Source: Fimbriimonas sp. (lineage in GTDB: Bacteria; Armatimonadota; Fimbriimonadia; Fimbriimonadales; Fimbriimonadaceae). From it: a stretch of DNA of 64,000 nucleotides. The notes beneath the pieces are model-generated. The model was not told the DNA's origin. It searched no databases and saw nothing but the letters and a program-made list of their open reading frames with translations. Shown here one piece after another: positions 1 through 64,000 of this stretch; positions within the stretch are counted from its first letter, which is position 1, and each line of letters opens with the position of its first letter. The stretch spans positions 1 to 64,000 of the forward strand of contig JARLGV010000071.1 of the NCBI GenBank assembly GCA_031292555.1, read 5' to 3'. Both the position numbers and the translations under genes were made by a program.

Positions 1-98
1 ATTCCGGCCACCTAGTCCCAAATGGCGTAAAGCGTCCGGCCAAGTTCCTGCCGATAAACTACGGCGCGAACTTCGATCCCGAACATCCCCGAGGCTAG
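1..98 (+). CDS. C-terminal end of a truncated CDS (unknown product)
   Basis: An open frame runs in from the window edge and stops at TAG 96-98, giving about 31 codons. Its last residues read KFLPINYGANFDPEHPRG, a normal-looking protein end without low-complexity bias. The upstream part lies outside the window, so no start, domain or function can be assigned. The frame ends just before the GGTCTG repeat tract. It could be chance open frame, but its codon choice resembles the neighbouring genes. Confidence 0.45.
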   Translation, partial: SGHLVPNGVKRPAKFLPINYGANFDPEHPRG

Positions 99-215
99 AC
101 GGGTTGGGACTGGGTTCAGCGGTCTGGGGTCTGGTTCTGGGTTCTGGGTCTAGGTCTGAGGTCTGAGGTCTGCGTTTTGGGTCTGAGGTCTGGGTCAGGG
201 GTCGGGTTGAGAGTC
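99..215. repeat. Degenerate GGTCTG(G/A)G tandem repeat, G/T-rich on the + strand
   Basis: About 115 bp consist of imperfect 6-8 bp units such as GGTCTGG, GGTTCTGG and GGTCTGAG. The + strand is nearly free of A and C apart from the unit C. Several GGG or GGGG runs are spaced by short T/C-rich loops, so intramolecular G-quadruplex folding is possible on the + strand. No reading frame or protein homology is apparent. It sits between the 3' end of a + strand gene and the 3' end of araB (- strand), the place for a termination or convergence zone. Function unknown; slippage-generated filler is an equally good explanation. Confidence 0.75.
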
Positions 216-293
216 GGACAGCCCACGAGCATAGAACGGTGTCCCCTGACTGCCAGTCCGGTGACCCGTGAAACAAGCCCCATGCCCCGTAAG

Positions 294-1934
294 TTATCGC
301 CTTGCTTCGTTTCGGATGGCGATTAGATCCTTCATGACGTGGGCGAGGTTGCCGGTCCAGGTTCGGGTGCCGAAGGCATCGTGCAGGTCCGAGTAAAGCT
401 TGAACAATCGCGCGTAGGTCGCGGCGGCAGCGGGATCCGGGGCGAAAACACGGTCCTTGACGCCTGTCATCTTCGCCTGTGCCTCGCCTACCGATTCGTA
501 AGCTCCGCCGACAACGGCGCCGAAGATCGCTGAGCCGAGAGCACAGGTTTGCGCCGAGCGAGACACCTTCATTGGGCGGTTGCACACGTCCGCATAGATT
601 TGCATGACGAACGGGTTCTTCTCCGCGATGCCGCCGCAGTTCACGACCTCTTCCACCATCACGCCGTACTCTTCGAGCCTATTGATGATCTTGAGGGCTC
701 CGAAAGCCGTCGCCTCGACGAGGGCGCGATAGATCTCTGCCGGAGTTGAGTGCAGGGTAAGGCCGACGATCATTCCGGTCAGGAGCGGATCGACCAGCAC
801 CGTTCGGTTGCCATTCTCCCAGTCCAAAGCGATGAGGCCCGACTCGCCCGGCTTCTGCTTCGATGCCTCTTCCGTCAGCGCCTCGTGGCCGGCGGTTCCC
901 AGTTCGGATACGAACCAATTGAAGATGTCGCCTACCGCCGACTGCCCGGCTTCCAAGCCGTACATGCCGGGGATAACCGAGCCGTTTACGATTCCACACA
1001 AACCGGGCACATCGGCCAATGGCTCATCGAGCGGGTGAACCATACAGTCGCAAGTGGATGTGCCGATGATCTTGACGAGGGTTCCCTTCTTTGCGCCGGA
1101 CGCGACTGCGCCAAAATGGGCATCAAACGCGCCGACCGCGACCGGAAGTCCTTCCTTCAATCCGGCACGTGCCGCGACCTCGGCTGACAGCCCGCCTGCC
1201 GAACAGTCGCTCGGGACCGCCTTTGCGTAGAGCCGCTTTCGAAGATCCGCCAATCGCGGATCCAGAGTTCCTAGAAACTCCTCCGATGGAAGTCCACCCC
1301 AAGCGTCGTTGTACATCGCTTTGTGGCCCGCAGCGCAGACTCCGCGCTTGATCGTCAACGGGTCTGTTTGGCCGGTCAGATAGGCAGGCACCCAGTCGGC
1401 GAATTCGACCCACGAATAGGCCGCTTCAAACACCTTCGGCGCGGTTCGGGCGCAATGCAGGATCTTCGACCAGAACCACTCGGATGAATAGGTCCCGCCG
1501 CACTTGGCCAAGTAAGGTTGGCCTTGCTGCCTGGCCTTCTCGGTGATCTCGGCCGCCTCGGCGTGAGACGTATGGTCCTTCCAAAGCCACGTGTAGGCCG
1601 CAAGTTCGTCCTTGAAACGAGGATCCAAAGCGAGAGGCATGCCGCTCCGATCGACCGGAATCGGGCTCGAGCCAGTTGTGTCGACACCAATGCCGACGAT
1701 CTCGTCGGCACTGTGCCCCTTCATCACTTCGCGAACGGTTGCAAAGAACCCCTCGATATAGTCGGCCGCGTTTTGGCGGGCCAAGTTAGGGTCTTTTTCG
1801 TCGTAAAGCACCCCGGCATCGCCCGAGGGGTAGTTGAAGACGCTGGTCGCGACCTCTTCGCCGTTCGCGACATCGACGAGCAGAGCCCGCACGCTGTTCG
1901 TACCGTAATCCACACCGATCGAATACTTGGACAT
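294..1934 (-). CDS. araB: Ribulokinase AraB
   Basis: FGGY-family kinase of 546 residues that phosphorylates L-ribulose to L-ribulose 5-phosphate in cytosolic arabinose catabolism. The N-terminus has the phosphate-1 motif (GVDYGTNSVRALLVD, about residues 7-21), then VGIGVDTTGSSPIPVD. The ribulokinase-typical GTSTCDCM and GMYGLEAGQSAVGDIFNWFV follow, and a C-terminal CGGIAEKN adenosine-site segment. Length is close to the usual 550-570. I chose ATG 1934 (MSKYSIGVDYG) because the frame continues 20 residues further upstream with no family similarity. No araA or araD lies in the window; the upstream neighbour on this strand is a SHOCT membrane protein 91 bp away. The substrate could be another ketopentose, but AraB is favoured by the GTSTC block. 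Confidence 0.9.
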   Translation of the reverse strand: MSKYSIGVDYGTNSVRALLVDVANGEEVATSVFNYPSGDAGVLYDEKDPNLARQNAADYIEGFFATVREVMKGHSADEIVGIGVDTTGSSPIPVDRSGMPLALDPRFKDELAAYTWLWKDHTSHAEAAEITEKARQQGQPYLAKCGGTYSSEWFWSKILHCARTAPKVFEAAYSWVEFADWVPAYLTGQTDPLTIKRGVCAAGHKAMYNDAWGGLPSEEFLGTLDPRLADLRKRLYAKAVPSDCSAGGLSAEVAARAGLKEGLPVAVGAFDAHFGAVASGAKKGTLVKIIGTSTCDCMVHPLDEPLADVPGLCGIVNGSVIPGMYGLEAGQSAVGDIFNWFVSELGTAGHEALTEEASKQKPGESGLIALDWENGNRTVLVDPLLTGMIVGLTLHSTPAEIYRALVEATAFGALKIINRLEEYGVMVEEVVNCGGIAEKNPFVMQIYADVCNRPMKVSRSAQTCALGSAIFGAVVGGAYESVGEAQAKMTGVKDRVFAPDPAAAATYARLFKLYSDLHDAFGTRTWTGNLAHVMKDLIAIRNEARR

Positions 1935-2025
1935 CGACTCAAAGAATACTTCGTGAGGAGCGGCGAATTGGCGATTGCGCGTATGACGGACCACTCAAAC
2001 CACGGGTTCCAAGGGTGCCAGCGGC

Positions 2026-2532
2026 CTAGATCTCTCTCAGTATCTCCTGCCTTCTCTGCGTGTACTCGTCCTCGGAAATGACACCTTCGGTGTAGAGGTC
2101 CGCGACCTGCTGCAGTCGGGCCGTAACCGTCGGCTTTGAGTCAGCCGCAACGGGTCCGATGGGCGGAAGAAACCTTGCGCCTTCGGCAACCAGGTCGAGG
2201 TCGTTTCGCAGGGCTACTTCGTCGAAGTCACGAGACTCGTACGGCCTGCTCCCATCGGAGCCGCCTCCCCGAAAGGCTCGAGTCGAGAGTGAATAGGCCC
2301 TCCCTGCTTGCATCGCCTGCTCCCTCAGAGCGAGGTCAGCGGGAGCTCTTCGATACGCCGCCAATGCCGCATCGTAATCGAACTTTGCGGATTCCCGTCT
2401 CTTTCGTGCTTCCGAAACCGCCCAAATTGCGTACCCTATCACCACCAAGAAGAAGCAGACGAACAAGACCGGAATGTTGGCCATGATCGACGTGTAGCTG
2501 TTCTGTCCGTACCCGACTGGAGTTCTATCCAT
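2026..2532 (-). CDS. Single-pass membrane protein with C-terminal SHOCT-like domain
   Basis: The 168-residue protein has one hydrophobic helix (about residues 19-38, NIPVLFVCFFLVVIGYAIWAV). A basic stretch and a variable cytoplasmic region follow. The last 25 residues (LYTEGVISEDEYTQRRQEIL) match the SHOCT short C-terminal domain, found in many bacterial proteins as an oligomerisation or regulatory helix-turn. The ATG at 2532 is preceded by GGTGGGA on the coding strand; an internal ATG at 2484 would still include the membrane helix. It lies upstream of araB on the same strand but 91 bp away, so co-transcription is possible but not shown. Specific role unknown. Confidence 0.7.
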   Translation of the reverse strand: MDRTPVGYGQNSYTSIMANIPVLFVCFFLVVIGYAIWAVSEARKRRESAKFDYDAALAAYRRAPADLALREQAMQAGRAYSLSTRAFRGGGSDGSRPYESRDFDEVALRNDLDLVAEGARFLPPIGPVAADSKPTVTARLQQVADLYTEGVISEDEYTQRRQEILREI

Positions 2533-2630
2533 GTCCCACCGAGTCCCAGCATAGACGAATCAACCTACCCGAGTGCATTCATACTGCGGACAAGCCACGG
2601 AAAGCCTGATTTCAAGCTATTATTCCGATC

Positions 2631-3380
2631 GTGATAGCAATCGTTCCCGCAGCCGGCAAGGGGACCCGGATGAATTCGGTCACGGGTGGAAAGCCTAAGG
2701 AACTCCTTCCCCTGGGGTCCAAGTCGGTACTCGAACGAATCATGGACGAGGCGCGAACTGCCGACGTCGACGGCGTGTCGGTGATCAATTCCCACTTTAA
2801 GCCGGAGATCGACGACGCCATCGACGAATGGTCGCATGGACCGTTCTCCGATCTTCCACTCCGCGTCGACTTTCAGGTCGAGCCTCGGGGTCTCGGACAC
2901 GCGATCGCGTGCGCTCACACGGAGTCTGAAGCGCTTGTACTCCTGGGCGACAACGTCTACCATGGCGGATCGCCAGTTCACCGGATGGCCAGCCTCGTTT
3001 TTCGCGGCATCGACGGATGCATCGCAGTGGAGCACGTGGACGAGTCGCTGGTTCACCTTTACGGAATCGTGGAGATCGACGAGTTCAACGGCAATATACT
3101 ACGTGTCCTGGAGAAGCCCGATCCCTCTCAGACCAAGAGCCGTTGGGCGGTCGCCGGTCGATTCGCTTTCGGCAAGCCGTTCATGGGTCTTCTGGCGGAA
3201 TATTGCGAGGACCCGGTTCGCTTGATTCGTCCCGAAGAGATCGGGCTCACCGAAATTATCGAAGTTGCGATTGGACAAGGAATGGACTTTAAGGCAGTCG
3301 CCCTGCAGGCAGGTCAGAAGAGAGTGGACTGCGGCAGCGCAGCCGAATACGCACAAGCAAGGAGATTGGATTGGGATTGA
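2631..3380 (+). CDS. Sugar-1-phosphate nucleotidyltransferase (GalU/RmlA-like)
   Basis: 249-residue NTP_transferase protein that would join a sugar 1-phosphate to an NTP, releasing pyrophosphate. Visible signatures are the N-terminal nucleotide loop VPAAGKGTRM followed by KPKELLPLG, then QVEPRGLGHAI, the metal-binding LLGDN, YGIVEID, EKP, and EIGLTEIIE near the C-terminus. These are arranged as in UTP-glucose-1-phosphate uridylyltransferases and glucose-1-phosphate thymidylyltransferases. Start is GTG 2631. Its last 10 bp overlap the TTG start of a glucuronokinase-like GHMP kinase, so the two are probably translated together and act in sequence (sugar to sugar-1-P to NDP-sugar). Sugar and nucleotide specificity cannot be read from sequence. 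Confidence 0.85.
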   Translation: MIAIVPAAGKGTRMNSVTGGKPKELLPLGSKSVLERIMDEARTADVDGVSVINSHFKPEIDDAIDEWSHGPFSDLPLRVDFQVEPRGLGHAIACAHTESEALVLLGDNVYHGGSPVHRMASLVFRGIDGCIAVEHVDESLVHLYGIVEIDEFNGNILRVLEKPDPSQTKSRWAVAGRFAFGKPFMGLLAEYCEDPVRLIRPEEIGLTEIIEVAIGQGMDFKAVALQAGQKRVDCGSAAEYAQARRLDWD

Positions 3381-4306
3381 GTATCGTGGCATCGGCGCCC
3401 GGTCGATGCGGCATCATCGGCAACCCTAGCGACATTTACGGCGGTCGCGTTCTTTCGTGTACGATTCCGGCGCGTGCGACGTGCCGCCTGACATTGGACG
3501 TGGAAGAGCAGTTACCCAGCGATCTTCTCCTGTGGCATGCGGCCACCGCTCGCTACCCTATCAACCGATCGGCGCGGGTGGAGTGGTCCACCGATGTACC
3601 GCGGTCCTCAGGATTGTCGGGCTCGACCGCCATCTTGGCGGCCACCCTAGCATGCGTACTCAGCGTCCACGGCCAAGAACCCGATTTGGAGTCACCAAAG
3701 GGTCTGGCGGACTTCGCCGAGCTGCTTGGTAACACCGAGCGCAACGAGGCCCACATCCCGGGCGGGTTTCAAGACGCCTACGTGATCGTTCACGGCGGGC
3801 TCCAACTCATGAATTTCGCAGGGAAACACCCGGTCGTACCCGGCCCGAACGCAACGCTGACCGCTCTCGAATCACCACTTCCCTTCCTACTCGTGACGAC
3901 GGGTGTCGAGCGCCTGAGTGGATCGGTTCACGGACCGATGGCCAAGCGATGGATGGACGGCGAGCGCCTAGTAGTCGATTCGATGAGCACGATCACGAAA
4001 TTGGCCGACGTCGGAGTCGAGGCAATCCGAAAGCAGGACTGGGCCCTCCTCGGCAAGGCGATGGACGAAAACTACCGGTTGATTGCCGACTTAGGTGGTT
4101 CGGGAGAGGCGATCGATACGCTTATTGCTCACTGCAAGCGTCACGGAGCCCTCGGCGCCAAACTCGCGGGAGCTGGGCTGGGCGGCACCGTTATCGCACT
4201 CACCGAAGATCCCGATGGCTTAGAAGCGAGTCTACGGAACGACGGATACTCGCGTTTTCTAAGACCGGCAATCGGACCCGGAGTCCGTTACGAAAGCGAA
4301 CCATAA
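3371..4306 (+). CDS. GHMP-family sugar 1-kinase resembling plant glucuronokinase
   Basis: 311-residue GHMP kinase. GRCGIIGNPSDIYGGRVLS near the N-terminus and the ATP-binding loop PRSSGLSGSTAI (about residues 80-91) are the key blocks. GFQDAYVIVHGGLQLM, then HGPMAKRWMDGERLVVDSM, and a C-terminal LAGAGLGGTV motif follow. From memory of the family, the NPSD-Y-GR block, the R-W-DG segment and their order are characteristic of plant glucuronokinases, which make glucuronate 1-phosphate, rather than of galactokinase or mevalonate kinase. The TTG start overlaps the nucleotidyltransferase by 10 bp, so a UDP-glucuronate-type salvage pathway is inferred. Alternatives are other sugar 1-kinases of the fucokinase/heptokinase group. 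Family assignment is firm; substrate is a hypothesis. Confidence 0.8.
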   Translation: MGLSIVASAPGRCGIIGNPSDIYGGRVLSCTIPARATCRLTLDVEEQLPSDLLLWHAATARYPINRSARVEWSTDVPRSSGLSGSTAILAATLACVLSVHGQEPDLESPKGLADFAELLGNTERNEAHIPGGFQDAYVIVHGGLQLMNFAGKHPVVPGPNATLTALESPLPFLLVTTGVERLSGSVHGPMAKRWMDGERLVVDSMSTITKLADVGVEAIRKQDWALLGKAMDENYRLIADLGGSGEAIDTLIAHCKRHGALGAKLAGAGLGGTVIALTEDPDGLEASLRNDGYSRFLRPAIGPGVRYESEP

Positions 4307-4324
4307 GAGGTAACGTCAAGCAAC

Positions 4325-5170
4325 ATGTTGCCCAGCCAGCGTTTCACGCTTTCGGCGTTTGCCGACGAAATCAGCCCCGATCTGAAGGTCCAGGTCGAAA
4401 CGCTGGAGAGGCTAGGGGTGTCCGGCCTTGACCTTCGTTCGGTGGACGGCGTCAACGTCCTTGACCTAAGCCAGGACGACCTGCAACGCGTCCACGACAT
4501 GTGTGGCGAACGGGGGCTTCACGTTCAAGCGATCGGCTCGCCCGTCAACAAGGTTCAGTTCGATTTGTTGAACGAGGCCCGCGAGTACGATCGACTCAAG
4601 AAGGCGATCAGAGCCGCCCACCGGGTCAACGTCAAACGAGTAAGGATCTTCACGCCGATGGTGCCGGACCAACTCCATGACCAGATGGCGGAAAAGGTGA
4701 TCGCCTGGATGTTCGCCCAGAAGCGCCTCGCCGAGGGCGAGGGAATCGTGCTCATCCACGAGAACGACGACCGATATTGGGCAGCTCACCCAACGAACGC
4801 CAAGCGGCTCATGGAGGAGATCGGTGGCGAGAATTTCCGCTTCGCCTACGACTTCGCCAACACGGTTCTTCAAGGATATCGGACGATGAAGGATTGGTTT
4901 CCATGGATCATTCCTTATATCGATACGCTGCATATCAAAGACGCAATCGAGGAATCCCACCAGATCGTTCCGGCGGGCGAAGGCGAAGGCCAATTGCTTG
5001 AGGGAATCGAGGCCTTGGTCGAAGCGGGCTGGCAGGGACCGTTGACGATCGAGCCGCACCTCGCGGCAGCGGGACCGTTCGGAGGATTCTCCGGAGTCGA
5101 TCTGTTCGAAGTGGCGGTTAACGCCTTGAGGGGCATTGCGGCCAAGGCGGGGGTGGAATTCGATGATTAG
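4325..5170 (+). CDS. Sugar phosphate isomerase/epimerase (xylose-isomerase-like TIM barrel)
   Basis: 281 residues with the AP-endonuclease-2/xylose-isomerase-like fold. Probable metal ligands occur in order: Glu in LIHENDD, Asp in FAYDFAN, His in LHIKDA and Glu in TIEPHL, the usual E-D-H-E set. Such enzymes isomerise or epimerise keto-sugars, inositols or their phosphates in the cytosol. The ATG at 4325 follows the GHMP kinase by 18 bp, and the 3' end overlaps the Gfo/Idh/MocA gene by 8 bp. This isomerase-dehydrogenase pairing is common in uncharacterised sugar or polyol catabolic clusters. Substrate unknown. Confidence 0.82.
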   Translation: MLPSQRFTLSAFADEISPDLKVQVETLERLGVSGLDLRSVDGVNVLDLSQDDLQRVHDMCGERGLHVQAIGSPVNKVQFDLLNEAREYDRLKKAIRAAHRVNVKRVRIFTPMVPDQLHDQMAEKVIAWMFAQKRLAEGEGIVLIHENDDRYWAAHPTNAKRLMEEIGGENFRFAYDFANTVLQGYRTMKDWFPWIIPYIDTLHIKDAIEESHQIVPAGEGEGQLLEGIEALVEAGWQGPLTIEPHLAAAGPFGGFSGVDLFEVAVNALRGIAAKAGVEFDD

Positions 5171-6230
5171 GTATGGGGTGGTCGGCTGCGGCGCGATTCA
5201 TGCGATGCACTGCGACGCAGCCAAGAACATCGACGGGGCGGATCTGATCGGCGTCTATGACGTCATTCCCGAGAAGGCGGCCAAGACCGCCGAGAGGTAC
5301 GGCGTTCGAGCGTTTGCGTCCCTGTCTGAGCTACTAAGCGAGGTCGACGCGATTACCGTCTGCGTCCCAAGCGGGCTCCATGCTGAGGTGGGCATCCGGG
5401 CCGCAAATGCCGGAAAGCACGTGCTGGTCGAAAAGCCGATCGACGTCACCCTCGCCAAAGCAATGGCCCTGGTAGATGCCTGCGAAAGCAACGGCGTCAG
5501 ATTGGGCACGATCTCTCAACATCGATTCTCGGAGCAGATTCGCAACCTGCATGACGCTGCTCAGAACGGCTCCCTCGGACCTCTCCTTCAAGGAGACGCC
5601 TATATCAAGTGGTACCGAACTCAAGCCTATTACGATAGCGGTGATTGGCGCGGCACCTGGGAATTGGATGGCGGAGGATGCCTCATCAATCAGGGAGTGC
5701 ATTACATCGATATGATCCAGTGGATCATGGGCGGCGTGAAAGCCGTACAAGCGCAGGTGCGAACCGCCGCACACCAGATCGAAGTCGAAGATATCGCCAA
5801 CGCACTCATCGAATACAAGAACGGGGCGATTGGGGTTATCCAGGGCTCGACGAGCTTCTACCCGGGTCTGGCCGAAAGGCTCGAAGTGCACGGACGATAT
5901 GGATCGGTCATCATCGAAGGGGATCGGACCAAGCTATGGAAGGTCGACCAAGTCGCGGCGAACGAGGGGCTATACGGCGGAGGAGTTCAGATGCAGCCGA
6001 CGCCCAGCCTGCACATGCACGACCCAGAAGAAGCCGTTCAGAACGCGTCCAGCGATCCGACCGCGCTGTGGGGAGAACAGCATCGCCTGCAGGTCGAAGA
6101 TTTCACCAAAGCGATTGTCGAAGACCGCGAACCGTTCATGACAGGACGCATGGCACTCGAACCGCTCAAGATCATACTCGCCATCTATGAAAGCAGCCGC
6201 CAAGGCGGCGCGAGGATTGAAATCGCATGA
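5163..6230 (+). CDS. Gfo/Idh/MocA family NAD(P)-dependent oxidoreductase
   Basis: 355 residues: an N-terminal Rossmann fold (GVVGCGAIHAMHCDA, about residues 5-19) and the family signature VEKPIDVTLAKA near residue 98. The Gfo C-terminal alpha/beta domain holds GGGCLINQGVHYIDM with the conserved Asp/His pair. These enzymes oxidise or reduce a hydroxyl on sugars, inositols or sugar acids. ATG 5163 was chosen because it begins the Rossmann strand; the longer frame to 5136 adds nine unrelated residues. It overlaps the previous gene by 8 bp and shares an ATGA junction with the next isomerase, so all three are translationally coupled. Substrate unknown; an inositol or uronate derivative would suit the neighbouring kinase. 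Confidence 0.88.
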   Translation: MIRYGVVGCGAIHAMHCDAAKNIDGADLIGVYDVIPEKAAKTAERYGVRAFASLSELLSEVDAITVCVPSGLHAEVGIRAANAGKHVLVEKPIDVTLAKAMALVDACESNGVRLGTISQHRFSEQIRNLHDAAQNGSLGPLLQGDAYIKWYRTQAYYDSGDWRGTWELDGGGCLINQGVHYIDMIQWIMGGVKAVQAQVRTAAHQIEVEDIANALIEYKNGAIGVIQGSTSFYPGLAERLEVHGRYGSVIIEGDRTKLWKVDQVAANEGLYGGGVQMQPTPSLHMHDPEEAVQNASSDPTALWGEQHRLQVEDFTKAIVEDREPFMTGRMALEPLKIILAIYESSRQGGARIEIA

Positions 6231-6982
6231 GATTCGGAGTTTGTTGCGGACTTGATGACGCGCCGACCGTGTTGGCCGCCGGTTACGATTACGTCGAACT
6301 TGGAGCGAGCGGACTCAGCGACGACACGGCCCTCTATGCGGGTCTACCGGTGGAGGCGACCAACCTGTTCTTCCCCGGGTCGATCAAGCTGTTCGGTCCC
6401 GACGCCACCCCATATTTGGACCTTGCCCGCGCCACCGTGGACCGGGCAGCAAAGCTCGGGGTCCAGACGATGGTTATCGGTAGCGGTGCTTCGCGCACTT
6501 CACCCGCAGGCGTCAACCTTGAATGGTCCGAGCGAGAATTCACGCTTGTTGCGGCGGCGGTGGCCCATCATGCCAAGCAATATGGGATCACGATTGCTCC
6601 CGAATCGCTCAACCGCACCGAGACGAACGTCGGTAACGATCTAGGATGTCTGGCGCGGGGTCTCAAGGCGGCCGGCGTCGGCTACACTGCCGATTCGTTT
6701 CACATCCTTTACGAGTGGCACGCCAACTTCCCTAACGAGGCGACCCCGAGCCAAGCGGTCTGGGAAGATCAGATGCCATTAGCTCCGAATCACGTCCACA
6801 TCGCCGACCTCCCTAGGTTTGCCCCAAAACCGGGCGATCCGATGGTTGAGGGGTTCGCAAACCGCCTGCTCGAACTGGGCTACGACGGTCGGATCAGCCT
6901 TGAATACCGTCGAAGCGACGACTTCGCCGACGAGCTAAAGCGGACCCTCGACGGCCTCCGAATCCTGTTCAAGCTCCCATAG
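6227..6982 (+). CDS. Sugar phosphate isomerase/epimerase (second TIM barrel of the operon)
   Basis: 251 residues of the xylose-isomerase-like fold, distinct from the protein at 4325. Metal-ligand candidates are Glu in IAPESLNRTETN, Asp in YTADSFHI, His in HVHIADLPR and Glu in SLEYR, in the canonical order. It probably performs a ketose or aldose isomerisation or epimerisation. The ATG at 6227 lies in an ATGA overlap with the preceding dehydrogenase, a strong sign of coupled translation. The next gene is 32 bp downstream. Two isomerases flanking one dehydrogenase suggests oxidation, epimerisation and re-reduction, but this is inference. Confidence 0.82.
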   Translation: MRFGVCCGLDDAPTVLAAGYDYVELGASGLSDDTALYAGLPVEATNLFFPGSIKLFGPDATPYLDLARATVDRAAKLGVQTMVIGSGASRTSPAGVNLEWSEREFTLVAAAVAHHAKQYGITIAPESLNRTETNVGNDLGCLARGLKAAGVGYTADSFHILYEWHANFPNEATPSQAVWEDQMPLAPNHVHIADLPRFAPKPGDPMVEGFANRLLELGYDGRISLEYRRSDDFADELKRTLDGLRILFKLP

Positions 6983-7014
6983 CGCCCATCACGCCGATTT
7001 CGCCAGAGTCAATC

Positions 7015-7974
7015 ATGCCTATCGTCGATCTACCCTTAGCCGAACTCGAGAAATACCAGGGCCGAAACCCTCGCCCTGACGACTTCGATGCATTCTGGGA
7101 TGCCAGCCTTGCCGAGATGCGTTCCATCGATCCTCAGATCGAGTTGAAACCGTATCCGCTTCTCCAAAACGTCGCCGACTGCTTCGAACTTCGATTCACG
7201 GGCGTTGGCGGCGCGCGGATCTACGCCAAGCTGCTGCGTCCAAAGAAGATCGAATCGCCGGCTCCTGCGCTCGTGCAGTTCCACGGTTACAGCGCCAACA
7301 GCGGCGACTGGACCGACAAGCTGAACTACGTTGCGACCGGCAACGTGGTGGCGTTCTTGGATTGCCGGGGTCAAGGGGGGCTCTCCGAGGACGTCGGCGG
7401 GGTCAAGGGCACTACCCTGAACGGCCACATCATTCGCGGGTTGAGCGATGCGCCCGAGAAGATGCTCTATCGCCAGATATACCTCGACTGCGCTCAACTC
7501 GCCGGAATCGTCATGGACATGGAGGAGGTTGATGCGGCGCGAGTCGGGGCGACAGGAGGCTCTCAAGGCGGTGGGCTGACCCTAGCCTGCGCAGCGCTCG
7601 AACCGAGAATCGCCCGGGCCGCTCCAGTCTTTCCGTTCTTGTCCGACTACCTTCGCGTCTGGGAGATGGATCTGGCGGTAGCCGCCTATTCCGAGCTTCG
7701 CAACTACTTCCGAAACCACGACCCGCGACACGAGCGCGAGGCACAGATCTTCAACCAACTGGGCTATATCGACGTCCAGCACCTGGCGCCAAGAATCCGA
7801 GGCGAAGTGATGATGGGCATCGGACTGATGGACACGATCTGCCCACCGTCGACCCAGTTCGCCGCCTATAACAAGATCCAGTCGAAGAAGTCCAAGGTGA
7901 TCTATCCCGACTTCGGCCACGAGGGCTTGCCCGGACTGAACGACCTGATCTTCGAGTTCATGGGAGGCTTATGA
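7015..7974 (+). CDS. Acetyl xylan esterase / cephalosporin-C deacetylase family (CE7)
   Basis: 319 residues, the usual length for CE7. The conserved motifs are present: RGQGG (about residue 120) and the nucleophile elbow GGSQGGGLTLA (about residue 182). The acid appears in GLMDTICPPSTQFAAYN and the catalytic His in DFGHEGLPG. CE7 enzymes are usually cytosolic homohexamers that remove acetyl groups from xylo-oligosaccharides and small acetylated sugars; no signal peptide is seen here. It sits in the sugar operon, suggesting incoming sugars arrive acetylated. The stop codon lies in an ATGA shared with a seven-codon mini-ORF that leads into the glycerate kinase start. Confidence 0.87.
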   Translation: MPIVDLPLAELEKYQGRNPRPDDFDAFWDASLAEMRSIDPQIELKPYPLLQNVADCFELRFTGVGGARIYAKLLRPKKIESPAPALVQFHGYSANSGDWTDKLNYVATGNVVAFLDCRGQGGLSEDVGGVKGTTLNGHIIRGLSDAPEKMLYRQIYLDCAQLAGIVMDMEEVDAARVGATGGSQGGGLTLACAALEPRIARAAPVFPFLSDYLRVWEMDLAVAAYSELRNYFRNHDPRHEREAQIFNQLGYIDVQHLAPRIRGEVMMGIGLMDTICPPSTQFAAYNKIQSKKSKVIYPDFGHEGLPGLNDLIFEFMGGL

Positions 7975-7990
7975 CCCTTCCGTCACCTCG

Positions 7991-9298
7991 TTGAACCTTA
8001 GCGCCACCCCTCATAATCGAGCCTCCGAGCACGCGATCGAGATCTATCGGCAAGTGATCGAAGCTGTTCGCGCCGATCGACTTGTCTCCCGCGCCGTCCA
8101 GCGGGCAGGTGATTCGCTCTTCATTCAGCAGGATCGCATCGACCTATCTCAGTTCGATCGCGTTTGGATCGCCGGCGTCGGGAAAGCATCCTGCGCGATG
8201 GCTCAAGCGCTAGATGGGATTCTTGGAGATCGGCTCTCCGGTGGCTTGGTGATCACCAAGACCGGTCACGGCATTGAGGTCCCTAAGGTGACGGTCATCG
8301 AGGCAGCGCATCCGGTTCCAGACCGAACGTCGTTGGACGCCGGCGTCCGGATGCTCTCATTCGCCGAGTCAGTTGGAGAACGAGACCTCGTGTTCTTTCT
8401 ATTGTCCGGGGGCGCCTCAGCGCTCATGGAAGCGCCCAAAGACGGCATCGAGCTTGCGGACCTTCAAGACGTCACACGCCATTACCTCGCCTCCGGCGTC
8501 GATATCGGCACGCTCAACCACATACGTTCGCGCCTGTCCGACATCAAAGGCGGCGGGCTCGCGAAGGCATTCTCCCATACGACGGTGGTCGCCCTCGTGG
8601 TTTCCGACGTTCTGGGGAACGATTTGCGAACCATCGGCTCAGGGCCGCTGGTCTCTCCCGGTCTGACGGGCTTGAAACTAGGTCCAACGTGGGTCTCTAG
8701 TTTCCAAGGGCCATTTCGGGACAAGGTGAACCAAGCTCTGCGAACTCCGGCTATGCTACCTGGCGCCGTGGGTCACCAGATTCCCCATTACGTGATCGGC
8801 AGCGTTTCGCTCGCGATGATCGAGGCGGCCGATGCGGCGAGGCGCTTAGGCCTCGAACCTCTGAGCTTTGCCGACCCGCTTAGGGGTGAGGCGCGAACGA
8901 TGGCGCGCAAGATCTGCCGTCACGCGATCGACCGGCTTCCACCCGGCGCGTGTATGATCTTTGGCGGCGAGACTACGGTGACGATCAAGGGCCAGGGCCG
9001 GGGTGGACGATGCCAAGAGATGGCAGTTGCCGCGGTCGACTCGATGCGGAGCTTGCCGGATACCTGCTTTTGGGCAGCCGGAACCGACGGTACGGACGGA
9101 CCGACCGACGCGGCAGGCGGATTCGTGGATCCGGATTCGGCCGGACGGGCACTCGGCAACGGCTTTCGAACCCGAGTGTCGCTGAGGGACAACGACTCGT
9201 ACGCGTTCCTTAGGGCCTGTGGCGGGCTGATTCAGACCGGTCCCACCGGCAGCAACGTCAACGACATCGTGCTGGTCGTGCGGTCAGAATCGATCTAG
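7991..9298 (+). CDS. Glycerate 2-kinase, MOFRL/DUF4147 type
   Basis: 435 residues matching the type-II glycerate kinase family (TtuD/GckA/GLYCTK): N-terminal DUF4147 region with WIAGVGKASCAMA, LSGGASALM and IRSRLSDIKGGGLA. The C-terminal MOFRL part has GGETTVTIKGQGRGGRCQEMA and AAGTDGTDGPTDAAGG. It phosphorylates D-glycerate to 2-phosphoglycerate, the entry into lower glycolysis for sugar-acid catabolism. The start is TTG 7991. An ATG at 7971 opens a seven-codon frame (MTLPSPR) whose stop at 7992-7994 overlaps this TTG, so re-initiation from the mini-ORF is likely. Last gene of the operon; it converges on a membrane gene 11 bp away. Confidence 0.88.
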   Translation: MNLSATPHNRASEHAIEIYRQVIEAVRADRLVSRAVQRAGDSLFIQQDRIDLSQFDRVWIAGVGKASCAMAQALDGILGDRLSGGLVITKTGHGIEVPKVTVIEAAHPVPDRTSLDAGVRMLSFAESVGERDLVFFLLSGGASALMEAPKDGIELADLQDVTRHYLASGVDIGTLNHIRSRLSDIKGGGLAKAFSHTTVVALVVSDVLGNDLRTIGSGPLVSPGLTGLKLGPTWVSSFQGPFRDKVNQALRTPAMLPGAVGHQIPHYVIGSVSLAMIEAADAARRLGLEPLSFADPLRGEARTMARKICRHAIDRLPPGACMIFGGETTVTIKGQGRGGRCQEMAVAAVDSMRSLPDTCFWAAGTDGTDGPTDAAGGFVDPDSAGRALGNGFRTRVSLRDNDSYAFLRACGGLIQTGPTGSNVNDIVLVVRSESI

Positions 9299-9309
9299 CC
9301 AGTTCGCTC

Positions 9310-10101
9310 CTAGCGGGGCGGTTCGATCCCAATCGGGTTCCACGATGCCGGCTCGTTCGGAGCGGGATAGAAGTTGCTGTAGGTGAGCGCCTGGGCCATG
9401 ACGTACACCGGGAAGGTGAAGAGCATCCCGATGCAGAAGGCACAGATGCCCGCCGACGAGATCAGACCGAGGACGAACAGAAAGCCGAACATCGCCCATG
9501 CGAACGGTTTGAGCGCACGGTAGCTCTCTTGCACGGCCTCGATCGCGCTCATCCGCCGATCGACGATTAGAAGCGGTACAAATGCCACGACGCCAAAGAC
9601 ATAGAAGCTCGGAATGATGCAACAAAGGAATCCGATCGAAGTCAGGAGGCCCATCAAGAAATAGCCGAAGACGACTTGTCCTGTCATTGAAAAGCCGGAG
9701 AATACGTCGCCGGGTTGAACCTGGTAACCGCGAACCTGGCGGAGCGCCATATTGAGCATTCCCGCCTGGATTGGGTACGTGATGAATATCCCGAGTATCT
9801 CGATGGCAAACGAAGTCAGGATGCCCGGAATCGTGGGTGTACGTGTCGCACCAAGCACGGAACCATAGGCGACGTAGTTTCCAACCAAGCTGAGCGGAAT
9901 GTTCACTCCGTAGGTGATGCCAAAAAAGATCAGCGTGCTGAGGACCCACGTGCTAAGGTTGGAACTGACCAGCCTCCAGGCTTCCGAAATGTAATCGAAA
10001 TAGATACCGGGTGGCCTTGACGGCTCACCGGGAATGAAACCAGACCTCGGATAGTTCGAAAAGCCCGGGTTGTTGTACGGAGGAGGAGGAATATCGGACA
10101 T
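9310..10101 (-). CDS. Polytopic membrane protein (GDPD-membrane-domain/DUF975-like)
   Basis: 263 residues. A Pro/Gly-rich cytosolic N-terminus (MSDIPPPPYNNPGFSNYPRS) precedes about five hydrophobic segments. A motif around SAIEAVQESYRALKPFAW resembles the amphipathic segment of bacterial proteins annotated as glycerophosphoryl diester phosphodiesterase membrane domain or DUF975-like. No catalytic motif is visible. The ATG at 10101 is convincing because the repetitive N-terminus begins there. It stands alone between a converging glycerate kinase and the hairpin after infB. Function unknown. Confidence 0.65.
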   Translation of the reverse strand: MSDIPPPPYNNPGFSNYPRSGFIPGEPSRPPGIYFDYISEAWRLVSSNLSTWVLSTLIFFGITYGVNIPLSLVGNYVAYGSVLGATRTPTIPGILTSFAIEILGIFITYPIQAGMLNMALRQVRGYQVQPGDVFSGFSMTGQVVFGYFLMGLLTSIGFLCCIIPSFYVFGVVAFVPLLIVDRRMSAIEAVQESYRALKPFAWAMFGFLFVLGLISSAGICAFCIGMLFTFPVYVMAQALTYSNFYPAPNEPASWNPIGIEPPR

Positions 10102-10152
10102 GATCTAGTTCCCCCTGAGCAGGGAGGCACCTCATCATATCCGATATTCATG

Positions 10153-10190
10153 GCACTTGCCTCACCGTTTTTAGTGGGTGAGGCAAGTGC
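10153..10190 (-). terminator. Strong hairpin after infB
   Basis: A perfect 14-bp inverted repeat, GCACTTGCCTCACC (10153-10166) with its complement at 10177-10190, encloses a 10-nt loop. It lies 10 bp beyond the infB stop. Read from the - strand it ends the nusA-rnpM-infB unit. There is no clear U tract, so it may work with a factor or protect the transcript end rather than act as a textbook intrinsic terminator. Confidence 0.7.
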
Positions 10191-10199
10191 ATTTTGGAG

Positions 10200-12146
10200 C
10201 TAGCCGTTGATGCGAATCATCTCGTATGCCTCGACGATATCGCCTTCCTTGAAATCGGTCCAGTCGTCGAATGTTAGACCGCACTCCATACCGAGCGTAA
10301 CTTCTCGAACGTCGTCCTTCAAATGCTTCAAGGTCGCAACCTTGCCTTCGTAGACCATCGAACCGGCACGCCGGACTCGGCACAAGGCATTGCGGGTGAC
10401 CTTGCCTTCTGTCACGTAGGAGCCGGCGATAATTCCCTTCTTCGAGAACTGGAACCTGACGCGAATCTCGACGGTGCCAAGATGCTGCTCCTCGTACTTC
10501 GGTTCGAGCATGCCCTTCACGGCCGCTTCGATATCCTCGATCAGTTCGTAGATGATCGTGTACGTTCGGATTTCGACGCGTCGCCTTTCGGCCTCGCGCT
10601 TGGCGCCTGGTTCGGGCTTTACACCAAATCCGATGACGATGGCTTCGGAAGCGCTTGCCAGCAGGATATCGCTTTCCGTGATCGAACCGACGCCGCTGAG
10701 GATGACCTTCGACTCAACTTCGTCGTTCTTGACCTTCTCGAGCATGCCCTTGACCGCTTCGACCGAACCCTGCACGTCGGCCTTGATGATCAAGTTCAGT
10801 TCTCGTAGTTCCTGAGCGTTGAGCCGCTCGCGCAACTGGCTTAGGGTCATGCCTCGCGACGGCGCTTCGAGCGATTTGGCGCGCGAAATGTTTGCCCGTT
10901 TCTCGGCGATTTCACGGGCGCTCTTTTCATCAGGAGCGATTTCAAGCTTGTCGCCCGCCTGAGGAACATCGCTCAGGCCAAGAATCTCGACCGGCGTCGA
11001 CGGGCCGGCTTCAGTCATTCGCTGACCGCGATAGTCCGTCATCGCCTTCATGCGTCCGTATGTCTGGCCAACGATTACGGTGTCGCCGATCTTCAGGGTC
11101 CCGTTCTGAACCAGCACGGTCGCAACCGGACCGCGCCCTTTCTCCAGTTTGGCCTCGATGACCGAACCCTCAAGGTTGCCCTTGGGATCGGCGGTAAGTT
11201 GAAGCACCTCAGCCTGCAGCAGAATCATCTCCAGCAGGTGAGGAATGCCTTCGCCCGTGATCGCAGAAACCGGGCAGATAATGGTGTCGCCGCCGTAGGC
11301 TTCAGGAACGCAATCAAACTCCGGTAGTTGCTGCATCACGCGGTCCGCATTCGCGTCGGGGCGGTCGATTTTGTTGACTGCAACGATGATCGGCACCTTG
11401 GCGTTTTTCGCGTGCTGAATGGCCTCTCGCGTCTGGGGCATGATTCCATCGTCGGCGGCAACCACCAGGATCGCTATATCGGTTACCTGCGCCCCACGGG
11501 CCCGCATATTCGTAAAGGCGGCGTGGCCGGGCGTGTCCAAAAAGGTGATCGTACCTTCGGGCAATTCCACTTGATAGGCGCCGATGTGTTGGGTAATTCC
11601 GCCGTGCTCCTTGGCCGCGACATTCGCCTTACGGATGTAGTCCAGTAGCGAGGTCTTGCCATGGTCGACGTGTCCCAGGATCGTAACAACCGGGGGCCTT
11701 GTCTGCGCGCCCCCCCTCTTACCCGCGGTTCCGGTCCTCGGTTGAGCAGGCTTTGGCGCCGGTGCGTCCTCCAATCGAACGGTGAATCCGAAATTGGAGA
11801 CCAACTTTTCGACCACGTCCGGCTTCAGTACGGTCGTGAGCGTGGCCATCACTTTGAGCTTCGTCAAAAGCGCCTTCTGTACTTCGGCCTGAGGTACGCC
11901 GAGCGCTGCCGACACGTCGCGAGGAGTCGGACTGGTTTTGAGGACAACCGCCTTTGATCCGATCTGCTCAGACAAGGTCTCTCTGATCAAATCCAAAGTG
12001 TCCTTATCTGCCTCAAACGACATACCGTCGTGCTCCAGCCCGAGGTCGTTGAGGGCGCCGAAAACTGTTCCTGGCGCCATTTCAAACTCTTTAGCGAGAT
12101 CCGCGATGTTGACCGTCATATTCGTTTTCTTTACCTCAGTTTGCAT
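10200..12146 (-). CDS. infB: Translation initiation factor IF-2
   Basis: 648 residues, compact for a bacterial IF-2. A short N-terminal IF2_N-type helix bundle (about residues 10-60) precedes a brief Pro-rich linker and the GTPase domain. The G domain has [13 protein letters not shown] (G1), [10 protein letters not shown] (G2), DTPGHAAF (G3) and NKIDRP (G4), and is followed by the beta-barrel and C-terminal domains. It places fMet-tRNA on the 30S subunit and promotes subunit joining. ATG 12146 is chosen over a 60-residue in-frame extension because GAGGAGA sits about 8 nt upstream and similarity begins here. It overlaps the end of rnpM by 16 bp. rbfA, often next, is absent. Confidence 0.96.
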
Positions 12147-12379
12147 TCTAATTCTCCTCGCAGGACTCGCCGGTCCTCGCTGTCCACCGGACCGCGCAGG
12201 GCACGTTCCAGCCGTCCTTTCGTCCATGCCGTTTCCAGACAAGCGCTCGTTCGGCAGATATACGCGCTTCGCCCATGACCCTCCCACAGCGCGACGCGCC
12301 CCTCGTGATTCCGAGAGACGCGCCAAAAAGAGTCCTGATCCGCCTTGCGTTTACAAGCGATACATGTTCTTTCCGGCAT
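12131..12379 (-). CDS. rnpM: YlxR/RnpM family RNA-binding protein
   Basis: 82 residues of the DUF448/YlxR family, starting [12 protein letters not shown]. The motif RTCIACKRK, the Arg/Phe-rich SFWRV strand and [17 protein letters not shown] are typical. Family members bind RNA and, in Bacillus, modulate RNase P. The gene lies in its conserved place between nusA and infB. ATG 12379 is preferred; an in-frame TTG at 12388 would add three residues. The start lies 36 bp after the nusA stop, and the 3' end overlaps the infB ribosome-binding site and start, indicating coupling. Confidence 0.9.
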
Positions 12380-12414
12380 CTTGGCCAACAGACGTCCAAA
12401 GAAGTAGCAACATG

Positions 12415-13458
12415 CTACTTCTTACCTTCCGCGGCGGCTTGGCTTTCGCTGCGTATGTCGATCTTCCACTCTGTGAGACGTGCCGCCAAACGCACGTTTT
12501 GTCCTCCCTTGCCAATTGCGAGCGATAGCTGGTTGTCCGGCACAACCACGTATGCACTCTTTTCCGTCTCATTCAGTTTGATAGAGTTGACCTTAGCAGG
12601 CGACAACGCATCGGTTATGAACGTTCTGGCTTCCTCGTTGTAGGGCACGACGTCAATTTTCTCGTCGTACAACTCATCGACAATGGCTTGCACGCGGGCG
12701 CCTCTCGGACCGATACAGGCTCCGATGGGGTCCACGCGCTCATCCGAAGACTGCACTGCGATCTTGCTTCGCTGTCCGGGTTCGCGAGCGACGCTCTTGA
12801 TCGTCACGATTCCCTGGGCGATTTCAGGCACTTCCAACTCGAACAGTTTCCGCAACAAGTTCGGATGCGTCCGGCTGACGATCACCCTGAGTCGTCGGGA
12901 GCTATCGTCCACCTTATATACGTAGACTCGCATCCGATCGTTGGGTCGGTACGGCTCCGTCGGCACTTGTTCTCGGCGAGGCAGCTCTGCCTCGACTTTG
13001 TTGACTTGGATATACACGCTCTGGCCATCCTTACGGCTGACAACTCCGGTTACGACGTCGCCCATTTTCTCATGGAAGACGTCATGGATCCGGCGGGTTT
13101 CCGCTTCGCGAAGCTTCTGGCTAAGAACCTGCTTTGCGGTTTGGGCAGCGATGCGTCCAAATTGGTTGGGGTCGACCTGAATCTGCACGAAGTCCCCGAT
13201 CTCCACGTCTTTCTGACGTTTGCGCGCGTCGTCGAGACTGATCTGGTACCTCGGCTCGGTCACAAAAGCAACCACTTCTTTGCCGACAGTGGCGCTTAGG
13301 GGACTCAGTTTAATAGTAACGGTAACTGAAACGTCGTTCTGAATGCCGATAAACTTCTTATAGGCAACAGCAAGCGACTCCTCCAACTCGTGTTGAAGCT
13401 CGTGGAGCGGGATGTCCCTCTCCTGCGCAATTTGGTTCAGTTGCTGCAGAATATCCAT
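12415..13458 (-). CDS. nusA: Transcription termination/antitermination factor NusA
   Basis: 347 residues: an N-terminal RNA-polymerase-binding domain from [16 protein letters not shown], an S1 domain ([19 protein letters not shown], about residues 133-200), and KH1 with the GPRG loop. KH2 follows with [11 protein letters not shown]. The acidic C-terminal repeats found in E. coli NusA are missing, as in many other phyla. ATG 13458 is chosen because the frame to 13503 adds a Pro-rich, non-conserved stretch. The upstream neighbour is folB, divergent; rimP, usually first in this operon, is not here. NusA pauses polymerase and takes part in termination and rRNA antitermination. Confidence 0.95.
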
Positions 13459-13536
13459 CGGTCTCTTGCCTTCGTCCGGTACAAAAAAAGGCGGCCTAGC
13501 CACCCTTTCGCCGGTCGCTGTTGATTTGTTATGAAA

Positions 13537-13542
13537 AGTATA
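13537..13542 (-). promoter_or_regulatory. nusA: Possible -10 box for the nusA operon
   Basis: On the - strand the sequence reads GCTATACTTTT, with TATACT as a good -10 hexamer, giving an expected 5' leader of about 70 nt before nusA. No convincing -35 is present at 16-18 bp, so the assignment rests on the -10 alone and on the position between divergent genes. Confidence 0.35.
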
Positions 13543-13568
13543 GCACGCCAGCCGGGTCTAATTCAGCC

Positions 13569-13928
13569 ATGATTACGCTCTTCATGACCGGACTTGAGTT
13601 CTACGGTTACCACGGAGTGTCCGACGAGGAGCAGAAGATCGGACATCGATATCGGATCGACATCGAACTGACGGTCGATGGAACTGCCGATAGGACGGAT
13701 CGCGTGGAAGACACGGTCGACTATGGCGAGGTCGGCAAACTACTCTCGTCAGTCGGATCGACCACTCAGTTTCGAACTGTCGAAAGACTTGCTTCGGTGA
13801 TGGCAGACCGGTTGCTGGACAGTTACCCGAGCATCTCGACTGTATCGATCCGTTTGGCCAAACTCCTACCTCCGGCGCCGGTCATTGCCGAGGAAGCAGG
13901 AGTCAAGCTGACGGTCTCTCGCCGATGA
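13569..13928 (+). CDS. folB: Dihydroneopterin aldolase
   Basis: 119 residues, the standard FolB length. It converts 7,8-dihydroneopterin to 6-hydroxymethyl-dihydropterin and glycolaldehyde in folate synthesis. Visible features are FYGYHGVSDEEQKIGHRY near the N-terminus, with the conserved Tyr/His and Glu, DTVDYGEV, and the C-terminal lysine-containing strand IRLAKLLPPAP. ATG 13569 (MITLFMTGLEFYGYHG) fits the family; 16 upstream in-frame residues lack similarity. Divergent from nusA and followed 31 bp later by ispH. No other folate gene is in the window. Confidence 0.93.
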   Translation: MITLFMTGLEFYGYHGVSDEEQKIGHRYRIDIELTVDGTADRTDRVEDTVDYGEVGKLLSSVGSTTQFRTVERLASVMADRLLDSYPSISTVSIRLAKLLPPAPVIAEEAGVKLTVSRR

Positions 13929-13959
13929 TCGCGGTGCGGGACCTAGTAAACTACTGAGT

Positions 13960-14904
13960 GTGGAGCGAATCCTTCTTGCCGCACCCCGCGGTTTTTGCGC
14001 CGGCGTGGCCTATGCGATCGAAGTCGTGGATCTGGCCCTGAAGATCCATGGCGCCCCCCTCTATGTGAGGCACGCGATCGTACACAACGAGTGGGTCGTT
14101 AAGAGCTTCGAATCTCGCGGCGTGATTTTCGTGGAGGACCTCGACGAGATTCCAAGCGGCATGCCGGTCGTGTTCTCCGCTCATGGAGTGTCTCCCGAGG
14201 TGCGTAAGCATGCGTCCCGGCGCGGACTCACTATCATCGACGCGACTTGTCCCCTCGTTACCAAGGTGCACAACGAGGCAAAGCACTTCGCCGCGAAAGG
14301 CTACTTCATGGTCTATATCGGCCACGAAGGGCATGTGGAATCCGAAGGCACGATGGGCGAAGCGCCCGATCGCATGGTTTTGGTAGAGACGCCCGATGAC
14401 GCGCGGCGGTTGGATATCCCCCACTATGACAAGTTGGCGGTGCTAACCCAAACAACGCTGAGCGTTGACGAAGTCAAGGCGACGATGGAGGTTCTGAAGG
14501 AGCGATTCCCCCACATCCACACCCCATCGAAGGAAGACATCTGCTACGCCACGACAAACCGTCAAAGTGCGATCCGGCAGCTTGCGCAGCAGTGCGACCT
14601 GGTCCTTATCGTGGGCTCGAACACGTCGTCCAACTCAAATCGGCTACGCGAGGTCGCCGAGTCGCTCGGAACCGAATCCCATTTGCTGCTGAATCCCGAT
14701 CAGGTCCAGCCTCAGTGGCGGACCGATCACAAAGTCATTGGAATCTCATCCGGCGCCTCCACCCCCGAGAGCCTGGTCGAAGACGTGATAGGCGCTCTCC
14801 TGGACGGACGCTCCGACGTCCCCGTCACAATCCTCGAGACGATCAAAGAAGATGTCAGCTTCAAGCCCCCCCGCGACCTAATTCAGCTTGCGCTCGCGAG
14901 ATAA
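13960..14904 (+). CDS. ispH: 4-hydroxy-3-methylbut-2-enyl diphosphate reductase IspH
   Basis: 314 residues, typical IspH/LytB. Last enzyme of the MEP pathway, reducing HMBPP to IPP and DMAPP with a [4Fe-4S] cluster. The three cluster cysteines are in GFCAG (Cys13), DATCPLV (about 94) and ICYATTN (about 193). The HMBPP-binding HGV motif, TQTTLS and NSNRL segment are also present. Start is GTG 13960. The genome also carries ispG at 23949, so the MEP route is operative. Followed by a hairpin at 14952. Confidence 0.96.
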   Translation: MERILLAAPRGFCAGVAYAIEVVDLALKIHGAPLYVRHAIVHNEWVVKSFESRGVIFVEDLDEIPSGMPVVFSAHGVSPEVRKHASRRGLTIIDATCPLVTKVHNEAKHFAAKGYFMVYIGHEGHVESEGTMGEAPDRMVLVETPDDARRLDIPHYDKLAVLTQTTLSVDEVKATMEVLKERFPHIHTPSKEDICYATTNRQSAIRQLAQQCDLVLIVGSNTSSNSNRLREVAESLGTESHLLLNPDQVQPQWRTDHKVIGISSGASTPESLVEDVIGALLDGRSDVPVTILETIKEDVSFKPPRDLIQLALAR

Positions 14905-14951
14905 CGGCCGAAAGGTAAGGCTCGGGGCTGGGAACAGTGCACAAACTTCTC

Positions 14952-14977
14952 CAGCCCTTAATGCGAGGTAAGGGCTG
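14952..14977. terminator. Hairpin between converging ispH and the Dop/PafA gene
   Basis: A perfect 9-bp inverted repeat, CAGCCCTTA with TAAGGGCTG, encloses an 8-nt loop. It lies about 48 bp after ispH and 72 bp after the opposing gene, so it could serve both strands. Neither side has a clear T run, which lowers confidence that it is an intrinsic terminator. Confidence 0.5.
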
Positions 14978-15048
14978 CTGGTACAGACAATCGGGCCAAT
15001 ACAACCGGCACACATCGCCCCGAAGCGTCTCTACGCCAAGGGTCGGAT

Positions 15049-16515
15049 CTACTTTGTGTGCTGATCGTAAGTCTCGAACGGGTCGAGCATTTCGACGTAG
15101 TTGTGGCGATCGAGGGCGACGCCGTTCCAATCGAACAGGTAGAAGCGAGGACCTTTTCGGGCCAAGACGTGTTCGACCAGCTGAGACCTTCCCTTCGCGC
15201 GGGTGTTTTGAGGTGGATCGGTCATAGCGGTCACGATGTCCAAGTCATCGAGGACCCGCTTCGTCTTCCCCATTTGCTGCCAAGCGTAGAACAGGCTGCT
15301 CTCGGGATCGATGTTGTGGTACTCCAAGTCCACGGAGTGAAGCGCGTCGTCGCGCCAGCCGATTTGCTCCTCCTCCCGATACTGCTCCACGATGTGCAGC
15401 TTGGCGACCCAGTCGATCCGGTCTCCCATCGCAAGTGGCTCTTTCTCGAGGCCGTTTAGAACTGATTCCCATTCGTCGAGGATCCAATCAGTCTGGTCGC
15501 TCTCGCCCCGATATGCCTGGGCAATCTCCAGATACATACGCTGAAGGTCGATTGCGCTTAGCGTTGTTCCATCCATCAGCGTGACCATCCAGCGATAGGT
15601 GGGATCCCGGCTGACCTCTCTCAAAGCAAGCAACGGGTTCGCCATCGTGATGTCGATCGGCACAAGATGGTCTTCCAGCAGACGTAAAACCAGCAGCGTC
15701 GTTCCGATTTTCAGGGCGTACGCGTATTCGTTCTGATTCGACTCGCCGAACAACAAGTGAAGCCGGGTCATCCCCTCGTGAGAGTAAAAATGCTCCCACT
15801 TCGGATTGATGAGGGCTCGATTAAAGCGAACGCGGCTCGCGATCGTCTTCAGGATATGATCGGCACGCTGGCTGAGTTGGAAATCGACGTCCCAGTCGGG
15901 GATGACGCCGTAGACTTGCGACACCCAGATGTAGTCGACCGGATTGTCGATGACCTCCTGGTAGCTGGGCCGGGCGGTGTTCGAAGTCAGGATGTGCCCG
16001 CCAACTCGACCAACGCCGGCGAAAATTTGACGCGTCACCAAGAACGGGTAGAGCATCTGAACCGACGTGTTCAGAAAATCATCGTCTCCTCGCACGAGGT
16101 AGTTCTCGTGACATCCGAACGTGTGCCCTCCGAAGTGGTCAACCGAATTGTTGTAGACGCTGATGACGTCTTCCAGTCCGAGTTCGTGGATCGCTCGAAC
16201 AATCTGCCGCTGGCCGGCTCGGTCGTTTGCCACCAGATCCCACAGGCTACGACACTCTGCGGTCGCGTATTCCAGGTGCGAACCGACCGCATCGATGTAC
16301 ATTCGAGCGCCATTCATCAGAAAACCACCCGACTCGGCAGGCTCGAATACATCGTCTCGAGCATGCAAGTCGATCGCCCCTAACCTTAGGTCGTGAAAGA
16401 GGTAGTTCTTGATCGTCTCGACTGCGATCTCGGGTGTCCCGTACGTGTCGTCAGACACAAGACAGCCGAATTCGGTCTCAACCCCAAAGATTCGATCGCC
16501 CGGCATTCTCGCCAT
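15049..16515 (-). CDS. Dop/PafA family: Pup- or UBact-type ligase or deamidase
   Basis: 488 residues of the carboxylate-amine ligase family that attaches (PafA) or deamidates/removes (Dop) the ubiquitin-like tag Pup. Key motifs are RIFGVETEFG (residues 8-17; catalytic Glu), NGARMYIDAVGSH (68-80; Asp75 of the active site), EYATAEC, NNSVDHFGGHTFGCHENYL, SQRADHI and DPPQNTRAKGR. EYATAEC looks PafA-like, whereas the central extension after the FAGVGRVGG stretch and the C-terminal LDWxAKL/VDLxY pattern look more Dop-like, so I leave the subtype open. No Pup/UBact, proteasome subunit or Mpa gene was found in the window. It stands alone between ispH (convergent) and accD (divergent). Outside Actinobacteria such enzymes go with the UBact modifier. 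Confidence 0.88.
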   Translation of the reverse strand: MARMPGDRIFGVETEFGCLVSDDTYGTPEIAVETIKNYLFHDLRLGAIDLHARDDVFEPAESGGFLMNGARMYIDAVGSHLEYATAECRSLWDLVANDRAGQRQIVRAIHELGLEDVISVYNNSVDHFGGHTFGCHENYLVRGDDDFLNTSVQMLYPFLVTRQIFAGVGRVGGHILTSNTARPSYQEVIDNPVDYIWVSQVYGVIPDWDVDFQLSQRADHILKTIASRVRFNRALINPKWEHFYSHEGMTRLHLLFGESNQNEYAYALKIGTTLLVLRLLEDHLVPIDITMANPLLALREVSRDPTYRWMVTLMDGTTLSAIDLQRMYLEIAQAYRGESDQTDWILDEWESVLNGLEKEPLAMGDRIDWVAKLHIVEQYREEEQIGWRDDALHSVDLEYHNIDPESSLFYAWQQMGKTKRVLDDLDIVTAMTDPPQNTRAKGRSQLVEHVLARKGPRFYLFDWNGVALDRHNYVEMLDPFETYDQHTK

Positions 16516-16601
16516 ATGGATTAGATACTACAGGATGCTTCCATCTGTTCGTTCGCATCTCTCTTTACGCTTTTTGGGTCTCACGCGGTATCCTGACGTC
16601 C

Positions 16602-17414
16602 TTGAGCAATAAGGCAGAGACCAAATCCGAAGGGTTTTTGCAGTGCGCCAACTGCAAGAAAATTCTCTTTTCGGTCGATTTCGAGCAGAACCTGCGCGTG
16701 TGCCCTAACTGCGGGCACCATCATCGGCTTTCTGCAACTCAGCGTATCGACATCACTTTCGATCCAGGCAGCTTCGTCGAGTTAGATCGGGACCTTCGAT
16801 CGGTCAACCCGCTCGAGTTTCCGGAGTATGCGGACAAACTGGCCGCCGCCATGGAACGCCAGGAAGCTAACGATTCGATGACGAGCGGAACCGCCACTTT
16901 GGGTGGAATCGCGGTCACAACGGCAGTAGCCGATTTCCACTTCATGGGTGGGTCGATGGGCTCCTTGAATGGCGAGAAGATCACGCGCACGCTCGAACGC
17001 GCGCGCGAATCGAATTGCCCGGCCATCGTGTTTTGTGCGTCAGGCGGAGCGCGTATGCAGGAGGGCCTTCTCTCTCTCATGCAAATGGCGAAAACCACGG
17101 CCGCTGCCCAACGGTGTTCCAAGGCAGGCGTGCCGTTCCTCGCTGTATTCACCGATCCGACGATGGCGGGAGTTCTCGCAAGCTACGCCTCGATCGCCGA
17201 CGTCATCCTCTCCGAGCCCAGAGCGCTTGTCGGCTTTGCGGGCTTACGAGTGAGCAAGCAGGCTGGAGTTGGCAAGGTGCCCGACGATTTCCAGACTGCG
17301 GAATTCGCCTTCAACCACGGGATGATCGACCGGATCGTTCCTCGCAAGGAGATGCGAACGACCCTCATCACGCTTATCAAATCCCTTGGAGGAGGCAAAC
17401 CCAGTGGAGCATAA
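16602..17414 (+). CDS. accD: Acetyl-CoA carboxylase carboxyltransferase, beta subunit
   Basis: 270 residues from TTG 16602 (LSNKAETKSEGFLQCANCKK). The four-cysteine zinc finger CANC-x16-CPNCGHHH is near the N-terminus. The crotonase-type fold follows, with GTATLGGIAV, the oxyanion region FCASGGARMQEGLLSLMQM and PTMAGVLASYA. It transfers the carboxyl group from carboxybiotin to acetyl-CoA with AccA in fatty-acid synthesis. The frame is open back to 16434, but that part has no zinc-finger-family similarity and would overlap the divergent Dop/PafA start; the exact start is uncertain. It overlaps the next small gene by 11 bp. Confidence 0.94.
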   Translation: MSNKAETKSEGFLQCANCKKILFSVDFEQNLRVCPNCGHHHRLSATQRIDITFDPGSFVELDRDLRSVNPLEFPEYADKLAAAMERQEANDSMTSGTATLGGIAVTTAVADFHFMGGSMGSLNGEKITRTLERARESNCPAIVFCASGGARMQEGLLSLMQMAKTTAAAQRCSKAGVPFLAVFTDPTMAGVLASYASIADVILSEPRALVGFAGLRVSKQAGVGKVPDDFQTAEFAFNHGMIDRIVPRKEMRTTLITLIKSLGGGKPSGA

Positions 17415-17745
17415 CCTGGACGGTTCCGAAATTCAAGAACTCCTTGCCGGCGCGCTTCAACAGGCGGAAAAACTCCAGGCAAGGATTGAAGCCGGCGAGG
17501 AGATCGACGAAAAGGAACTCACCGCACTCTCGCGGGTCATCGCCACTCAAATCGAAGAGGTCCGATCGCGGCTTGAAGCTGCCCTCGGTCCCATCGACGG
17601 CGAAGCGTTGCGTGAGCGCCTCCAAACGAATCTGACTCCGGAGGAGTTCGCTGAATGGGAAGCCGGCGAGGCCGAACGCCGGAAATTTCGAGACGAATTC
17701 GCGCTTGAGCAGCCAATCCGACGGCAATTGGAGGACCGCGCCTGA
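17404..17745 (+). CDS. Small charged helical protein between accD and accA
   Basis: 113 residues if GTG 17404 is the start (VEHNLDGSEIQELL); an in-frame TTG at 17386 is possible. The protein is rich in Glu, Gln, Arg and Leu, with heptad-like runs (EIQELLAGALQQAEKLQARI; TALSRVIATQIEEVRSRLEA). It has no hydrophobic segment and no cysteines, so it is probably a soluble coiled coil. It overlaps accD by 11 bp and ends 2 bp before the accA ATG, so it is fully embedded in the carboxyltransferase operon. It is not AccB (no MKM biotin site) and not AccC. Function unknown; a regulator or assembly factor of the carboxyltransferase is the obvious guess. Confidence 0.75.
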   Translation: MEHNLDGSEIQELLAGALQQAEKLQARIEAGEEIDEKELTALSRVIATQIEEVRSRLEAALGPIDGEALRERLQTNLTPEEFAEWEAGEAERRKFRDEFALEQPIRRQLEDRA

Positions 17746-17747
17746 GC

Positions 17748-18731
17748 ATGTACAAGACGCACAAAGAGTGGGAGCGGCCCCTGTACGAGCTTGAGGACGG
17801 AATAGCCAAGCTCAAAGAGATCGCCAAAAAGGAAAAGGACCCGCAGAAGCGGGAACAGCAGATGGCCAAGATCGCCGAATATGAAACTCGGCGCAACCGG
17901 TACGTCGAAGTAATGTACTCCAACCTCGGAGCGTGGGAGAAGGTACTAGTCGCTCGGGCGGAGAGGCGTCCATACACCTTGGACTATATTCAGGCCGTTT
18001 TCCATCACTTCATCGAACTGCAAGGGGATCGCAACGGTTTTGTGGACCACGCGATCGTCGGCGGGCCCGCCATGCTCGACAACCGGCCGGTGATGGTCGT
18101 CGGGCACCAGAAGGGCCGAACGATTCAGGAGCGGCAGTTACGCAACTTCGGCTACGCGCGCCCGGAAGGCTACCGCAAAGCTATCCGCCTATTTGAGATG
18201 GCTGAGCGTTTCCGGATGCCAGTCATTACCCTCATCGACACGCCCGGAGCAGACGCGGGTGTCGAGGCCGAGGCAAGAGGCATCAGTGAGGCCATTGCCG
18301 CCTCGATCTTCAAGATGTTCGAACTCACCGTTCCGTCCATTTCCGTGATTATCGGCGAGGGCGGCAGCGGAGGGGCGATTGGGATCGCTGCGTCGAACCG
18401 AGTCTTGATGCTGGAACACTCGATCTACTCGGTCATCGCCCCAGAGGGGTGCGCATCCATCCTTTGGCGACAAGCCGAAAGGGCGCCCGATGCGGCAAAG
18501 GCACTCAAACTGACTGCCCAGTCCGCCCTCGAATTCGAGTTGATCGACGAGATCATTCCCGAACCCACCGGTGGATCGGACAAAGACTGGCCGGCGACGT
18601 TCGGTCACGTCAAATCGGCGATTGTGAAGCATATCGGACTCCTTGATAAGTTCTCGCCTGAGGAAGTGTACGAGGATCGATACGCTCGATTCCGCAAGAT
18701 GGGGATCTTCGAAGACCTCCTGAACGACTGA
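17748..18731 (+). CDS. accA: Acetyl-CoA carboxylase carboxyltransferase, alpha subunit
   Basis: 327 residues, typical AccA. The N-terminal helical part (YELEDGIAKLKEIAKKEKDP) leads into the CoA-binding crotonase fold with HQKGRTIQERQLRNFGYARP, LIDTPGADAGVEAEARG, IIGEGGSGGAIGIA and PEGCASILWR. It partners AccD to form malonyl-CoA. The ATG lies 2 bp after the stop of the small coiled-coil gene. accB is not in the window, and the only biotin carboxylase here (51462) is in a catabolic context, so the other half of the enzyme is encoded elsewhere. A hairpin with a T-rich tail follows. Confidence 0.96.
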   Translation: MYKTHKEWERPLYELEDGIAKLKEIAKKEKDPQKREQQMAKIAEYETRRNRYVEVMYSNLGAWEKVLVARAERRPYTLDYIQAVFHHFIELQGDRNGFVDHAIVGGPAMLDNRPVMVVGHQKGRTIQERQLRNFGYARPEGYRKAIRLFEMAERFRMPVITLIDTPGADAGVEAEARGISEAIAASIFKMFELTVPSISVIIGEGGSGGAIGIAASNRVLMLEHSIYSVIAPEGCASILWRQAERAPDAAKALKLTAQSALEFELIDEIIPEPTGGSDKDWPATFGHVKSAIVKHIGLLDKFSPEEVYEDRYARFRKMGIFEDLLND

Positions 18732-18770
18732 GCCGGTCAGGCTGAGTAGCGCAGGTCACGATCGCAGTTC

Positions 18771-18810
18771 CTCGGGGCACGCCAACCTGGTGCGCCCCGG
18801 GGTTGTTTTG
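18771..18810 (+). terminator. Terminator after accA
   Basis: CGGGGCACGCCA (from 18773) pairs with TGGTGCGCCCCG (to about 18799) with two internal mismatches and a short loop. TTGTTTTGC follows. Position 40 bp after the accA stop and the T-rich tail fit an intrinsic terminator of the acc operon. Confidence 0.65.
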
Positions 18811-18812
18811 CT

Positions 18813-19008
18813 TCGACAGAGGTCTAGGGTACACGTCTCCTATTGCCATTTAGCACAGGCTGGCTGATTGGCCAACGAGTATGCCAGGTTCCGCAGACAG
18901 CAGCCACCTTGCGCCGCTGACGCAACCGGTTAAATAAATCTCGCGAATTCTCTCAAGGGAGTGATAGATCATCTATCGAATCGCAGTTATTTCAGCAGGA
19001 GGGCTCAA
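18813..19008. other. Structured intergenic region with operator-like palindrome
   Basis: No gene is visible here. Elements seen: TTGGCCAA palindrome near 18870; GGCTGGCTG near 18860 that can pair with CAGCAGCC near 18900 with one bulge; TTGCG-CCGCTGA-CGCAA hairpin near 18920; and a 15-bp palindrome GATAGATCATCTATC at 18963-18977 (7-bp arms, one central base). The last lies 31 bp upstream of the leader ORF start at 19009 and is a plausible operator. The stretch may be a long regulated 5' leader or a small RNA; no known RNA family fits convincingly. Confidence 0.45.
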
Positions 19009-19035
19009 ATGGGTCTTTCAGCGGAATTGACATGA
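19009..19035 (+). CDS. 8-codon leader ORF coupled to the next gene
   Basis: ATG 19009 is preceded by a near-perfect Shine-Dalgarno (AGGAGGG, 7 nt upstream) and encodes MGLSAELT before TGA 19033-19035. The stop overlaps the next ATG as ATGA. The strong ribosome site belongs to this mini-ORF and not to the 96-codon frame, so translation of the latter probably depends on re-initiation. There is no run of a single amino acid to suggest attenuation. Confidence 0.5.
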   Translation: MGLSAELT

Positions 19036-19322
19036 CTTGCGAATCGCCTCGAAACTGTGTGGCCTCGAAGCTTGAGGAGGCTCTCCACTACGTTGCCTTG
19101 CCGTCGATCTGCGCAGTCGCGTGCCTAGTAGTCCTCGGATTCAGGTCGCTTACGCAAAGTGATTCCACGGCGCCGACTCGGAATCCCAGCGTCGTGGTCA
19201 GTCAACACACGGCCTGTGAGTCCGAATGGCCGGGCAAGGACAACATGATCATGGCCGGCCATACGCGCATGATGACGAACCGCCGGAAACTCGGCCGAGC
19301 AAGGCGGAAGCGACGGGTCTAG
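19032..19322 (+). CDS. Small putative membrane protein, unknown
   Basis: 96 residues with one hydrophobic helix (about residues 20-40, YVALPSICAVACLVVLGF). A polar middle and a strongly basic tail (NRRKLGRARRKRRV) follow. Five cysteines are spread over the first 64 residues. It starts in an ATGA overlap with an 8-codon leader that carries the ribosome-binding site. No family is recognised and codon use is less typical than in neighbours, so a non-coding explanation remains possible. The basic tail could bind nucleic acid or be a membrane-surface anchor. Confidence 0.4.
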   Translation: MTCESPRNCVASKLEEALHYVALPSICAVACLVVLGFRSLTQSDSTAPTRNPSVVVSQHTACESEWPGKDNMIMAGHTRMMTNRRKLGRARRKRRV

Positions 19323-19338
19323 AGATGGCTTTAATGTT

Positions 19339-19397
19339 AAAGTTTCGCGGGAAACTTTCCCCATATCATTGGCATGTACGAAAAACGGTTGTAAAGT
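19339..19397 (+). promoter_or_regulatory. Inverted repeat plus sigma70-like promoter for the 19451 gene
   Basis: AAAGTTTCGCGGGAAACTTT (19339-19358) is an 8-bp perfect inverted repeat around GCGG. It is followed at 19369 by TTGGCA, a 17-bp spacer and TAAAGT (19392-19397). This is a fair -35/-10 pair 54 bp before ATG 19451. The repeat sits directly upstream of the -35, a position suited to an activator, but it could instead end the upstream transcript. Confidence 0.45.
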
Positions 19398-19450
19398 AAT
19401 GTAACTCCCTCGCTTCTGCTGCATCGAGTCCACGTGTTGGGGTGACCTTC

Positions 19451-19879
19451 ATGACCGCGTTTCCGATTCCACAGCCAAAACCGTCCGGAGGTCGGCCGCC
19501 CTTTGAGCCTCCGATTCACACGACCTACGACTCTTCGCCTGGAGACCACGGCGATCCGTTGCACGTCGTGTACGCAGACAGCGTCAAACAGCTTCTAAAG
19601 CATGTCGAGTCCGCAGAACCGGACCAATATTCGGTCTACTTGACGCTCATTCAGTTGCGAAAGAAGAACATCGAGCGCGAACTCGGCTTCGAACGTATGC
19701 TCGGCTTCGATTTGATGCCGCCCACGCTGTTCAATCTCTATTCACTTGAGGCGATGCTCGAGGAAAATGAGGTCACTCAGACGTACATCGGCCTTCTTGA
19801 GACTCTCGATCGAGTAGAAGGGAAATTGCTGGACAAGATGCGTGATCTAAACATCGACCCTCCTGCGTCTCATCTTTAG
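19451..19879 (+). CDS. Conserved-looking hypothetical protein
   Basis: 142 residues from ATG 19451 (a GTG at 19442 is possible). The Pro-rich N-terminus (PIPQPKPSGGRPPFEPP) is likely disordered. It is followed by mixed helical segments (SVKQLLKHVESAEP; VYLTLIQLRKKNIERELGFER; LFNLYSLEAMLEENEVTQTYIGLL). There is no transmembrane segment or signal peptide. The stop codon directly abuts the ATG of the TPR protein (no intervening base), so the two are a transcriptional and probably functional pair. No family recognised. Confidence 0.7.
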   Translation: MTAFPIPQPKPSGGRPPFEPPIHTTYDSSPGDHGDPLHVVYADSVKQLLKHVESAEPDQYSVYLTLIQLRKKNIERELGFERMLGFDLMPPTLFNLYSLEAMLEENEVTQTYIGLLETLDRVEGKLLDKMRDLNIDPPASHL

Positions 19880-20833
19880 ATGCAGGGCGAGGAGTCGAAC
19901 GTAAATCCGAGCGCAGATCCCAAACAGGTTGAGATCGATGCCCTTCGGGCCGAGTGGAATCGGCTGAAGGTCAAGTGCGCCGAAACAAAGGACCGGGACA
20001 TCCTGTCGGTCCTCAATATGCGGATCGACCAAATCGAGATCTCGCTCAAAGGTCTTGGCACCGATCAATCGGTGGAAGGCCACGCGGCAGCAGAGCCCGG
20101 GTCAAAGTCTGACGCCGAGGAAGTCGATGTCCTGGTGAACCTTCCTGAGCCAACTCCCGCCGAACTTGAGGAGGCGGAAAGACTCATCCGTCAAGCGCGC
20201 TTGGAGAAGCAGCGCGGAAACCAAAAGGCCGCTACCGCAGCACTCACCAAAGCAACCGAAGTCGCTCCCGGTTCAGCGGTCGTGATTGAAGCGATGGCAG
20301 ACGACTTGCTTGAACGCAAACTCATCAAGGAAGCCCGCAAGCTCCTAAAGCAGGCGGTGCGGCTCGATCCAAAGAACGTCGGGCTTGAGCGCAAGTATGC
20401 CGAAACCGTCCTCAGGGGTACATCTTCGATGTCGGTTGAGGATCAGCTTCGGTACGGGGTCAGCGATTCGGTGCTTTTGAGCGGCAACGACAACGTTGCG
20501 GGAATCGTCGCTGCCCGGTTCCTGTCCGCATTCATTCCTGGCGTTGGGCAGATGGTGATCGGAAGATCGGGGAAGGGCATTGTCCTGTTTGTATGCTATG
20601 CACTGTGCTTCGGGCTCCTCGTGCTCTGGCAAGACGATGTGAAGGCACTGCTCCTCATGTTCTCAAAGACCCATACCGGTTCGATCCATCCTCAGGTCTT
20701 CGTTCCGATCGTCGTCGGAACCATCGTGTGGATTGCGGCGATGGCCGATCTATCAGGAGGAGGATCTCGGACCCAGGCACGCCACACGAAGGTCGACCGG
20801 CCCATACCTCCCGTCGACCTTCCCTTCGAATAG
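19880..20833 (+). CDS. TPR protein with C-terminal TM2-like membrane domain
   Basis: 317 residues. An N-terminal helical region is followed by an acidic linker. A TPR-like block (about residues 95-175: ARLEKQRGNQKAATAALTKA, then LLKQAVRLDPKNVGLERKYA) comes next. A membrane part has FIPGVGQMVIGRSGKGIVLF and a second helix VFVPIVVGTIVWIAAMADL. The PGxGQ-x-GRxxKG pattern before a helix resembles TM2/DUF5683-type domains. It probably presents the TPR to the cytosol as a scaffold. Begins immediately after the stop of the preceding gene and converges on a PhyH gene with no gap. Confidence 0.72.
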   Translation: MQGEESNVNPSADPKQVEIDALRAEWNRLKVKCAETKDRDILSVLNMRIDQIEISLKGLGTDQSVEGHAAAEPGSKSDAEEVDVLVNLPEPTPAELEEAERLIRQARLEKQRGNQKAATAALTKATEVAPGSAVVIEAMADDLLERKLIKEARKLLKQAVRLDPKNVGLERKYAETVLRGTSSMSVEDQLRYGVSDSVLLSGNDNVAGIVAARFLSAFIPGVGQMVIGRSGKGIVLFVCYALCFGLLVLWQDDVKALLLMFSKTHTGSIHPQVFVPIVVGTIVWIAAMADLSGGGSRTQARHTKVDRPIPPVDLPFE

Positions 20834-21613
20834 TTACTTCACCGCCCCTTCGAAGAGTCTCGTGAACTTCTCTCCGCTTTTGGAGACGGTGGCGCCGTCC
20901 ATGTAGCAAACACTGAACGCACGCCGAGGGATCTCGGTACGGTTGACGTCGGAACTATGCAGGAGCCAGTTGTGCAAAAGGGCGACCTCTCCGGGCGCCA
21001 ACTCCATGTAAACGATGTCCTCCGACCGGCAGTACTCAACCGCCTGCTCCTCAGTCAAGAAGCCAGAACCGTGGCTCGGATTGATTAGCCCTTGCCGGTG
21101 GCTGCCTGGAATCACTTCAACGCATCCATTCGCCTTCGTCGCCGGATCCAATGCCGTCCAGAGGGTGATGAGTGGCTGGCGATCCAGGTCGGTCCACGCA
21201 TCCTGGTGCCACGGGAGTTTGGTTCCCTGGTTGGCCGGCTTGTTCATAAACATCGCCCGAAAGCAACCGACCGGTGTATCGTGCCCATACACTCGGGTGC
21301 AGATCTCATGAAAGATCGGATGCTCAAGATACTTCCGAAACAGGTCGTCGATCTCCAAATTCTGGATCTTCCGGTAGCCGAGGGTCTCGCCTTTCCAGCC
21401 GTTCGACTGTTCACCGGCGTCGTTATACTTTCCGGTCACACTGTCCAACTGCATCATAAGGCGGGAGTAGTCCAGACTTGCCTTGCCAAGCATGATCTCG
21501 TCGATCCTCCCCTGAAGCGCCGCGAGTTCCTGATCGCTGATCAACTGTCCCAAATTGAGATAGCCTCGCTCTTCGTATCGTGCCCATATATCGTCGGTGA
21601 TGAAGGTGCTCAT
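20834..21613 (-). CDS. Phytanoyl-CoA dioxygenase (PhyH) family protein
   Basis: 259-residue Fe(II)/2-oxoglutarate dioxygenase-like protein. The facial triad is readable: HxD in PWHQDAWTD (about residues 134-142) and the distal His in LLHNWLLHSSDVNRT. Arg in EIPRRAFSV is a candidate 2-oxoglutarate ligand. The double-stranded beta-helix signature GCVEVIPGSHRQG lies between. Family members hydroxylate diverse small molecules; the substrate is unknown. It is transcribed divergently from an AraC-type regulator with a 74-bp shared region, a common arrangement for a regulated single-enzyme module. One of three PhyH-family genes in the window. Confidence 0.87.
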   Translation of the reverse strand: MSTFITDDIWARYEERGYLNLGQLISDQELAALQGRIDEIMLGKASLDYSRLMMQLDSVTGKYNDAGEQSNGWKGETLGYRKIQNLEIDDLFRKYLEHPIFHEICTRVYGHDTPVGCFRAMFMNKPANQGTKLPWHQDAWTDLDRQPLITLWTALDPATKANGCVEVIPGSHRQGLINPSHGSGFLTEEQAVEYCRSEDIVYMELAPGEVALLHNWLLHSSDVNRTEIPRRAFSVCYMDGATVSKSGEKFTRLFEGAVK

Positions 21614-21625
21614 AGCTGTTCAGCA

Positions 21626-21679
21626 TAGTATGAAGCCAGTAAATATCCCATGCATTCTAGAGCCTCTGTTTTATACTAT
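21626..21679. promoter_or_regulatory. Divergent promoter region with inverted ATAGTAT/ATACTAT
   Basis: Two -10-like hexamers face outward: CATACT on the - strand (21628-21633) for the PhyH gene and TATACT on the + strand (21672-21677) for the AraC gene. Each lies within an ATAGTAT/ATACTAT inverted repeat (21626-21632 and 21673-21679). The symmetrical layout between regulator and enzyme suggests regulation of both promoters by the AraC protein; this is inferred from position. Confidence 0.45.
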
Positions 21680-21687
21680 CTGTTCGA

Positions 21688-22449
21688 ATGGATGATCTCT
21701 CCTTCATCGTGGCCACCCATGTTCCCCACGCGACCCACTCGGTGGCGAAGCACTTAGTCGGATATGCGACGATCCAGTACATGGAATATGGCAGCCTCTT
21801 GTTGCGATACGACGACCGCCACTATTCAATGGAAGGCAAGTGGTTCTGGACGGCCTACCCTGGTCCATACACGGTATTCCATCGTGCCGACGGTTCCCGC
21901 TCATGGAACCATCGGCACCTGGCCTTTCAGGGCCCGCTCGTGAGCCAGTGGATGTCGGACGGTCTCTGGCCGACCGAGCCCCAGCCGGCCCCGGAGGGTA
22001 AAGAGTGGTCAGCCTATTTTGATGAAATGGCCCGGCTCGCGCTGACGCCGAGCCGATGGGGCCGATTGCGCGGCCTTAACATGCTTGAAGGACTCCTGCT
22101 GGAGTTGGCAGAGGCACGTCAGGCGCCCGATGCATCGGACAGTTGGCTTGCCGGCGTACTTACGGACCTGCGGTCGGGCGGCATGGACTACCAGGCGATC
22201 GCGGATCGGAGCGGCGTTTCCTTGAGCACGCTTCGAAGGCGATTCATCCAAGCGACCGGTACACCGCTTCACAAGCACGCGCTTTTGGCCAAGACGGCCA
22301 AGGCGAGGACCCTTCTCGTCGAAACCGAATTACCGGTAAAGGCGATTGCCGACAGCCTTGGCTACCAGAATGTGTACTTCTTTTCTCGCCAATTCAAGCG
22401 GTTCACCGGCGTCTCGCCCGCCACATATCGCGGCAGAGGTCCGGAGTAG
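21688..22449 (+). CDS. AraC-family transcriptional regulator
   Basis: 253 residues. The N-terminal half looks like the cupin-type sensor of AraC proteins. The C-terminal 100 residues carry two helix-turn-helix units: GGMDYQAIADRSGVSLSTLRRRF (shown in part) and the signature VKAIADSLGYQNVYFFSRQFKRFTG, ending SPATYRG. Such proteins usually activate adjacent genes on binding a small ligand. It is divergent from a PhyH dioxygenase and probably controls it. It ends 12 bp before the converging translin-like gene. Confidence 0.9.
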   Translation: MDDLSFIVATHVPHATHSVAKHLVGYATIQYMEYGSLLLRYDDRHYSMEGKWFWTAYPGPYTVFHRADGSRSWNHRHLAFQGPLVSQWMSDGLWPTEPQPAPEGKEWSAYFDEMARLALTPSRWGRLRGLNMLEGLLLELAEARQAPDASDSWLAGVLTDLRSGGMDYQAIADRSGVSLSTLRRRFIQATGTPLHKHALLAKTAKARTLLVETELPVKAIADSLGYQNVYFFSRQFKRFTGVSPATYRGRGPE

Positions 22450-22461
22450 CCGGAAGGAGTA

Positions 22462-23109
22462 TCAGCCACGGCCGGTACCGCGGCTGAACATCTCCCGCGC
22501 TGCCTGAAGTTCGCGAACGAGCTCCTGTTGCGAAGCCGTCGCGGTCAGGTCGCTGCGAGTTCGCTCGATGACCGCCCTTAGCGCATCGCAGGTTCGGCGC
22601 AGGCCGCCTGTCATCGAATCCGCATAGTCGAATGTGATGAGGTCGTCGTAGATCGTTTCCATCTGGATCAGAATCGCCGTTGCGGCCCCAATGTTGCCGC
22701 GCCGCATTTCGTCCAGGGCAAACCGTCTGACTTCGCTCGCCGCCTCACCCATTCCGTTCAGATAGCTCATTACCTGAGCGCCGAGGTCGCCGACCGTCGG
22801 ATATGGCCTACCGAGGACGATCGCAAGTACCGCGGCCGCTTCGACCATCTCTTTTTCCGTGTCGTGCAGATACGCCGGGTTCAACTCGGGATGGGGCTTG
22901 AGCAGATCTCGAGCCGCCTTGGCCACGACTTTGGCTTCTTCAAGGAGTGTTTCGGCCTCCTCAAACTGGTGTCGATGGACATGGCGGATCGACTTGGCTG
23001 CCAATTGTCCCAGCTTCCGGCATTGGACAAGCACCGCTTCCCTTGCCTCGTGCATCCCCTGCGCCTGTTCTTTCAAGCTCGCAACGATCGATTCCCAGTT
23101 ATCCGCCAA
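22462..23109 (-). CDS. Translin-family protein
   Basis: 215 residues, all-helical. The order AREAVLVQCRKLGQLAAKSI, HVHRHQFEEAETLLEEA, LLKPHPELNPAYLHDTEKEM, VEAAAVLAIVLGRPYPT, DEMRRGNIGAATAILIQME and IYDDLITFDY fits the translin/TRAX family. In prokaryotes this family is often misnamed haloacid dehalogenase. Translins form hollow octamers that bind and may cleave short single-stranded RNA or DNA. The E-x-x-E in helix 5 (KEMVEA) and late acidic residues are candidate nuclease positions, as in TRAX. The TTG start at 23109 overlaps the radC 3' end by 11 bp, so the two are coupled. Bacterial role unknown. Confidence 0.75.
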   Translation of the reverse strand: MADNWESIVASLKEQAQGMHEAREAVLVQCRKLGQLAAKSIRHVHRHQFEEAETLLEEAKVVAKAARDLLKPHPELNPAYLHDTEKEMVEAAAVLAIVLGRPYPTVGDLGAQVMSYLNGMGEAASEVRRFALDEMRRGNIGAATAILIQMETIYDDLITFDYADSMTGGLRRTCDALRAVIERTRSDLTATASQQELVRELQAAREMFSRGTGRG

Positions 23110-23767
23110 TCCTTACTCCCGATACCACGCTTACAGCGTACCGTTCGCCGAGGACGATATGATCGTGAACGGGAATGTCTACTAGCTCGCCGATCTCTCG
23201 AAGCCGCTTGGTGACAGTGTGGTCTTCAGGGCTGGGGGTGGGATCGCCGCTCGGGTGGTTGTGGGCGACGATCAGGGAGGATGCGCCCTCTCGAATGGCT
23301 TCACGGAAAACCTCACGGGGTCCGACCAGGCTCATGGTCAAGGTGCCGATATGTACTTCAACGACGCGCATGACCGCGTTCTTCGCATCGAGGAGAATCG
23401 CCAAGAAGAATTCCTTCTTCATGCGTCGATAGTTGGCAAGCAGTTCGACCGCATCCTCCGGGCATTCGATATAGTCGATCTGCCCCCGACCAGACCCAGC
23501 GGTTCGTCGCCCCAGTTCGATCAAGGCGAGGCATCGCACCGCTTCGAATCCGTAGAGCCCAAACGAGTCGCCTAGGTCGTGGGCGGCAAGATCGCGAAAG
23601 CGATGGATCTTGCCGTACTTGCGAACGAGGTCGATTGCGCTCGGCTCATTCCCTTCCACGTCCTCTTCGCGGCGCGAGAAGCCCACACTTACTAAGTCCG
23701 TAAGCGACGCGGAACTCGCGCCTGTAAGCTGCACCCTCCTATAGGCGTTCGTCCCATCGCTTTCCAT
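23099..23767 (-). CDS. radC: RadC/DUF2466 JAB-domain protein
   Basis: 222 residues from ATG 23767 (MESDGTNAYRRVQ). An N-terminal helix-hairpin-helix-like part (LTDLVSVGFSRREEDVEGN; LGDSFGLYGFEAVR) precedes the JAMM metal site HNHPSGDPTPSPED (about residues 165-178). LLDAKNAVM and a C-terminal VHDHIVLGERYAVSV complete the domain. RadC proteins are linked by association to recombination and mobile DNA, but the enzymatic activity is unsettled. The in-frame extension to 23941 is Ala-rich, arises partly from a GC hairpin, and is not family-like. It overlaps the translin-like gene by 11 bp. Confidence 0.88.
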   Translation of the reverse strand: MESDGTNAYRRVQLTGASSASLTDLVSVGFSRREEDVEGNEPSAIDLVRKYGKIHRFRDLAAHDLGDSFGLYGFEAVRCLALIELGRRTAGSGRGQIDYIECPEDAVELLANYRRMKKEFFLAILLDAKNAVMRVVEVHIGTLTMSLVGPREVFREAIREGASSLIVAHNHPSGDPTPSPEDHTVTKRLREIGELVDIPVHDHIVLGERYAVSVVSGVRIGG

Positions 23768-23900
23768 CCCAGTATTATTGCAGACCGCCGAAGGCTCGGC
23801 GCCCCGAAGTTGCGGAAGCGCATCGAACAAACGAGACAAGCGGACAGAATTCGTAGTCGCACGCATGCCACCCGCTTGGCCATCATCCGCAACCCCCGTA

Positions 23901-23923
23901 GCCGCTGCCTCCGCGGCAGCGGC
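23901..23923 (-). terminator. GC-rich hairpin after ispG
   Basis: GCCGCTGCC (23901-23909) pairs perfectly with GGCAGCGGC (23915-23923) around a 5-nt loop. It lies 26 bp downstream of the ispG stop on the - strand. No U tract follows. It may end or attenuate ispG transcription before radC. Confidence 0.45.
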
Positions 23924-23948
23924 CATGCGGGCTGCGGGCATGACGGCG

Positions 23949-25181
23949 TCAGCTGTTTTTGACGGATAGGGGGATTCGATCGGCGGACCTCTTGCGGTCG
24001 GCGGAGGGTTCTTCCCAGCGACCGTCGGTTTTGAGAAGGTCGATCAGGGCCTCGACTCCTTGTTCCTGGGGGATGCCGTTCCGGACGATCTCCCGCTTTC
24101 GGTAAAGAGTGATCTTCCCTCCTGCCGCGCCGACATAGCCGTAGTCGGCATCCGCCATCTCTCCGGGACCGTTCACGATGCAACCCATCACGGCGATGTC
24201 GAGGCCCAGGAGGTGACTCGTCGCGTCGCGGACCTGATGCAGAACGGTCGGCAGGTCGAACTTGGTTCGCCCGCAGGAAGGACATGCGATGTACTCAACC
24301 TTCGTCTTTCGCATTCCCAAGCCCTGGAGAATGTCGTAGCAAACCGGTATTTCGCGAATCGGGTCCTCGGACAGGGAGACCCGAATCGTGTCACCAATGC
24401 CTTCCATTAGCAGCGTTCCGATACCGGCAGTGCTCTTGATGCGGGCATACATACCGTCTCCCGCCTCGGTGACGCCAAGATGCATCGGAAACGACATGCC
24501 TTCCTCATCCATCCGCTTCACCATGAGACGGTTGGCGGCGACCATCACCGGAACCCGGCTGGCCTTTGCCGAGATGTTCAGGTTCGTATAACCATGGCTC
24601 ACACAGATCCGGAGGTACTCCATCGCGCTTTCCACCATTCCCGCCGGAGTGTCTCCATAGGTCACAAGCATCCGCTCTGAAAGCGAACCATGATTGACAC
24701 CGATCCGCATTGCCCGATCGTGCTTCTTGCACGCTTCGACGACCGGAACGAAGCTCGCCTCGATGGCCGCACGCTCCTCGATATGCTCCTGTTCAGAGTA
24801 TTCGATCTGATTCGTGTGCTTGTGGAAAACGAACAGGCCCGGATTGACCCTTACCTCGTCGACGTGTTTTGCCGCTTCGACGGCGATCGCGGTCCCCTGG
24901 TGATGAACGTCAGCCGTCAGCGGGACGTACTGGTAGCGTTCGGTCAGCTTGGCGCGGATCTCTTCCATCGCCTGGGCCTCGCCAAGGCTCGGCGTCGTGA
25001 CGCGCACTAACTCGCATCCCTCTCGATGGAGGGCAATGATCTGCTCAACGCAGGCATCGACGTTGCGGGTCTCCTCCGTGATCATCGATTGCACGACGAC
25101 TGGATATCCCGATCCCATAGTTATGGGACCGACGCGGCACGGCGTCGTCTTTCGGCGTGGGTAAGTAACGTCCAAGTTCAT
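23949..25181 (-). CDS. ispG: (E)-4-hydroxy-3-methylbut-2-enyl-diphosphate synthase IspG
   Basis: 410 residues, the bacterial short-form GcpE. Reduces MEcPP to HMBPP in the MEP pathway. The TIM-barrel part has [11 protein letters not shown] and [10 protein letters not shown]. The C-terminal [4Fe-4S] domain has [12 protein letters not shown] and [17 protein letters not shown], with the three Cys and the Glu ligand expected. ATG 25181 opens with [14 protein letters not shown], as in homologues. It lies 38 bp after the glycogen phosphorylase gene on the same strand. The C-terminal tail of about 25 charged residues (after [13 protein letters not shown]) is longer than usual. Confidence 0.96.
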
Positions 25182-25219
25182 GGTCTCGTTGTCTCCGTTC
25201 GCAGATGGCCGATCTGATT

Positions 25220-27781
25220 CTATTCCCAGGTAACGAGGCTGAGTTCACTCGGAACACTGATATCGCTGTTTCTCGGCACGACCCTGACGGTATAGCCCTG
25301 GTGCCCCGGGTTTTCGCAGACGATGTTCGCCTTGAGAATCGCAAGGTCCCCTTCATTACCGACGTAGGTGAACGGGTGAACGAGGCAGTGCGAGATCTCC
25401 CGATTCGGTCCGATCCGGCCAACCAGCGCTTCCACCTGCACATCGTCAGGATGCAGCCCACCCAAATATACGGCTGCTTGAATCGATATCTCTCGTCCCA
25501 GCGGGTTAGAGCGAGACGCCGTATCCTCCACGCGGACAATTCGCACGTTGCTCCACGCTCCCTGTACTCGGTCACGCCAATTCAAAACACGCCTGGCATG
25601 AACCAATCCCTCGGATGCTAGATGGGAATAGGCGTTCGCCGAAGGCACGTAGAATTTCTCGGTGTATTCCCTGACCATGCGGCTCGTGGTGAACTCGGGC
25701 GCAAGCTTGATCATTGATCGCTTGACCATCTGAACCCAACCTCTTGGTACGCCATTTTCGACCCGATGGTAGAACATGGGCGAGATCTCGTTCTGAAGGA
25801 GGTGATAGAGCGAGCGTGAATCAAGCCAGTCCTGATGGACCTCGTCTTGCACTTCGCTCCGGTCGCCGATTGCCCAACCGACAGATGAGTCGTATCCCTC
25901 GTCCCACCAGCCGTCAAGGATAGAGCAGTTCAAACCGCCGTTGGGCACCACCTTCATTCCGCTCGTACCGCTCGCCTCATGTGGGCGGCGTGGATTGTTC
26001 AACCAGACGTCTACGCCCTGAACCAATGCCCTTCCAACCTGCATGTCGTAGTCCTCCAAGAACACGATACGGGTGAGGGCTTCGTCGTTAATGAAGCGGA
26101 CGAGGTCCTGAATGATCCTCTTTCCGCCGTCATCCTTTGGGTGACTCTTTCCGGAAATAATGATCTGAATCGGACGTTCGGGATGGCACAGAATCTTCTT
26201 GAGTCTATCCCGATCCGTGAGCATCAACGAACCCCGTTTGTAGGTGGCAAAGCGGCGCGCGAAGCCGATCGTCAAGACCCGCGGGTCCAGAACCGAATTC
26301 AGGATTCCATCGTCGGCACGGTTAAGGGTGCGCTGCTCGATGTCTCGCTGAAGCCGCTTTCGGACGAATCGGACAAGCGAACCTCGCTGGTCCTCCAGGA
26401 CAGCCCAAAGGTCTTCGTCCGGGATCTGCATGACTTGCTCCCAGGACTCTCGGTTTTCCGGGTTGCGACGCCAATCGTGACCGCAGTAGCGGTCGAGCAG
26501 TGACGCCATTCGACGACCCATCCAGGTCATTGTGTGAATACCGTTCGTCACTGCCTGGACTGGCACTTCGTCCTCCGGGAATCCCGGCCAACGGGGGGAA
26601 AACATCGTCCGCGTAACCTTGGCGTGGAGCTTGGAGACGCCGTTGACGTAGTCTGCGTTCTCCATCGCCAGCACCGCCATGTTGAACGCTTCGCCGTGGT
26701 TCGAAGGATCAATACGGCCCAAGCTAACGAAATCCGAGAAGCCCAAGCCAACCGATTCGATCGATTTGCCCATATAGCGTTCGAGAAGGTGCGGAACGAA
26801 GATATCGAAGCCGGCCGGAACCGGAGTGTGGGTCGTAAACACGTTCCCGTTCACGATAACCTGCCGCGCGGTTCGGAAATCGCAGCCGTTATCGATCATG
26901 AACTGCCGAATCCGTTCGATCGACAGGAACGCAGCATGCCCTTCGTTCATGTGGCAAACAGTAGGTTGAATGCCAACCGCCTTGAGCGCGCGCATGCCGC
27001 CAATGCCCAGGATCATCTCCTGGCGGATACGCATCTCTTCGTCGCCGCCATAGAGCGTATCGGTAATTCCTTGGTCGGCCGGGAGGTTGTCCAGCACGTT
27101 GCTGTCCAAAAGGTAGAGCGGAATTCGTCCGACCATCGCCTTCCAGACCTGGCAGGTAACGACTCGGTCCGGGAATTCGACTTCGATGCGGAGAGGTTGG
27201 TCGGCTTCATTCCGAATCAGCGTCAATGGCATCTGATAGAAGTCGTATTCGGGATAAACCTCCTGCTGCCAACCATCGAAGTTCAGACGTTGCCGGAAAC
27301 TTCCACGGTTGTAGAGCAGGCCAACGCCCACTAAGGGAATTCCGAGATCGCTTGCCGCCTTCAAGTGGTCGCCAGCCAAAACTCCCAGGCCGCCCGAGTA
27401 GATCGGAAGGCCCTCGGAGATACCGAATTCGGCACAGAAATAGGCAATCGTCGTCCGGTCCCGCTCACCCGGATAGGCTCGGTCAAACCAGGTCTCCTGC
27501 GTGAGGTAGTTGTTCAGAATCTCGACGCAGCGCTGAATGCGCGCAATAAATGCCGTGTCTTTCTCCAGCCGGCTCAATCGTTCCTTCGAAATCCGGTTTA
27601 GAAAAAGGATGGGATTGTGGTCCGAAGCATCCCATTCCTCCCGGTCCATTACGCGGAAGATCTCGCGGATCTCATGTTCCCAAGTCCACAGATAATTGGA
27701 GGCTAGAGTCTTGAGCGGTTGGAGGCGAGGTGGTAGATCGTTGACGACTTCAAAAGCGTGCGAGAACTTGGGGTTCTTCAT
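25220..27781 (-). CDS. glgP: Alpha-glucan (glycogen) phosphorylase
   Basis: 853 residues from ATG 27781 ([12 protein letters not shown]). This is the DUF3417-containing alpha-glucan phosphorylase type (TIGR02094-like), shown by the N-terminal [17 protein letters not shown] region, then [20 protein letters not shown] and [12 protein letters not shown]. The catalytic part has [17 protein letters not shown]-type [25 protein letters not shown] and the PLP-region [19 protein letters not shown]. It phosphorolyses alpha-1,4-glucans to glucose 1-phosphate. A C-terminal beta-rich extension (about residues 720-853) is typical of this type. The open frame continues 42 residues upstream without similarity. 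Divergent from livF across 258 bp in which I see no clear signal. Confidence 0.93.
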
Positions 27782-28039
27782 AGGGTTTGACGGAAGGGGA
27801 CGGAGTAAAGGCGCGGGATCTAGCGATCCAAGATACACGGCAACACGGCTTCGTGAGACCGGTGCTGCACCAACGGTGGAGTAGCCCGTCCCCAGATGAT
27901 AGACCAAATTGGCCTTTCGACGGCGGTTAAGTGACTTACTTCAGGCCGTTCTGAGGGATATGGCGAACCTGAAACGGAGTTCCTTGCGGATGAGAACTTT
28001 CGCTTGTCCCCGATTTCTGGTAGAACATGCGCACGACCT

Positions 28040-28741
28040 ATGCTCGATATCAAGGACATCAACGTTTTCTACGGGGCTATCCAGGCGCTGAACAATGTGT
28101 CGATCAACGTCCAGAAAGGAGAGATCGTCGCAATTATCGGCTCAAACGGCGCCGGCAAGAGCACGCTCCTTCGCACGATCAGCGGCATGTTGCACCCGCG
28201 TACTGGAACGATAATGTTCGAGGGTAAGAACATCACGACGAGTCCCGCCCATGAAATCGTCAAGGCAGGCATCTCCCACTCTCCGGAGGGCCGCCGAATC
28301 TTTACGAACATGTCGGTACACGAGAACCTCCAACTGGGTGCATACATCCGCAAAGACGCCGAAATCCAGAGGGACATGGACGCAGTTCTCAACCGGTTTC
28401 CACGACTGAGAGAGCGCTTTCGGCAGAACGCCGGAACCCTTAGCGGAGGGGAGCAGCAGATGCTGGCGATCGGACGCGCCCTCATGTCGAAGCCCGATCT
28501 GCTTCTTCTCGACGAACCGAGTCTCGGTTTGGCGCCTAACCTCGTTGCGGAAATCTTCAACATCGTTCTTGATTTGAACAAAGAGGGTTGCACGATCTTG
28601 ATCGTCGAACAAAACGCGAACCGAGCGCTAGAGATCGCCCACCGGGCATACGTTTTGGAAACGGGCAATATCGTTTTGACCGATACGGGTCGTGCGTTGC
28701 TCACCAACCCGAAAGTCAAAGAGGCGTATCTCGGCGGATAA
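28040..28741 (+). CDS. livF: Branched-chain amino acid-type ABC transporter ATPase LivF
   Basis: 233 residues, exact LivF size. Walker A GSNGAGKST, Q-loop region, the signature LSGGEQQ, Walker B LLLLDEPS and the LivF-specific SPEGRRIFTNMSVHENLQLGA and GLAPNLV segments are all visible. It would power uptake of branched-chain amino acids or related compounds together with LivG/LivM/LivH/LivK, none of which is in the window, so it is either an orphan or separated from its partners. ATG 28040 (MLDIKDINVFYG) is chosen over an upstream in-frame start. The next gene, rimI, starts 65 bp later. Confidence 0.92.
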   Translation: MLDIKDINVFYGAIQALNNVSINVQKGEIVAIIGSNGAGKSTLLRTISGMLHPRTGTIMFEGKNITTSPAHEIVKAGISHSPEGRRIFTNMSVHENLQLGAYIRKDAEIQRDMDAVLNRFPRLRERFRQNAGTLSGGEQQMLAIGRALMSKPDLLLLDEPSLGLAPNLVAEIFNIVLDLNKEGCTILIVEQNANRALEIAHRAYVLETGNIVLTDTGRALLTNPKVKEAYLGG

Positions 28742-28806
28742 GGCTTGCTTCCAGCTCCACATCGGGTATCAAGGTTCCGGGGCGCTTTTGCGCCGATGGG
28801 ACGATC

Positions 28807-29280
28807 ATGCTGAAAACCCTTCGATTCGAGCCGCTGAAAGAGTCGCATATTTCCGCGATTCTGGAGATTGAGAAGGAGACGAATGCAGCGCCCTGGTCCG
28901 AGAGGAGTTTTCGAAACGAACTCGACCACAAATACGGCGTCTTTCTGGTCGGCATCGAACAAGCAGAGGTCGTGGCGTACGGCGGGGTTTGGCTCGTGAT
29001 CGACGAAGCCCATGTGACTACGGTCTCGGTGGCGCCGGCGAGTCGCCGACAAGGCATCGGGCAACGGCTAATGTGCGAACTCCTCGATCGAGCCAAAGCG
29101 GCCGGTATGGTCTGCTCCACGTTGGAAGTGCGAGCCGGCAACGAGGCCGCCATCTACCTCTACAAGAAACTCGGGTACGACGTGGTGGCCACGAGGAAGG
29201 GCTATTACCCGGACAACAAGGAAGACGCCGTCGTCATGTGGCTCTACAACCTGGACACGTGGGAGCCCCCACGCAGTTGA
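28807..29280 (+). CDS. rimI: Ribosomal-protein-alanine N-acetyltransferase RimI
   Basis: 157-residue GNAT acetyltransferase. VTTVSVAPASRRQGIGQRLM holds the acetyl-CoA loop (RRQGIG); EVRAGNEAAIYLYKKLGYDVVATRKGYY with NKEDAVVMWL is the RimI C-terminal signature. RimI acetylates ribosomal protein S18 and other N-termini. ATG 28807 begins the fold; a frame back to 28588 lies inside livF and is not family-like. The stop overlaps the TTG start of tsaD (TTGA), matching the common rimI-tsaD neighbourhood; tsaB is not present. Confidence 0.9.
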   Translation: MLKTLRFEPLKESHISAILEIEKETNAAPWSERSFRNELDHKYGVFLVGIEQAEVVAYGGVWLVIDEAHVTTVSVAPASRRQGIGQRLMCELLDRAKAAGMVCSTLEVRAGNEAAIYLYKKLGYDVVATRKGYYPDNKEDAVVMWLYNLDTWEPPRS

Positions 29281-30278
29281 CCCTCTATAGCAGGCCCATT
29301 CTCGCGATTGAAACGAGTTGTGACGAAACTAGCGCGGCAGTGGTTTTGGGGCATCACGTTTGTTCCAACGTAGTCGCCAGCCAAATCGAAATGCATCGAA
29401 AGTGGGGCGGCGTGGTCCCCGAGGCGGCGGCCCGAGCTCACGTCGAAGCGATCTTGCCCGTCATCTCTGAAGCACTATCAAGCGCCGGTCTTTCGTCTTC
29501 GGAAATCGGCGCGGTCGCCGTCACCAATCGTCCCGGCCTCGTTGGCGCCTTGAGCGTCGGGCTGACGGCTGCGAAGGCGTTTGCCTACGCCAAAGGGCTT
29601 CCCATGATCGGTGTCCATCATCTTGAAGGACATCTCCTCAGCACGATGGCGGCGGACATGCCTCCCAGCTTTCCCCATACGTGTCTGATCGTCTCGGGCG
29701 GCCATACCGAGTTGGTCGACGTGCAGGCGCCCGGCGACTATCGAATTGTGGGACAGACGCGAGACGATGCGGCAGGCGAAGCATTCGACAAAGGAGCTCG
29801 CTTGCTGGGCCTCACGTATCCCGGAGGGCGATCGATCCAAGAGCAGGCCCGATCCGGTAACCGCCACCGCTACCCACTTCCCAAAGGGCTTTCCGGCGAC
29901 ACCATCGACTTCAGCTTCAGCGGTCTGAAGACGGCGGTGCTTCGGCTCACCGAGAAAGAGGGAGAGTCGCTTAACGTCGCAGATGCGGCGGCCAGCCTCC
30001 AAGAAGCGATCGTCGCCGTGCTTACCGAAAGGGCTATCCGCGCGATGGATCGCTTGGGCAGCACTAGCCTTACGCTTGTTGGCGGGGTTGCCGCCAATCT
30101 CGAGCTGCGCACCCGGCTACGGTCGGCATGCGATGCGCACGGCTACACGTTTACGACGCCGCCAATCGACCTTTGCACCGACAACGCGGCAATGATCGGC
30201 CTAGCAGCCGCATACCGCCTGGCCAAGGGGGAATGCGACGGCTGGGACCTGGACGTCTTCCCTAACGCGGAGCTTTAG
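29277..30278 (+). CDS. tsaD: tRNA N6-threonylcarbamoyladenosine transferase TsaD
   Basis: 333 residues from TTG 29277 (LTLYSRPILAIETSCDETS). Signatures: AIETSCDETSAAV, the metal ligands in HHLEGHLLS, IVSGGHTEL, DDAAGEAFDKGARLLG, FSFSGLKTAV and GGVAANLELR with DNAAMIG. It transfers threonylcarbamoyl to A37 of ANN-decoding tRNAs with TsaB/TsaE and is normally essential. The TTG start forms a TTGA overlap with rimI, and the next gene begins directly after its TAG. The start is supported by position relative to IETSCDET, which homologues carry about 10 residues in. Confidence 0.95.
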   Translation: MTLYSRPILAIETSCDETSAAVVLGHHVCSNVVASQIEMHRKWGGVVPEAAARAHVEAILPVISEALSSAGLSSSEIGAVAVTNRPGLVGALSVGLTAAKAFAYAKGLPMIGVHHLEGHLLSTMAADMPPSFPHTCLIVSGGHTELVDVQAPGDYRIVGQTRDDAAGEAFDKGARLLGLTYPGGRSIQEQARSGNRHRYPLPKGLSGDTIDFSFSGLKTAVLRLTEKEGESLNVADAAASLQEAIVAVLTERAIRAMDRLGSTSLTLVGGVAANLELRTRLRSACDAHGYTFTTPPIDLCTDNAAMIGLAAAYRLAKGECDGWDLDVFPNAEL

Positions 30279-30488
30279 TTGACGGACTTCGACGACGATC
30301 CGCTTCCGGTCAAGCGGTGCGTCTGTTTTGAGATGTCGTTTGCATCCCTCAAAGCCGCGGGCGTCAGATCCGCTGACGAAGCCGAGGCGCGCTTCGGATG
30401 TGGATCCAAGTGCGGGGCATGCGTCCCGTATATCCAACTCATGATCTACACGGGCCGGACCGAATTCGCCGTAATCGCTCTCGACTAG
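30279..30488 (+). CDS. BFD-like [2Fe-2S] protein
   Basis: 69 residues starting at TTG 30279, immediately after the tsaD stop. Cysteines at 14 and 16 (RCVCFEMSF) and at 45 and 48 (KCGACVPYI), plus an extra Cys41, match the CxC...CxxC pattern of the bacterioferritin-associated ferredoxin fold. The F-x-C-G-x-x-C-G-x-C-x-P-Y segment is typical of BFD domains in nitrite reductase and NifU-like proteins. No bacterioferritin is nearby. The tight junction with tsaD suggests co-translation; a redox or iron-sensing link to tRNA modification is speculative. Confidence 0.78.
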   Translation: MTDFDDDPLPVKRCVCFEMSFASLKAAGVRSADEAEARFGCGSKCGACVPYIQLMIYTGRTEFAVIALD

Positions 30489-30559
30489 TTAGGCGCTTCT
30501 CTGAAAACTAGCACGACCGGCTCTGTGCCCGACAAAGTGAATCATTCAAAATAGAGCCC

Positions 30560-32101
30560 ATGCGCAGTTGGTTGGTTGGTCTTTCGTTGCTCCTCACATC
30601 GGTCTCATTGGCCGACAAGCCCATCACGATCACTTTGATCCACACCAACGATCTGCACGCCCACATCGAGCCGATCAAGATCAAAGGGTCCACGTTCGGC
30701 GGATACGCCCGACAGGCGACAATCATCAAGCGCGTACGTGCCACCGAACCGAACGTTCTGCTCCTTAGCGCGGGAGACACCTTCCAAGGCACCCTCTTCT
30801 TCAACACCTACGAGGGACTGGCTGATTTGGCCTTTATGAACGCGGTCGGCTATCAGGCGATGGCAGTTGGGAACCACGAATTCGACCGAGGACCAAAGCC
30901 ACTTGGACTCTTTGCTACCCTCGCCGCATTTCCTCTGTTAAGCGCAAACTTGGACGTTAGCGGCGAGCCAGCACTTGCTGGCAAGATCCATGATTCGACG
31001 GTCGTTACTGTGGGCGGCGAAAAGATCGGGATCGTCGGGGCGACGACTCCAGCAGTCACTAACATCAGTTCACCTGGTCCTACCGTCAAGCTGAAGGACC
31101 TCCACGACTCCGTGCAGGCGTCGGTGGACGGCCTGCTGGCGAACGGCATTCACAAGATCATACTGGTGACTCACATTGGCTACGACGAGGATCAAGCCTT
31201 GGTCAAGACTCTTCACGGCGTGGCCTTTGTGGTCGGTGGACACTCGCATACTCCGCTCGGCACGCCAGATCTTCCCGCATGGCCCAAGTCGCAGGGCGCC
31301 TATCCAACCGTCGTCAAAGATTCACAGGGCGTCAGTGTCCCGATCGTCCAGTGCTGGGAGTGGGGTAAGGTGTTCGGCCACATTACGCTGGACTTCGATG
31401 CCAAGGGCCGGCTGGTCCGTTGGCGCAATGCAACACCGATCGTGGTTGACTCAACCATTCCGGACGATCCAACGGTCGCCTCGATGGTTGCCGCGTTCAA
31501 GCGCCCGATCGAGGCGCTCGCCAGTCAGGCGATAGGCGAGGCAACCAGCGGCGAGTCCAAGGAGAGCCGATTGGGTGAGGACAGTTCGATGGCAGACGTA
31601 ATCGCGGACGGGATGCTCACCGCCACCCAGAAGGGTGGTTCGGTTGCCGCTTTTGTGAACACGGGCGGCGTACGCGGAGGTTTGGAGCCAGGCAAAATCA
31701 CCTACGGAGAACTCATCTCGATCGAACCGTTTGGCAACACGCTCGTGACCCTGGACCTAACCGGGGCGGAACTTCGGTCCGCGATCGAAGAAGGGATCGG
31801 CACCGGCGGAGAGTTGATTCCCTCGGAAGGCAGTTCCTATGTCATCGACAAATCCAAGCCGACCGGCTCACGCGCAGGCGATATCACGATCGCAGGGAGT
31901 CCCCTCGACTTGGCCAAAACCTACAGGATTACTTTCCTGAATTTCACTGCTAACGGCGGGGACGCGCATGATGTCCTTAAGGGAGCCAAGGGAACGCGAA
32001 CGGATACCGGATTGATCGACCTGGATGCGCTTATTGACTTCGTGAAGGGACACTCGCCGCTTGGCGCAGTCAAGACAGGACGCATCATGATCCGCTACTG
32101 A
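30560..32101 (+). CDS. Secreted 5'-nucleotidase / 2',3'-cyclic phosphodiesterase (UshA/YfkN-like)
   Basis: 513 residues with a signal peptide (MRSWLVGLSLLLTSVSLA). The metallophosphatase domain has IHTNDLHAHIEP, AGDTFQGT, VGNHEFDRG and VGGHSHTPL, the di-metal ligands of the calcineurin-like fold. The 5_nucleotid_C domain follows from about residue 330, with DSSMADVIADGML, NTGGVRGGLEPGKITYGEL and NFTANGGDAHDVL. It would hydrolyse extracellular nucleotides or cyclic phosphates for phosphate and nucleoside scavenging. No attached LysM or anchor domain. It stands alone; 71 bp upstream is the BFD gene and it converges on the second PhyH gene. Confidence 0.9.
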   Translation: MRSWLVGLSLLLTSVSLADKPITITLIHTNDLHAHIEPIKIKGSTFGGYARQATIIKRVRATEPNVLLLSAGDTFQGTLFFNTYEGLADLAFMNAVGYQAMAVGNHEFDRGPKPLGLFATLAAFPLLSANLDVSGEPALAGKIHDSTVVTVGGEKIGIVGATTPAVTNISSPGPTVKLKDLHDSVQASVDGLLANGIHKIILVTHIGYDEDQALVKTLHGVAFVVGGHSHTPLGTPDLPAWPKSQGAYPTVVKDSQGVSVPIVQCWEWGKVFGHITLDFDAKGRLVRWRNATPIVVDSTIPDDPTVASMVAAFKRPIEALASQAIGEATSGESKESRLGEDSSMADVIADGMLTATQKGGSVAAFVNTGGVRGGLEPGKITYGELISIEPFGNTLVTLDLTGAELRSAIEEGIGTGGELIPSEGSSYVIDKSKPTGSRAGDITIAGSPLDLAKTYRITFLNFTANGGDAHDVLKGAKGTRTDTGLIDLDALIDFVKGHSPLGAVKTGRIMIRY

Positions 32102-32117
32102 GTCGTGTCGCAAGCCC

Positions 32118-32969
32118 CTAGGTCGACTGCATATCGTACGCCTGATGCCCTGACAGGTATCCAGGATCGCCTGGGACATAGGTCGCTGTCGTCCGAAGTC
32201 TCTCATGCTCGAAAAAGGGCCGCACCGATTCGGGAAGATTGAGTTCTCCTTCCACATGCCACCAGGAAACCCAGTGGATCATCGCGATCATTGGACGTGG
32301 CTGGGCGGTTCGGTTCGGCATTCCGGCGTGCCACATCCGGATATCGCGTATCAACACACTGCCCGCACGCACGCTGGGCTGAATTGGAGGACAAGCGGCA
32401 CGACGAGCCTCGAGGCGCCCGGAAGAGACCTTGATGTCGCCGTCCTGCCAAGCGACCGAAGTGTCCAGGTGGGTTCCCGGCCAGATCTCCGTGCTGCCAT
32501 TCGAAACCGACATGTCGACGACCGGAACGTTGACGACCAGCGCATACGGCGGGGTGGCCACGGCCATGTTCGGCCAAAGGTGGCCCAAATCCGCGTGAAC
32601 GGGTTGGCGCTGGTCGGTGTGCGGCAACGCGGTGTTTCCGCTGTAGAACGCATTTTGGAGCCCCTTTCCGAGCACGGCTTCCGTCACGTCGATCACGAAT
32701 TCGTTGAACAGCACGTCCTTAAACAGAAACGGATGCACCGGAGGAGGGTCCTGTTGGACGTTGCTCCGAGTGAAGTTGTATGGCGTGTCTGTCCGCGCCA
32801 ATATCGTCGGCAGATCATTAAGCATGCGATCACGCAGGGCGGACACGTGACGAGCATCAACCACGTCTTCGAGGACAACAAAGCCGTCGTTCATAACAGC
32901 CTGACGCGCCGTCGCGATCGACTCGGGAGTCAGCCGTCCAGCCAGAAGTTCTGCCGCCGAAACTTTCAT
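32118..32969 (-). CDS. PhyH-family dioxygenase (second copy)
   Basis: 283 residues. Iron-site candidates are His and Asp in PVHADLGHLW (about residues 123-132) and the distal His in RMWHAGMPNRTAQPRPM, with the Arg that follows as 2-oxoglutarate ligand. The core GSTEIWPGTHLDT is typical of the PhyH fold. Only moderately similar to the copies at 20834 and 49864, so these are paralogous families rather than recent duplicates. It is divergent from a sugar isomerase (51 bp apart), suggesting shared regulation with the carbohydrate locus. Substrate unknown. Confidence 0.85.
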   Translation of the reverse strand: MKVSAAELLAGRLTPESIATARQAVMNDGFVVLEDVVDARHVSALRDRMLNDLPTILARTDTPYNFTRSNVQQDPPPVHPFLFKDVLFNEFVIDVTEAVLGKGLQNAFYSGNTALPHTDQRQPVHADLGHLWPNMAVATPPYALVVNVPVVDMSVSNGSTEIWPGTHLDTSVAWQDGDIKVSSGRLEARRAACPPIQPSVRAGSVLIRDIRMWHAGMPNRTAQPRPMIAMIHWVSWWHVEGELNLPESVRPFFEHERLRTTATYVPGDPGYLSGHQAYDMQST

Positions 32970-33020
32970 AGGCGCAGTTTAGCTGAAGGGCCCCGAATGG
33001 TTTGAAGGTAAAACCAACTC

Positions 33021-33893
33021 GTGAACGCGGTGTGGAGTCTGTTTCCGAAGAACTACCGCGACTTGGACGTTCGGCGGTTGGCTGCACTGGTGCGCGAAAC
33101 AGGCCTCGACACCACAAACGTCGTGGTGCGAAAGGGCTACCTGGTTGACGAGGACACACTGGGAGCGTCTTTGCCCCTGTTTGTCGAAGCGGCTCGGAAG
33201 GAAGGACTAGAGGTTCGATTCGCTTCAACAACCTTTGCGGCCGATGATATTGCTGGGCCGGACTCGCCGCTTGCCGTCTTCTCAGCGTGCGGCATTCGTG
33301 AGTTCCGGATGGGCTGGTTCCACAAGGAAGAAGAGGACGTCCGGGGAGCGATTCAACGGGCCAAGGCGGATATGGACCGAGTGGCCGAAGCCTGCAGAAA
33401 GCATCGGGTCAAAGCGATCTACCAAGTACATCACAACACGCTGATCACGTCGGCAAGCGCCGCCTACAGCCTCGTGAAGGGACTCCCGGCGGCTTGGATC
33501 GGAGTCGAGTTGGATCCAGGCAACCAAAGTTTCCAGGGGTTTGAGCCATGGCATTACTCGGTCGGTCTGCTTGGCGAGTACTGCGCTTGGGTCGGCGTCA
33601 AGGACACCGTGACGTGGCAAGAGAAAACTCGAAAGGGAGATTTGGATAAGGGCTGGAGGCGTAACTTCGCGCCGCTGTCCGAAGGAGTCACTAACTGGAG
33701 GCGTCTCGCGGAAGCATTGGTCCAAAGTGAATTCGACGGCGCCCTTGTGTTTATGCCGTTCTACGACGAGAAGGACGAGGCGTCTCGCACCAAGAAGCTC
33801 AAGGCCGAGGTGAAATACCTCCGAGGCATCTTCTCCGCTGTCCAATCTCCGAATTCACTTACGGAATCCGGGCAAGAACAATCGGACGGCTGA
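33021..33893 (+). CDS. Sugar phosphate isomerase/epimerase-like TIM barrel, divergent metal site
   Basis: 290 residues of the xylose-isomerase-like TIM barrel, starting at GTG 33021. The strand positions that usually hold the E-D-H-E metal ligands read AIYQVHHNT, GVELDPGNQ, WVGVKDT and ALVFMPF. The first Glu and the final Glu appear replaced and the His position is Lys or Asp. It may therefore use a different metal set or be non-isomerase. It lies 22 bp upstream of the GH106 gene and is probably the first gene of that unit. Confidence 0.72.
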   Translation: MNAVWSLFPKNYRDLDVRRLAALVRETGLDTTNVVVRKGYLVDEDTLGASLPLFVEAARKEGLEVRFASTTFAADDIAGPDSPLAVFSACGIREFRMGWFHKEEEDVRGAIQRAKADMDRVAEACRKHRVKAIYQVHHNTLITSASAAYSLVKGLPAAWIGVELDPGNQSFQGFEPWHYSVGLLGEYCAWVGVKDTVTWQEKTRKGDLDKGWRRNFAPLSEGVTNWRRLAEALVQSEFDGALVFMPFYDEKDEASRTKKLKAEVKYLRGIFSAVQSPNSLTESGQEQSDG

Positions 33894-33915
33894 AACGGCC
33901 TGTCAAACTAGAACC

Positions 33916-36615
33916 ATGATCGCCTTGGTGGCGCTGGTTTCGATGACGATGCCTTCAACCTACGACGTCCTTCGAAAGGGCTGGAAAGATGTCCCCCTGG
34001 AGTCGCGCGCCCGAATGTACTGGCGCGTGTTTGGGCCCGCATGGGACAAGCCCAATATCGAGCGTCAGTTGCGAATCGTGAAGCACGCCGGCCTGGGCGG
34101 AGTCATGACCTACTTCATGTACCCGGTCGCCGTAGATGAACCCGGCAAGTGGCGCAACCAGATTTTCGGCTCCCCCGAGTTCCTCGAAACCTTTGCCTTC
34201 GCCTCGGACGAGGCCCATAAGCTGGGACTCCGGTTCGGCGTTTGCGGAAGTACCGGATGGCCGTTTGGCGGAAGCAAGGTTTCGCTAACACAGAGCGCCC
34301 AAAACCTACGGCAAGACAGGGGAGCCGCCAAAGGAGGGATCTTCCGATCCGAGCATAAACTTGGTCCTGGTGACAACCCTCTCAAGGAGGTCTACCAAGA
34401 CGGAATGGAAACGTCGTCGCCGACCGATGGCGATGCGATCCGGTTCGTCCTCGGTCCAACCAAAATGCAAGTTAAGCGGGCGTCCGTCGGCAACGACGGA
34501 CTGGTCGTGGACCATTTGAACCGAAATGCCCTGCTGGACTACCTAGAGTCCACAGTTCGCCCCATGCTGGACCGAGCGGGAGGACGCGTTGAATCTGTGT
34601 TCTCGGATAGTCTCGAGGTCTACCGTCAGAATTGGACCCACGACTTCCCAGAGGCATTTCGCCATTTGCGCGGATACGACCTCATCCCTTACCTTCCCGA
34701 CTTGTTCGACGATCACAGTCCGAATGCTCCCCGTTTGAAGCAAGATTTGTGGCGAACGGTGGCTGAATTGGCTGAGGAACGGTACGTAAAGGCGTTGCAT
34801 GACTGGCTCCACAAGCATGGCGTGCAGTTGGAACTGGAGCCATACGGCACTCCACCATTGCCGATGACCTCATGGAAGTACATCGACCTTCCGACGGGCG
34901 AGCAGTACGAGTGGATGGGCTTCAACTTCAGCCGATACGTCGCGTCCGGCGCCCATCAGCAGGGCAAACATGTGATCGGCAGCGAGGCGTGGACTTGGGG
35001 TTCTGTGCCAAACCGCCTTATCGATTCGCTCAGCGACCTAAAGCTACTAAGCGACATGCACTTCGTGAGCGGAGTTAACGACATCACAGGCGTGGACTTC
35101 CCATACAGTCCAGAATCGGCCGGGACACCGGGATGGCTTCCCTACTACGGCCCAGTTATGGGCGAGCAGAACCCGCAGTGGGCCGTCTTTCCTCGTCTCG
35201 TGGAATACCTTAATCGTTGTTCGTGGATGCTCCGCCAAGGTCGGCCAGCCACCAAGGTTGCCGTCTATCTCCCGGTCGAGGATTTGATGGCGCAGGCTGG
35301 GACGGACCAATTCCCCCTGGATTTTGCCTTGCGCGACTACTTTGTGACGGGAGAGAAGACAGATGAATTCGGCCTCGAGAAAGCGATGCGCCATCGTTCC
35401 GACCTGGTGACCACTCTCATGGACCACGCGATTTCATTTGATGGAGTCGACTTCTGGTCCATCGACAAGCAGGGACGAGCGGTTCAGGAACCCGACGGCG
35501 CTGCTCTACAGGTCGGAGATGCCAAGTACTCAGTCATGGTCCTGCCCGCAATCGAGTCGATTGACGTCCGAACCTACGAAAAGCTGGCCGAGGCGTGTGC
35601 CCACGGCGTCACTCTGGTTGCAGTAGGACGCTTGCCCAAAAAGAGCTCCGGTTGGGTCGATCGGCCAAGGGACGGAGATGTCGCCAACCTGTCGGCTCGG
35701 CTTTTCGCTCCAATCCCTGGCCAAAGCTCGAGACCGTTCGGTGCTGGGAAGACATACTTCGTTCAGAACTACAAGGATCTCTCGTTTCTCGCCAACCTCG
35801 ATGTCGCCCAAGCTCGCATCGGCGTCCAGCAGGGCAATGTTGCGGTCGTTCGGCGCGATGTAGAACGTGGCGAAATCTACTTCGTTGCCAATCCAAACGA
35901 CAAACCGGCGACCTTGTCTTTGGCCCCCCTCCCAATGAGAAAGCGGATGGAGACTTGGGATCCCCTGACGGGAGACGTTCGCCCCTTCGACCCGCCTAAT
36001 GACATCCTGAATCTACCGGCGCGGGGGTCGATTTTGATCGTCACTGCAGGGGACCCGATTGCAGCGAAGCCCCGTCGTATGATGCACTTGAGTCCGAACC
36101 TCGGCCATGACGTTGCCCTTCGACCAATAGATGGCTGGAGTCTCTCGTTCTTGGGGCCGGACGCTCCCACTAGCCGAAAGCTGGATCATCCCGTGTTCTG
36201 GCAGACCCTACCCGGGTGCGCTCCTTTCTCTGGGCTTGGGACTTACCGTGCGGAATTTGAGTGGCATCGGTCCGCAAACGAGAAAGTGGTTCTCCACCTC
36301 ACCGATGTCCAGAAGGCAGCCCAGGTGTTGGTGAACGGCACAGAGGCAGGTTCCGTTTGGCTGCCTCCCTATCAAGTCGATGTGACGGACTTGTTGAAAG
36401 CTGGACGCAACGAGATCGAGATACGCGTCTATAACTCTATGGCCAATCGGTTCATAAGCCTTCCGGACGAAGACGTCACGGCGCTAAGAACCAAGTACGG
36501 TGTCCGTTTCGGTCTTCCAGAAGAGAAGAAGATTATGAGCGTGCCGGACCCTTCGGGCATTGGACATGATCCATACTTCACCGTATATTTGCTTGAGCCT
36601 CCCATTCGTCCATGA
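33916..36615 (+). CDS. Glycoside hydrolase, GH106 (alpha-L-rhamnosidase) type
   Basis: 899 residues. The N-terminal hydrophobic stretch is short (MIALVALVSMTMPS), so export is uncertain. A TIM-barrel-like catalytic region spans about residues 30-480, with GLGGVMTYFMYPV, GLRFGVCGSTGWPFGG, GRVESVFSDSLEVYRQNWTH and FRHLRGYDLIPYLP, as in GH106. IGSEAWTWGS and YGPVMGEQNPQW follow. The C-terminal part carries a beta-sandwich with VLVNGTEAGSVWLPPYQVDV and NEIEIRVYNSMANRF. It would cleave terminal alpha-L-rhamnose from rhamnogalacturonan or flavonoid glycosides. It shares an ATGA overlap with the esterase gene downstream. Confidence 0.85.
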   Translation: MIALVALVSMTMPSTYDVLRKGWKDVPLESRARMYWRVFGPAWDKPNIERQLRIVKHAGLGGVMTYFMYPVAVDEPGKWRNQIFGSPEFLETFAFASDEAHKLGLRFGVCGSTGWPFGGSKVSLTQSAQNLRQDRGAAKGGIFRSEHKLGPGDNPLKEVYQDGMETSSPTDGDAIRFVLGPTKMQVKRASVGNDGLVVDHLNRNALLDYLESTVRPMLDRAGGRVESVFSDSLEVYRQNWTHDFPEAFRHLRGYDLIPYLPDLFDDHSPNAPRLKQDLWRTVAELAEERYVKALHDWLHKHGVQLELEPYGTPPLPMTSWKYIDLPTGEQYEWMGFNFSRYVASGAHQQGKHVIGSEAWTWGSVPNRLIDSLSDLKLLSDMHFVSGVNDITGVDFPYSPESAGTPGWLPYYGPVMGEQNPQWAVFPRLVEYLNRCSWMLRQGRPATKVAVYLPVEDLMAQAGTDQFPLDFALRDYFVTGEKTDEFGLEKAMRHRSDLVTTLMDHAISFDGVDFWSIDKQGRAVQEPDGAALQVGDAKYSVMVLPAIESIDVRTYEKLAEACAHGVTLVAVGRLPKKSSGWVDRPRDGDVANLSARLFAPIPGQSSRPFGAGKTYFVQNYKDLSFLANLDVAQARIGVQQGNVAVVRRDVERGEIYFVANPNDKPATLSLAPLPMRKRMETWDPLTGDVRPFDPPNDILNLPARGSILIVTAGDPIAAKPRRMMHLSPNLGHDVALRPIDGWSLSFLGPDAPTSRKLDHPVFWQTLPGCAPFSGLGTYRAEFEWHRSANEKVVLHLTDVQKAAQVLVNGTEAGSVWLPPYQVDVTDLLKAGRNEIEIRVYNSMANRFISLPDEDVTALRTKYGVRFGLPEEKKIMSVPDPSGIGHDPYFTVYLLEPPIRP

Positions 36616-38588
36616 TTCTCACCCTCGTCGCCATCGCCACCCTTCATAGACAAGCGCTCAAGCTACCCTCCGTGTTCTCTGACAATATGGTGTTGCAGCG
36701 CGACGTTGCGATTCCCTTCTTTGGATCTGCGAATCCGAACGAGGCGGTTTCCGTTCAGCTCAACGGCCAGACGGCGACATGTACTGCATCGCCCAACGGC
36801 CGCTGGATGCTGAAGTTGCCCGCGCTGCAAGCGGGAGGACCATTTACCGCCTACGTCCAGTCTAGCAACACGACAGCCGAGGTTAAAAACGTGATGGTTG
36901 GCGAAGTATGGCTCTGTTCCGGCCAGTCGAACATGGAATTGACCGAGTCTGCCGCCGACGATTACTCACAGGCATTGGAGGAAGCTAACCCGGCCGTGCG
37001 GATGTTCACCGTCGCCCAGCGCGCTTCCGACGATCCGATCGCCGATGCCAAGGGAACCTGGGTGCCTGCGACAAAGCACTCGATAGGCGCGTTCTCGGCA
37101 GTCGCATGGTCATTCGGTCGCGAGTTACAAAACCACCTAAACGTCCCTATTGGACTGATCAACGCCTCGTGGGGCGGCACCCGGGCGGAGGCTTGGACGA
37201 GCCGAGACGCCTTGATCGCCGACCCGACGCTAAAGCCGATCGTCGACAGCTATCTTGAGGAACTCAAAGACTTCCCTGCGAAATTCGCCGCTTTCAAAAT
37301 CGAACTGAAGGAGTGGATCGCCTCTCGTTCTGATACCGGAAATGAGGGATTCCTCAACGGGTGGGAAAACCGCAACGTCGACGATGCGAGTTGGCACAAA
37401 GTTAACCTGCCAGGCACGATAGACACGATGGAGCCATCAGAGGAGGGGCAGCCTTTCGACGGAGCCGCCTGGTTCCGGAGGACGTTTGTGTTGCCGGATG
37501 GATGGACCGGAAAGGCGTTGCGACTTGAACTTGGTCCTATCGCCGATTACGACGACGCCTATGTCAACGGAACAAAGGTCGGGTTCACCAAGATGTCCAA
37601 CCAGGACGCAGCACGAACTCCTCGATCCTATCGTATCGCCCCCGGAATTCTGCTGCAGGGCGAGAACTCGATAGCGGTGCGAGTCTACGCCTCCCAGGGC
37701 GCCTGCGGCTTCACCGGGATGGACGATCAGATGCGCATCGTGCTTGACAAAGACGACTCCGACGATCCGGTCGCCTTGGCCGGCGAATGGAAAGAGAGAG
37801 TCGAGCGCAAACTGGATACGACTGTTTTGGCTCCTCACATGCCGTTAGGTCCTGGAAGCCCGCGCGTTCCCGGCAGCCTGTTCAACGGGCTTATTGCTCC
37901 GCTCGTCCCATTTGGGATCAAGGGAGTCATCTGGTATCAGGGCGAGTCGAACGTCGGCGAGGCCGACCGGTATAAACTGCTGTTCCAAACCCTGATTCGG
38001 GATTGGCGTCAACATTGGGGAGCCGGGCAGTTTCCGTTCTATTTCGTGCAGTTGCCGAACTACAAGGCGCGAAAGGACGAACCGTCGGAGAGCAGCTGGG
38101 CCGAACTCCGGGAAGCCCAGGCCGCTGCTCTCAAGCTGAACTTCACGGGAATGGCCACCACGATTGACCTGGGAAACGAGGGCACAATCCATCCCAAGAA
38201 CAAACGTGAGGTTGGCCGAAGGCTGGCGCTGATCGCCCTGTCACGGGATTACGGTGAGCACGTTCCCTACTCCGGCCCCATGTATCACTATCTTTCGCAG
38301 AACGGTGTCTCGATCCGTGTTTTCTTTCAGCATGTCGAAGACGGTTTGAAGACGGACGACGGAAAGGCGCCGACGGGATTCGCGATTGCGGGAGACGATC
38401 ACCGATTCTATTGGGCGGATGCCCGAATCGAGGGCACCTCGATCGTACTATCCAATGCTAACGTGCCCCATCCGGTCGCGGTGCGCTATCTTTGGGCGGA
38501 TAATCCGAAGAGCAATCTTCGCAGCCTAGCCGGCCTCCCTGCGATACCGTTTCGAACCGACGATTGGTCCGGCACTGGAGGGCAATGA
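36612..38588 (+). CDS. Sialate O-acetylesterase-type SGNH carbohydrate esterase
   Basis: 658 residues. A weak N-terminal hydrophobic stretch is followed by PSVFSDNMVLQRD, which opens this family. SGNH block I is GEVWLCSGQSNMEL with the nucleophile Ser; a GH2-like beta-sandwich insert spans about residues 240-390; GVIWYQGESNV and TIHPKNKREVGRRLA (catalytic His) follow. The acidic residue often seen just before this His is replaced by Gly-Thr, so it may act through a Ser-His dyad. The family removes acetyl groups from sialic acids and plant polysaccharides; the GH106 neighbour points to rhamnogalacturonan. Coupled by ATGA on both sides. Confidence 0.87.
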   Translation: MILTLVAIATLHRQALKLPSVFSDNMVLQRDVAIPFFGSANPNEAVSVQLNGQTATCTASPNGRWMLKLPALQAGGPFTAYVQSSNTTAEVKNVMVGEVWLCSGQSNMELTESAADDYSQALEEANPAVRMFTVAQRASDDPIADAKGTWVPATKHSIGAFSAVAWSFGRELQNHLNVPIGLINASWGGTRAEAWTSRDALIADPTLKPIVDSYLEELKDFPAKFAAFKIELKEWIASRSDTGNEGFLNGWENRNVDDASWHKVNLPGTIDTMEPSEEGQPFDGAAWFRRTFVLPDGWTGKALRLELGPIADYDDAYVNGTKVGFTKMSNQDAARTPRSYRIAPGILLQGENSIAVRVYASQGACGFTGMDDQMRIVLDKDDSDDPVALAGEWKERVERKLDTTVLAPHMPLGPGSPRVPGSLFNGLIAPLVPFGIKGVIWYQGESNVGEADRYKLLFQTLIRDWRQHWGAGQFPFYFVQLPNYKARKDEPSESSWAELREAQAAALKLNFTGMATTIDLGNEGTIHPKNKREVGRRLALIALSRDYGEHVPYSGPMYHYLSQNGVSIRVFFQHVEDGLKTDDGKAPTGFAIAGDDHRFYWADARIEGTSIVLSNANVPHPVAVRYLWADNPKSNLRSLAGLPAIPFRTDDWSGTGGQ

Positions 38589-39388
38589 TGAAAGTACATC
38601 GACTATGGAACGGCAACGCTCCTGGATCGCTTGGCAACGATCCGGCGGACATTCCTACGCTAACCGAGGTATCGGACGAGAGAAGCGTGAATCCCCGCCC
38701 AGCCTTCGTCGTATGCCCTGGTGGGGGCTACGGCGGACTCGCCGACTACGAAGGCGGCCCCATCGCGGAGTTCCTCGAAACGCTCGGAATCAAAGGTTTC
38801 GTGCTAAAGTACCGGCTAGGTCCGAAGTATCACCACCCGGCGATGCTCGACGACGTCAATCGGTCCATCCGACTCGTGAGGGCGCGATCCGCTGAGTTCG
38901 GCGTCGAGCCGCAGAGGGTCGGAGTTCTTGGTTTTTCGGCCGGCGGACACTTGGCTTCCACGGCAGTCACCTACTTCGACTCCGGCAATGCTACGCATAG
39001 CGACCCTATCGAGAGGGTTTCGTCGCGGCCGGATTTGGGGATGCTTTTCTATCCGGTGATCACGATGGGCCCGTTGGGCCACGGCGGATCACGCGAGAAC
39101 CTGTTGGGCAAAGATCCTCCCGAAAAGCTCGTTCACGCCCTCTCAAGCGAGCGGAATGTGTCGCTGCAGACCCCACCTTGCTTCCTATTTCATGGCGCCG
39201 ACGATGGCATCGTGCCAATTCAGAACTCCCTCATGTTCGCCACTGCCCTCGCGGAGCATCGAATCCCGTTCGAGATCCACGTGCCTGAACATGGTCAGCA
39301 CGGCTTTGCCCTGGGCGAACCCGGAAGCCCGCAAGATTGGCGGCAGATCGGACAACGGTGGCTCAAGCTACATGGGTTTGCCCGGTAG
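38585..39388 (+). CDS. Alpha/beta hydrolase, carbohydrate-esterase-like (BD-FAE type)
   Basis: 267 residues from ATG 38585, in an ATGA overlap with the preceding esterase (a second ATG is at 38588). The oxyanion segment CPGGGYGGLADYEG precedes the nucleophile elbow GFSAGGHLAS (about residues 123-132). The acid lies in FHGADDGIVP and the His in HGQHGFALG. This layout fits bifunctional acetyl-xylan/feruloyl esterases and the endo-xylanase-linked esterases. No signal peptide. It completes a three-gene set for de-esterifying and trimming a rhamnose-containing glycan. Confidence 0.85.
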   Translation: MMKVHRLWNGNAPGSLGNDPADIPTLTEVSDERSVNPRPAFVVCPGGGYGGLADYEGGPIAEFLETLGIKGFVLKYRLGPKYHHPAMLDDVNRSIRLVRARSAEFGVEPQRVGVLGFSAGGHLASTAVTYFDSGNATHSDPIERVSSRPDLGMLFYPVITMGPLGHGGSRENLLGKDPPEKLVHALSSERNVSLQTPPCFLFHGADDGIVPIQNSLMFATALAEHRIPFEIHVPEHGQHGFALGEPGSPQDWRQIGQRWLKLHGFAR

Positions 39389-39402
39389 TTAATCGAAAGC
39401 GG

Positions 39403-41709
39403 CTATGAGACAGTCACAACCGCGGCGTCGCTGCGCTTCTGCTGGACCATCGCCAGGATTCCGCAGTGCTCAGGCTTTTCCAGACGCGGGTCGATTTCGA
39501 TCAGCCTGAAAGCCGCCTTGCGTGCAACTTCGAGCATCCGCCCGTCCTGAACGAGGTCGGCAATCTTGTAGTCTAGGTTCCCCGATTGCTGAGTTCCGAG
39601 CATGCTGCCGGGTCCACGAAGCCTCAGATCGATTTCGGCGATTTCGAAGCCATCGTTCGTTCCAACCATCGCTTCAATACGCGCCCTGGCTTCGTCGCCC
39701 TTGGTGTCGCCAATCAAGATGCAGTAGCTCTGTTGAGCGCCGCGACCTACTCGACCACGTAGCTGATGTAGCTGCGAGAGTCCGAATCGGTTGGCGTCTT
39801 CGATCACCATCACCGAGCTATTTGGAACATCGACGCCGACTTCAACAACCGTGGTTGCCACCAAGACGTCCACATCGTGCCGTCGGAATCGTTCCATGAC
39901 CGCTTCCTTTTCACTTGGCTTCATCTGCCCGTGAAGCAAACCCACGGAGCGCCCCTGAAAGACGCCTGTCGATAGCCTCACGTGTAGTTCGGTGGCGGCC
40001 TGGGCCATCATCTTCTCGCTTTCGCTCACCATCGGGCACACGAAATACGCCTGCCTTCCCTGCTCAACCAGCTTGAGGACACCCTCGTATACCGACTGCC
40101 GGTCATAGGGTTGCTTCGCATGGGTCTTGACCGGTCTTCGCCCGGGGGGAAGCTCGTCGATCACCGAGAGTTCCAAATCGCCGAACGCAGCCATCGTGAG
40201 GGTGCGCGGAATCGGTGTTGCGGTCATGACGAGCACATCCGGGTTGCCTAAGCTCTTGTCGCGCAACGCCTTTCTCTGCAAGACGCCGAATTTGTGCTGC
40301 TCGTCGATTACAACCAGTCCGAGATTGGCAAACTCGATCCCCTCCTGGATGAGGGCGTGGGTTCCCACCGCAATGTGGACCTGACCCGACTTCGTTCGTT
40401 CGGCCGACTTCTTCTTCTGAGCTGCCGTCTGCTTGCCAACCAAAAGTTCGACGTCGACTCCAAGCGGTTCGAACAAACGCTGCAGGTTCACAAAGTGCTG
40501 CTCGGCCAGGATCTCCGTGGGCGCCATAAGCGCCGCCTGATAACCGCACCGGACCGCCGGCAGCATACAGCATGCCGCGACAGCAGTCTTGCCGGATCCC
40601 ACGTCGCCTTGGACAAGACGATTCATCGGGTGGGGGCGTTCCATATCGTCCCAGATCTCGGCGATGACCCGCTTCTGCGCCCCCGTGAGTTCGAACGGCA
40701 GCATCTTGTGGATCTGATCCCAAAGCGGCTGCCCTTGGTAATGGCTTCGCTGTTCCTCGACAAACAGGTGCGCCGGCTGGAATTCCGCCTCCACATAGAC
40801 CGGCTTTGCAGTCGCTCCGTTGAGCGAGGTTTCGACACCATCGCCAAAGGTTGCCATTGCCCGCTCCAGGGCTGCTTTGGATTTCGCACGTTTGGACTCC
40901 CTGCCGACTTGCCTGGCGGGAACTGAAGCTTCCGGATCGATACCCTTTAGAAGATCGGAGATCGCGAATGAAATTCCCAGTTCCTGCTGCGTCTCTGCAC
41001 GCCGCATCGCAAGGGCCGTCTGCATGTAAAAGAACTCTTCAAAAACCAAGCGGCGTCGCGCTTCGAGGCGCTCCTCTTCTGACGACGGGACGTGGATCTG
41101 AGTCAGAGACCACTTCAAGTCCCTCATACCTTGGCCTTGAAGGATGTCGGACGGCAGCGGATCAGTCACAAGATGCACATAGTCCTGAATCGCGTGCCTT
41201 GCTGCTTTGCGGATCGTCTTCTGAGCGAGCCCTTCAGTGAGCGGATAGACTGGGACAATTCGGGCAAAATCGTCAGGATCGTCCTCTTCGGTGAGAGTCT
41301 CCCATTCCGGCGCCGCGATCTCGTAGTTCCAGTTGGACTCCTTGACAAGGCCATACGCGATAACCTCGCCCTGAACATTCTCAAGGATGCGCTTGAGCCA
41401 CGGCTGATTGAACCAAGTGAGCGCGATGACTCCGCTTCGATCCCTAAGGACCGCCTTCAGGATCACCATTCCTGCCCGGGTGGGTCGAGCTTCAACGCTC
41501 ATGATCTGCCCCCGAACAGTCACATACTGACCCGGCTGGATGAGAGCGATCGGCGGGATGTTTCTTCGATCCTCGTACCGGCGAGGCATGTAGTACAGCA
41601 CGTCGCCGACCGTGTTCAGGCCGACCTTTCGCAGCGAGTTCGCATTGCGCGGCCCCACGCCCTTCAGAAACTGGACCTCGGATTCCAGAGATTGCTCGAA
41701 CATCGACAT
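39403..41709 (-). CDS. recG: ATP-dependent DNA helicase RecG
   Basis: 768 residues from ATG 41709 (an ATG at 41703 is also possible). The N-terminal wedge/OB domain has LKGVGPRNANSLRK and GQYVTVRGQIMSVE. The helicase core has RLVQGDVGSGKTAVA (Walker A), DEQHKFG (DEAH-like box), TATPIPRTL, VATTVVEVGVDVPN and QLRGRVGRG, all standard RecG. It drives fork reversal and branch migration in DNA repair. The frame extends nine more residues upstream without support. Divergent from the PLP enzyme gene. Confidence 0.95.
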   Translation of the reverse strand: MSMFEQSLESEVQFLKGVGPRNANSLRKVGLNTVGDVLYYMPRRYEDRRNIPPIALIQPGQYVTVRGQIMSVEARPTRAGMVILKAVLRDRSGVIALTWFNQPWLKRILENVQGEVIAYGLVKESNWNYEIAAPEWETLTEEDDPDDFARIVPVYPLTEGLAQKTIRKAARHAIQDYVHLVTDPLPSDILQGQGMRDLKWSLTQIHVPSSEEERLEARRRLVFEEFFYMQTALAMRRAETQQELGISFAISDLLKGIDPEASVPARQVGRESKRAKSKAALERAMATFGDGVETSLNGATAKPVYVEAEFQPAHLFVEEQRSHYQGQPLWDQIHKMLPFELTGAQKRVIAEIWDDMERPHPMNRLVQGDVGSGKTAVAACCMLPAVRCGYQAALMAPTEILAEQHFVNLQRLFEPLGVDVELLVGKQTAAQKKKSAERTKSGQVHIAVGTHALIQEGIEFANLGLVVIDEQHKFGVLQRKALRDKSLGNPDVLVMTATPIPRTLTMAAFGDLELSVIDELPPGRRPVKTHAKQPYDRQSVYEGVLKLVEQGRQAYFVCPMVSESEKMMAQAATELHVRLSTGVFQGRSVGLLHGQMKPSEKEAVMERFRRHDVDVLVATTVVEVGVDVPNSSVMVIEDANRFGLSQLHQLRGRVGRGAQQSYCILIGDTKGDEARARIEAMVGTNDGFEIAEIDLRLRGPGSMLGTQQSGNLDYKIADLVQDGRMLEVARKAAFRLIEIDPRLEKPEHCGILAMVQQKRSDAAVVTVS

Positions 41710-41852
41710 CGTGCACAGAAATGGCGCCGTTGGCACGCCACACTTAACATGGACGTCCGAGGGCGGGATAAAGCGCCCAATGATGTCAACCTAATTGTCT
41801 ACTATACGCACCGTGCCGGGAAATATCCGAATCGGCAACAATACTGGGTGAT

Positions 41853-43013
41853 ATGGAACCTAAGCGCAACCTCGGCCCCAACACTCTCCTTCAGCACTTC
41901 GGCGAGGAAGACAAGGTTCAGGGCGCGGTGGTGCCTCCCATATTTCAGAATTCACTCTTTGTGTTCGATACGGTAGAGGATCTCGCCGGGTCGATGACGG
42001 CCGATCCAACTACGGCTCCCCATCACTACAGCCGGGTCGGCAACCCTTCCCTGGAAATCGTCGAGAAGAAGTTGGCGATGATGGAAGGCACCGAATGCTG
42101 CAAACTCCTTGGAAGCGGTCAGGCGGCTCTGACCGTCGCCATCATGAGTTGCGTTCAGCAGGGCGATCACGTGGTCTGTGTCGATACCGCCTACGGCCCT
42201 GTGAGGTCGCTCCTTTCGGACTACCTTGTACGATTCGGCGTGAGTCACACGTTCGTGGACGGGCGCGAAGTTGCGGAGATTGAGTCGGCGATCCGGCCCA
42301 ACACCAAGGTGATCTACTTGGAGACCCCGAGCAGCCTTGTGTTCCGATTTCAGGACTTGGAAGCTGTCGCAAAGCTGGCACGGACCAAGGAGATTGCGAC
42401 GATCTGCGACAATACCTATGCCACTCCGCTCTTCATGAAGCCGCACTCGCATGGCATCGACATCGTCTGCCATAGTGCCACCAAGTACTTAGGCGGGCAT
42501 AGCGATCTGACAGCCGGCGCCATCTGCACGTCCAAGGAGCGAATGGATCGAATCATCAGGCAAGAGATCAACCTGCTCGGCAATATTCTGCATCCATTCC
42601 AGGCTTGGCTCCTGCACCGAGGCATGCGCACCCTGAGCGTACGGTTGGCGCGACACCAAGAGACTGCAAATGCAGTGGCACGATGGCTCGACGGACGCAA
42701 CGAAGCGGATGTGGTCCACTATGTCGGCCTTGATGCCTTCTCCCAGCGGAGTCTCTATCAGAAATACATGACGGGCGCCGGTGGGCTTCTCTCTTTCGAG
42801 CCGGTCTGTCAAGACCCGGAGGAGGTCAGAGCATTCGTCAATCGCCTGAAGATATTCCAGCGAGGAGTTAGCTGGGGCGGATTTGAGAGCCTTGCCATCG
42901 CGATGCCCATTCAGCCTCTTGGCTATTCGGAATCACGCATGCTTGTACGGCTCTTTTGCGGTCTGGAAGACGCTCTCGACCTCATTGCCGATTTGGAGCA
43001 GGCCTTCCGGTAG
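41853..43013 (+). CDS. Cys/Met metabolism PLP-dependent enzyme (cystathionine gamma-synthase family)
   Basis: 386 residues of fold-type I PLP enzymes. YSRVGNPSLEIVEKKLAMMEG, GSGQAALTVAIMS, the PLP Asp in ATICDNTYATPLFMKP and the Schiff-base Lys in HSATKYLGGHSDLTAG are all present. GGLLSFE and GVSWGGFESLA near the C-terminus match the family. It could be cystathionine gamma-synthase, beta- or gamma-lyase or a methionine gamma-lyase-like enzyme; motif reading does not decide. It lies alone between divergent recG and the converging amidase gene 7 bp away. Confidence 0.87.
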   Translation: MEPKRNLGPNTLLQHFGEEDKVQGAVVPPIFQNSLFVFDTVEDLAGSMTADPTTAPHHYSRVGNPSLEIVEKKLAMMEGTECCKLLGSGQAALTVAIMSCVQQGDHVVCVDTAYGPVRSLLSDYLVRFGVSHTFVDGREVAEIESAIRPNTKVIYLETPSSLVFRFQDLEAVAKLARTKEIATICDNTYATPLFMKPHSHGIDIVCHSATKYLGGHSDLTAGAICTSKERMDRIIRQEINLLGNILHPFQAWLLHRGMRTLSVRLARHQETANAVARWLDGRNEADVVHYVGLDAFSQRSLYQKYMTGAGGLLSFEPVCQDPEEVRAFVNRLKIFQRGVSWGGFESLAIAMPIQPLGYSESRMLVRLFCGLEDALDLIADLEQAFR

Positions 43014-43019
43014 CCAGAG

Positions 43020-43703
43020 CTACTTCTTCGTGTTCTTGTTCTGCCCGAAGTACATCGGGAGGCCCAGGTACTTCAGGCGTCCCCACGGGAAGTTGGCCGG
43101 ATCGATCTTGCGGCCAGGAGGAATGGCAATGAACTCGTGGCTCACGATCTGCTTGATCGGGAACCGCCGCTTCATTTCCGCAATGACTCCGCATAACGCC
43201 TGCAGTTGCGGCTCTGGGTAGCCATCCTTGCCGTCGTCTAGGTTCACGAGTTCGATGCCGATCGAATATTGGTTGACCGAAGGACGTCCCGCCACGTCCG
43301 CGCTGACTCCGGCGTGCCATGCCCGGTCGAAGGTCGAGAGGTTCTGAACGATCGAACCGTCTTTACCGATCGTGAAGTGGGCGCTCACTGGATTCGGATT
43401 CGTTCGCTGGAAGACCTCCGTAGTCTTCTCAAGCGAAGCGATCGCGGTGGAATGCACGACGATGGTGTCGACCACGGTTCCCTTCTTTCGCGAGTCGCAG
43501 TTGGGCGATTGAATCCAGATCAGCTTCAAATAACCGGGATCCTTCCAGTTCGTTGCCGAAGGCATCGGAGTGCGGGGGTCGGGCACAAACGGCACGATCA
43601 CCCCGGGCTTCTCCGCCTGAACTAGTTCGAACGACGCCACCGGAAGCGATGGAACCCCCACGACCGCTGACCGGACGGCAAGGAAGACGAGACTTGGAAC
43701 CAT
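43020..43703 (-). CDS. Secreted N-acetylmuramoyl-L-alanine amidase (Amidase_2/AmpD-like)
   Basis: 227 residues with a probable signal peptide (MVPSLVFLAVRSAVVGVPSLPVA). The zinc amidase domain runs from about residue 75: VVHSTA (first His), SAHFTIGKDG, AWHAGVS (second His), SIGIELVN (Glu), then SHEFIAIPPGRKIDPAN with the third ligand and catalytic Lys. It cleaves the lactyl-amide bond of peptidoglycan. Its outer location and the MurK/MurQ pair 3.5 kb away suggest a role in cell-wall turnover, though they are not in one operon. Confidence 0.88.
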   Translation of the reverse strand: MVPSLVFLAVRSAVVGVPSLPVASFELVQAEKPGVIVPFVPDPRTPMPSATNWKDPGYLKLIWIQSPNCDSRKKGTVVDTIVVHSTAIASLEKTTEVFQRTNPNPVSAHFTIGKDGSIVQNLSTFDRAWHAGVSADVAGRPSVNQYSIGIELVNLDDGKDGYPEPQLQALCGVIAEMKRRFPIKQIVSHEFIAIPPGRKIDPANFPWGRLKYLGLPMYFGQNKNTKK

Positions 43704-43784
43704 TCGATTCTTTTACCTCAGCCCCTGCTCAAAATACGGGGCGCCTGAAGGAACCGTGGCTAATGCGCTAGAGTATGGGATTCT

Positions 43785-45302
43785 ATGCGTCGAATTCTCG
43801 TTGGCTTCGCATGCCTGACGTCAGTCGCTTCGGCAACCGTCCACTACAAACTGATACCCGAGCCGGAGGCCCGATCGATCGTCGTTTCGATCACGGTCGA
43901 TCATCCGCACCAGTTCGAAACGTTCCGGATCCCTGGCTGGAGTCCTGGATACTATCAGATGGCAAGCTACGAGAAGAAGGTCTCCGACGTCCGGGCGGCA
44001 GACAGCCAAGGTAACGGGTTGAAGGTCGATAACAGTGACATCCGCTCTTGGAGAGTGGCCAGTAACGGAGCCAGCGAAGAGACGCTAAGCTATCGCGTGC
44101 TTGGCGACGATCCCGGTCTCGGTTTCTTCGCCGTCAACGTGCAGTCGGACAAGGCCTTTATGAACGGGGCCGCCGCGTTCATGTATGTCGATGGACGGAC
44201 CACTGAAGACGTCGACTTGACGATCAAGAATCGGGATGGCTGGGACGTAGCGACCCCGATGACGCCCGGCGCAAACGGCAGATTCACGGCGGGCGGATAT
44301 GACGAATTTATCGACCACCCCATCCAATTGGGTGAGTTCAAGCGAAGAACCTTTACGCTCTCGGGCATCCCGTTCGAGGTCGACTTTGTCGCTCCGGAGA
44401 ATCAGGTTCGCTGCAATATGGACGCCGAAACGGAGCGGCTGAAGGCGGTCAGCGCACCTGCCTTGAAGCTGTTTCACGACGCCGGGTTCAAAAAGTACTA
44501 CTACATTATCCACCTCGAGGTGGGCAATTTCTCGGGCGGCCTCGAGCATCGCGCGTGCAACGTCCAGGCGGTAGCCAATAGCGGCGAACTGCATCTCGAT
44601 GACCTTGCCGCTCACGAGTATTTCCATGCCTGGAACGTGAAGCAGATCCGGCCCAAAGTTCTCGGGCCGTTCGACTACACCCAGCCTCAACGAACTGGAA
44701 ACCTGTGGTTTTCGGAAGGTGTCACCGATTACTATGCCAAGCTCCACACCTTCCAATCCGGTCTTCGAACCGAGGCATGGCTTCAAAACGAGATTGCGGA
44801 CCAGATCAGACAGCTCCAAAGCGGGCAGACCAGGAAGATCAAGACGGTCGAAGAAGCTTCGAGAAACTGCTGGGAGCAAGACGGATTCGGATTTGGCGAC
44901 CTCAGTTTCTACACAAAGGGTTTGCTCGCCGGCTTCCTTCTCGACTCCGCGATCATTGACGCAACGAACGGCACAAAGACCCTTGACGACGTGATGCGTA
45001 CCCTTTTCCAGCGTTGCCGTTTGCCCAAGCCTGGTTTCGACGAGGATGAGCTTCGCACCACCATAAACGAGGTCGCCGGAAAGGACCTTTCCGGTTTGTA
45101 CAACAAGATCGTTCGGTCCACTGACGAGATGCCCTATTCGATCGTCTCGAAGATCGGGATGAAAGTGGGCGTCCCCTCCCAGGAGAGGCAAAGCCCATCT
45201 GCCAACGTAGCGGAATACGTCGTCGAGACAGATCCCGCCGCATCGCCCCATGCAAAAGCACTCTATAGCGTGTGGTTACATCGTTTGAACGGCGTCGAAT
45301 AG
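43785..45302 (+). CDS. M61 glycyl aminopeptidase-like protease, PDZ domain truncated
   Basis: 505 residues with a signal peptide (MRRILVGFACLTSVASA). The M61 N-terminal beta domain has RIPGWSPGYYQMASYEKKV. The zinc site HEYFHAWNVKQIRP (about residues 279-292) and the ligand Glu in LWFSEGVTDYYA follow. Family members normally end in a complete PDZ domain; here the segment AEYVVETDPAASPHAKALYS looks like the start of one, but the protein stops about 35 residues in. The 3' end overlaps the converging membrane-protein gene by 27 bp, so genomic truncation is plausible. Probably secreted; specificity unknown. Confidence 0.85.
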   Translation: MRRILVGFACLTSVASATVHYKLIPEPEARSIVVSITVDHPHQFETFRIPGWSPGYYQMASYEKKVSDVRAADSQGNGLKVDNSDIRSWRVASNGASEETLSYRVLGDDPGLGFFAVNVQSDKAFMNGAAAFMYVDGRTTEDVDLTIKNRDGWDVATPMTPGANGRFTAGGYDEFIDHPIQLGEFKRRTFTLSGIPFEVDFVAPENQVRCNMDAETERLKAVSAPALKLFHDAGFKKYYYIIHLEVGNFSGGLEHRACNVQAVANSGELHLDDLAAHEYFHAWNVKQIRPKVLGPFDYTQPQRTGNLWFSEGVTDYYAKLHTFQSGLRTEAWLQNEIADQIRQLQSGQTRKIKTVEEASRNCWEQDGFGFGDLSFYTKGLLAGFLLDSAIIDATNGTKTLDDVMRTLFQRCRLPKPGFDEDELRTTINEVAGKDLSGLYNKIVRSTDEMPYSIVSKIGMKVGVPSQERQSPSANVAEYVVETDPAASPHAKALYSVWLHRLNGVE

Positions 45303-47036
45303 CAGAGAGGATGCCGCGCCTACGCCAAGCGTGAGCGCACCATAAAGAAAGATCGGGTGAAGCAACCCAAAGCATGCAGCGACGGGCACAGCCAGCGGCA
45401 GCGCTCGACGCCGCAGGTCCAGTTCGAGGAGGTTGTGAATCTGGCGAAAGAAGAACCGGTAGCCAAATAACGCAATTCCTCCTGCGATTGGCAAAGCAAT
45501 CTGCAGACTGCCCGATATCGCGAACTCGACATAGCTGTAAAGGTTCAGGCCCGCTCGGTCACGACCATCCAGCAGTAGCCCGACTGGAGACCAGACAAAG
45601 CCGGTTTGCCACAGATGCCAAACCGCGGGGGGCCAAAGGGAAACTGGAAGCAACATCCACCATCGGAAGAACCTCTCCCCAATCATCCATGCCGCAAAGG
45701 GAAAGAACAAACATGCACCGGCTTCGGCGGACCACCAGCTCCACCCGGAAATCCCCAGCAGCCAGACGATCGCGCAAACTGTGCGGCCAAGCCAACGCCA
45801 ACCTGGCCCGCAATTCTGGAGGAACGAAACGGACCCTACGAGGTAGCCGAACAGAGCGGCCAGACCAACCGGCGACACGCTCCATACTCTTCCCCCGAAG
45901 ATCGGACTCATCAAACCCCATACCGGATTACATGCGGCGAGGACAACAATGCCAAACAGGCACAAAAAGGCTAGAGGGTGCGCCCTTGGCGCCACTCGCC
46001 TTTGCCATTCTCCCAGTCCAAATTGAATGGGCAGGGCAGCAAGAAACGACAGGAAGAGCCAGACTTGCCATTCACCAAAACCGAGTGCGCGCGCCAGGAC
46101 TCCAGCTGCCGCCACCACGGCAGGAGACAACACGATCAGGCCAAACAGATGCGGGAGTAATCGACTCGTTCTCTCGTTGGAAACGACGACGGCCCCCCAA
46201 ATCACAATCATGGCCACAAGAAACATCCAAACAAACTGGAATAGGAAACCAGCTCCATGTCCAAGCTCAAGAAAGCGGTTCGCGCCGGGCCAAGAATGTG
46301 AATCCGCACGGGTCCACGGAAATCGCTCCGGTCGCACAACAAGTTCCACTGCTTGGGTCGCCGGGATGAGGCCGGGCACCGGCCAGTTAGGCAGGTTTGG
46401 GACGTATGCTGAATTGTAGTCCGCTCGACGCGGACCTCCATCGCTTGGCCACCGGTTCCCTCGGAGCCAGAACCTGGTCCACGGGACATCTGCGCGCGGC
46501 GGATATTCGACGACCAAAACGCGTCCGGTCGTTGCAGATTCGATCTTCCTAACCTCGTCCCAGTTGGGCGCCTCCGCAACCATCAAGCTCGACGCCGGCC
46601 ATGCTTCATCCATCCAATACGGCTTCACTTTGGGCGAGTCCGCGTTCAGAGCAAGGACCAGTGCGTTGTTGCTGGCGCCTCCCTTGGAGTTCAGCAAGAG
46701 GTCGGTGTGGACATCCCCGAGAACGGATTTACGCACTTCGAAGAATCCACGGCGCTTCATTTCACCAAAGCCGGTTGTTTGAAAGAAGGCAGTATTGCCT
46801 ACCCAATTGGCGCCGGTCGCAAGCGACAACAACCTTCCTCCCTGGCTGGGGTCCAGCATTGGCGGCCAAAGAATCCATGTGGGGTGCCAATATGTTGCCG
46901 GATCGACTGGCGGGCCCGCTAGCGCAGGCTGCATCAGTACAAGGACGCTATTGGAATGACTTGCACGTACGCTTGCTTGGCCAGTGCAGAAGACGCCCAG
47001 AATTAGGATCGCGCAAGGAGCAAGCGGTCTTTTCAT
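45276..47036 (-). CDS. Multi-pass membrane protein with large extracytoplasmic N-terminal domain
   Basis: 586 residues from ATG 47036 (MKRPLAPCAILILGVFCTGQAS), which begins a signal-like helix; the frame extends to 47144 without support. About 250 residues of extracytoplasmic sequence rich in Trp, Pro and Asn follow (WHPTWILWPPMLDPSQGG; WPSDGGPRRADYNSAYVPNL). Roughly ten hydrophobic helices come next, from FQFVWMFLVAMIVIWGAVVV to the C-terminus. No enzyme motif is visible. The topology resembles membrane-bound envelope proteins of unknown role. Convergent with the M61 gene (27-bp overlap) and divergent from murK. Confidence 0.68.
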   Translation of the reverse strand: MKRPLAPCAILILGVFCTGQASVRASHSNSVLVLMQPALAGPPVDPATYWHPTWILWPPMLDPSQGGRLLSLATGANWVGNTAFFQTTGFGEMKRRGFFEVRKSVLGDVHTDLLLNSKGGASNNALVLALNADSPKVKPYWMDEAWPASSLMVAEAPNWDEVRKIESATTGRVLVVEYPPRADVPWTRFWLRGNRWPSDGGPRRADYNSAYVPNLPNWPVPGLIPATQAVELVVRPERFPWTRADSHSWPGANRFLELGHGAGFLFQFVWMFLVAMIVIWGAVVVSNERTSRLLPHLFGLIVLSPAVVAAAGVLARALGFGEWQVWLFLSFLAALPIQFGLGEWQRRVAPRAHPLAFLCLFGIVVLAACNPVWGLMSPIFGGRVWSVSPVGLAALFGYLVGSVSFLQNCGPGWRWLGRTVCAIVWLLGISGWSWWSAEAGACLFFPFAAWMIGERFFRWWMLLPVSLWPPAVWHLWQTGFVWSPVGLLLDGRDRAGLNLYSYVEFAISGSLQIALPIAGGIALFGYRFFFRQIHNLLELDLRRRALPLAVPVAACFGLLHPIFLYGALTLGVGAASSLLFDAVQTM

Positions 47037-47182
47037 GGTCCAAAATCGGGCGTGAGCGAAAGTAAACAACGACAGCCAATCGACATCCGCCATGATTGGC
47101 CCGGAACACTGCTTGCCCTCAGGATACGGAATTTGGTTCACCAACGTTTGCGAAATGTGGAAAGCCGACGTTCTTCGTTTGT

Positions 47183-47211
47183 TTGACGCACTCAGATATT
47201 GGAGTTATATA
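47183..47211 (+). promoter_or_regulatory. Sigma70-type promoter for the murK-murQ pair
   Basis: TTGACG (47183-47188), a 17-bp spacer and TATATA (47206-47211) form the best consensus-like promoter noticed in the window. It lies 79 bp upstream of ATG 47291. Its strength suggests constitutive expression of cell-wall recycling. Confidence 0.7.
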
Positions 47212-47290
47212 AGGATTCGGCACGGTCGCTACGTGTCCAGGCGCCAAGAAGGTAAATTGTCCGTTGGCCCGCCATCTTGGGCATCACTCG

Positions 47291-48184
47291 ATGAGCATCT
47301 ACGTAGGATTAGATTGTGGAGGATCTTCGAGCCGCGTCTTGGCGGTCGACGATCTGGGCAATGTCCGATTTCAGGGGCAGTCCGGTGCAGCAAATCTCGT
47401 GTCTACTCCCGAGGCACGCCTCAGGAGAAACTTGCAGCACGCAACGAGAGGGTGCGAGCCTGCACATTATGTATGCGGCTGCTTTGCGGGCTTAGTAAGC
47501 GATGAAACGCGAGAGAAGGGCGAGGAGATCCTCCGACAGATGTTTCCAGGATCGTGCGTCCGAGCCGAACCGGATTACACCGCGGCTTTCTATTCCTCGC
47601 CAAACGACACCGACGTTTGCGTCATCGCTGGTACCGGTTCGCTCGTTTGCTCTCGGGGCGAACGCGGCATGAACAAGACGGGAGGACGCGGCTACATCCT
47701 TGGAGACTACGGGTCAGGATTCCACTACGGACGAGATGCCCTTGTTCATTTCCTGGACCATCCGGTTGATGCTTCGCCGACGCTTCGTCAAGCCGTAATC
47801 GACCTATTTGGCACCGACCACGAGGGCGCCATCGTTTCGACGGTCTATACTTCTGGTCCACCCCAGGTACTTGCTCGTTTGGCCAGGGCCCTCGGTCAAG
47901 ACGCCAGAGAAGGTAGAAGATATGCGCTGGAAAGCATCGAGCGCAACCAGACCGCCCTTGCCGGCGTGGTTTACGAACACGTGAAACGATATCTTCGACC
48001 CTCGAATACGCTTTCGATCAGCCTCGCGGGAGGAGTTTGGAAGGCGTCGCCTATTTTTAAGGAGCACTTCCAAGCTTTGCTTGCCGCTCGTTTCCCCGAT
48101 CACCTTCTGATCGTAAATCGTCTCACAAAACCTCCGCTTTACGGTGCGGTTGAGTTAGCAAAGGAGCTAAGTCTTGGCAACTGA
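47291..48184 (+). CDS. murK: BadF/BcrAD-family kinase, MurK-like (MurNAc/GlcNAc kinase)
   Basis: 297 residues from ATG 47291 (MSIYVGLDCGGSSSR). ASKHA-fold motifs: phosphate-1 YVGLDCGGSSSRVLAVD, AGLVSDETRE, the IAGTGSLVCSRG phosphate-2 loop, GYILGDYGSGFHYG and SLAGGVWKAS (adenosine site). In Clostridium such a kinase (MurK) phosphorylates MurNAc and GlcNAc. The gene overlaps murQ by 11 bp, so the pair would convert MurNAc to MurNAc-6-P and then GlcNAc-6-P. That context supports MurK over a plain GlcNAc kinase. Confidence 0.82.
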   Translation: MSIYVGLDCGGSSSRVLAVDDLGNVRFQGQSGAANLVSTPEARLRRNLQHATRGCEPAHYVCGCFAGLVSDETREKGEEILRQMFPGSCVRAEPDYTAAFYSSPNDTDVCVIAGTGSLVCSRGERGMNKTGGRGYILGDYGSGFHYGRDALVHFLDHPVDASPTLRQAVIDLFGTDHEGAIVSTVYTSGPPQVLARLARALGQDAREGRRYALESIERNQTALAGVVYEHVKRYLRPSNTLSISLAGGVWKASPIFKEHFQALLAARFPDHLLIVNRLTKPPLYGAVELAKELSLGN

Positions 48185-49004
48185 ATCCAGAAATCCCCGT
48201 TCACTCGGTCTCGACAAGATGTCGGCGATCGATATTGTCCACCTGATGAATGACGAGGAATCCGCTGTCCTAAGGGCCCTTCATGCGGCGGAAGCACCGC
48301 TTGCCTTTGCTGGCGAGAAGGCAGCTGAGGCGTTTCAGGCGGGAGGCCGAATTATCTATGTGGGTGCCGGCACAAGTGGCCGTATCGCTACCGCCGATGC
48401 CGCCGAAATGCCTCCAACATTTGGCATCGAAAGCAATCGCTTTGTAGCCCTCATCGCCGGCGGGACTACTGCGAAAGATCGTTCTGTCGAAGACGCCGAG
48501 GACGACCGCCACGCCAGCATCGCGGCGCTGAACGAAATGAGGTTAAGCCGGAAGGATATCGTGATCGGTATTGCGGCAAGCGGCAGCACTCCGTTCGTCG
48601 TTTCCGCCGTCCACCATGCCCAACAGAAAGGCGTTTGGACTTGCGGAATCGCCAACAATAGGGGAGCACCTTTGCTCCAAATCGCCGACCACGCGATTCT
48701 CCTTGATACCGGTCCCGAGGTCCTCACCGGCTCGACGAGGCTAAAGGCGGGCACCGCCCAGAAACTGGCCCTCAACCGAATCAGCACCGTGGCAATGGTC
48801 CTTAGCGGCAAGGTCATCGAAAACCTGATGGTCGATGTCAAAGCAAAGAACCAAAAGCTCAAGGATCGATGTGCCCGCATCGTATGCGAATTGACGCCGG
48901 TGACCAAGGACGAAGCCTTGGAACTGCTCGAGGCCAACCATTGGAGCATTCGAGAAGTCATTTCGGTAGTGCGTGAAGCAGAACTGTCGCGGGCAGTCGG
49001 GTAG
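48174..49004 (+). CDS. murQ: N-acetylmuramic acid 6-phosphate etherase MurQ
   Basis: 276 residues, slightly short for the family (about 300). TESRNPRSLGLDKM at the N-terminus, the SIS-domain phosphosugar site YVGAGTSGRIATADAAEMPPTFG with the catalytic Glu region, GGTTAKDRSVEDAEDD, and GIAASGSTPFV are diagnostic. It removes D-lactate from MurNAc-6-P to give GlcNAc-6-P in cytosolic peptidoglycan recycling. The start is TTG 48174, inside an 11-bp overlap with murK. The shortfall is at the C-terminal helical region. Confidence 0.94.
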   Translation: MATESRNPRSLGLDKMSAIDIVHLMNDEESAVLRALHAAEAPLAFAGEKAAEAFQAGGRIIYVGAGTSGRIATADAAEMPPTFGIESNRFVALIAGGTTAKDRSVEDAEDDRHASIAALNEMRLSRKDIVIGIAASGSTPFVVSAVHHAQQKGVWTCGIANNRGAPLLQIADHAILLDTGPEVLTGSTRLKAGTAQKLALNRISTVAMVLSGKVIENLMVDVKAKNQKLKDRCARIVCELTPVTKDEALELLEANHWSIREVISVVREAELSRAVG

Positions 49005-49058
49005 CGCGGTCAAGCAGGCCTCCCACTAAGGGCGAAACGATCGTAAAGATCCTCGAAG

Positions 49059-49085
49059 GACCGCCTCCCAATGGCGGTCTGGGCC
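49059..49085 (+). terminator. Hairpin after murQ
   Basis: GACCGCC (49059-49065) pairs with GGCGGTC (49073-49079) around a 7-nt loop, 55 bp after the murQ stop. There is no T run, so it is a probable rather than certain terminator. Confidence 0.5.
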
Positions 49086-49098
49086 GTAGAATGGATCG

Positions 49099-49800
49099 AT
49101 GATGCGCGTTCGAACCGTTTTCCTATGTTTGCTGGCAGCTGCCGGCGCGATGGCGTCCGCCCAGGGAATGCCGCCCGGCTTCAAGATGCCGAGCATGCGA
49201 TATAACCCGGCCCTGCTCATGAACCCAGATGTGCAAAAGGACATGCACCTGAGTAAGGATGTCAGCGGCAAGGTCATGCAGGTCATGATGGAAGAAGGCA
49301 TGAAGATGGCTCCTGCCCTGCTTGGCGCAATGGGCGGCAAGAAGCAGTCACCGGCTGAGCAACAGAAGATGATGACAGGCATGATGGACGCTTTTAATGC
49401 AATGCAGAAGCGCACAATTGCCTATTTGACGCCTCCTCAGCGTCAGCGTCTTCACGAAATCACATTGCAGTCGACCGGCGCTTCTGCTCTGCTCGACCCA
49501 ATGAATTCTCGCGAAGTTGGTTTGACATCTGCCCAGTCCACAAAGCTGGCTTTCTCGATAAGTCAAATCAACCGGCGACATGCCGCTGAACTTGGATCTC
49601 CCATGCAAGGGGGATCAAGCAATATGGCCGCCTACGGCGCCAAAGCGGGAGCCTTGGCGAAGAAGACGAAGTTTGAGACCGATGCAGTGCTCGACAAACT
49701 CCTGGCGCCGGCACAGAAGGCCAAGTGGCTTCATATGCAAGGCCGTCACCTGGATCTCAAGGGCGCCGCAGGAATGGGTGGCATGTTCGGGGGCCTCTAG
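49099..49800 (+). CDS. Methionine-rich secreted protein, unknown
   Basis: 233 residues with a signal peptide (MMRVRTVFLCLLAAAGAMASA). Met residues cluster strikingly in the mature part (PPGFKMPSMRYNPALLMNP; VMQVMMEEGMKMAPALLGAM; KMMTGMMDAFNAM; GMGGMFGGL). The segment YLTPPQRQRLHEITLQSTG and LLDPMNSREVGLTSAQSTKL resembles helical repeats of the LTP-Q-R-L type seen in planctomycete periplasmic proteins. Met clusters could bind copper or act as oxidant sinks. No partner gene is adjacent. Confidence 0.68.
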   Translation: MMRVRTVFLCLLAAAGAMASAQGMPPGFKMPSMRYNPALLMNPDVQKDMHLSKDVSGKVMQVMMEEGMKMAPALLGAMGGKKQSPAEQQKMMTGMMDAFNAMQKRTIAYLTPPQRQRLHEITLQSTGASALLDPMNSREVGLTSAQSTKLAFSISQINRRHAAELGSPMQGGSSNMAAYGAKAGALAKKTKFETDAVLDKLLAPAQKAKWLHMQGRHLDLKGAAGMGGMFGGL

Positions 49801-49852
49801 AGCCTGATAAACGTCTGGCAGACGGGCTACGAGTCCAATCGCCCGTCAGGCT
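49801..49852. terminator. Nested inverted repeats between converging genes
   Basis: Three overlapping pairings occur in 52 bp: AGCCTGA (49801) with TCAGGCT (to 49852); CGTCTG-G-CAGACG (49812-49824); and GACGGGC (49821-49827) with GCCCGTC (49841-49847). The last two share bases and cannot form together. Position between converging genes fits a bidirectional terminator. Confidence 0.5.
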
Positions 49853-49863
49853 AGCGACACCGT

Positions 49864-50718
49864 CTACGACCGCTTCCAGATCAGCGGATTGACGGTGTCG
49901 TCGCATAGGACGTCTCCGACCTCTAGCGATTCGAAATACTCCTTGGGAAGAACGTTCCGAACTCCGTTGAACGTCGCGCCGTCGGGCATGTAGGCGCATG
50001 TCATCGCTCTTCGGGGCCGGTTCGTGATGTTAGCCCCCGCTCCATGCGCCGTGAGACCGTTGTGAAACACGGCCGAACCAGCCGGACAGGGACATATGGC
50101 TGGAGCAATCTCAAGCCACTCGGGATAAATCTTGAAGAGCGACCCAAAGTTCTCGCCGATACCGGCATTTTCGAACCGAGCCGACTTGTGACTGCCTGGA
50201 ATGTAGGCCAGACAGCCGTTCGAAAGCGTCGCGTCATCCAAAGCGACCCAGAGCGAGATCGCGTCTCTCGACGAAAAGGACCAATACGGATTATCCAAGT
50301 GCCAGCCGGTCGGATTACCGTAAGCCGGCTTAATGAGCGCCTGGTCATGCCAAATGCGGATGCCGTCTACTCCGGCAAGCGCCGCGGCAACCATACCTAA
50401 TCGGGGATCGAACATGAGATCGCGCATCCCGCTATGGGTGTCGGCCAACTTGATGCACTGCGTAAAGACCTGAGCGTAGTACGCGTCTTCTTGCGACTGA
50501 TTGTGGAGTCCAGCCGACGAGTTGGCCAGCCGTTGGGCAACGGCCTCGTCAGTTGCCTCTCGCCACTTGGCAAGTTCGCCTTCGTCGAGAAAGCCCTCGA
50601 TTACCAAGAAGCCGTTCGCCTGATAGGACTGCATCTGCTCGTCGCTGAGGAGGTTTCGCATTCGAGCATTGTAGCCGGTCAACCTGCCCTCCGTCATGAG
50701 AAGCATGAATTTCGGCAT
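49864..50718 (-). CDS. PhyH-family dioxygenase (third copy)
   Basis: Up to 284 residues. The likely start is the internal Met at 50661 (MRNLLSDEQMQSYQANGFL), which begins the PhyH domain; longer starts up to 50718 are possible. His and Asp of the iron site are in GWHLDNPYW, the distal His in FHNGLTAHGAG and Arg in RPRRAMT. NGCLAYIPGSHKSA is the fold signature. It is the closest of the three to well-known PhyH hydroxylases. Neighbours give no substrate clue; it is followed upstream by the DUF6624-like gene on the same strand. Confidence 0.86.
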   Translation of the reverse strand: MPKFMLLMTEGRLTGYNARMRNLLSDEQMQSYQANGFLVIEGFLDEGELAKWREATDEAVAQRLANSSAGLHNQSQEDAYYAQVFTQCIKLADTHSGMRDLMFDPRLGMVAAALAGVDGIRIWHDQALIKPAYGNPTGWHLDNPYWSFSSRDAISLWVALDDATLSNGCLAYIPGSHKSARFENAGIGENFGSLFKIYPEWLEIAPAICPCPAGSAVFHNGLTAHGAGANITNRPRRAMTCAYMPDGATFNGVRNVLPKEYFESLEVGDVLCDDTVNPLIWKRS

Positions 50719-50801
50719 TTGGGGCCTGCAAGTACAAGATACTTGATACGCGAGGGGGAGATCGCGAGGATTCGTTTCTTACACCGAGGGCTTAATCAGA
50801 C

Positions 50802-51377
50802 CTAGTCTTTTAGTGTAGAGACATCCATCTGTACGCGCAGGTCCTGAGTCACGAGTGGGTTGATCGATCCATCATATTGCCGATTTCTCTGGTTCGTTTT
50901 GGATTGGGTTCCAAACCTCTGGGGGCGTCCGATGCTGAGAAGGTACCGATCCTCGGTTTCGGCGGCCAGCGCCTTTGCCATCGGCTGGTCATAACTGAGC
51001 GCTATGATCGCCAGATCGTGGGCCAGAATCAGATCCTCGGAATGCTTGCTTCGACGCAAGATAGAGGCAGCATCATAGCAGTCCTGGCCACTCTGGATCG
51101 AACTCTCCAAGTACATTGTACGGACTCGGTCGATCCTATCTGCATCGTTCTCCACCAATTTCGCAGGAGAAAGCACGACCTGGCTGATACTTGGCCGATG
51201 GTCAAGCACCATCGCATCGTACAGCTTCGCTTGCACTGGATTTGATGCTGCTATGGGCGAGTGTTCACGATCCCGATATGTCCGTCCCTCGCTGGAACCG
51301 ATCGCGGATAACGCCATGATGGCAGCCAAGCACCCCATGCAAATGGGCGCCGCGAATGAAACTAGACGACTTGTCAT
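50802..51377 (-). CDS. DUF6624-like secreted protein
   Basis: 191 residues. An N-terminal hydrophobic segment (MTSRLVSFAAPICMGCLAAIMALSAIG) is a signal peptide or anchor. The C-terminal region DCYDAASILRRSKHSEDLIL, AHDLAIIALSYDQPMAKALAAETEDRYLLSIGRPQRFGTQ matches the helical DUF6624 pattern as I recall it. A good ribosome site (AGGAGAG) precedes ATG 51377. The promoter region contains two abutting palindromes (51399-51420), suggesting tight control. Function of the family is unknown. Confidence 0.65.
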   Translation of the reverse strand: MTSRLVSFAAPICMGCLAAIMALSAIGSSEGRTYRDREHSPIAASNPVQAKLYDAMVLDHRPSISQVVLSPAKLVENDADRIDRVRTMYLESSIQSGQDCYDAASILRRSKHSEDLILAHDLAIIALSYDQPMAKALAAETEDRYLLSIGRPQRFGTQSKTNQRNRQYDGSINPLVTQDLRVQMDVSTLKD

Positions 51378-51398
51378 ACAAACGCTCTCCTAATACTA

Positions 51399-51437
51399 AA
51401 GAACCAGTTCTTGGCGCCAAATCAGCCCAAGATTATA
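51399..51437 (-). promoter_or_regulatory. Promoter and double palindrome upstream of the DUF6624-like gene
   Basis: On the - strand a perfect -10 box TATAAT (51432-51437 on the + strand as ATTATA) is followed by TTGGCGCCAA (51411-51420), a 10-bp perfect palindrome. AAGAACCAGTTCTT (51399-51412, 6-bp arms) abuts and overlaps it by two bases. Both palindromes lie between the -10 box and the ribosome-binding site, where a bound repressor would block initiation. Confidence 0.5.
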
Positions 51438-51461
51438 TTGGTCTTCACACTATACGAAGAG

Positions 51462-52958
51462 CTAGATCCCTGTGTTCCGGAATGTATCGCCGACATCCCA
51501 AACCGCCGCCCGTTCCTGCAGTTTCATCGCCGGAGACGACACGTGACTGGCCGTAGTGAGGATCTGACACAACTCGGAAGGGGGCAAGCCTGGACGCCAA
51601 CTCGAGAACTCCCGGTCCAAGAAGCCAGTATCGATATCCGCACTTCGAAAGCCTGGATGATCAAGCACATCGATCAGATACGCAATATTGGTGTTCACTC
51701 CCAGAATGTGGAAGTCGAGCAACGCCGTAATCAAGCGGTCGATTGTCGATGCACGAGTCTCTCCGTGAGCAATCACCTTCGCAAGAAGTGAATCGTAGAA
51801 CCGAGGCACTACCTTACCAGGTCCATAACCGCTGTCTACGCGAATTCCTGGACCCCTAGGCTCTGTCCAAGCTACGATCTTCCCGACCGAGGGCAGGAAC
51901 CCGGCGGATGGGTCTTCTGCGACGACGCGCGCCTCAATGGCATACCCTTGAATCGCGGTTCGGGCCGTCAGGCGTTCAAGATCCGTGAGCGATTCGCCGG
52001 AAGCGATTCGAAGCTGCCATCTGACTAGGTCCAATCCAGTCACTGCTTCAGTGACCGGATGTTCTACCTGAAGTCTAGTGTTTACTTCTAGAAAATAGAA
52101 CTTACTTGCCACCTCATCGACCATGAACTCAACCGTCGCCGCACCGACATAGTTGGCATAGGCGACGAGGCGCCTTGCCGACTCTGCCATCGCTTCCCAC
52201 ATCGGCGGGTTCGTGGACAGATATGGAGACGGCGCCTCCTCGATCAGTTTCTGATGTCGACGCTGAAGAGAGCACTCCCTTTCAAAGAGGCAACTTACGT
52301 TTCCCTTCGAATCCGCCAAGACCTGGACTTCCACGTGGCGGGGGCGTTCGACGAGTTTTTCCACCATCATGGTTCCGTCGCCGAACGCATTTCTGGCCTC
52401 CTCAGATGCCATCGTCAGCATCGCGTCGAACTGGCTTGGGTCGTGCAGGGCCCGCATGCCGCGCCCTCCTCCGCCGGCAGATGCCTTCAACATGATGGGA
52501 TAGCCGATTTCAAGGGCGGCACTCTTTAGGGTCTCCACCGACGCTTGAGGGTCGTAGCAGCCAGGTACGATCGGCGCTCCGACTTGAACGGCGATCGCCT
52601 TGGCGTCGGACTTTGAGCCGAGCATCCTCATCGCCGACGCAGATGGCCCAACGAACACAAGGCCAGCTTCGATGCATGCCTCCGCAAATGCTGGACGCTC
52701 CGCCAAGAAGCCATATCCGGGATGGATAGCGTCTGCGCCCGTGGCGTGTGCCGCTTCGATGATACGCCCGATGTTCAGGTAGCTTGCCGACGGCTCCGGA
52801 CCGCCAATGCAGACCGATTCATCGGCCATTGCAGTGTGAATGGCGTCCAGATCGGCTTCGCTGGTGACGGCAACCGATCGAATGCCCATTTCTCTTGCGG
52901 CGCGAATGACCCGAACTGCAATCTCGCCCCGGTTTGCGACCAACAGTTTTCGGATCAT
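51462..52958 (-). CDS. Biotin carboxylase subunit, probable truncated methylcrotonyl-CoA carboxylase alpha
   Basis: 498 residues. The biotin carboxylase fold is complete: LVANRGEIAVRVIRAARE, HPGYGFLAE, the ATP-grasp loop KASAGGGGRGMR, EVQVLADSKGN, RRHQKLIEEAPS and EVNTRLQVEHPVTE. After the BC domain the protein runs about 50 residues and ends at AAVWDVGDTFRNTGI. That segment resembles the junction to the BT domain of carboxylase alpha subunits (SPWD..GF). The BT and biotin-carrier domains are missing. It shares an ATGA overlap with a methylglutaconyl-CoA hydratase-like gene, which points to leucine catabolism rather than AccC, although an AccC assignment is possible. Confidence 0.82.
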   Translation of the reverse strand: MIRKLLVANRGEIAVRVIRAAREMGIRSVAVTSEADLDAIHTAMADESVCIGGPEPSASYLNIGRIIEAAHATGADAIHPGYGFLAERPAFAEACIEAGLVFVGPSASAMRMLGSKSDAKAIAVQVGAPIVPGCYDPQASVETLKSAALEIGYPIMLKASAGGGGRGMRALHDPSQFDAMLTMASEEARNAFGDGTMMVEKLVERPRHVEVQVLADSKGNVSCLFERECSLQRRHQKLIEEAPSPYLSTNPPMWEAMAESARRLVAYANYVGAATVEFMVDEVASKFYFLEVNTRLQVEHPVTEAVTGLDLVRWQLRIASGESLTDLERLTARTAIQGYAIEARVVAEDPSAGFLPSVGKIVAWTEPRGPGIRVDSGYGPGKVVPRFYDSLLAKVIAHGETRASTIDRLITALLDFHILGVNTNIAYLIDVLDHPGFRSADIDTGFLDREFSSWRPGLPPSELCQILTTASHVSSPAMKLQERAAVWDVGDTFRNTGI

Positions 52959-53710
52959 GGCGACACCGCGTACCGGGCGGGACGCCGCTCCAGAAAGGCC
53001 GAAACGCCTTCTCTTGCTTCATCGGTCGAACGGATCTTCGCGAGTAGCCTGGCCGACTCCTCCAACGATAGCGGAGGATTCTGGGCTATCCGCTTCGCTT
53101 CAGACACCGCTTTCGGTCCGGCCGCCAAGATAGCCTTCACTCGCCTTTCCACCGCGAAGGCTAGATCGGCATGAACGACCATGTCGTGGATCAACCCGAT
53201 ATGCAACGCGCGTTCGGCATTGAACAACTCTCCCGTCGTGAAAAGCGACCGGGCATGGCCTGCACCAATCTTCTGGATTACGAAGGGCGAAATGGTTGCC
53301 GGTACAAGACCCAAGCGCACCTCGCTAAACGCGAACTGGGCATCGGAGGCCGCGACTGCGACATCGGCGGCCGCGACCAAGCCGCAACCGCCACCAAAGG
53401 TGGCGCCGTGAATCTTCGCAACGATTGGAACCGGACACTCCAGCATGGATTGAAACACCCAAGCAAGGCGGAACGCGTCCTCGTAGTTCTGTTCCTCGGT
53501 ATAGGCGGCCACTCGGCGCATATAGTTCAAGTCACCACCTGCACAAAATGACAGCCCGTCGCCGGCAAGCACGACCACGCGCGTCGGTTCTGCGACCGTC
53601 GTAAAGGTCTCGTAGAGGTCTTGGATCAGCTCTTCGTCCAGAGCGTTCCGAACATCCGGCCTCTCGAGAGTGACATAGAGAACGGGACCGTTCGACTCCA
53701 CTCTGAGCAT
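52955..53710 (-). CDS. Enoyl-CoA hydratase, methylglutaconyl-CoA hydratase-like
   Basis: 251 residues from ATG 53710 (MLRVESNGPVLYVTLERPDV); the longer frame to 53806 is unsupported and overlaps another gene. Crotonase signatures: SFCAGGDLNYMRRV, IHGATFGGGCGLVAAADVAVA and SEVRLGLVPATISPFVI. The LGLVPATISP block is typical of methylglutaconyl-CoA hydratase (LiuC/AUH). It would hydrate 3-methylglutaconyl-CoA to HMG-CoA in leucine breakdown. It is translationally coupled (ATGA) to the carboxylase alpha gene, whose enzyme would supply its substrate. Confidence 0.85.
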   Translation of the reverse strand: MLRVESNGPVLYVTLERPDVRNALDEELIQDLYETFTTVAEPTRVVVLAGDGLSFCAGGDLNYMRRVAAYTEEQNYEDAFRLAWVFQSMLECPVPIVAKIHGATFGGGCGLVAAADVAVAASDAQFAFSEVRLGLVPATISPFVIQKIGAGHARSLFTTGELFNAERALHIGLIHDMVVHADLAFAVERRVKAILAAGPKAVSEAKRIAQNPPLSLEESARLLAKIRSTDEAREGVSAFLERRPARYAVSP

Positions 53711-53792
53711 GAATGGCAGTATGGCACGACCGCTGTGTGGCAGAATCGATGTCGAAACGAATCCGGGACTGCGATACCGGAGCCGACCGCCG

Positions 53793-54311
53793 ATGATCCA
53801 AAGCAACGTCTATCAAATCACCCGAACCGAACTTGCGCGCCTTGCAAGCGAAGAGTATCTGGCCCAGTTCTGGTGGTTTGTCGCCGCAGTGCCGGCCTTT
53901 GGTCTCGTCGCCATCATCTTCGCCGACGGCGCACTAAGAGTCATCGGAGGAATGGCGGTGCTTTGGCCCTTCTCAATTCCTGCTCGTTCGGTCGTTTCGA
54001 CATCGAAGTCGAGCCGGCTATTCAACGCTGGATGCCATGTCGAACTGTCCGATGGCCAGATTCGCTTCATCGGTGAATACCGCAATGGCAAACGACTTCG
54101 TTACACGGTAGAACTTGATCGAATCAAGGAGGTCCGCCATCGGCGGGACATGCTGCTGGTACGCACCCGACTACCGGGGTTCCTGCCGATACGGGCAAAC
54201 GCATTCGCCACTGAGACCGACCGGAATGCGTTCATTTCCGAAATCGAAGCCTCGATCGCCGCGCGCGGAGAAGAGCCTGCTGTGAGCGGCGACCAAGGCG
54301 CGCCTGGCTAG
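53793..54311 (+). CDS. Membrane protein with YcxB-like C-terminal domain
   Basis: 172 residues from ATG 53793 (MIQSNVYQITRTELARLAS). One or two hydrophobic helices (FWWFVAAVPAFGLVAIIFA; GGMAVLWPFSIPA) are followed by a beta-rich domain: LSDGQIRFIGEYRNGKRL, RIKEVRHRRDMLLVRTRLPG and FATETDRNAFISEIEA. This resembles the YcxB-like domain of small bacterial membrane proteins. It is divergent from the hydratase gene and converges on the S9 peptidase. Role unknown. Confidence 0.65.
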   Translation: MIQSNVYQITRTELARLASEEYLAQFWWFVAAVPAFGLVAIIFADGALRVIGGMAVLWPFSIPARSVVSTSKSSRLFNAGCHVELSDGQIRFIGEYRNGKRLRYTVELDRIKEVRHRRDMLLVRTRLPGFLPIRANAFATETDRNAFISEIEASIAARGEEPAVSGDQGAPG

Positions 54312-54331
54312 TCTCCTTGCCGCGAAGCGAC

Positions 54332-57031
54332 CTAAGGACCGTCGATCTGCTTCAGAAGGGGGATATCGTCCGTCACCCACGGTTCCGGCTTGGCGTTCTT
54401 GAGGTAGACGTCCAAGAAGTGCCTTACTCGGTGGGCATAGTCAAGCTGATTCGCCCGCTTAGCCAGTCCGTGATTTTCGCCCGCGTATAGGAGCATGACC
54501 GCCGGCTTGCCCATCCGGCGAAGTGTATTGTACAAATATTGCCCCTGGTGCCAGTCCACTGCTCCGTCTTGATCGCCAAACGTGAACAGGATCGGTGTCG
54601 TCCGTTTGGCCGATTGCCATACGGGCGAATTGTCGAAATAGACTTTCGGATCCTCCCAGAACGGAACCTCCATGCGGCCCTGGCTGGTTTCGAAAATCTG
54701 CTGGTCCGTCATGCCCGAGTTCCAATAGAAGCTGTTGTACATGCTCGTCAATTCGCTTAGCGGCGCCCCCGCCACTCCGACGGCGAACGCCTTGCTGACG
54801 GTCGTCACGAAGGCGGTTTCGTAGGCGCCCCACGAATGCCCCATCAAGCCGATCTTTGTGCTGTCAACCCCGACGTGCTTGGCCAGCACCGCATCTACGG
54901 CCGGTTCGAGGCAATCAAGCGCCGACTTGCCGGGGTTTCGGGGCCGGTAAGCGATGTCGGGCAGGAATACGAAGTAGCCGTTCTGCGATAGGACCTGAGG
55001 GTTGTAGGCGCTCCGATCGACAGGCCCGACATAGGCGTGCAGGTTGTTGCTCTCCCTTTCATAGATGTACGTCACCATCGGATAGGTGCGTCCTTTGACG
55101 TAGTCTGCCGGGTAGATCAGGGCGCCTTGTAGTTCCTTCCCCCAACGGCTCTTGTAGGTGACAAGTTCCGATTTGCCCCATGCGAAGTTCGCCTGCTGCG
55201 GATTGGTCTTGCTCTCCGGCTTGCTTTGGCTCATCTCGGTGTTGGTCAGAAAGAGGTTGGGAGACTTCTCGAATGAACCCATTGTGAAGATCATCCGGTC
55301 GACGTCTTTGGCCTTGATCAGGCTTCCGATCGCCGCGTTATCTATGATCAGCATCTTGCCCTTGCCTTTAGAATCGCACTTGTAGAAGCCGGATGCCTTG
55401 AGGTCGTCGTCGAAGGCACTGAAGTAGAAGGGATTCTGAAGGCTAGGTCCATCCTCGGGGTGATCGGGCTGGACCAAGCGGAAGATCTCGTGGTCCTTCC
55501 GACCATTGGTAAGGGGCGTCGCTGAATTCACAACCGTCCGGAAAAGCGTGCAGTCGTATTTGTCCTCAAGAACGACGCCGTCGTCGTTCGCCAGCCAGAT
55601 TGGTGGCGCCACCGGAGGCTTTTCGGGAACTGTGTGGTCATCGTCCACATCGTCGAACGGCTCGTGAATGTCGCCAGTCATGTTGAGCTTCTTGTCGCCA
55701 GCAATGTCGTAGAGCCACCAGTTTCGGCGCTCGAAGTAGGCGATGTACTTGCCCTTTCGCGACGGAGCCGGGGTCCATTGGGTCCGCTCCACCATCTTCG
55801 TTCTGTGACCGGTGTGAGTATTGACCACGACGACGTCGCGATAGGTGATGCCGTTGCTAACCGGATTCTGATAGGGCGTCGGATCGATCACCACGGCATT
55901 GTCGAATCCGTAGAGCAGCGAGGCGGACTGCACCTTCCCGTCGGAGATGGTCTGAAGCTCGTTCAACTTCGGATGCCAAACCCAAAGCGCGGTTTTCAAC
56001 TTGTCCTGACCTGCTTGAACCTTTTGCTGAGGGATGGCGCGAACCGCCTTGGTGTTCCAGATCTCCACGCCTGGCTTGTCTTCCGGCTTCCCCTGAGGCT
56101 TCTTCTTGTCCTTCCAGTCAACGACGCCAAAGGCGGCGGCGGAACCGTCCTCATTCAATTGAAAGGCTCCAAACTCGGCAATTCGGCTGCTCTTCGGGAA
56201 ACCGACCTGTTTCGATGGGTCCAAGGAAATGTATGTCGGATGTGGATTGTGCAGGTCGGACACGATAACCGCCACATTCGCATCGCCATCCTTCTTCTCG
56301 TCGACGGTTCCGATCAGGAACGCCAGGACGTCAGCCTTACGAGCCCAGGTCAGGTCATAGACATTCTCCTTGCCCCAGGCAAGGGTTCGAAGCACCTGAG
56401 TTGCTGGATCGTAGAGTTGAACGCCCTTTTCGCCGTTATCGCCTCGAATGGAAAAGGCGAGCAACGTCCCTGAATCGTTCGGCGTCGCCATGGCGACATT
56501 TCCGATGGTAAGCATGTCGCCGTTTGCGAGGTTGATGCACTCAACGTCGCCGCCCGCATCCGGCCTCGACTCGCCCCGGTACCGGATCAGAACTAGGGTT
56601 CGGCTGCCCTTAAGAAAGTGAAATGACTGGACAGCTTCGAAAACCCGGTCGACGCCCGTGCTCAGATTCTTGAGAGCGAACTTCGTCACAACGGGCTTCT
56701 TCTCCTCGGCGAGCTTGTCAGCCTCCTTTTTCGAGGGACCGATCAGGTAACCGCACCACTTTGAGTCGTCCGAGAACTGAGCGCCGACTCCACTTGGCAC
56801 GTCGGTTCGCTCCGGCCCATCGCTGTTCTTCAAGACCAATCGAATCTCGCCGTCGACCCGCGGAAGCTGGTACGTGAGCCAGTGACCGTCGTTACTGATC
56901 TGCTGACCTACAAGTGCCTCCCATTGCCCGAAGTCCTCCGGCTTCAGTGTTCGCTTGACTTGCCCCATCGAGCAGGCAATCAGGCCTCCGGCCAAGGCAA
57001 CGACAAGAATTCTTACGGGTGTTCGCGACAT
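54332..57031 (-). CDS. S9-family prolyl oligopeptidase-like lipoprotein
   Basis: 899 residues. The N-terminus has a signal with a lipobox (GGLIAC), so it is probably a lipoprotein. A long beta-propeller-like region (about residues 30-600) precedes the alpha/beta hydrolase domain. The catalytic Ser is in LMGHSWGAYE (about 732), Asp in GDQDGAVDW (about 822) and His in GENHG (about 852). S9 enzymes cleave oligopeptides; at the cell surface it would scavenge peptides. Divergent from the metzincin gene (99 bp between starts). Confidence 0.88.
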   Translation of the reverse strand: MSRTPVRILVVALAGGLIACSMGQVKRTLKPEDFGQWEALVGQQISNDGHWLTYQLPRVDGEIRLVLKNSDGPERTDVPSGVGAQFSDDSKWCGYLIGPSKKEADKLAEEKKPVVTKFALKNLSTGVDRVFEAVQSFHFLKGSRTLVLIRYRGESRPDAGGDVECINLANGDMLTIGNVAMATPNDSGTLLAFSIRGDNGEKGVQLYDPATQVLRTLAWGKENVYDLTWARKADVLAFLIGTVDEKKDGDANVAVIVSDLHNPHPTYISLDPSKQVGFPKSSRIAEFGAFQLNEDGSAAAFGVVDWKDKKKPQGKPEDKPGVEIWNTKAVRAIPQQKVQAGQDKLKTALWVWHPKLNELQTISDGKVQSASLLYGFDNAVVIDPTPYQNPVSNGITYRDVVVVNTHTGHRTKMVERTQWTPAPSRKGKYIAYFERRNWWLYDIAGDKKLNMTGDIHEPFDDVDDDHTVPEKPPVAPPIWLANDDGVVLEDKYDCTLFRTVVNSATPLTNGRKDHEIFRLVQPDHPEDGPSLQNPFYFSAFDDDLKASGFYKCDSKGKGKMLIIDNAAIGSLIKAKDVDRMIFTMGSFEKSPNLFLTNTEMSQSKPESKTNPQQANFAWGKSELVTYKSRWGKELQGALIYPADYVKGRTYPMVTYIYERESNNLHAYVGPVDRSAYNPQVLSQNGYFVFLPDIAYRPRNPGKSALDCLEPAVDAVLAKHVGVDSTKIGLMGHSWGAYETAFVTTVSKAFAVGVAGAPLSELTSMYNSFYWNSGMTDQQIFETSQGRMEVPFWEDPKVYFDNSPVWQSAKRTTPILFTFGDQDGAVDWHQGQYLYNTLRRMGKPAVMLLYAGENHGLAKRANQLDYAHRVRHFLDVYLKNAKPEPWVTDDIPLLKQIDGP

Positions 57032-57130
57032 GACAGCTTGGTTACGCTACCATATCCCAGTGATACGGACAAGTAAGGCGGATGAGTTTGCCTCCCAGGC
57101 AAACTCCCGTTCCTGTCCACCAAAACGACT

Positions 57131-59641
57131 ATGACTCCTTCCTTGCGCACGCCCGCGATTGTCGCCCTCATCCTTTGCGTTCATGCCGCCGGTGCGGTTC
57201 AGGACCCACCGTCATCCATGGGGCAAGAACCCGGGAAGCCCGGATCTCTCCGCAAATACGCAGACATCGTGACCAAAGACGCCGTGTCCCAAACCGGCAT
57301 GTTCAAAGTGCATAGGATCGACGACCGAGTGCTCTTCGAGATCCCTCCAACGATGATGGGTCGCGACCTTCTGTGGCAAACCGAAGTCGCCGAGCTCCCT
57401 CAGAACGTCGGCTATCCCGGCACGGCGGCAGGCTCGCGCGTCGTTACTTTCACCCGGCGAAAGAACAAAATCTACTTGCGCAATGTCGACTTCTCGATGC
57501 GAACCGAGGCAGACGGCGCCCGTAAGGTCGCGATCGACGCCAATTCAGTCCAACCAATTCTAATGGCGTTCGAGGTCCAGACGGAGAATGGAGACAAGTC
57601 GGCGGTAATCGACGTGTCCAATCTCTTCACGAGCGACCCGCAGGACTTTTCCGTGCGAGAGGCAATCGGCACGGCTGGAGCCGACCCGTCCCGCTCCTAC
57701 ATCGACCGAGTGAAGGCGTTTCCCGACAACATCGAAGTCCGATCCTTCCTTACGTTTGGCGCAGGGATGCCCAGCTTCAGTATGTTCGGTCCGGCCAGGG
57801 GCGGGAGTTCCAGCGCCATCAGCGCGACCGTCCACTACAGCATCGTCCTCCTTCCAGAGAAGCCCATGATGGGCCGACTGAAAGATAGTCGGATCGGATA
57901 CTTCACGAGCGCATTTACTGAGTACGGCCGCAAAGAGAACCGACCCATTCAGCGCGAGTACATCGACCGATTTCGACTCGTAAAAAAGTTCCCGAACCTA
58001 CCGGTTTCCGACCCGATCAAGCCGATCGTGTTCTACTTGAGCCGAGAAGTACCCGAGAAGTGGCGACCTTATCTGAAGAAGGCGGTGGAAGACTGGCGCC
58101 CTGCGTTTGAAACCGCCGGGTTCTCAAACGCCATTTCCTGCCTCGATGCGCCGACTCCGCTAGACGATCCAAACTGGGATCCAGAGGATGTTCGCTATTC
58201 GGTCATTCGATGGGCACCCTCAACGACCCAAAATGCGATGGGGCCCTCTATTCAGGACCCACGAAGCTCAGAGACGATCTCCGCCCACATCATCGTTTGG
58301 GACAACGTCGTGGAACTCGTCGAGGCGTGGTATTTCTCACAGGCCGCCGCGGTAGACCCCGCGGCTCGCCACCTTCCATTGTCCGACGAACTGATGGGCA
58401 CGCTTCTGCGCTACGTGGTTGCCCACGAAGTGGGCCACACGCTTGGGCTCGAACATAACTTCAAGGCAAGCTCGGCGTATTCGATCGCCCAACTTCGCGA
58501 TCCCAAATTCACGTCCGAGCATGGCGTCGCCGCATCGATCATGAGCTACTCCCGTTACAACTACGTGACGCAGCCAGGCGACGGTGTGAAGCAGTTGATC
58601 GGCATGATCGGACCTTACGACAAATTCGCGATCCACTACGGCTATGCGCCGATCCCCTCCGCCAAGAACCCCGACGATGAGAAGCCCACCCTCGATCGAT
58701 GGCTCTCGGAGCAAGTGACTAACCCTTGGGTCCGATTCGGCAATTACCGCTACCCTGAAGATCCCACCACCGAATCGGAGCGGATCGGCGACGACTCGGT
58801 CGAGGCGGCTCGACTGGGTCTGCTGAATATCGACCGCATCGCCAGGAACTATCTTCTGGAGGCAGGCACGAAATACGGAGAAGACTACAGCAGATTGGCC
58901 TCTCTGCTCTCGGCGCTCAGAAACCAACGCCTTACTGAACTCTTTCACGTATCCGACCTCGTAGGAGGCGTCGTCGAAACGGACTATCACTCGGGAAGGG
59001 GATCGGACGTTTTCCGCCCGGTTCCTGCCGAGCAGCAGGCAAAGGCAGTTAAGTTCATCGCCGATGTCGGCTTTCATATCGCCTCCGACCTTTACCAGCC
59101 CGCCATTCTCAACCGTATTCAGCCGGATGGAAACGTGTCTCTCGTGAATTCAGACCAGCAGATCATGCTCTCGTCTCTTCTCTCGTCGAGCGTCGTGCGA
59201 CGGCTCCTGGACAACGAGGCGCTGAACGGGACCAAGGCATATCGCGTGTCGCAGCTAGTTGCTGACGTGACCAATGGCGTCTGGACTGAGTTGGCGGCGT
59301 CTCGCGTGAGCGTAGATATCTATCGCCGAGCCCTGCAGCGGTCCTATCTGGACACCTTCGACGCCAAGATCAACGGTTCGCAGAAGGACGAGCTGCGTCT
59401 CTATGCGAAGGACGCATTGAAGGGGCTGACTTCAAAGATCGACCATGCGATTGCCAGATCCTCGGACAAAATCACTTCTCTCCATCTGGCCGACTGCCGG
59501 AAACAAATCGAATCTATTTTGCTCGGCAAGACCAACCGTTCGAGCCAGTCAATTCCCCAGATGTTCAGCCCGTTCGGAGCCGCCATCGACCCGCGACAGT
59601 GCCGTTTGATGCCGCCGATACCGCCGCTGCCGAGAGAGTGA
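57131..59641 (+). CDS. Secreted zinc metalloprotease, DUF4953/DUF5117 type
   Basis: 836 residues with a signal peptide (MTPSLRTPAIVALILCVHAAGA). DUF5118/DUF5117-type N-terminal regions include RVLFEIPPTMMGRDLLWQTE and GYPGTAAGSRVVTF. The metzincin zinc site HEVGHTLGLEHNF (about residues 432-444) is followed by a Met-turn ASIMSYSRYNY. The remaining C-terminal part is helical. It probably degrades extracellular proteins and is divergent from the S9 peptidase, an evident pairing for protein scavenging. Ends 12 bp from the converging nadE. Confidence 0.9.
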   Translation: MTPSLRTPAIVALILCVHAAGAVQDPPSSMGQEPGKPGSLRKYADIVTKDAVSQTGMFKVHRIDDRVLFEIPPTMMGRDLLWQTEVAELPQNVGYPGTAAGSRVVTFTRRKNKIYLRNVDFSMRTEADGARKVAIDANSVQPILMAFEVQTENGDKSAVIDVSNLFTSDPQDFSVREAIGTAGADPSRSYIDRVKAFPDNIEVRSFLTFGAGMPSFSMFGPARGGSSSAISATVHYSIVLLPEKPMMGRLKDSRIGYFTSAFTEYGRKENRPIQREYIDRFRLVKKFPNLPVSDPIKPIVFYLSREVPEKWRPYLKKAVEDWRPAFETAGFSNAISCLDAPTPLDDPNWDPEDVRYSVIRWAPSTTQNAMGPSIQDPRSSETISAHIIVWDNVVELVEAWYFSQAAAVDPAARHLPLSDELMGTLLRYVVAHEVGHTLGLEHNFKASSAYSIAQLRDPKFTSEHGVAASIMSYSRYNYVTQPGDGVKQLIGMIGPYDKFAIHYGYAPIPSAKNPDDEKPTLDRWLSEQVTNPWVRFGNYRYPEDPTTESERIGDDSVEAARLGLLNIDRIARNYLLEAGTKYGEDYSRLASLLSALRNQRLTELFHVSDLVGGVVETDYHSGRGSDVFRPVPAEQQAKAVKFIADVGFHIASDLYQPAILNRIQPDGNVSLVNSDQQIMLSSLLSSSVVRRLLDNEALNGTKAYRVSQLVADVTNGVWTELAASRVSVDIYRRALQRSYLDTFDAKINGSQKDELRLYAKDALKGLTSKIDHAIARSSDKITSLHLADCRKQIESILLGKTNRSSQSIPQMFSPFGAAIDPRQCRLMPPIPPLPRE

Positions 59642-59653
59642 AGTGGCTAGGCG

Positions 59654-60517
59654 TCAGAAATCGACAGGACGCAGGTAATACTCGCCGATCGCCGATGCGC
59701 TCAGCATCGCAACGGTCGGGAGTCGTCGCTTCCAGTGAGTCGTGTCGACGCGCTTCCACACCAGTTCAACCTCAGCCGCCGCGAATCCCATCTCGATGAG
59801 CTTGTCCCTGGTGTAGCCCTGGGTCATGAAGTGTAGAATCCGATCGGCCTTGGCGTAGGTGATCCCAAAGTCTGATTCGTCCGTCTGCCCCTTGATCAGA
59901 TCCGCCGAGGCAGGCTTCTCTATGATCTCCCGTGGAACACCCAACTCCTTTGCCAGTTGCCAAACCTGTGTCTTGAACATATCGCCGATTGGGTTGATGG
60001 GGGGCGAGTCATCCGCGTGCCACGTGTAGTAGCCGAAGAGCCTCTCACTCTTGTTGCCGGTTCCGATCGGCAGTCCGCCCAGTTTCGCCCCCTGATCGAA
60101 AATCACGATCATCCGAGTTCGGGCGCAAACGTTACCTAGCCTGCTTGGGCTGATCTCTGGCTCATGGCTACCGACATATCCGTCGACCATCGGCGTGATC
60201 TCAATCGTCCTGGCTTGGATCCCTAGATCCGAAACGACCAAATTGGCATGATCTACGCTCTCCTGCGACGAGATCTTGTACGGCATGCGGAACGCGAAAA
60301 CGTTCTCGGGGCCGAACGCACGCGCACAAAGGTATGCGACCACCGCGGAATCGACGCCCCCGGATAGACCCAGGACGGCACGCTTGACGCCTCGTCTTCG
60401 GATGCACTCATCCTGAAGAAACCGAATGAGCCAGTCGGCGACAAGCGGCGCGTTGATCTCGAGGGGACCGTTGGAGTTCGCATCGAACGCGGGAGCGCGC
60501 AGGACCTTGAGCGGCAT
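59654..60517 (-). CDS. nadE: NAD(+) synthetase NadE
   Basis: 287 residues. The ATP pyrophosphatase loop GLSGGVDSAV (about residues 49-58), GNVCARTRMIVIFD, GTGNKSERLFGYYTWH and PIGDMFKTQVWQLAKELG are diagnostic. It makes NAD from deamido-NAD. No nitrilase domain is fused, so it uses ammonia or a separate glutaminase. KPASADLIKGQTDESDFG is the conserved substrate loop. The gene is divergent from a small membrane protein; the 200-bp region between holds two weak hairpins (60594-60611 and 60668-60691) and no clear promoter. Confidence 0.94.
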   Translation of the reverse strand: MPLKVLRAPAFDANSNGPLEINAPLVADWLIRFLQDECIRRRGVKRAVLGLSGGVDSAVVAYLCARAFGPENVFAFRMPYKISSQESVDHANLVVSDLGIQARTIEITPMVDGYVGSHEPEISPSRLGNVCARTRMIVIFDQGAKLGGLPIGTGNKSERLFGYYTWHADDSPPINPIGDMFKTQVWQLAKELGVPREIIEKPASADLIKGQTDESDFGITYAKADRILHFMTQGYTRDKLIEMGFAAAEVELVWKRVDTTHWKRRLPTVAMLSASAIGEYYLRPVDF

Positions 60518-60716
60518 GCCTAATAGGATACTTGTTCGCCGGCGGGCCGATTTCGGTCAGGCATGCTCATGGCCCACCGTATATCGGACGCCTTTCACTT
60601 TATGAAGTGAATCCGCCGCGAATCATCCGAATTCTGCATCCTTCCCTCACAATCAGTCGTTAGAGGGGATAGGACTCAATCGAAGCCTATCATTGGCTCC
60701 GGGGGTAGAAAAACAA

Positions 60717-60917
60717 ATGTCATCCACAACGCGACAAATACTCACGACGCTTGCCGCCATCGTCATCGGATTCATCGTGCTGCGATGGGCCGTCCACCTC
60801 GCAATCGGCGTAATCCTGGGCCTGCTTCCGTTGGCGCTTGTCGTCGGCGGAATCTACGTGGCCTATCAGGTTTTCGGAAAGAAGGCCCTCGGCGGCGGAC
60901 GTAGAATCCTGCCATAG
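60717..60917 (+). CDS. Small two-helix membrane protein
   Basis: 66 residues from ATG 60717 (MSSTTRQILTTLAAIV). Two hydrophobic stretches, ILTTLAAIVIGFIVLRWAV and AIGVILGLLPLALVVGGIYVAYQVF, end in a basic Gly-rich tail (GKKALGGGRRIL). GGGGG lies 16 nt upstream as a weak ribosome site. No family recognised. It is followed by the penicillin acylase gene 91 bp later. Confidence 0.62.
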   Translation: MSSTTRQILTTLAAIVIGFIVLRWAVHLAIGVILGLLPLALVVGGIYVAYQVFGKKALGGGRRILP

Positions 60918-61008
60918 CGGCGGGTTAATTCGACAGTTTCGGGAGGTTCGAGCATCGTTTTTTCGGCTTCGGTTCCGCCCGTCGACCATCGCCGAGAGAA
61001 CTACGCCT

Positions 61009-63171
61009 ATGATGCTCGCCTCCGTTTTGCTCGCTTCCAGTTTCCTCGTTCCGTCGCCTAACCTATTGCGCGACACCTATGGCGTGCCGCATATCCGGGC
61101 AGCATCCTACGCCCAAGCGTTCTTCGATGCCGGCTATGCGGTTGCCCAGGACCGGCTCTGGCAGATGGAGTTGAGCCGTAGACTCGCACGTGGCCGATTG
61201 GCCGCCCTTGTCGGCCCCACCGCCGTCTCATCCGATCGCGAGATTCTGCAGACCGGATACGACGACAGTGAGCTGAAATCGGAGTTCGAGCGCCTTTCGC
61301 CCCCAGCAAAGGATGCGATCGTAAACTACGTTCGGGGAGTCAACGCGTGGATCACAACGTGCGGAGCGAATCGGCTGCCGAAACAGTTTCTCGACGCCGG
61401 AATCCGTCCAGCGGACTGGACGACACTTGACTCAGTTGCGATCTGCATTCACCTCCTCCAGATCTTCGGCCACGGCGGAGCGGGCGAGCTTCGCAACATG
61501 GCGGCGCTGGCATACCTCAAGGGGCAGAAGGCACTTAAAGGAAGGGCCCTCGATGTGTTCGACGACCTCGCATGGGCCAACGATCCGGACGCGGTGCCGA
61601 CCGTAGCGAACGCAGACGACCCTCTCGCCAAGTCGCACGTGCGGTTCTACTACCCAGATCGAGAGACCACCGAAAGGCAACTCGCCGACCTCCCGAAGAT
61701 CGGACTTCTCGACCTCATCGGCGCCCTCCATCTCACTTCCCGCGACGCTTCAACGAGGTTGGCTGAGAGGTTGAACGTTCCTTATCGGACAGGAAGTTAC
61801 TGTGTCGTGGTAGGTGGCAAGCACTCAGTCGACGGGAGACCCCTTTTGCTTTCGGGTCCACAGATGGGCCTGAGAACGCCCTCGATCGTACATGAGATGT
61901 CGATCGAGGCCCCGGGGATTCGAGCCGAAGGTATGGATGTGCCAGGAGTCCCCGGCGTCATCGTCGGATTCACCCGCCAATTCGCCTGGGGCATAACAAG
62001 CGGCGAAGCCGACACCGACGACATCTTCTACTACGCATCCGACGGCACAACCTACCGAAATGGAGATACTACGCTTCCCGTCGAACGTGCGACGTTCACC
62101 CTAAAAGTCAAGGGCGCCCCTGATCAAATCGTAGAGCGCTCGCGAATCGACGGGAGCCCTGTCGTCCTGATGAGCGGATCCACAAAGACCGCATTCGCCA
62201 AGCGAAGCGGCTATTGGCTCCGCGAGATGGACACGTTCAACGCTTGGGTTCACTTATGGTCCGCGTCCTCATCCGATGAAATCGTACGTGCGATGAGCGG
62301 CGCGACCATGAATTTCAACTTCTTCTATGCCACGCGTTCCGGGGATATCGGCTGGCATTTCCTCGGCCTGATTCCAAAGCGTGCCGACGGGATTGACCCG
62401 CGATTCCCTACCCCGGGCGATCCCAAATATGCATGGAAGGGTTTTCTCACCTCCGCCGAAATGCCACACGTTCGCAATCCGGGCGCCGGGTTCCTTGCCA
62501 ACTGGAACAACAAGCCTTGTTCGTGGTGGCCCAATTTCGACACCCCGACGTGGGGAAAGGTCTTCGAGAACACTTCACTTCTCGCCGCAATCGGAAACGG
62601 GAAGCTCTCGCTCGCTGATATGGAGGCGATACCGGAGAAGATCGCCAAATCGGACGAGACGTGGCCCTTCTTCAAGCCCTACCTGGCGGGAACAGATCTC
62701 GCCGGCTTCGATGGGAAACTGATTGACGGTTCGACTCAAGCGTCTACCTATCGATCGTTTGTGGAGCATTTGCGGGAGATACTCTTCCGCGACAAGACGG
62801 GGAATTTCTTGGATCCGGATCTCTTCCGGCTTGTTCTTCAACCTTCTGTCCTCCTTCGAGCGCTTGAAGGCAAGACACGGTTTGATTACTTGGCGGGCAA
62901 GTCGGCTCAAGATGTCGTGCGGCAGGTACTTGCCGAAGTCGAGTCAAAGGCGCGCCCTCCCTATGTAGCAGGCGGCTTCCGAACGTTCGACACCGATCCG
63001 ATTCCCTACTCAAACCGCGGGACCTATATTCAAATCCTCGAATTACGGAAGGAGCACATCGTGGGATTGAATGTCCTGCCGCCAGGTGAATCCGAATCGG
63101 GCCCCCATCGGAATGACCAATCGGCACTTGCCAGAGCCTTCGAATTCAAACCGGTAAACCCGCTCCGCTGA
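61009..63171 (+). CDS. Penicillin acylase family (S45) Ntn hydrolase
   Basis: 720 residues from ATG 61009 (a second ATG at 61012). The N-terminus has a short hydrophobic stretch (MMLASVLLASSFLVPSP), perhaps a signal. The alpha chain has RDTYGVPHIRA and GYAVAQDRLWQMELSRRLARGRLA. The presumptive autocleavage site and nucleophile Ser is at RTGSYCVVVGGKHS (Ser about 263), where classical members read GSN-W. The beta chain has LLLSGPQMG, GVPGVIVGFTRQFAWG and FFYATRSGDIGW. It may hydrolyse acyl-homoserine lactones, beta-lactams or other amides. The C-terminus converges on the Nudix gene. Confidence 0.86.
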   Translation: MMLASVLLASSFLVPSPNLLRDTYGVPHIRAASYAQAFFDAGYAVAQDRLWQMELSRRLARGRLAALVGPTAVSSDREILQTGYDDSELKSEFERLSPPAKDAIVNYVRGVNAWITTCGANRLPKQFLDAGIRPADWTTLDSVAICIHLLQIFGHGGAGELRNMAALAYLKGQKALKGRALDVFDDLAWANDPDAVPTVANADDPLAKSHVRFYYPDRETTERQLADLPKIGLLDLIGALHLTSRDASTRLAERLNVPYRTGSYCVVVGGKHSVDGRPLLLSGPQMGLRTPSIVHEMSIEAPGIRAEGMDVPGVPGVIVGFTRQFAWGITSGEADTDDIFYYASDGTTYRNGDTTLPVERATFTLKVKGAPDQIVERSRIDGSPVVLMSGSTKTAFAKRSGYWLREMDTFNAWVHLWSASSSDEIVRAMSGATMNFNFFYATRSGDIGWHFLGLIPKRADGIDPRFPTPGDPKYAWKGFLTSAEMPHVRNPGAGFLANWNNKPCSWWPNFDTPTWGKVFENTSLLAAIGNGKLSLADMEAIPEKIAKSDETWPFFKPYLAGTDLAGFDGKLIDGSTQASTYRSFVEHLREILFRDKTGNFLDPDLFRLVLQPSVLLRALEGKTRFDYLAGKSAQDVVRQVLAEVESKARPPYVAGGFRTFDTDPIPYSNRGTYIQILELRKEHIVGLNVLPPGESESGPHRNDQSALARAFEFKPVNPLR

Positions 63172-63180
63172 GGCACGGCT

Positions 63181-63777
63181 CTATCCATCTGTTGATCGGT
63201 TCGCTTGTGCAACCAACCACTGAACGCCGATAATCGATTTTGCATCGACAATGGAGCCCGACTCGATCATCGCGGCGGCCTCTGTTACCGTGACCCGGTG
63301 CACACGAATGTCCTCATGTTCGTCGACGAGGCCACCTCGTTCGCCCGCATCGAAGCCGTTGGGAAAGGGGCAGTAGTAGAGGTGCAAGAGTTCCGAGCAG
63401 GTTCCGGGCGACGCGTAGAACTTGCAGATTAAGCGAACATCGGAGGGCGACACGCCGGTCTCCTCTTGAGACTCGCGGGAGGCCGCCGCCAATGGCTCCT
63501 CGGCGTCATCGACTCGTCCGGCGGGGAGTTCCAGGAGCCACGGATTTCCGGAATCGATAGCGGCAATCCGCATTTGCTCGACGAGGACGATCTCATCGTT
63601 TCCAAGATCGTGGAGAACGACACCCACACTTTGCCCCCGGTCCAGCACATACTGGTCGATCGGTTCCGTGCGCGTGCCATCAAACCGCTCATATTCGAAC
63701 CGGAACTTGAACCAGCGGAAGAAGAAGCGGTGAAGGACCTCTTCCTTCCCCAACACGCAAACCCTAGGCTTCGCCAC
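63181..63777 (-). CDS. Nudix hydrolase, ADP-ribose pyrophosphatase-like
   Basis: 198 residues if GTG 63777 is the start (VAKPRVCVLGKEEVLHRFFF). An in-frame TTG at 63927 would add 50 residues that lack similarity. The region FRFEYERFDGTRTEPI and VLDRGQSVGVVL precede the Nudix box GRVDDAEEPLAAASRESQEE (GX5EX7REUXEEXGU form), followed by TGVS. FYASPGTCSELLHLYYC is typical of the AdpP/NudF group. It would clean up ADP-ribose or nucleotide sugars. Ends 10 bp from the converging penicillin acylase gene. Confidence 0.88.
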   Translation of the reverse strand: MAKPRVCVLGKEEVLHRFFFRWFKFRFEYERFDGTRTEPIDQYVLDRGQSVGVVLHDLGNDEIVLVEQMRIAAIDSGNPWLLELPAGRVDDAEEPLAAASRESQEETGVSPSDVRLICKFYASPGTCSELLHLYYCPFPNGFDAGERGGLVDEHEDIRVHRVTVTEAAAMIESGSIVDAKSIIGVQWLVAQANRSTDG

Positions 63778-64000
63778 GAGTTGCAGTATATCCGTGGCCC
63801 TTGACCCTTCAGAGATGCAGGCATTCCGGCCACGCAGATGCAGGAGATCGCCTACCGGTTTCGAAGGAATTGTCGCAACATAGACGTGACCGTCCAGCCG
63901 TTTCGACGTCGGACCATTGTTGAGCAAACGATACTGGAGGGTGAACGAAATCTAGCGATCAAATGCACACACGTGAGATATCGAATGTAATCCGACAGCC

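Follow-up and report, generated by a model that had tools for sequence, protein, structure and literature searches.

Does a ligase gene that stands alone serve a protein-tagging system, and if so, which one? The gene in question lies at positions 15049 to 16515 on the minus strand of a 64,000-nucleotide stretch of Fimbriimonas sp. DNA, referred to here as the window. An active-looking enzyme of the Dop/PafA family outside Actinobacteria had been predicted at this locus, and its nearest named records, from Armatimonadetes and Fimbriimonadaceae at approximately 70-86% identity, bear this out. The presence of PafA and Dop homologs in Armatimonadetes has already been noted (PMC7947786). The original prediction also held that no modifier, 20S proteasome subunit or Mpa lay within the window. 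This is true of the window, where a profile search of all ORFs of at least 40 amino acids found no Dop, UBact, PrcA, PrcB or Arc, but it is untrue of the genome. The genome's gene content, orthology, the gene order of relatives and conserved active-site residues, all directly observed, indicate that the gene is very probably pafA, encoding the ligase that serves a UBact (Pup-like) proteasome system which is complete but has scattered genes, pafA, prcA and arc having left an ancestral operon.

Identity and active site of the predicted ligase

The ORF is real and encodes 488 amino acids from an ATG start codon. Its product matched the Pfam model PF03136 (Pup_ligase) with 417 bits (1e-124; cut-off 25), which places its family assignment far beyond chance. 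The PafA model TIGR03686 scored best, with 303.7 bits against 277.5 for the Dop model TIGR03688; the PafA score lies below the curated cut-off of 551.3, which is an annotation threshold and not a functional criterion. An AlphaFold2 model of the protein (pLDDT 87.6, pTM 0.90) was compared with Dop and PafA crystal structures using Foldseek, and matched both about equally (E 1e-24 to 1e-32). The protein therefore has the Pup_ligase domain and fold expected of PafA, and the choice between PafA and Dop is undecided by fold alone. The features of the gene were as follows:

15049..16515, minus strand: pafA, UBact-protein ligase (Pup_ligase family), 488 aa, from PF03136, TIGR03686 versus TIGR03688 and the AlphaFold2 model
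16465..16485, minus strand: GVETEFG, residues 11-17, N-terminal GhExE ATP-binding motif, from conservation, with its role from PMC7947786
16252..16293, minus strand: DAVGSHLEYATAEC, residues 75-88, the catalytic Asp followed by the PafA-type VGS insertion and ATA, compared with Table 1 of PMC7947786
15880..15999, minus strand: residues 173-212, holding a lineage-specific insert of approximately 26 residues between GRVG and QLSQR, from alignment
15799..15801, minus strand: Lys239, opposite the Arg227 of Dop that holds the phosphate, from alignment, with the role of R227 from PMC8599861

An accD ORF listed on the opposite strand (16434-17414, plus strand) overlaps the 5' end of pafA when read from its GTG start at 16434. 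The true accD start is likely to be later, leaving a short divergent intergenic region between pafA and accD.

The motifs GVETEFG and NGARMYID (residues 68-75) are both intact, as predicted. GhExE is the N-terminal ATP-binding motif of PafA and Dop enzymes (PMC7947786), and G11, E13, T14 and E15 were invariant in 85/85 UBact-type PafA proteins; D75, R217 and H253 were likewise invariant among these 85 orthologs of the window protein. Hecht et al. list 20 positions that were used to convert Dop into PafA (Table 1 of PMC7947786). In an alignment with actinobacterial PafA and Dop, the window protein carried the PafA residue at nine of these 20 positions, the Dop residue at none, and neither residue at the rest, a match to PafA that is one of direction and not complete, since most alpha-loop positions are lineage-specific. 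The Dop encoded in the same genome had the PafA residue at three of the 20 positions and the Dop residue at four. Two additional residues, F40 and the V in VGS, appeared PafA-like by eye; the program alignment placed both otherwise. The spacing from the catalytic Asp to the next His was two residues in Dop and three to four in PafA, and the stretch corresponding to the Dop loop spanned 47-48 residues (52 in one sequence) in UBact-type PafA versus 74-79 in Dop. Neither a Dop loop nor any Dop-diagnostic residue was found in the aligned window protein, and the mixture of PafA-like and Dop-like motifs that had been proposed was thus not upheld. Sequence as well as orthology favors a dedicated ligase.

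A scattered UBact-proteasome system

We searched the genome assembly (6.46 Mb, 140 contigs) for the remaining components, family by family. Exactly two PF03136 proteins were present: that of the window, on contig C127, and a second on contig C66. The C66 protein has a Dop loop (WDYRSESPRADLRGF), scores best with the Dop model (358 versus 262 bits), and is 31% identical to the window protein. Its gene is followed contiguously by UBact and prcB, with overlapping stop and start codons. This UBact has 60 amino acids, ends in RQRSGQ, and matched NF033388 with 75.6 bits (cut-off 35) and PF20513 with 75.4 bits, and PrcB retains an intact HGTT processing site. PrcA was located on contig C23 (TIGR03691, 2.8e-17) and an Arc/Mpa-type ATPase on contig C124 (TIGR03689 pup_AAA, 8.9e-133), both below the curated cut-offs. 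UBact, Dop, PafA, PrcB, PrcA and Arc are therefore all encoded in one genome, on four contigs and not in the single operon that is usual, if not strictly defining, for such systems. The system is complete, only scattered. Of the genome's two PF03136 proteins, one is the Dop, which leaves the window gene as the sole candidate for the ligase of the system. This gene content is consistent with the earlier expectation that a Pup/UBact tagging system should operate here. The cluster on C66 has its own Dop but lacks a PafA, which the window gene supplies, with catalytic residues that are intact and also conserved in relatives.

The gene order of relatives suggests how the system came to be scattered. 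In four genomes of the same order but of different families (L044, L045, L046, L051), the order is Dop-UBact-PrcB-PrcA-PafA, with the ortholog of the window protein last. Arc-Dop-UBact-PrcB-PrcA-PafA, or most of it, occurs in more distant Armatimonadota (L107-L113, L115, L117, L119, L125, L133, L136), and the same operon or most of it, again ending in the ortholog, is found in Bipolaricaulota (L124, L130, L134, L135). Its occurrence in a second phylum and across the other families leads us to infer that the operon came first. Within the family of the window, pafA lay apart from dop-UBact in 35/35 genomes where both PF03136 genes were found. Three of these 35 carried both genes on one contig, separated by 1.0, 1.85 and 2.2 Mb, and these single-contig relatives confirm the separation. 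Pfam PF00227 proteins were present in all 61 genomes of the set of relatives, and UBact in 56 of them. The order accA-accD-pafA-ispH-folB-nusA-infB is common to the window and its nearest relative (L057), and partly to others. Genes of the system were also partly separated in two neighboring families of the order (G041 and G049 in f2; G042, L055/L056, in f5), so that linkage was probably lost more than once. The solitary position of pafA in the window would be explained if, in this family, pafA had moved out of an ancestral Arc-Dop-UBact-PrcB-PrcA-PafA operon together with prcA and arc.

Two arrangements may represent intermediate stages of operon break-up: PafA adjoining Dop without UBact (L047, genome G046), and Dop-UBact-PrcB-PrcA without PafA (L055/L056, genome G042). 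No PF03136 protein was found in two genomes of the same family (G124 and G125, genus g42; 1.5 Mb, 97% complete), which suggests that the whole UBact system was lost there along with genome reduction.

These results also bear on other readings of the gene. A bifunctional enzyme, combining ligation with depupylation or deamidation, was raised as a possibility in the original prediction, and PafA and Dop do resemble each other in fold and in their catalytic Asp, the window protein receives similar scores from both family models (303.7 and 277.5 bits), and an engineered Dop-to-PafA mutant retained some of both activities (PMC7947786). However, the same genome encodes a separate Dop, with a Dop loop, adjoining UBact, while at all 20 diagnostic positions the window protein lacks the Dop residue, and it has no Dop loop and a Lys where Arg227 is invariant in Dop; we therefore rejected bifunctionality as very improbable. 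The proposal of another target, that is, an orphan ligase acting with a different modifier and unrelated to the proteasome, drew on the lack of any partner gene in the 64-kb window. We rejected it too, as still less probable: UBact and all four of Dop, Arc, PrcA and PrcB are encoded in the genome, no other PafA candidate exists there, and orthologs of the window protein lie in an operon with UBact. The isolation of the gene from the rest of the system might instead mark a decayed or misassembled copy. This we likewise rejected, as the least probable of the three, since the frame is open, the catalytic residues are invariant, and the ortholog in relative L057, from a separate assembly, is 86% identical and lies in the same gene order.

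Predicted mechanism and distinctive features of UBact-type PafA

With the window gene taken as pafA, the chemistry of the system, the coupling of its parts and a direction of change with the operon first would be those expected from its families. PafA/Dop family chemistry is established (PMC7947786, PMC8599861), and by homology the following steps are predicted. Deamidation by Dop (C66) would first convert the Gln at the C-terminus of UBact (C66) to Glu. Using ATP, PafA would then phosphorylate this Glu and attach it to lysines in the target proteins, which would be degraded by the 20S core of PrcB and PrcA (C66 and C23) together with the Arc ATPase (C124). Dop could also remove the UBact tag from these targets. 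Across related loci, 11 UBact proteins ended in RSGQ and 20 in RSGE, that of the present genome ending in Gln, and the ending differed even within one genus (UBact at L001:1199-1381, minus strand, and relatives; Gln in G000, Glu in G008). With both endings mixed among close relatives, the need for deamidation by Dop seems to switch often. The Arc proteins of UBact systems (L008:1003-2709, minus strand; L107-L136) had a conserved terminal Ile/Val pair, for example RRNII, KKSIV or DSVV. Mycobacterial Mpa has a penultimate Tyr, and docking of these Arc proteins on the 20S core may therefore differ from that of Mpa.

The window protein is alike in fold and catalytic motifs to actinobacterial PafA (C. 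glutamicum, 4B0T/4BJR; Nonomuraea, L137), with which it is approximately 29-30% identical, and has in common with it the VGS insertion after the catalytic Asp, an Asp-Trp near the C-terminus and the lack of a Dop loop. It differs in the insert before the SQR motif, in NPKWE, present in UBact-type PafA where actinobacterial PafA has NTRDE, and in its alpha-loop residues. To Dop (A. cellulolyticus, 4B0R; the copy on C66) it is alike in fold and shared catalytic residues, and unlike in the Dop loop, the Dop-diagnostic residues and the Lys in place of Arg227. Among 85 UBact-type PafA proteins, a set without Nitrospirota, the stretch from GRVG to QLSQR had 39-40 residues in 82, compared with 8-13 in Dop and approximately 14 in C. 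glutamicum PafA, and position 239, aligned with Dop R227, was Lys in 83 and Arg in two. Arg occupied the R227 position in 28/28 Dop proteins of UBact systems and likewise in those PafA and Dop proteins from Actinobacteria that were compared; according to PMC8599861, this residue holds the catalytic phosphate. The combination of the insert with Lys for the phosphate-holding Arg in this clade is possibly a new point.

In our tree, UBact-type PafA formed one clade with support of 100/100 and a long stem. The best tree did not join it with actinobacterial PafA; a joint clade was not rejected (p-AU 0.19), in a test of two runs with long stems and few actinobacterial sequences, some of them partial. 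That the change from Arg to Lys and the insert make UBact-type PafA a mechanistically distinct ligase is a tentative idea which we consider rather unlikely. On such a reading, the Lys and the insert might perhaps lock PafA into one-way ligation or recognize UBact; taken to its extreme, it would mean that the ligases of the UBact type and those of the Pup type had separate origins from Dop-like ancestors.

Significance for the UBact system in Armatimonadota

The UBact-proteasome system was reportedly described by Lehmann and colleagues in 2017 (doi 10.1016/j.bbrc.2017.01.037, as cited in PMC12751074). The set found here is the same, comprising UBact, Dop, PafA, PrcA, PrcB and Arc, with a UBact matching the models NF033388 and PF20513; the difference lies in the scattering of the genes, with dop, UBact and prcB together and prcA, arc and pafA each elsewhere. 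The window gene is thus a largely ordinary member of a known system, and the puzzle of a ligase without partners disappears as an artefact of viewing a single 64-kb window in a lineage with a broken-up UBact operon. The change from Arg to Lys sets UBact-type ligases apart from Pup-type ones in a simple way that can be tested. Almost every genome of this Armatimonadota family retains a UBact system despite the loss of linkage, which suggests that there is selection for the system.
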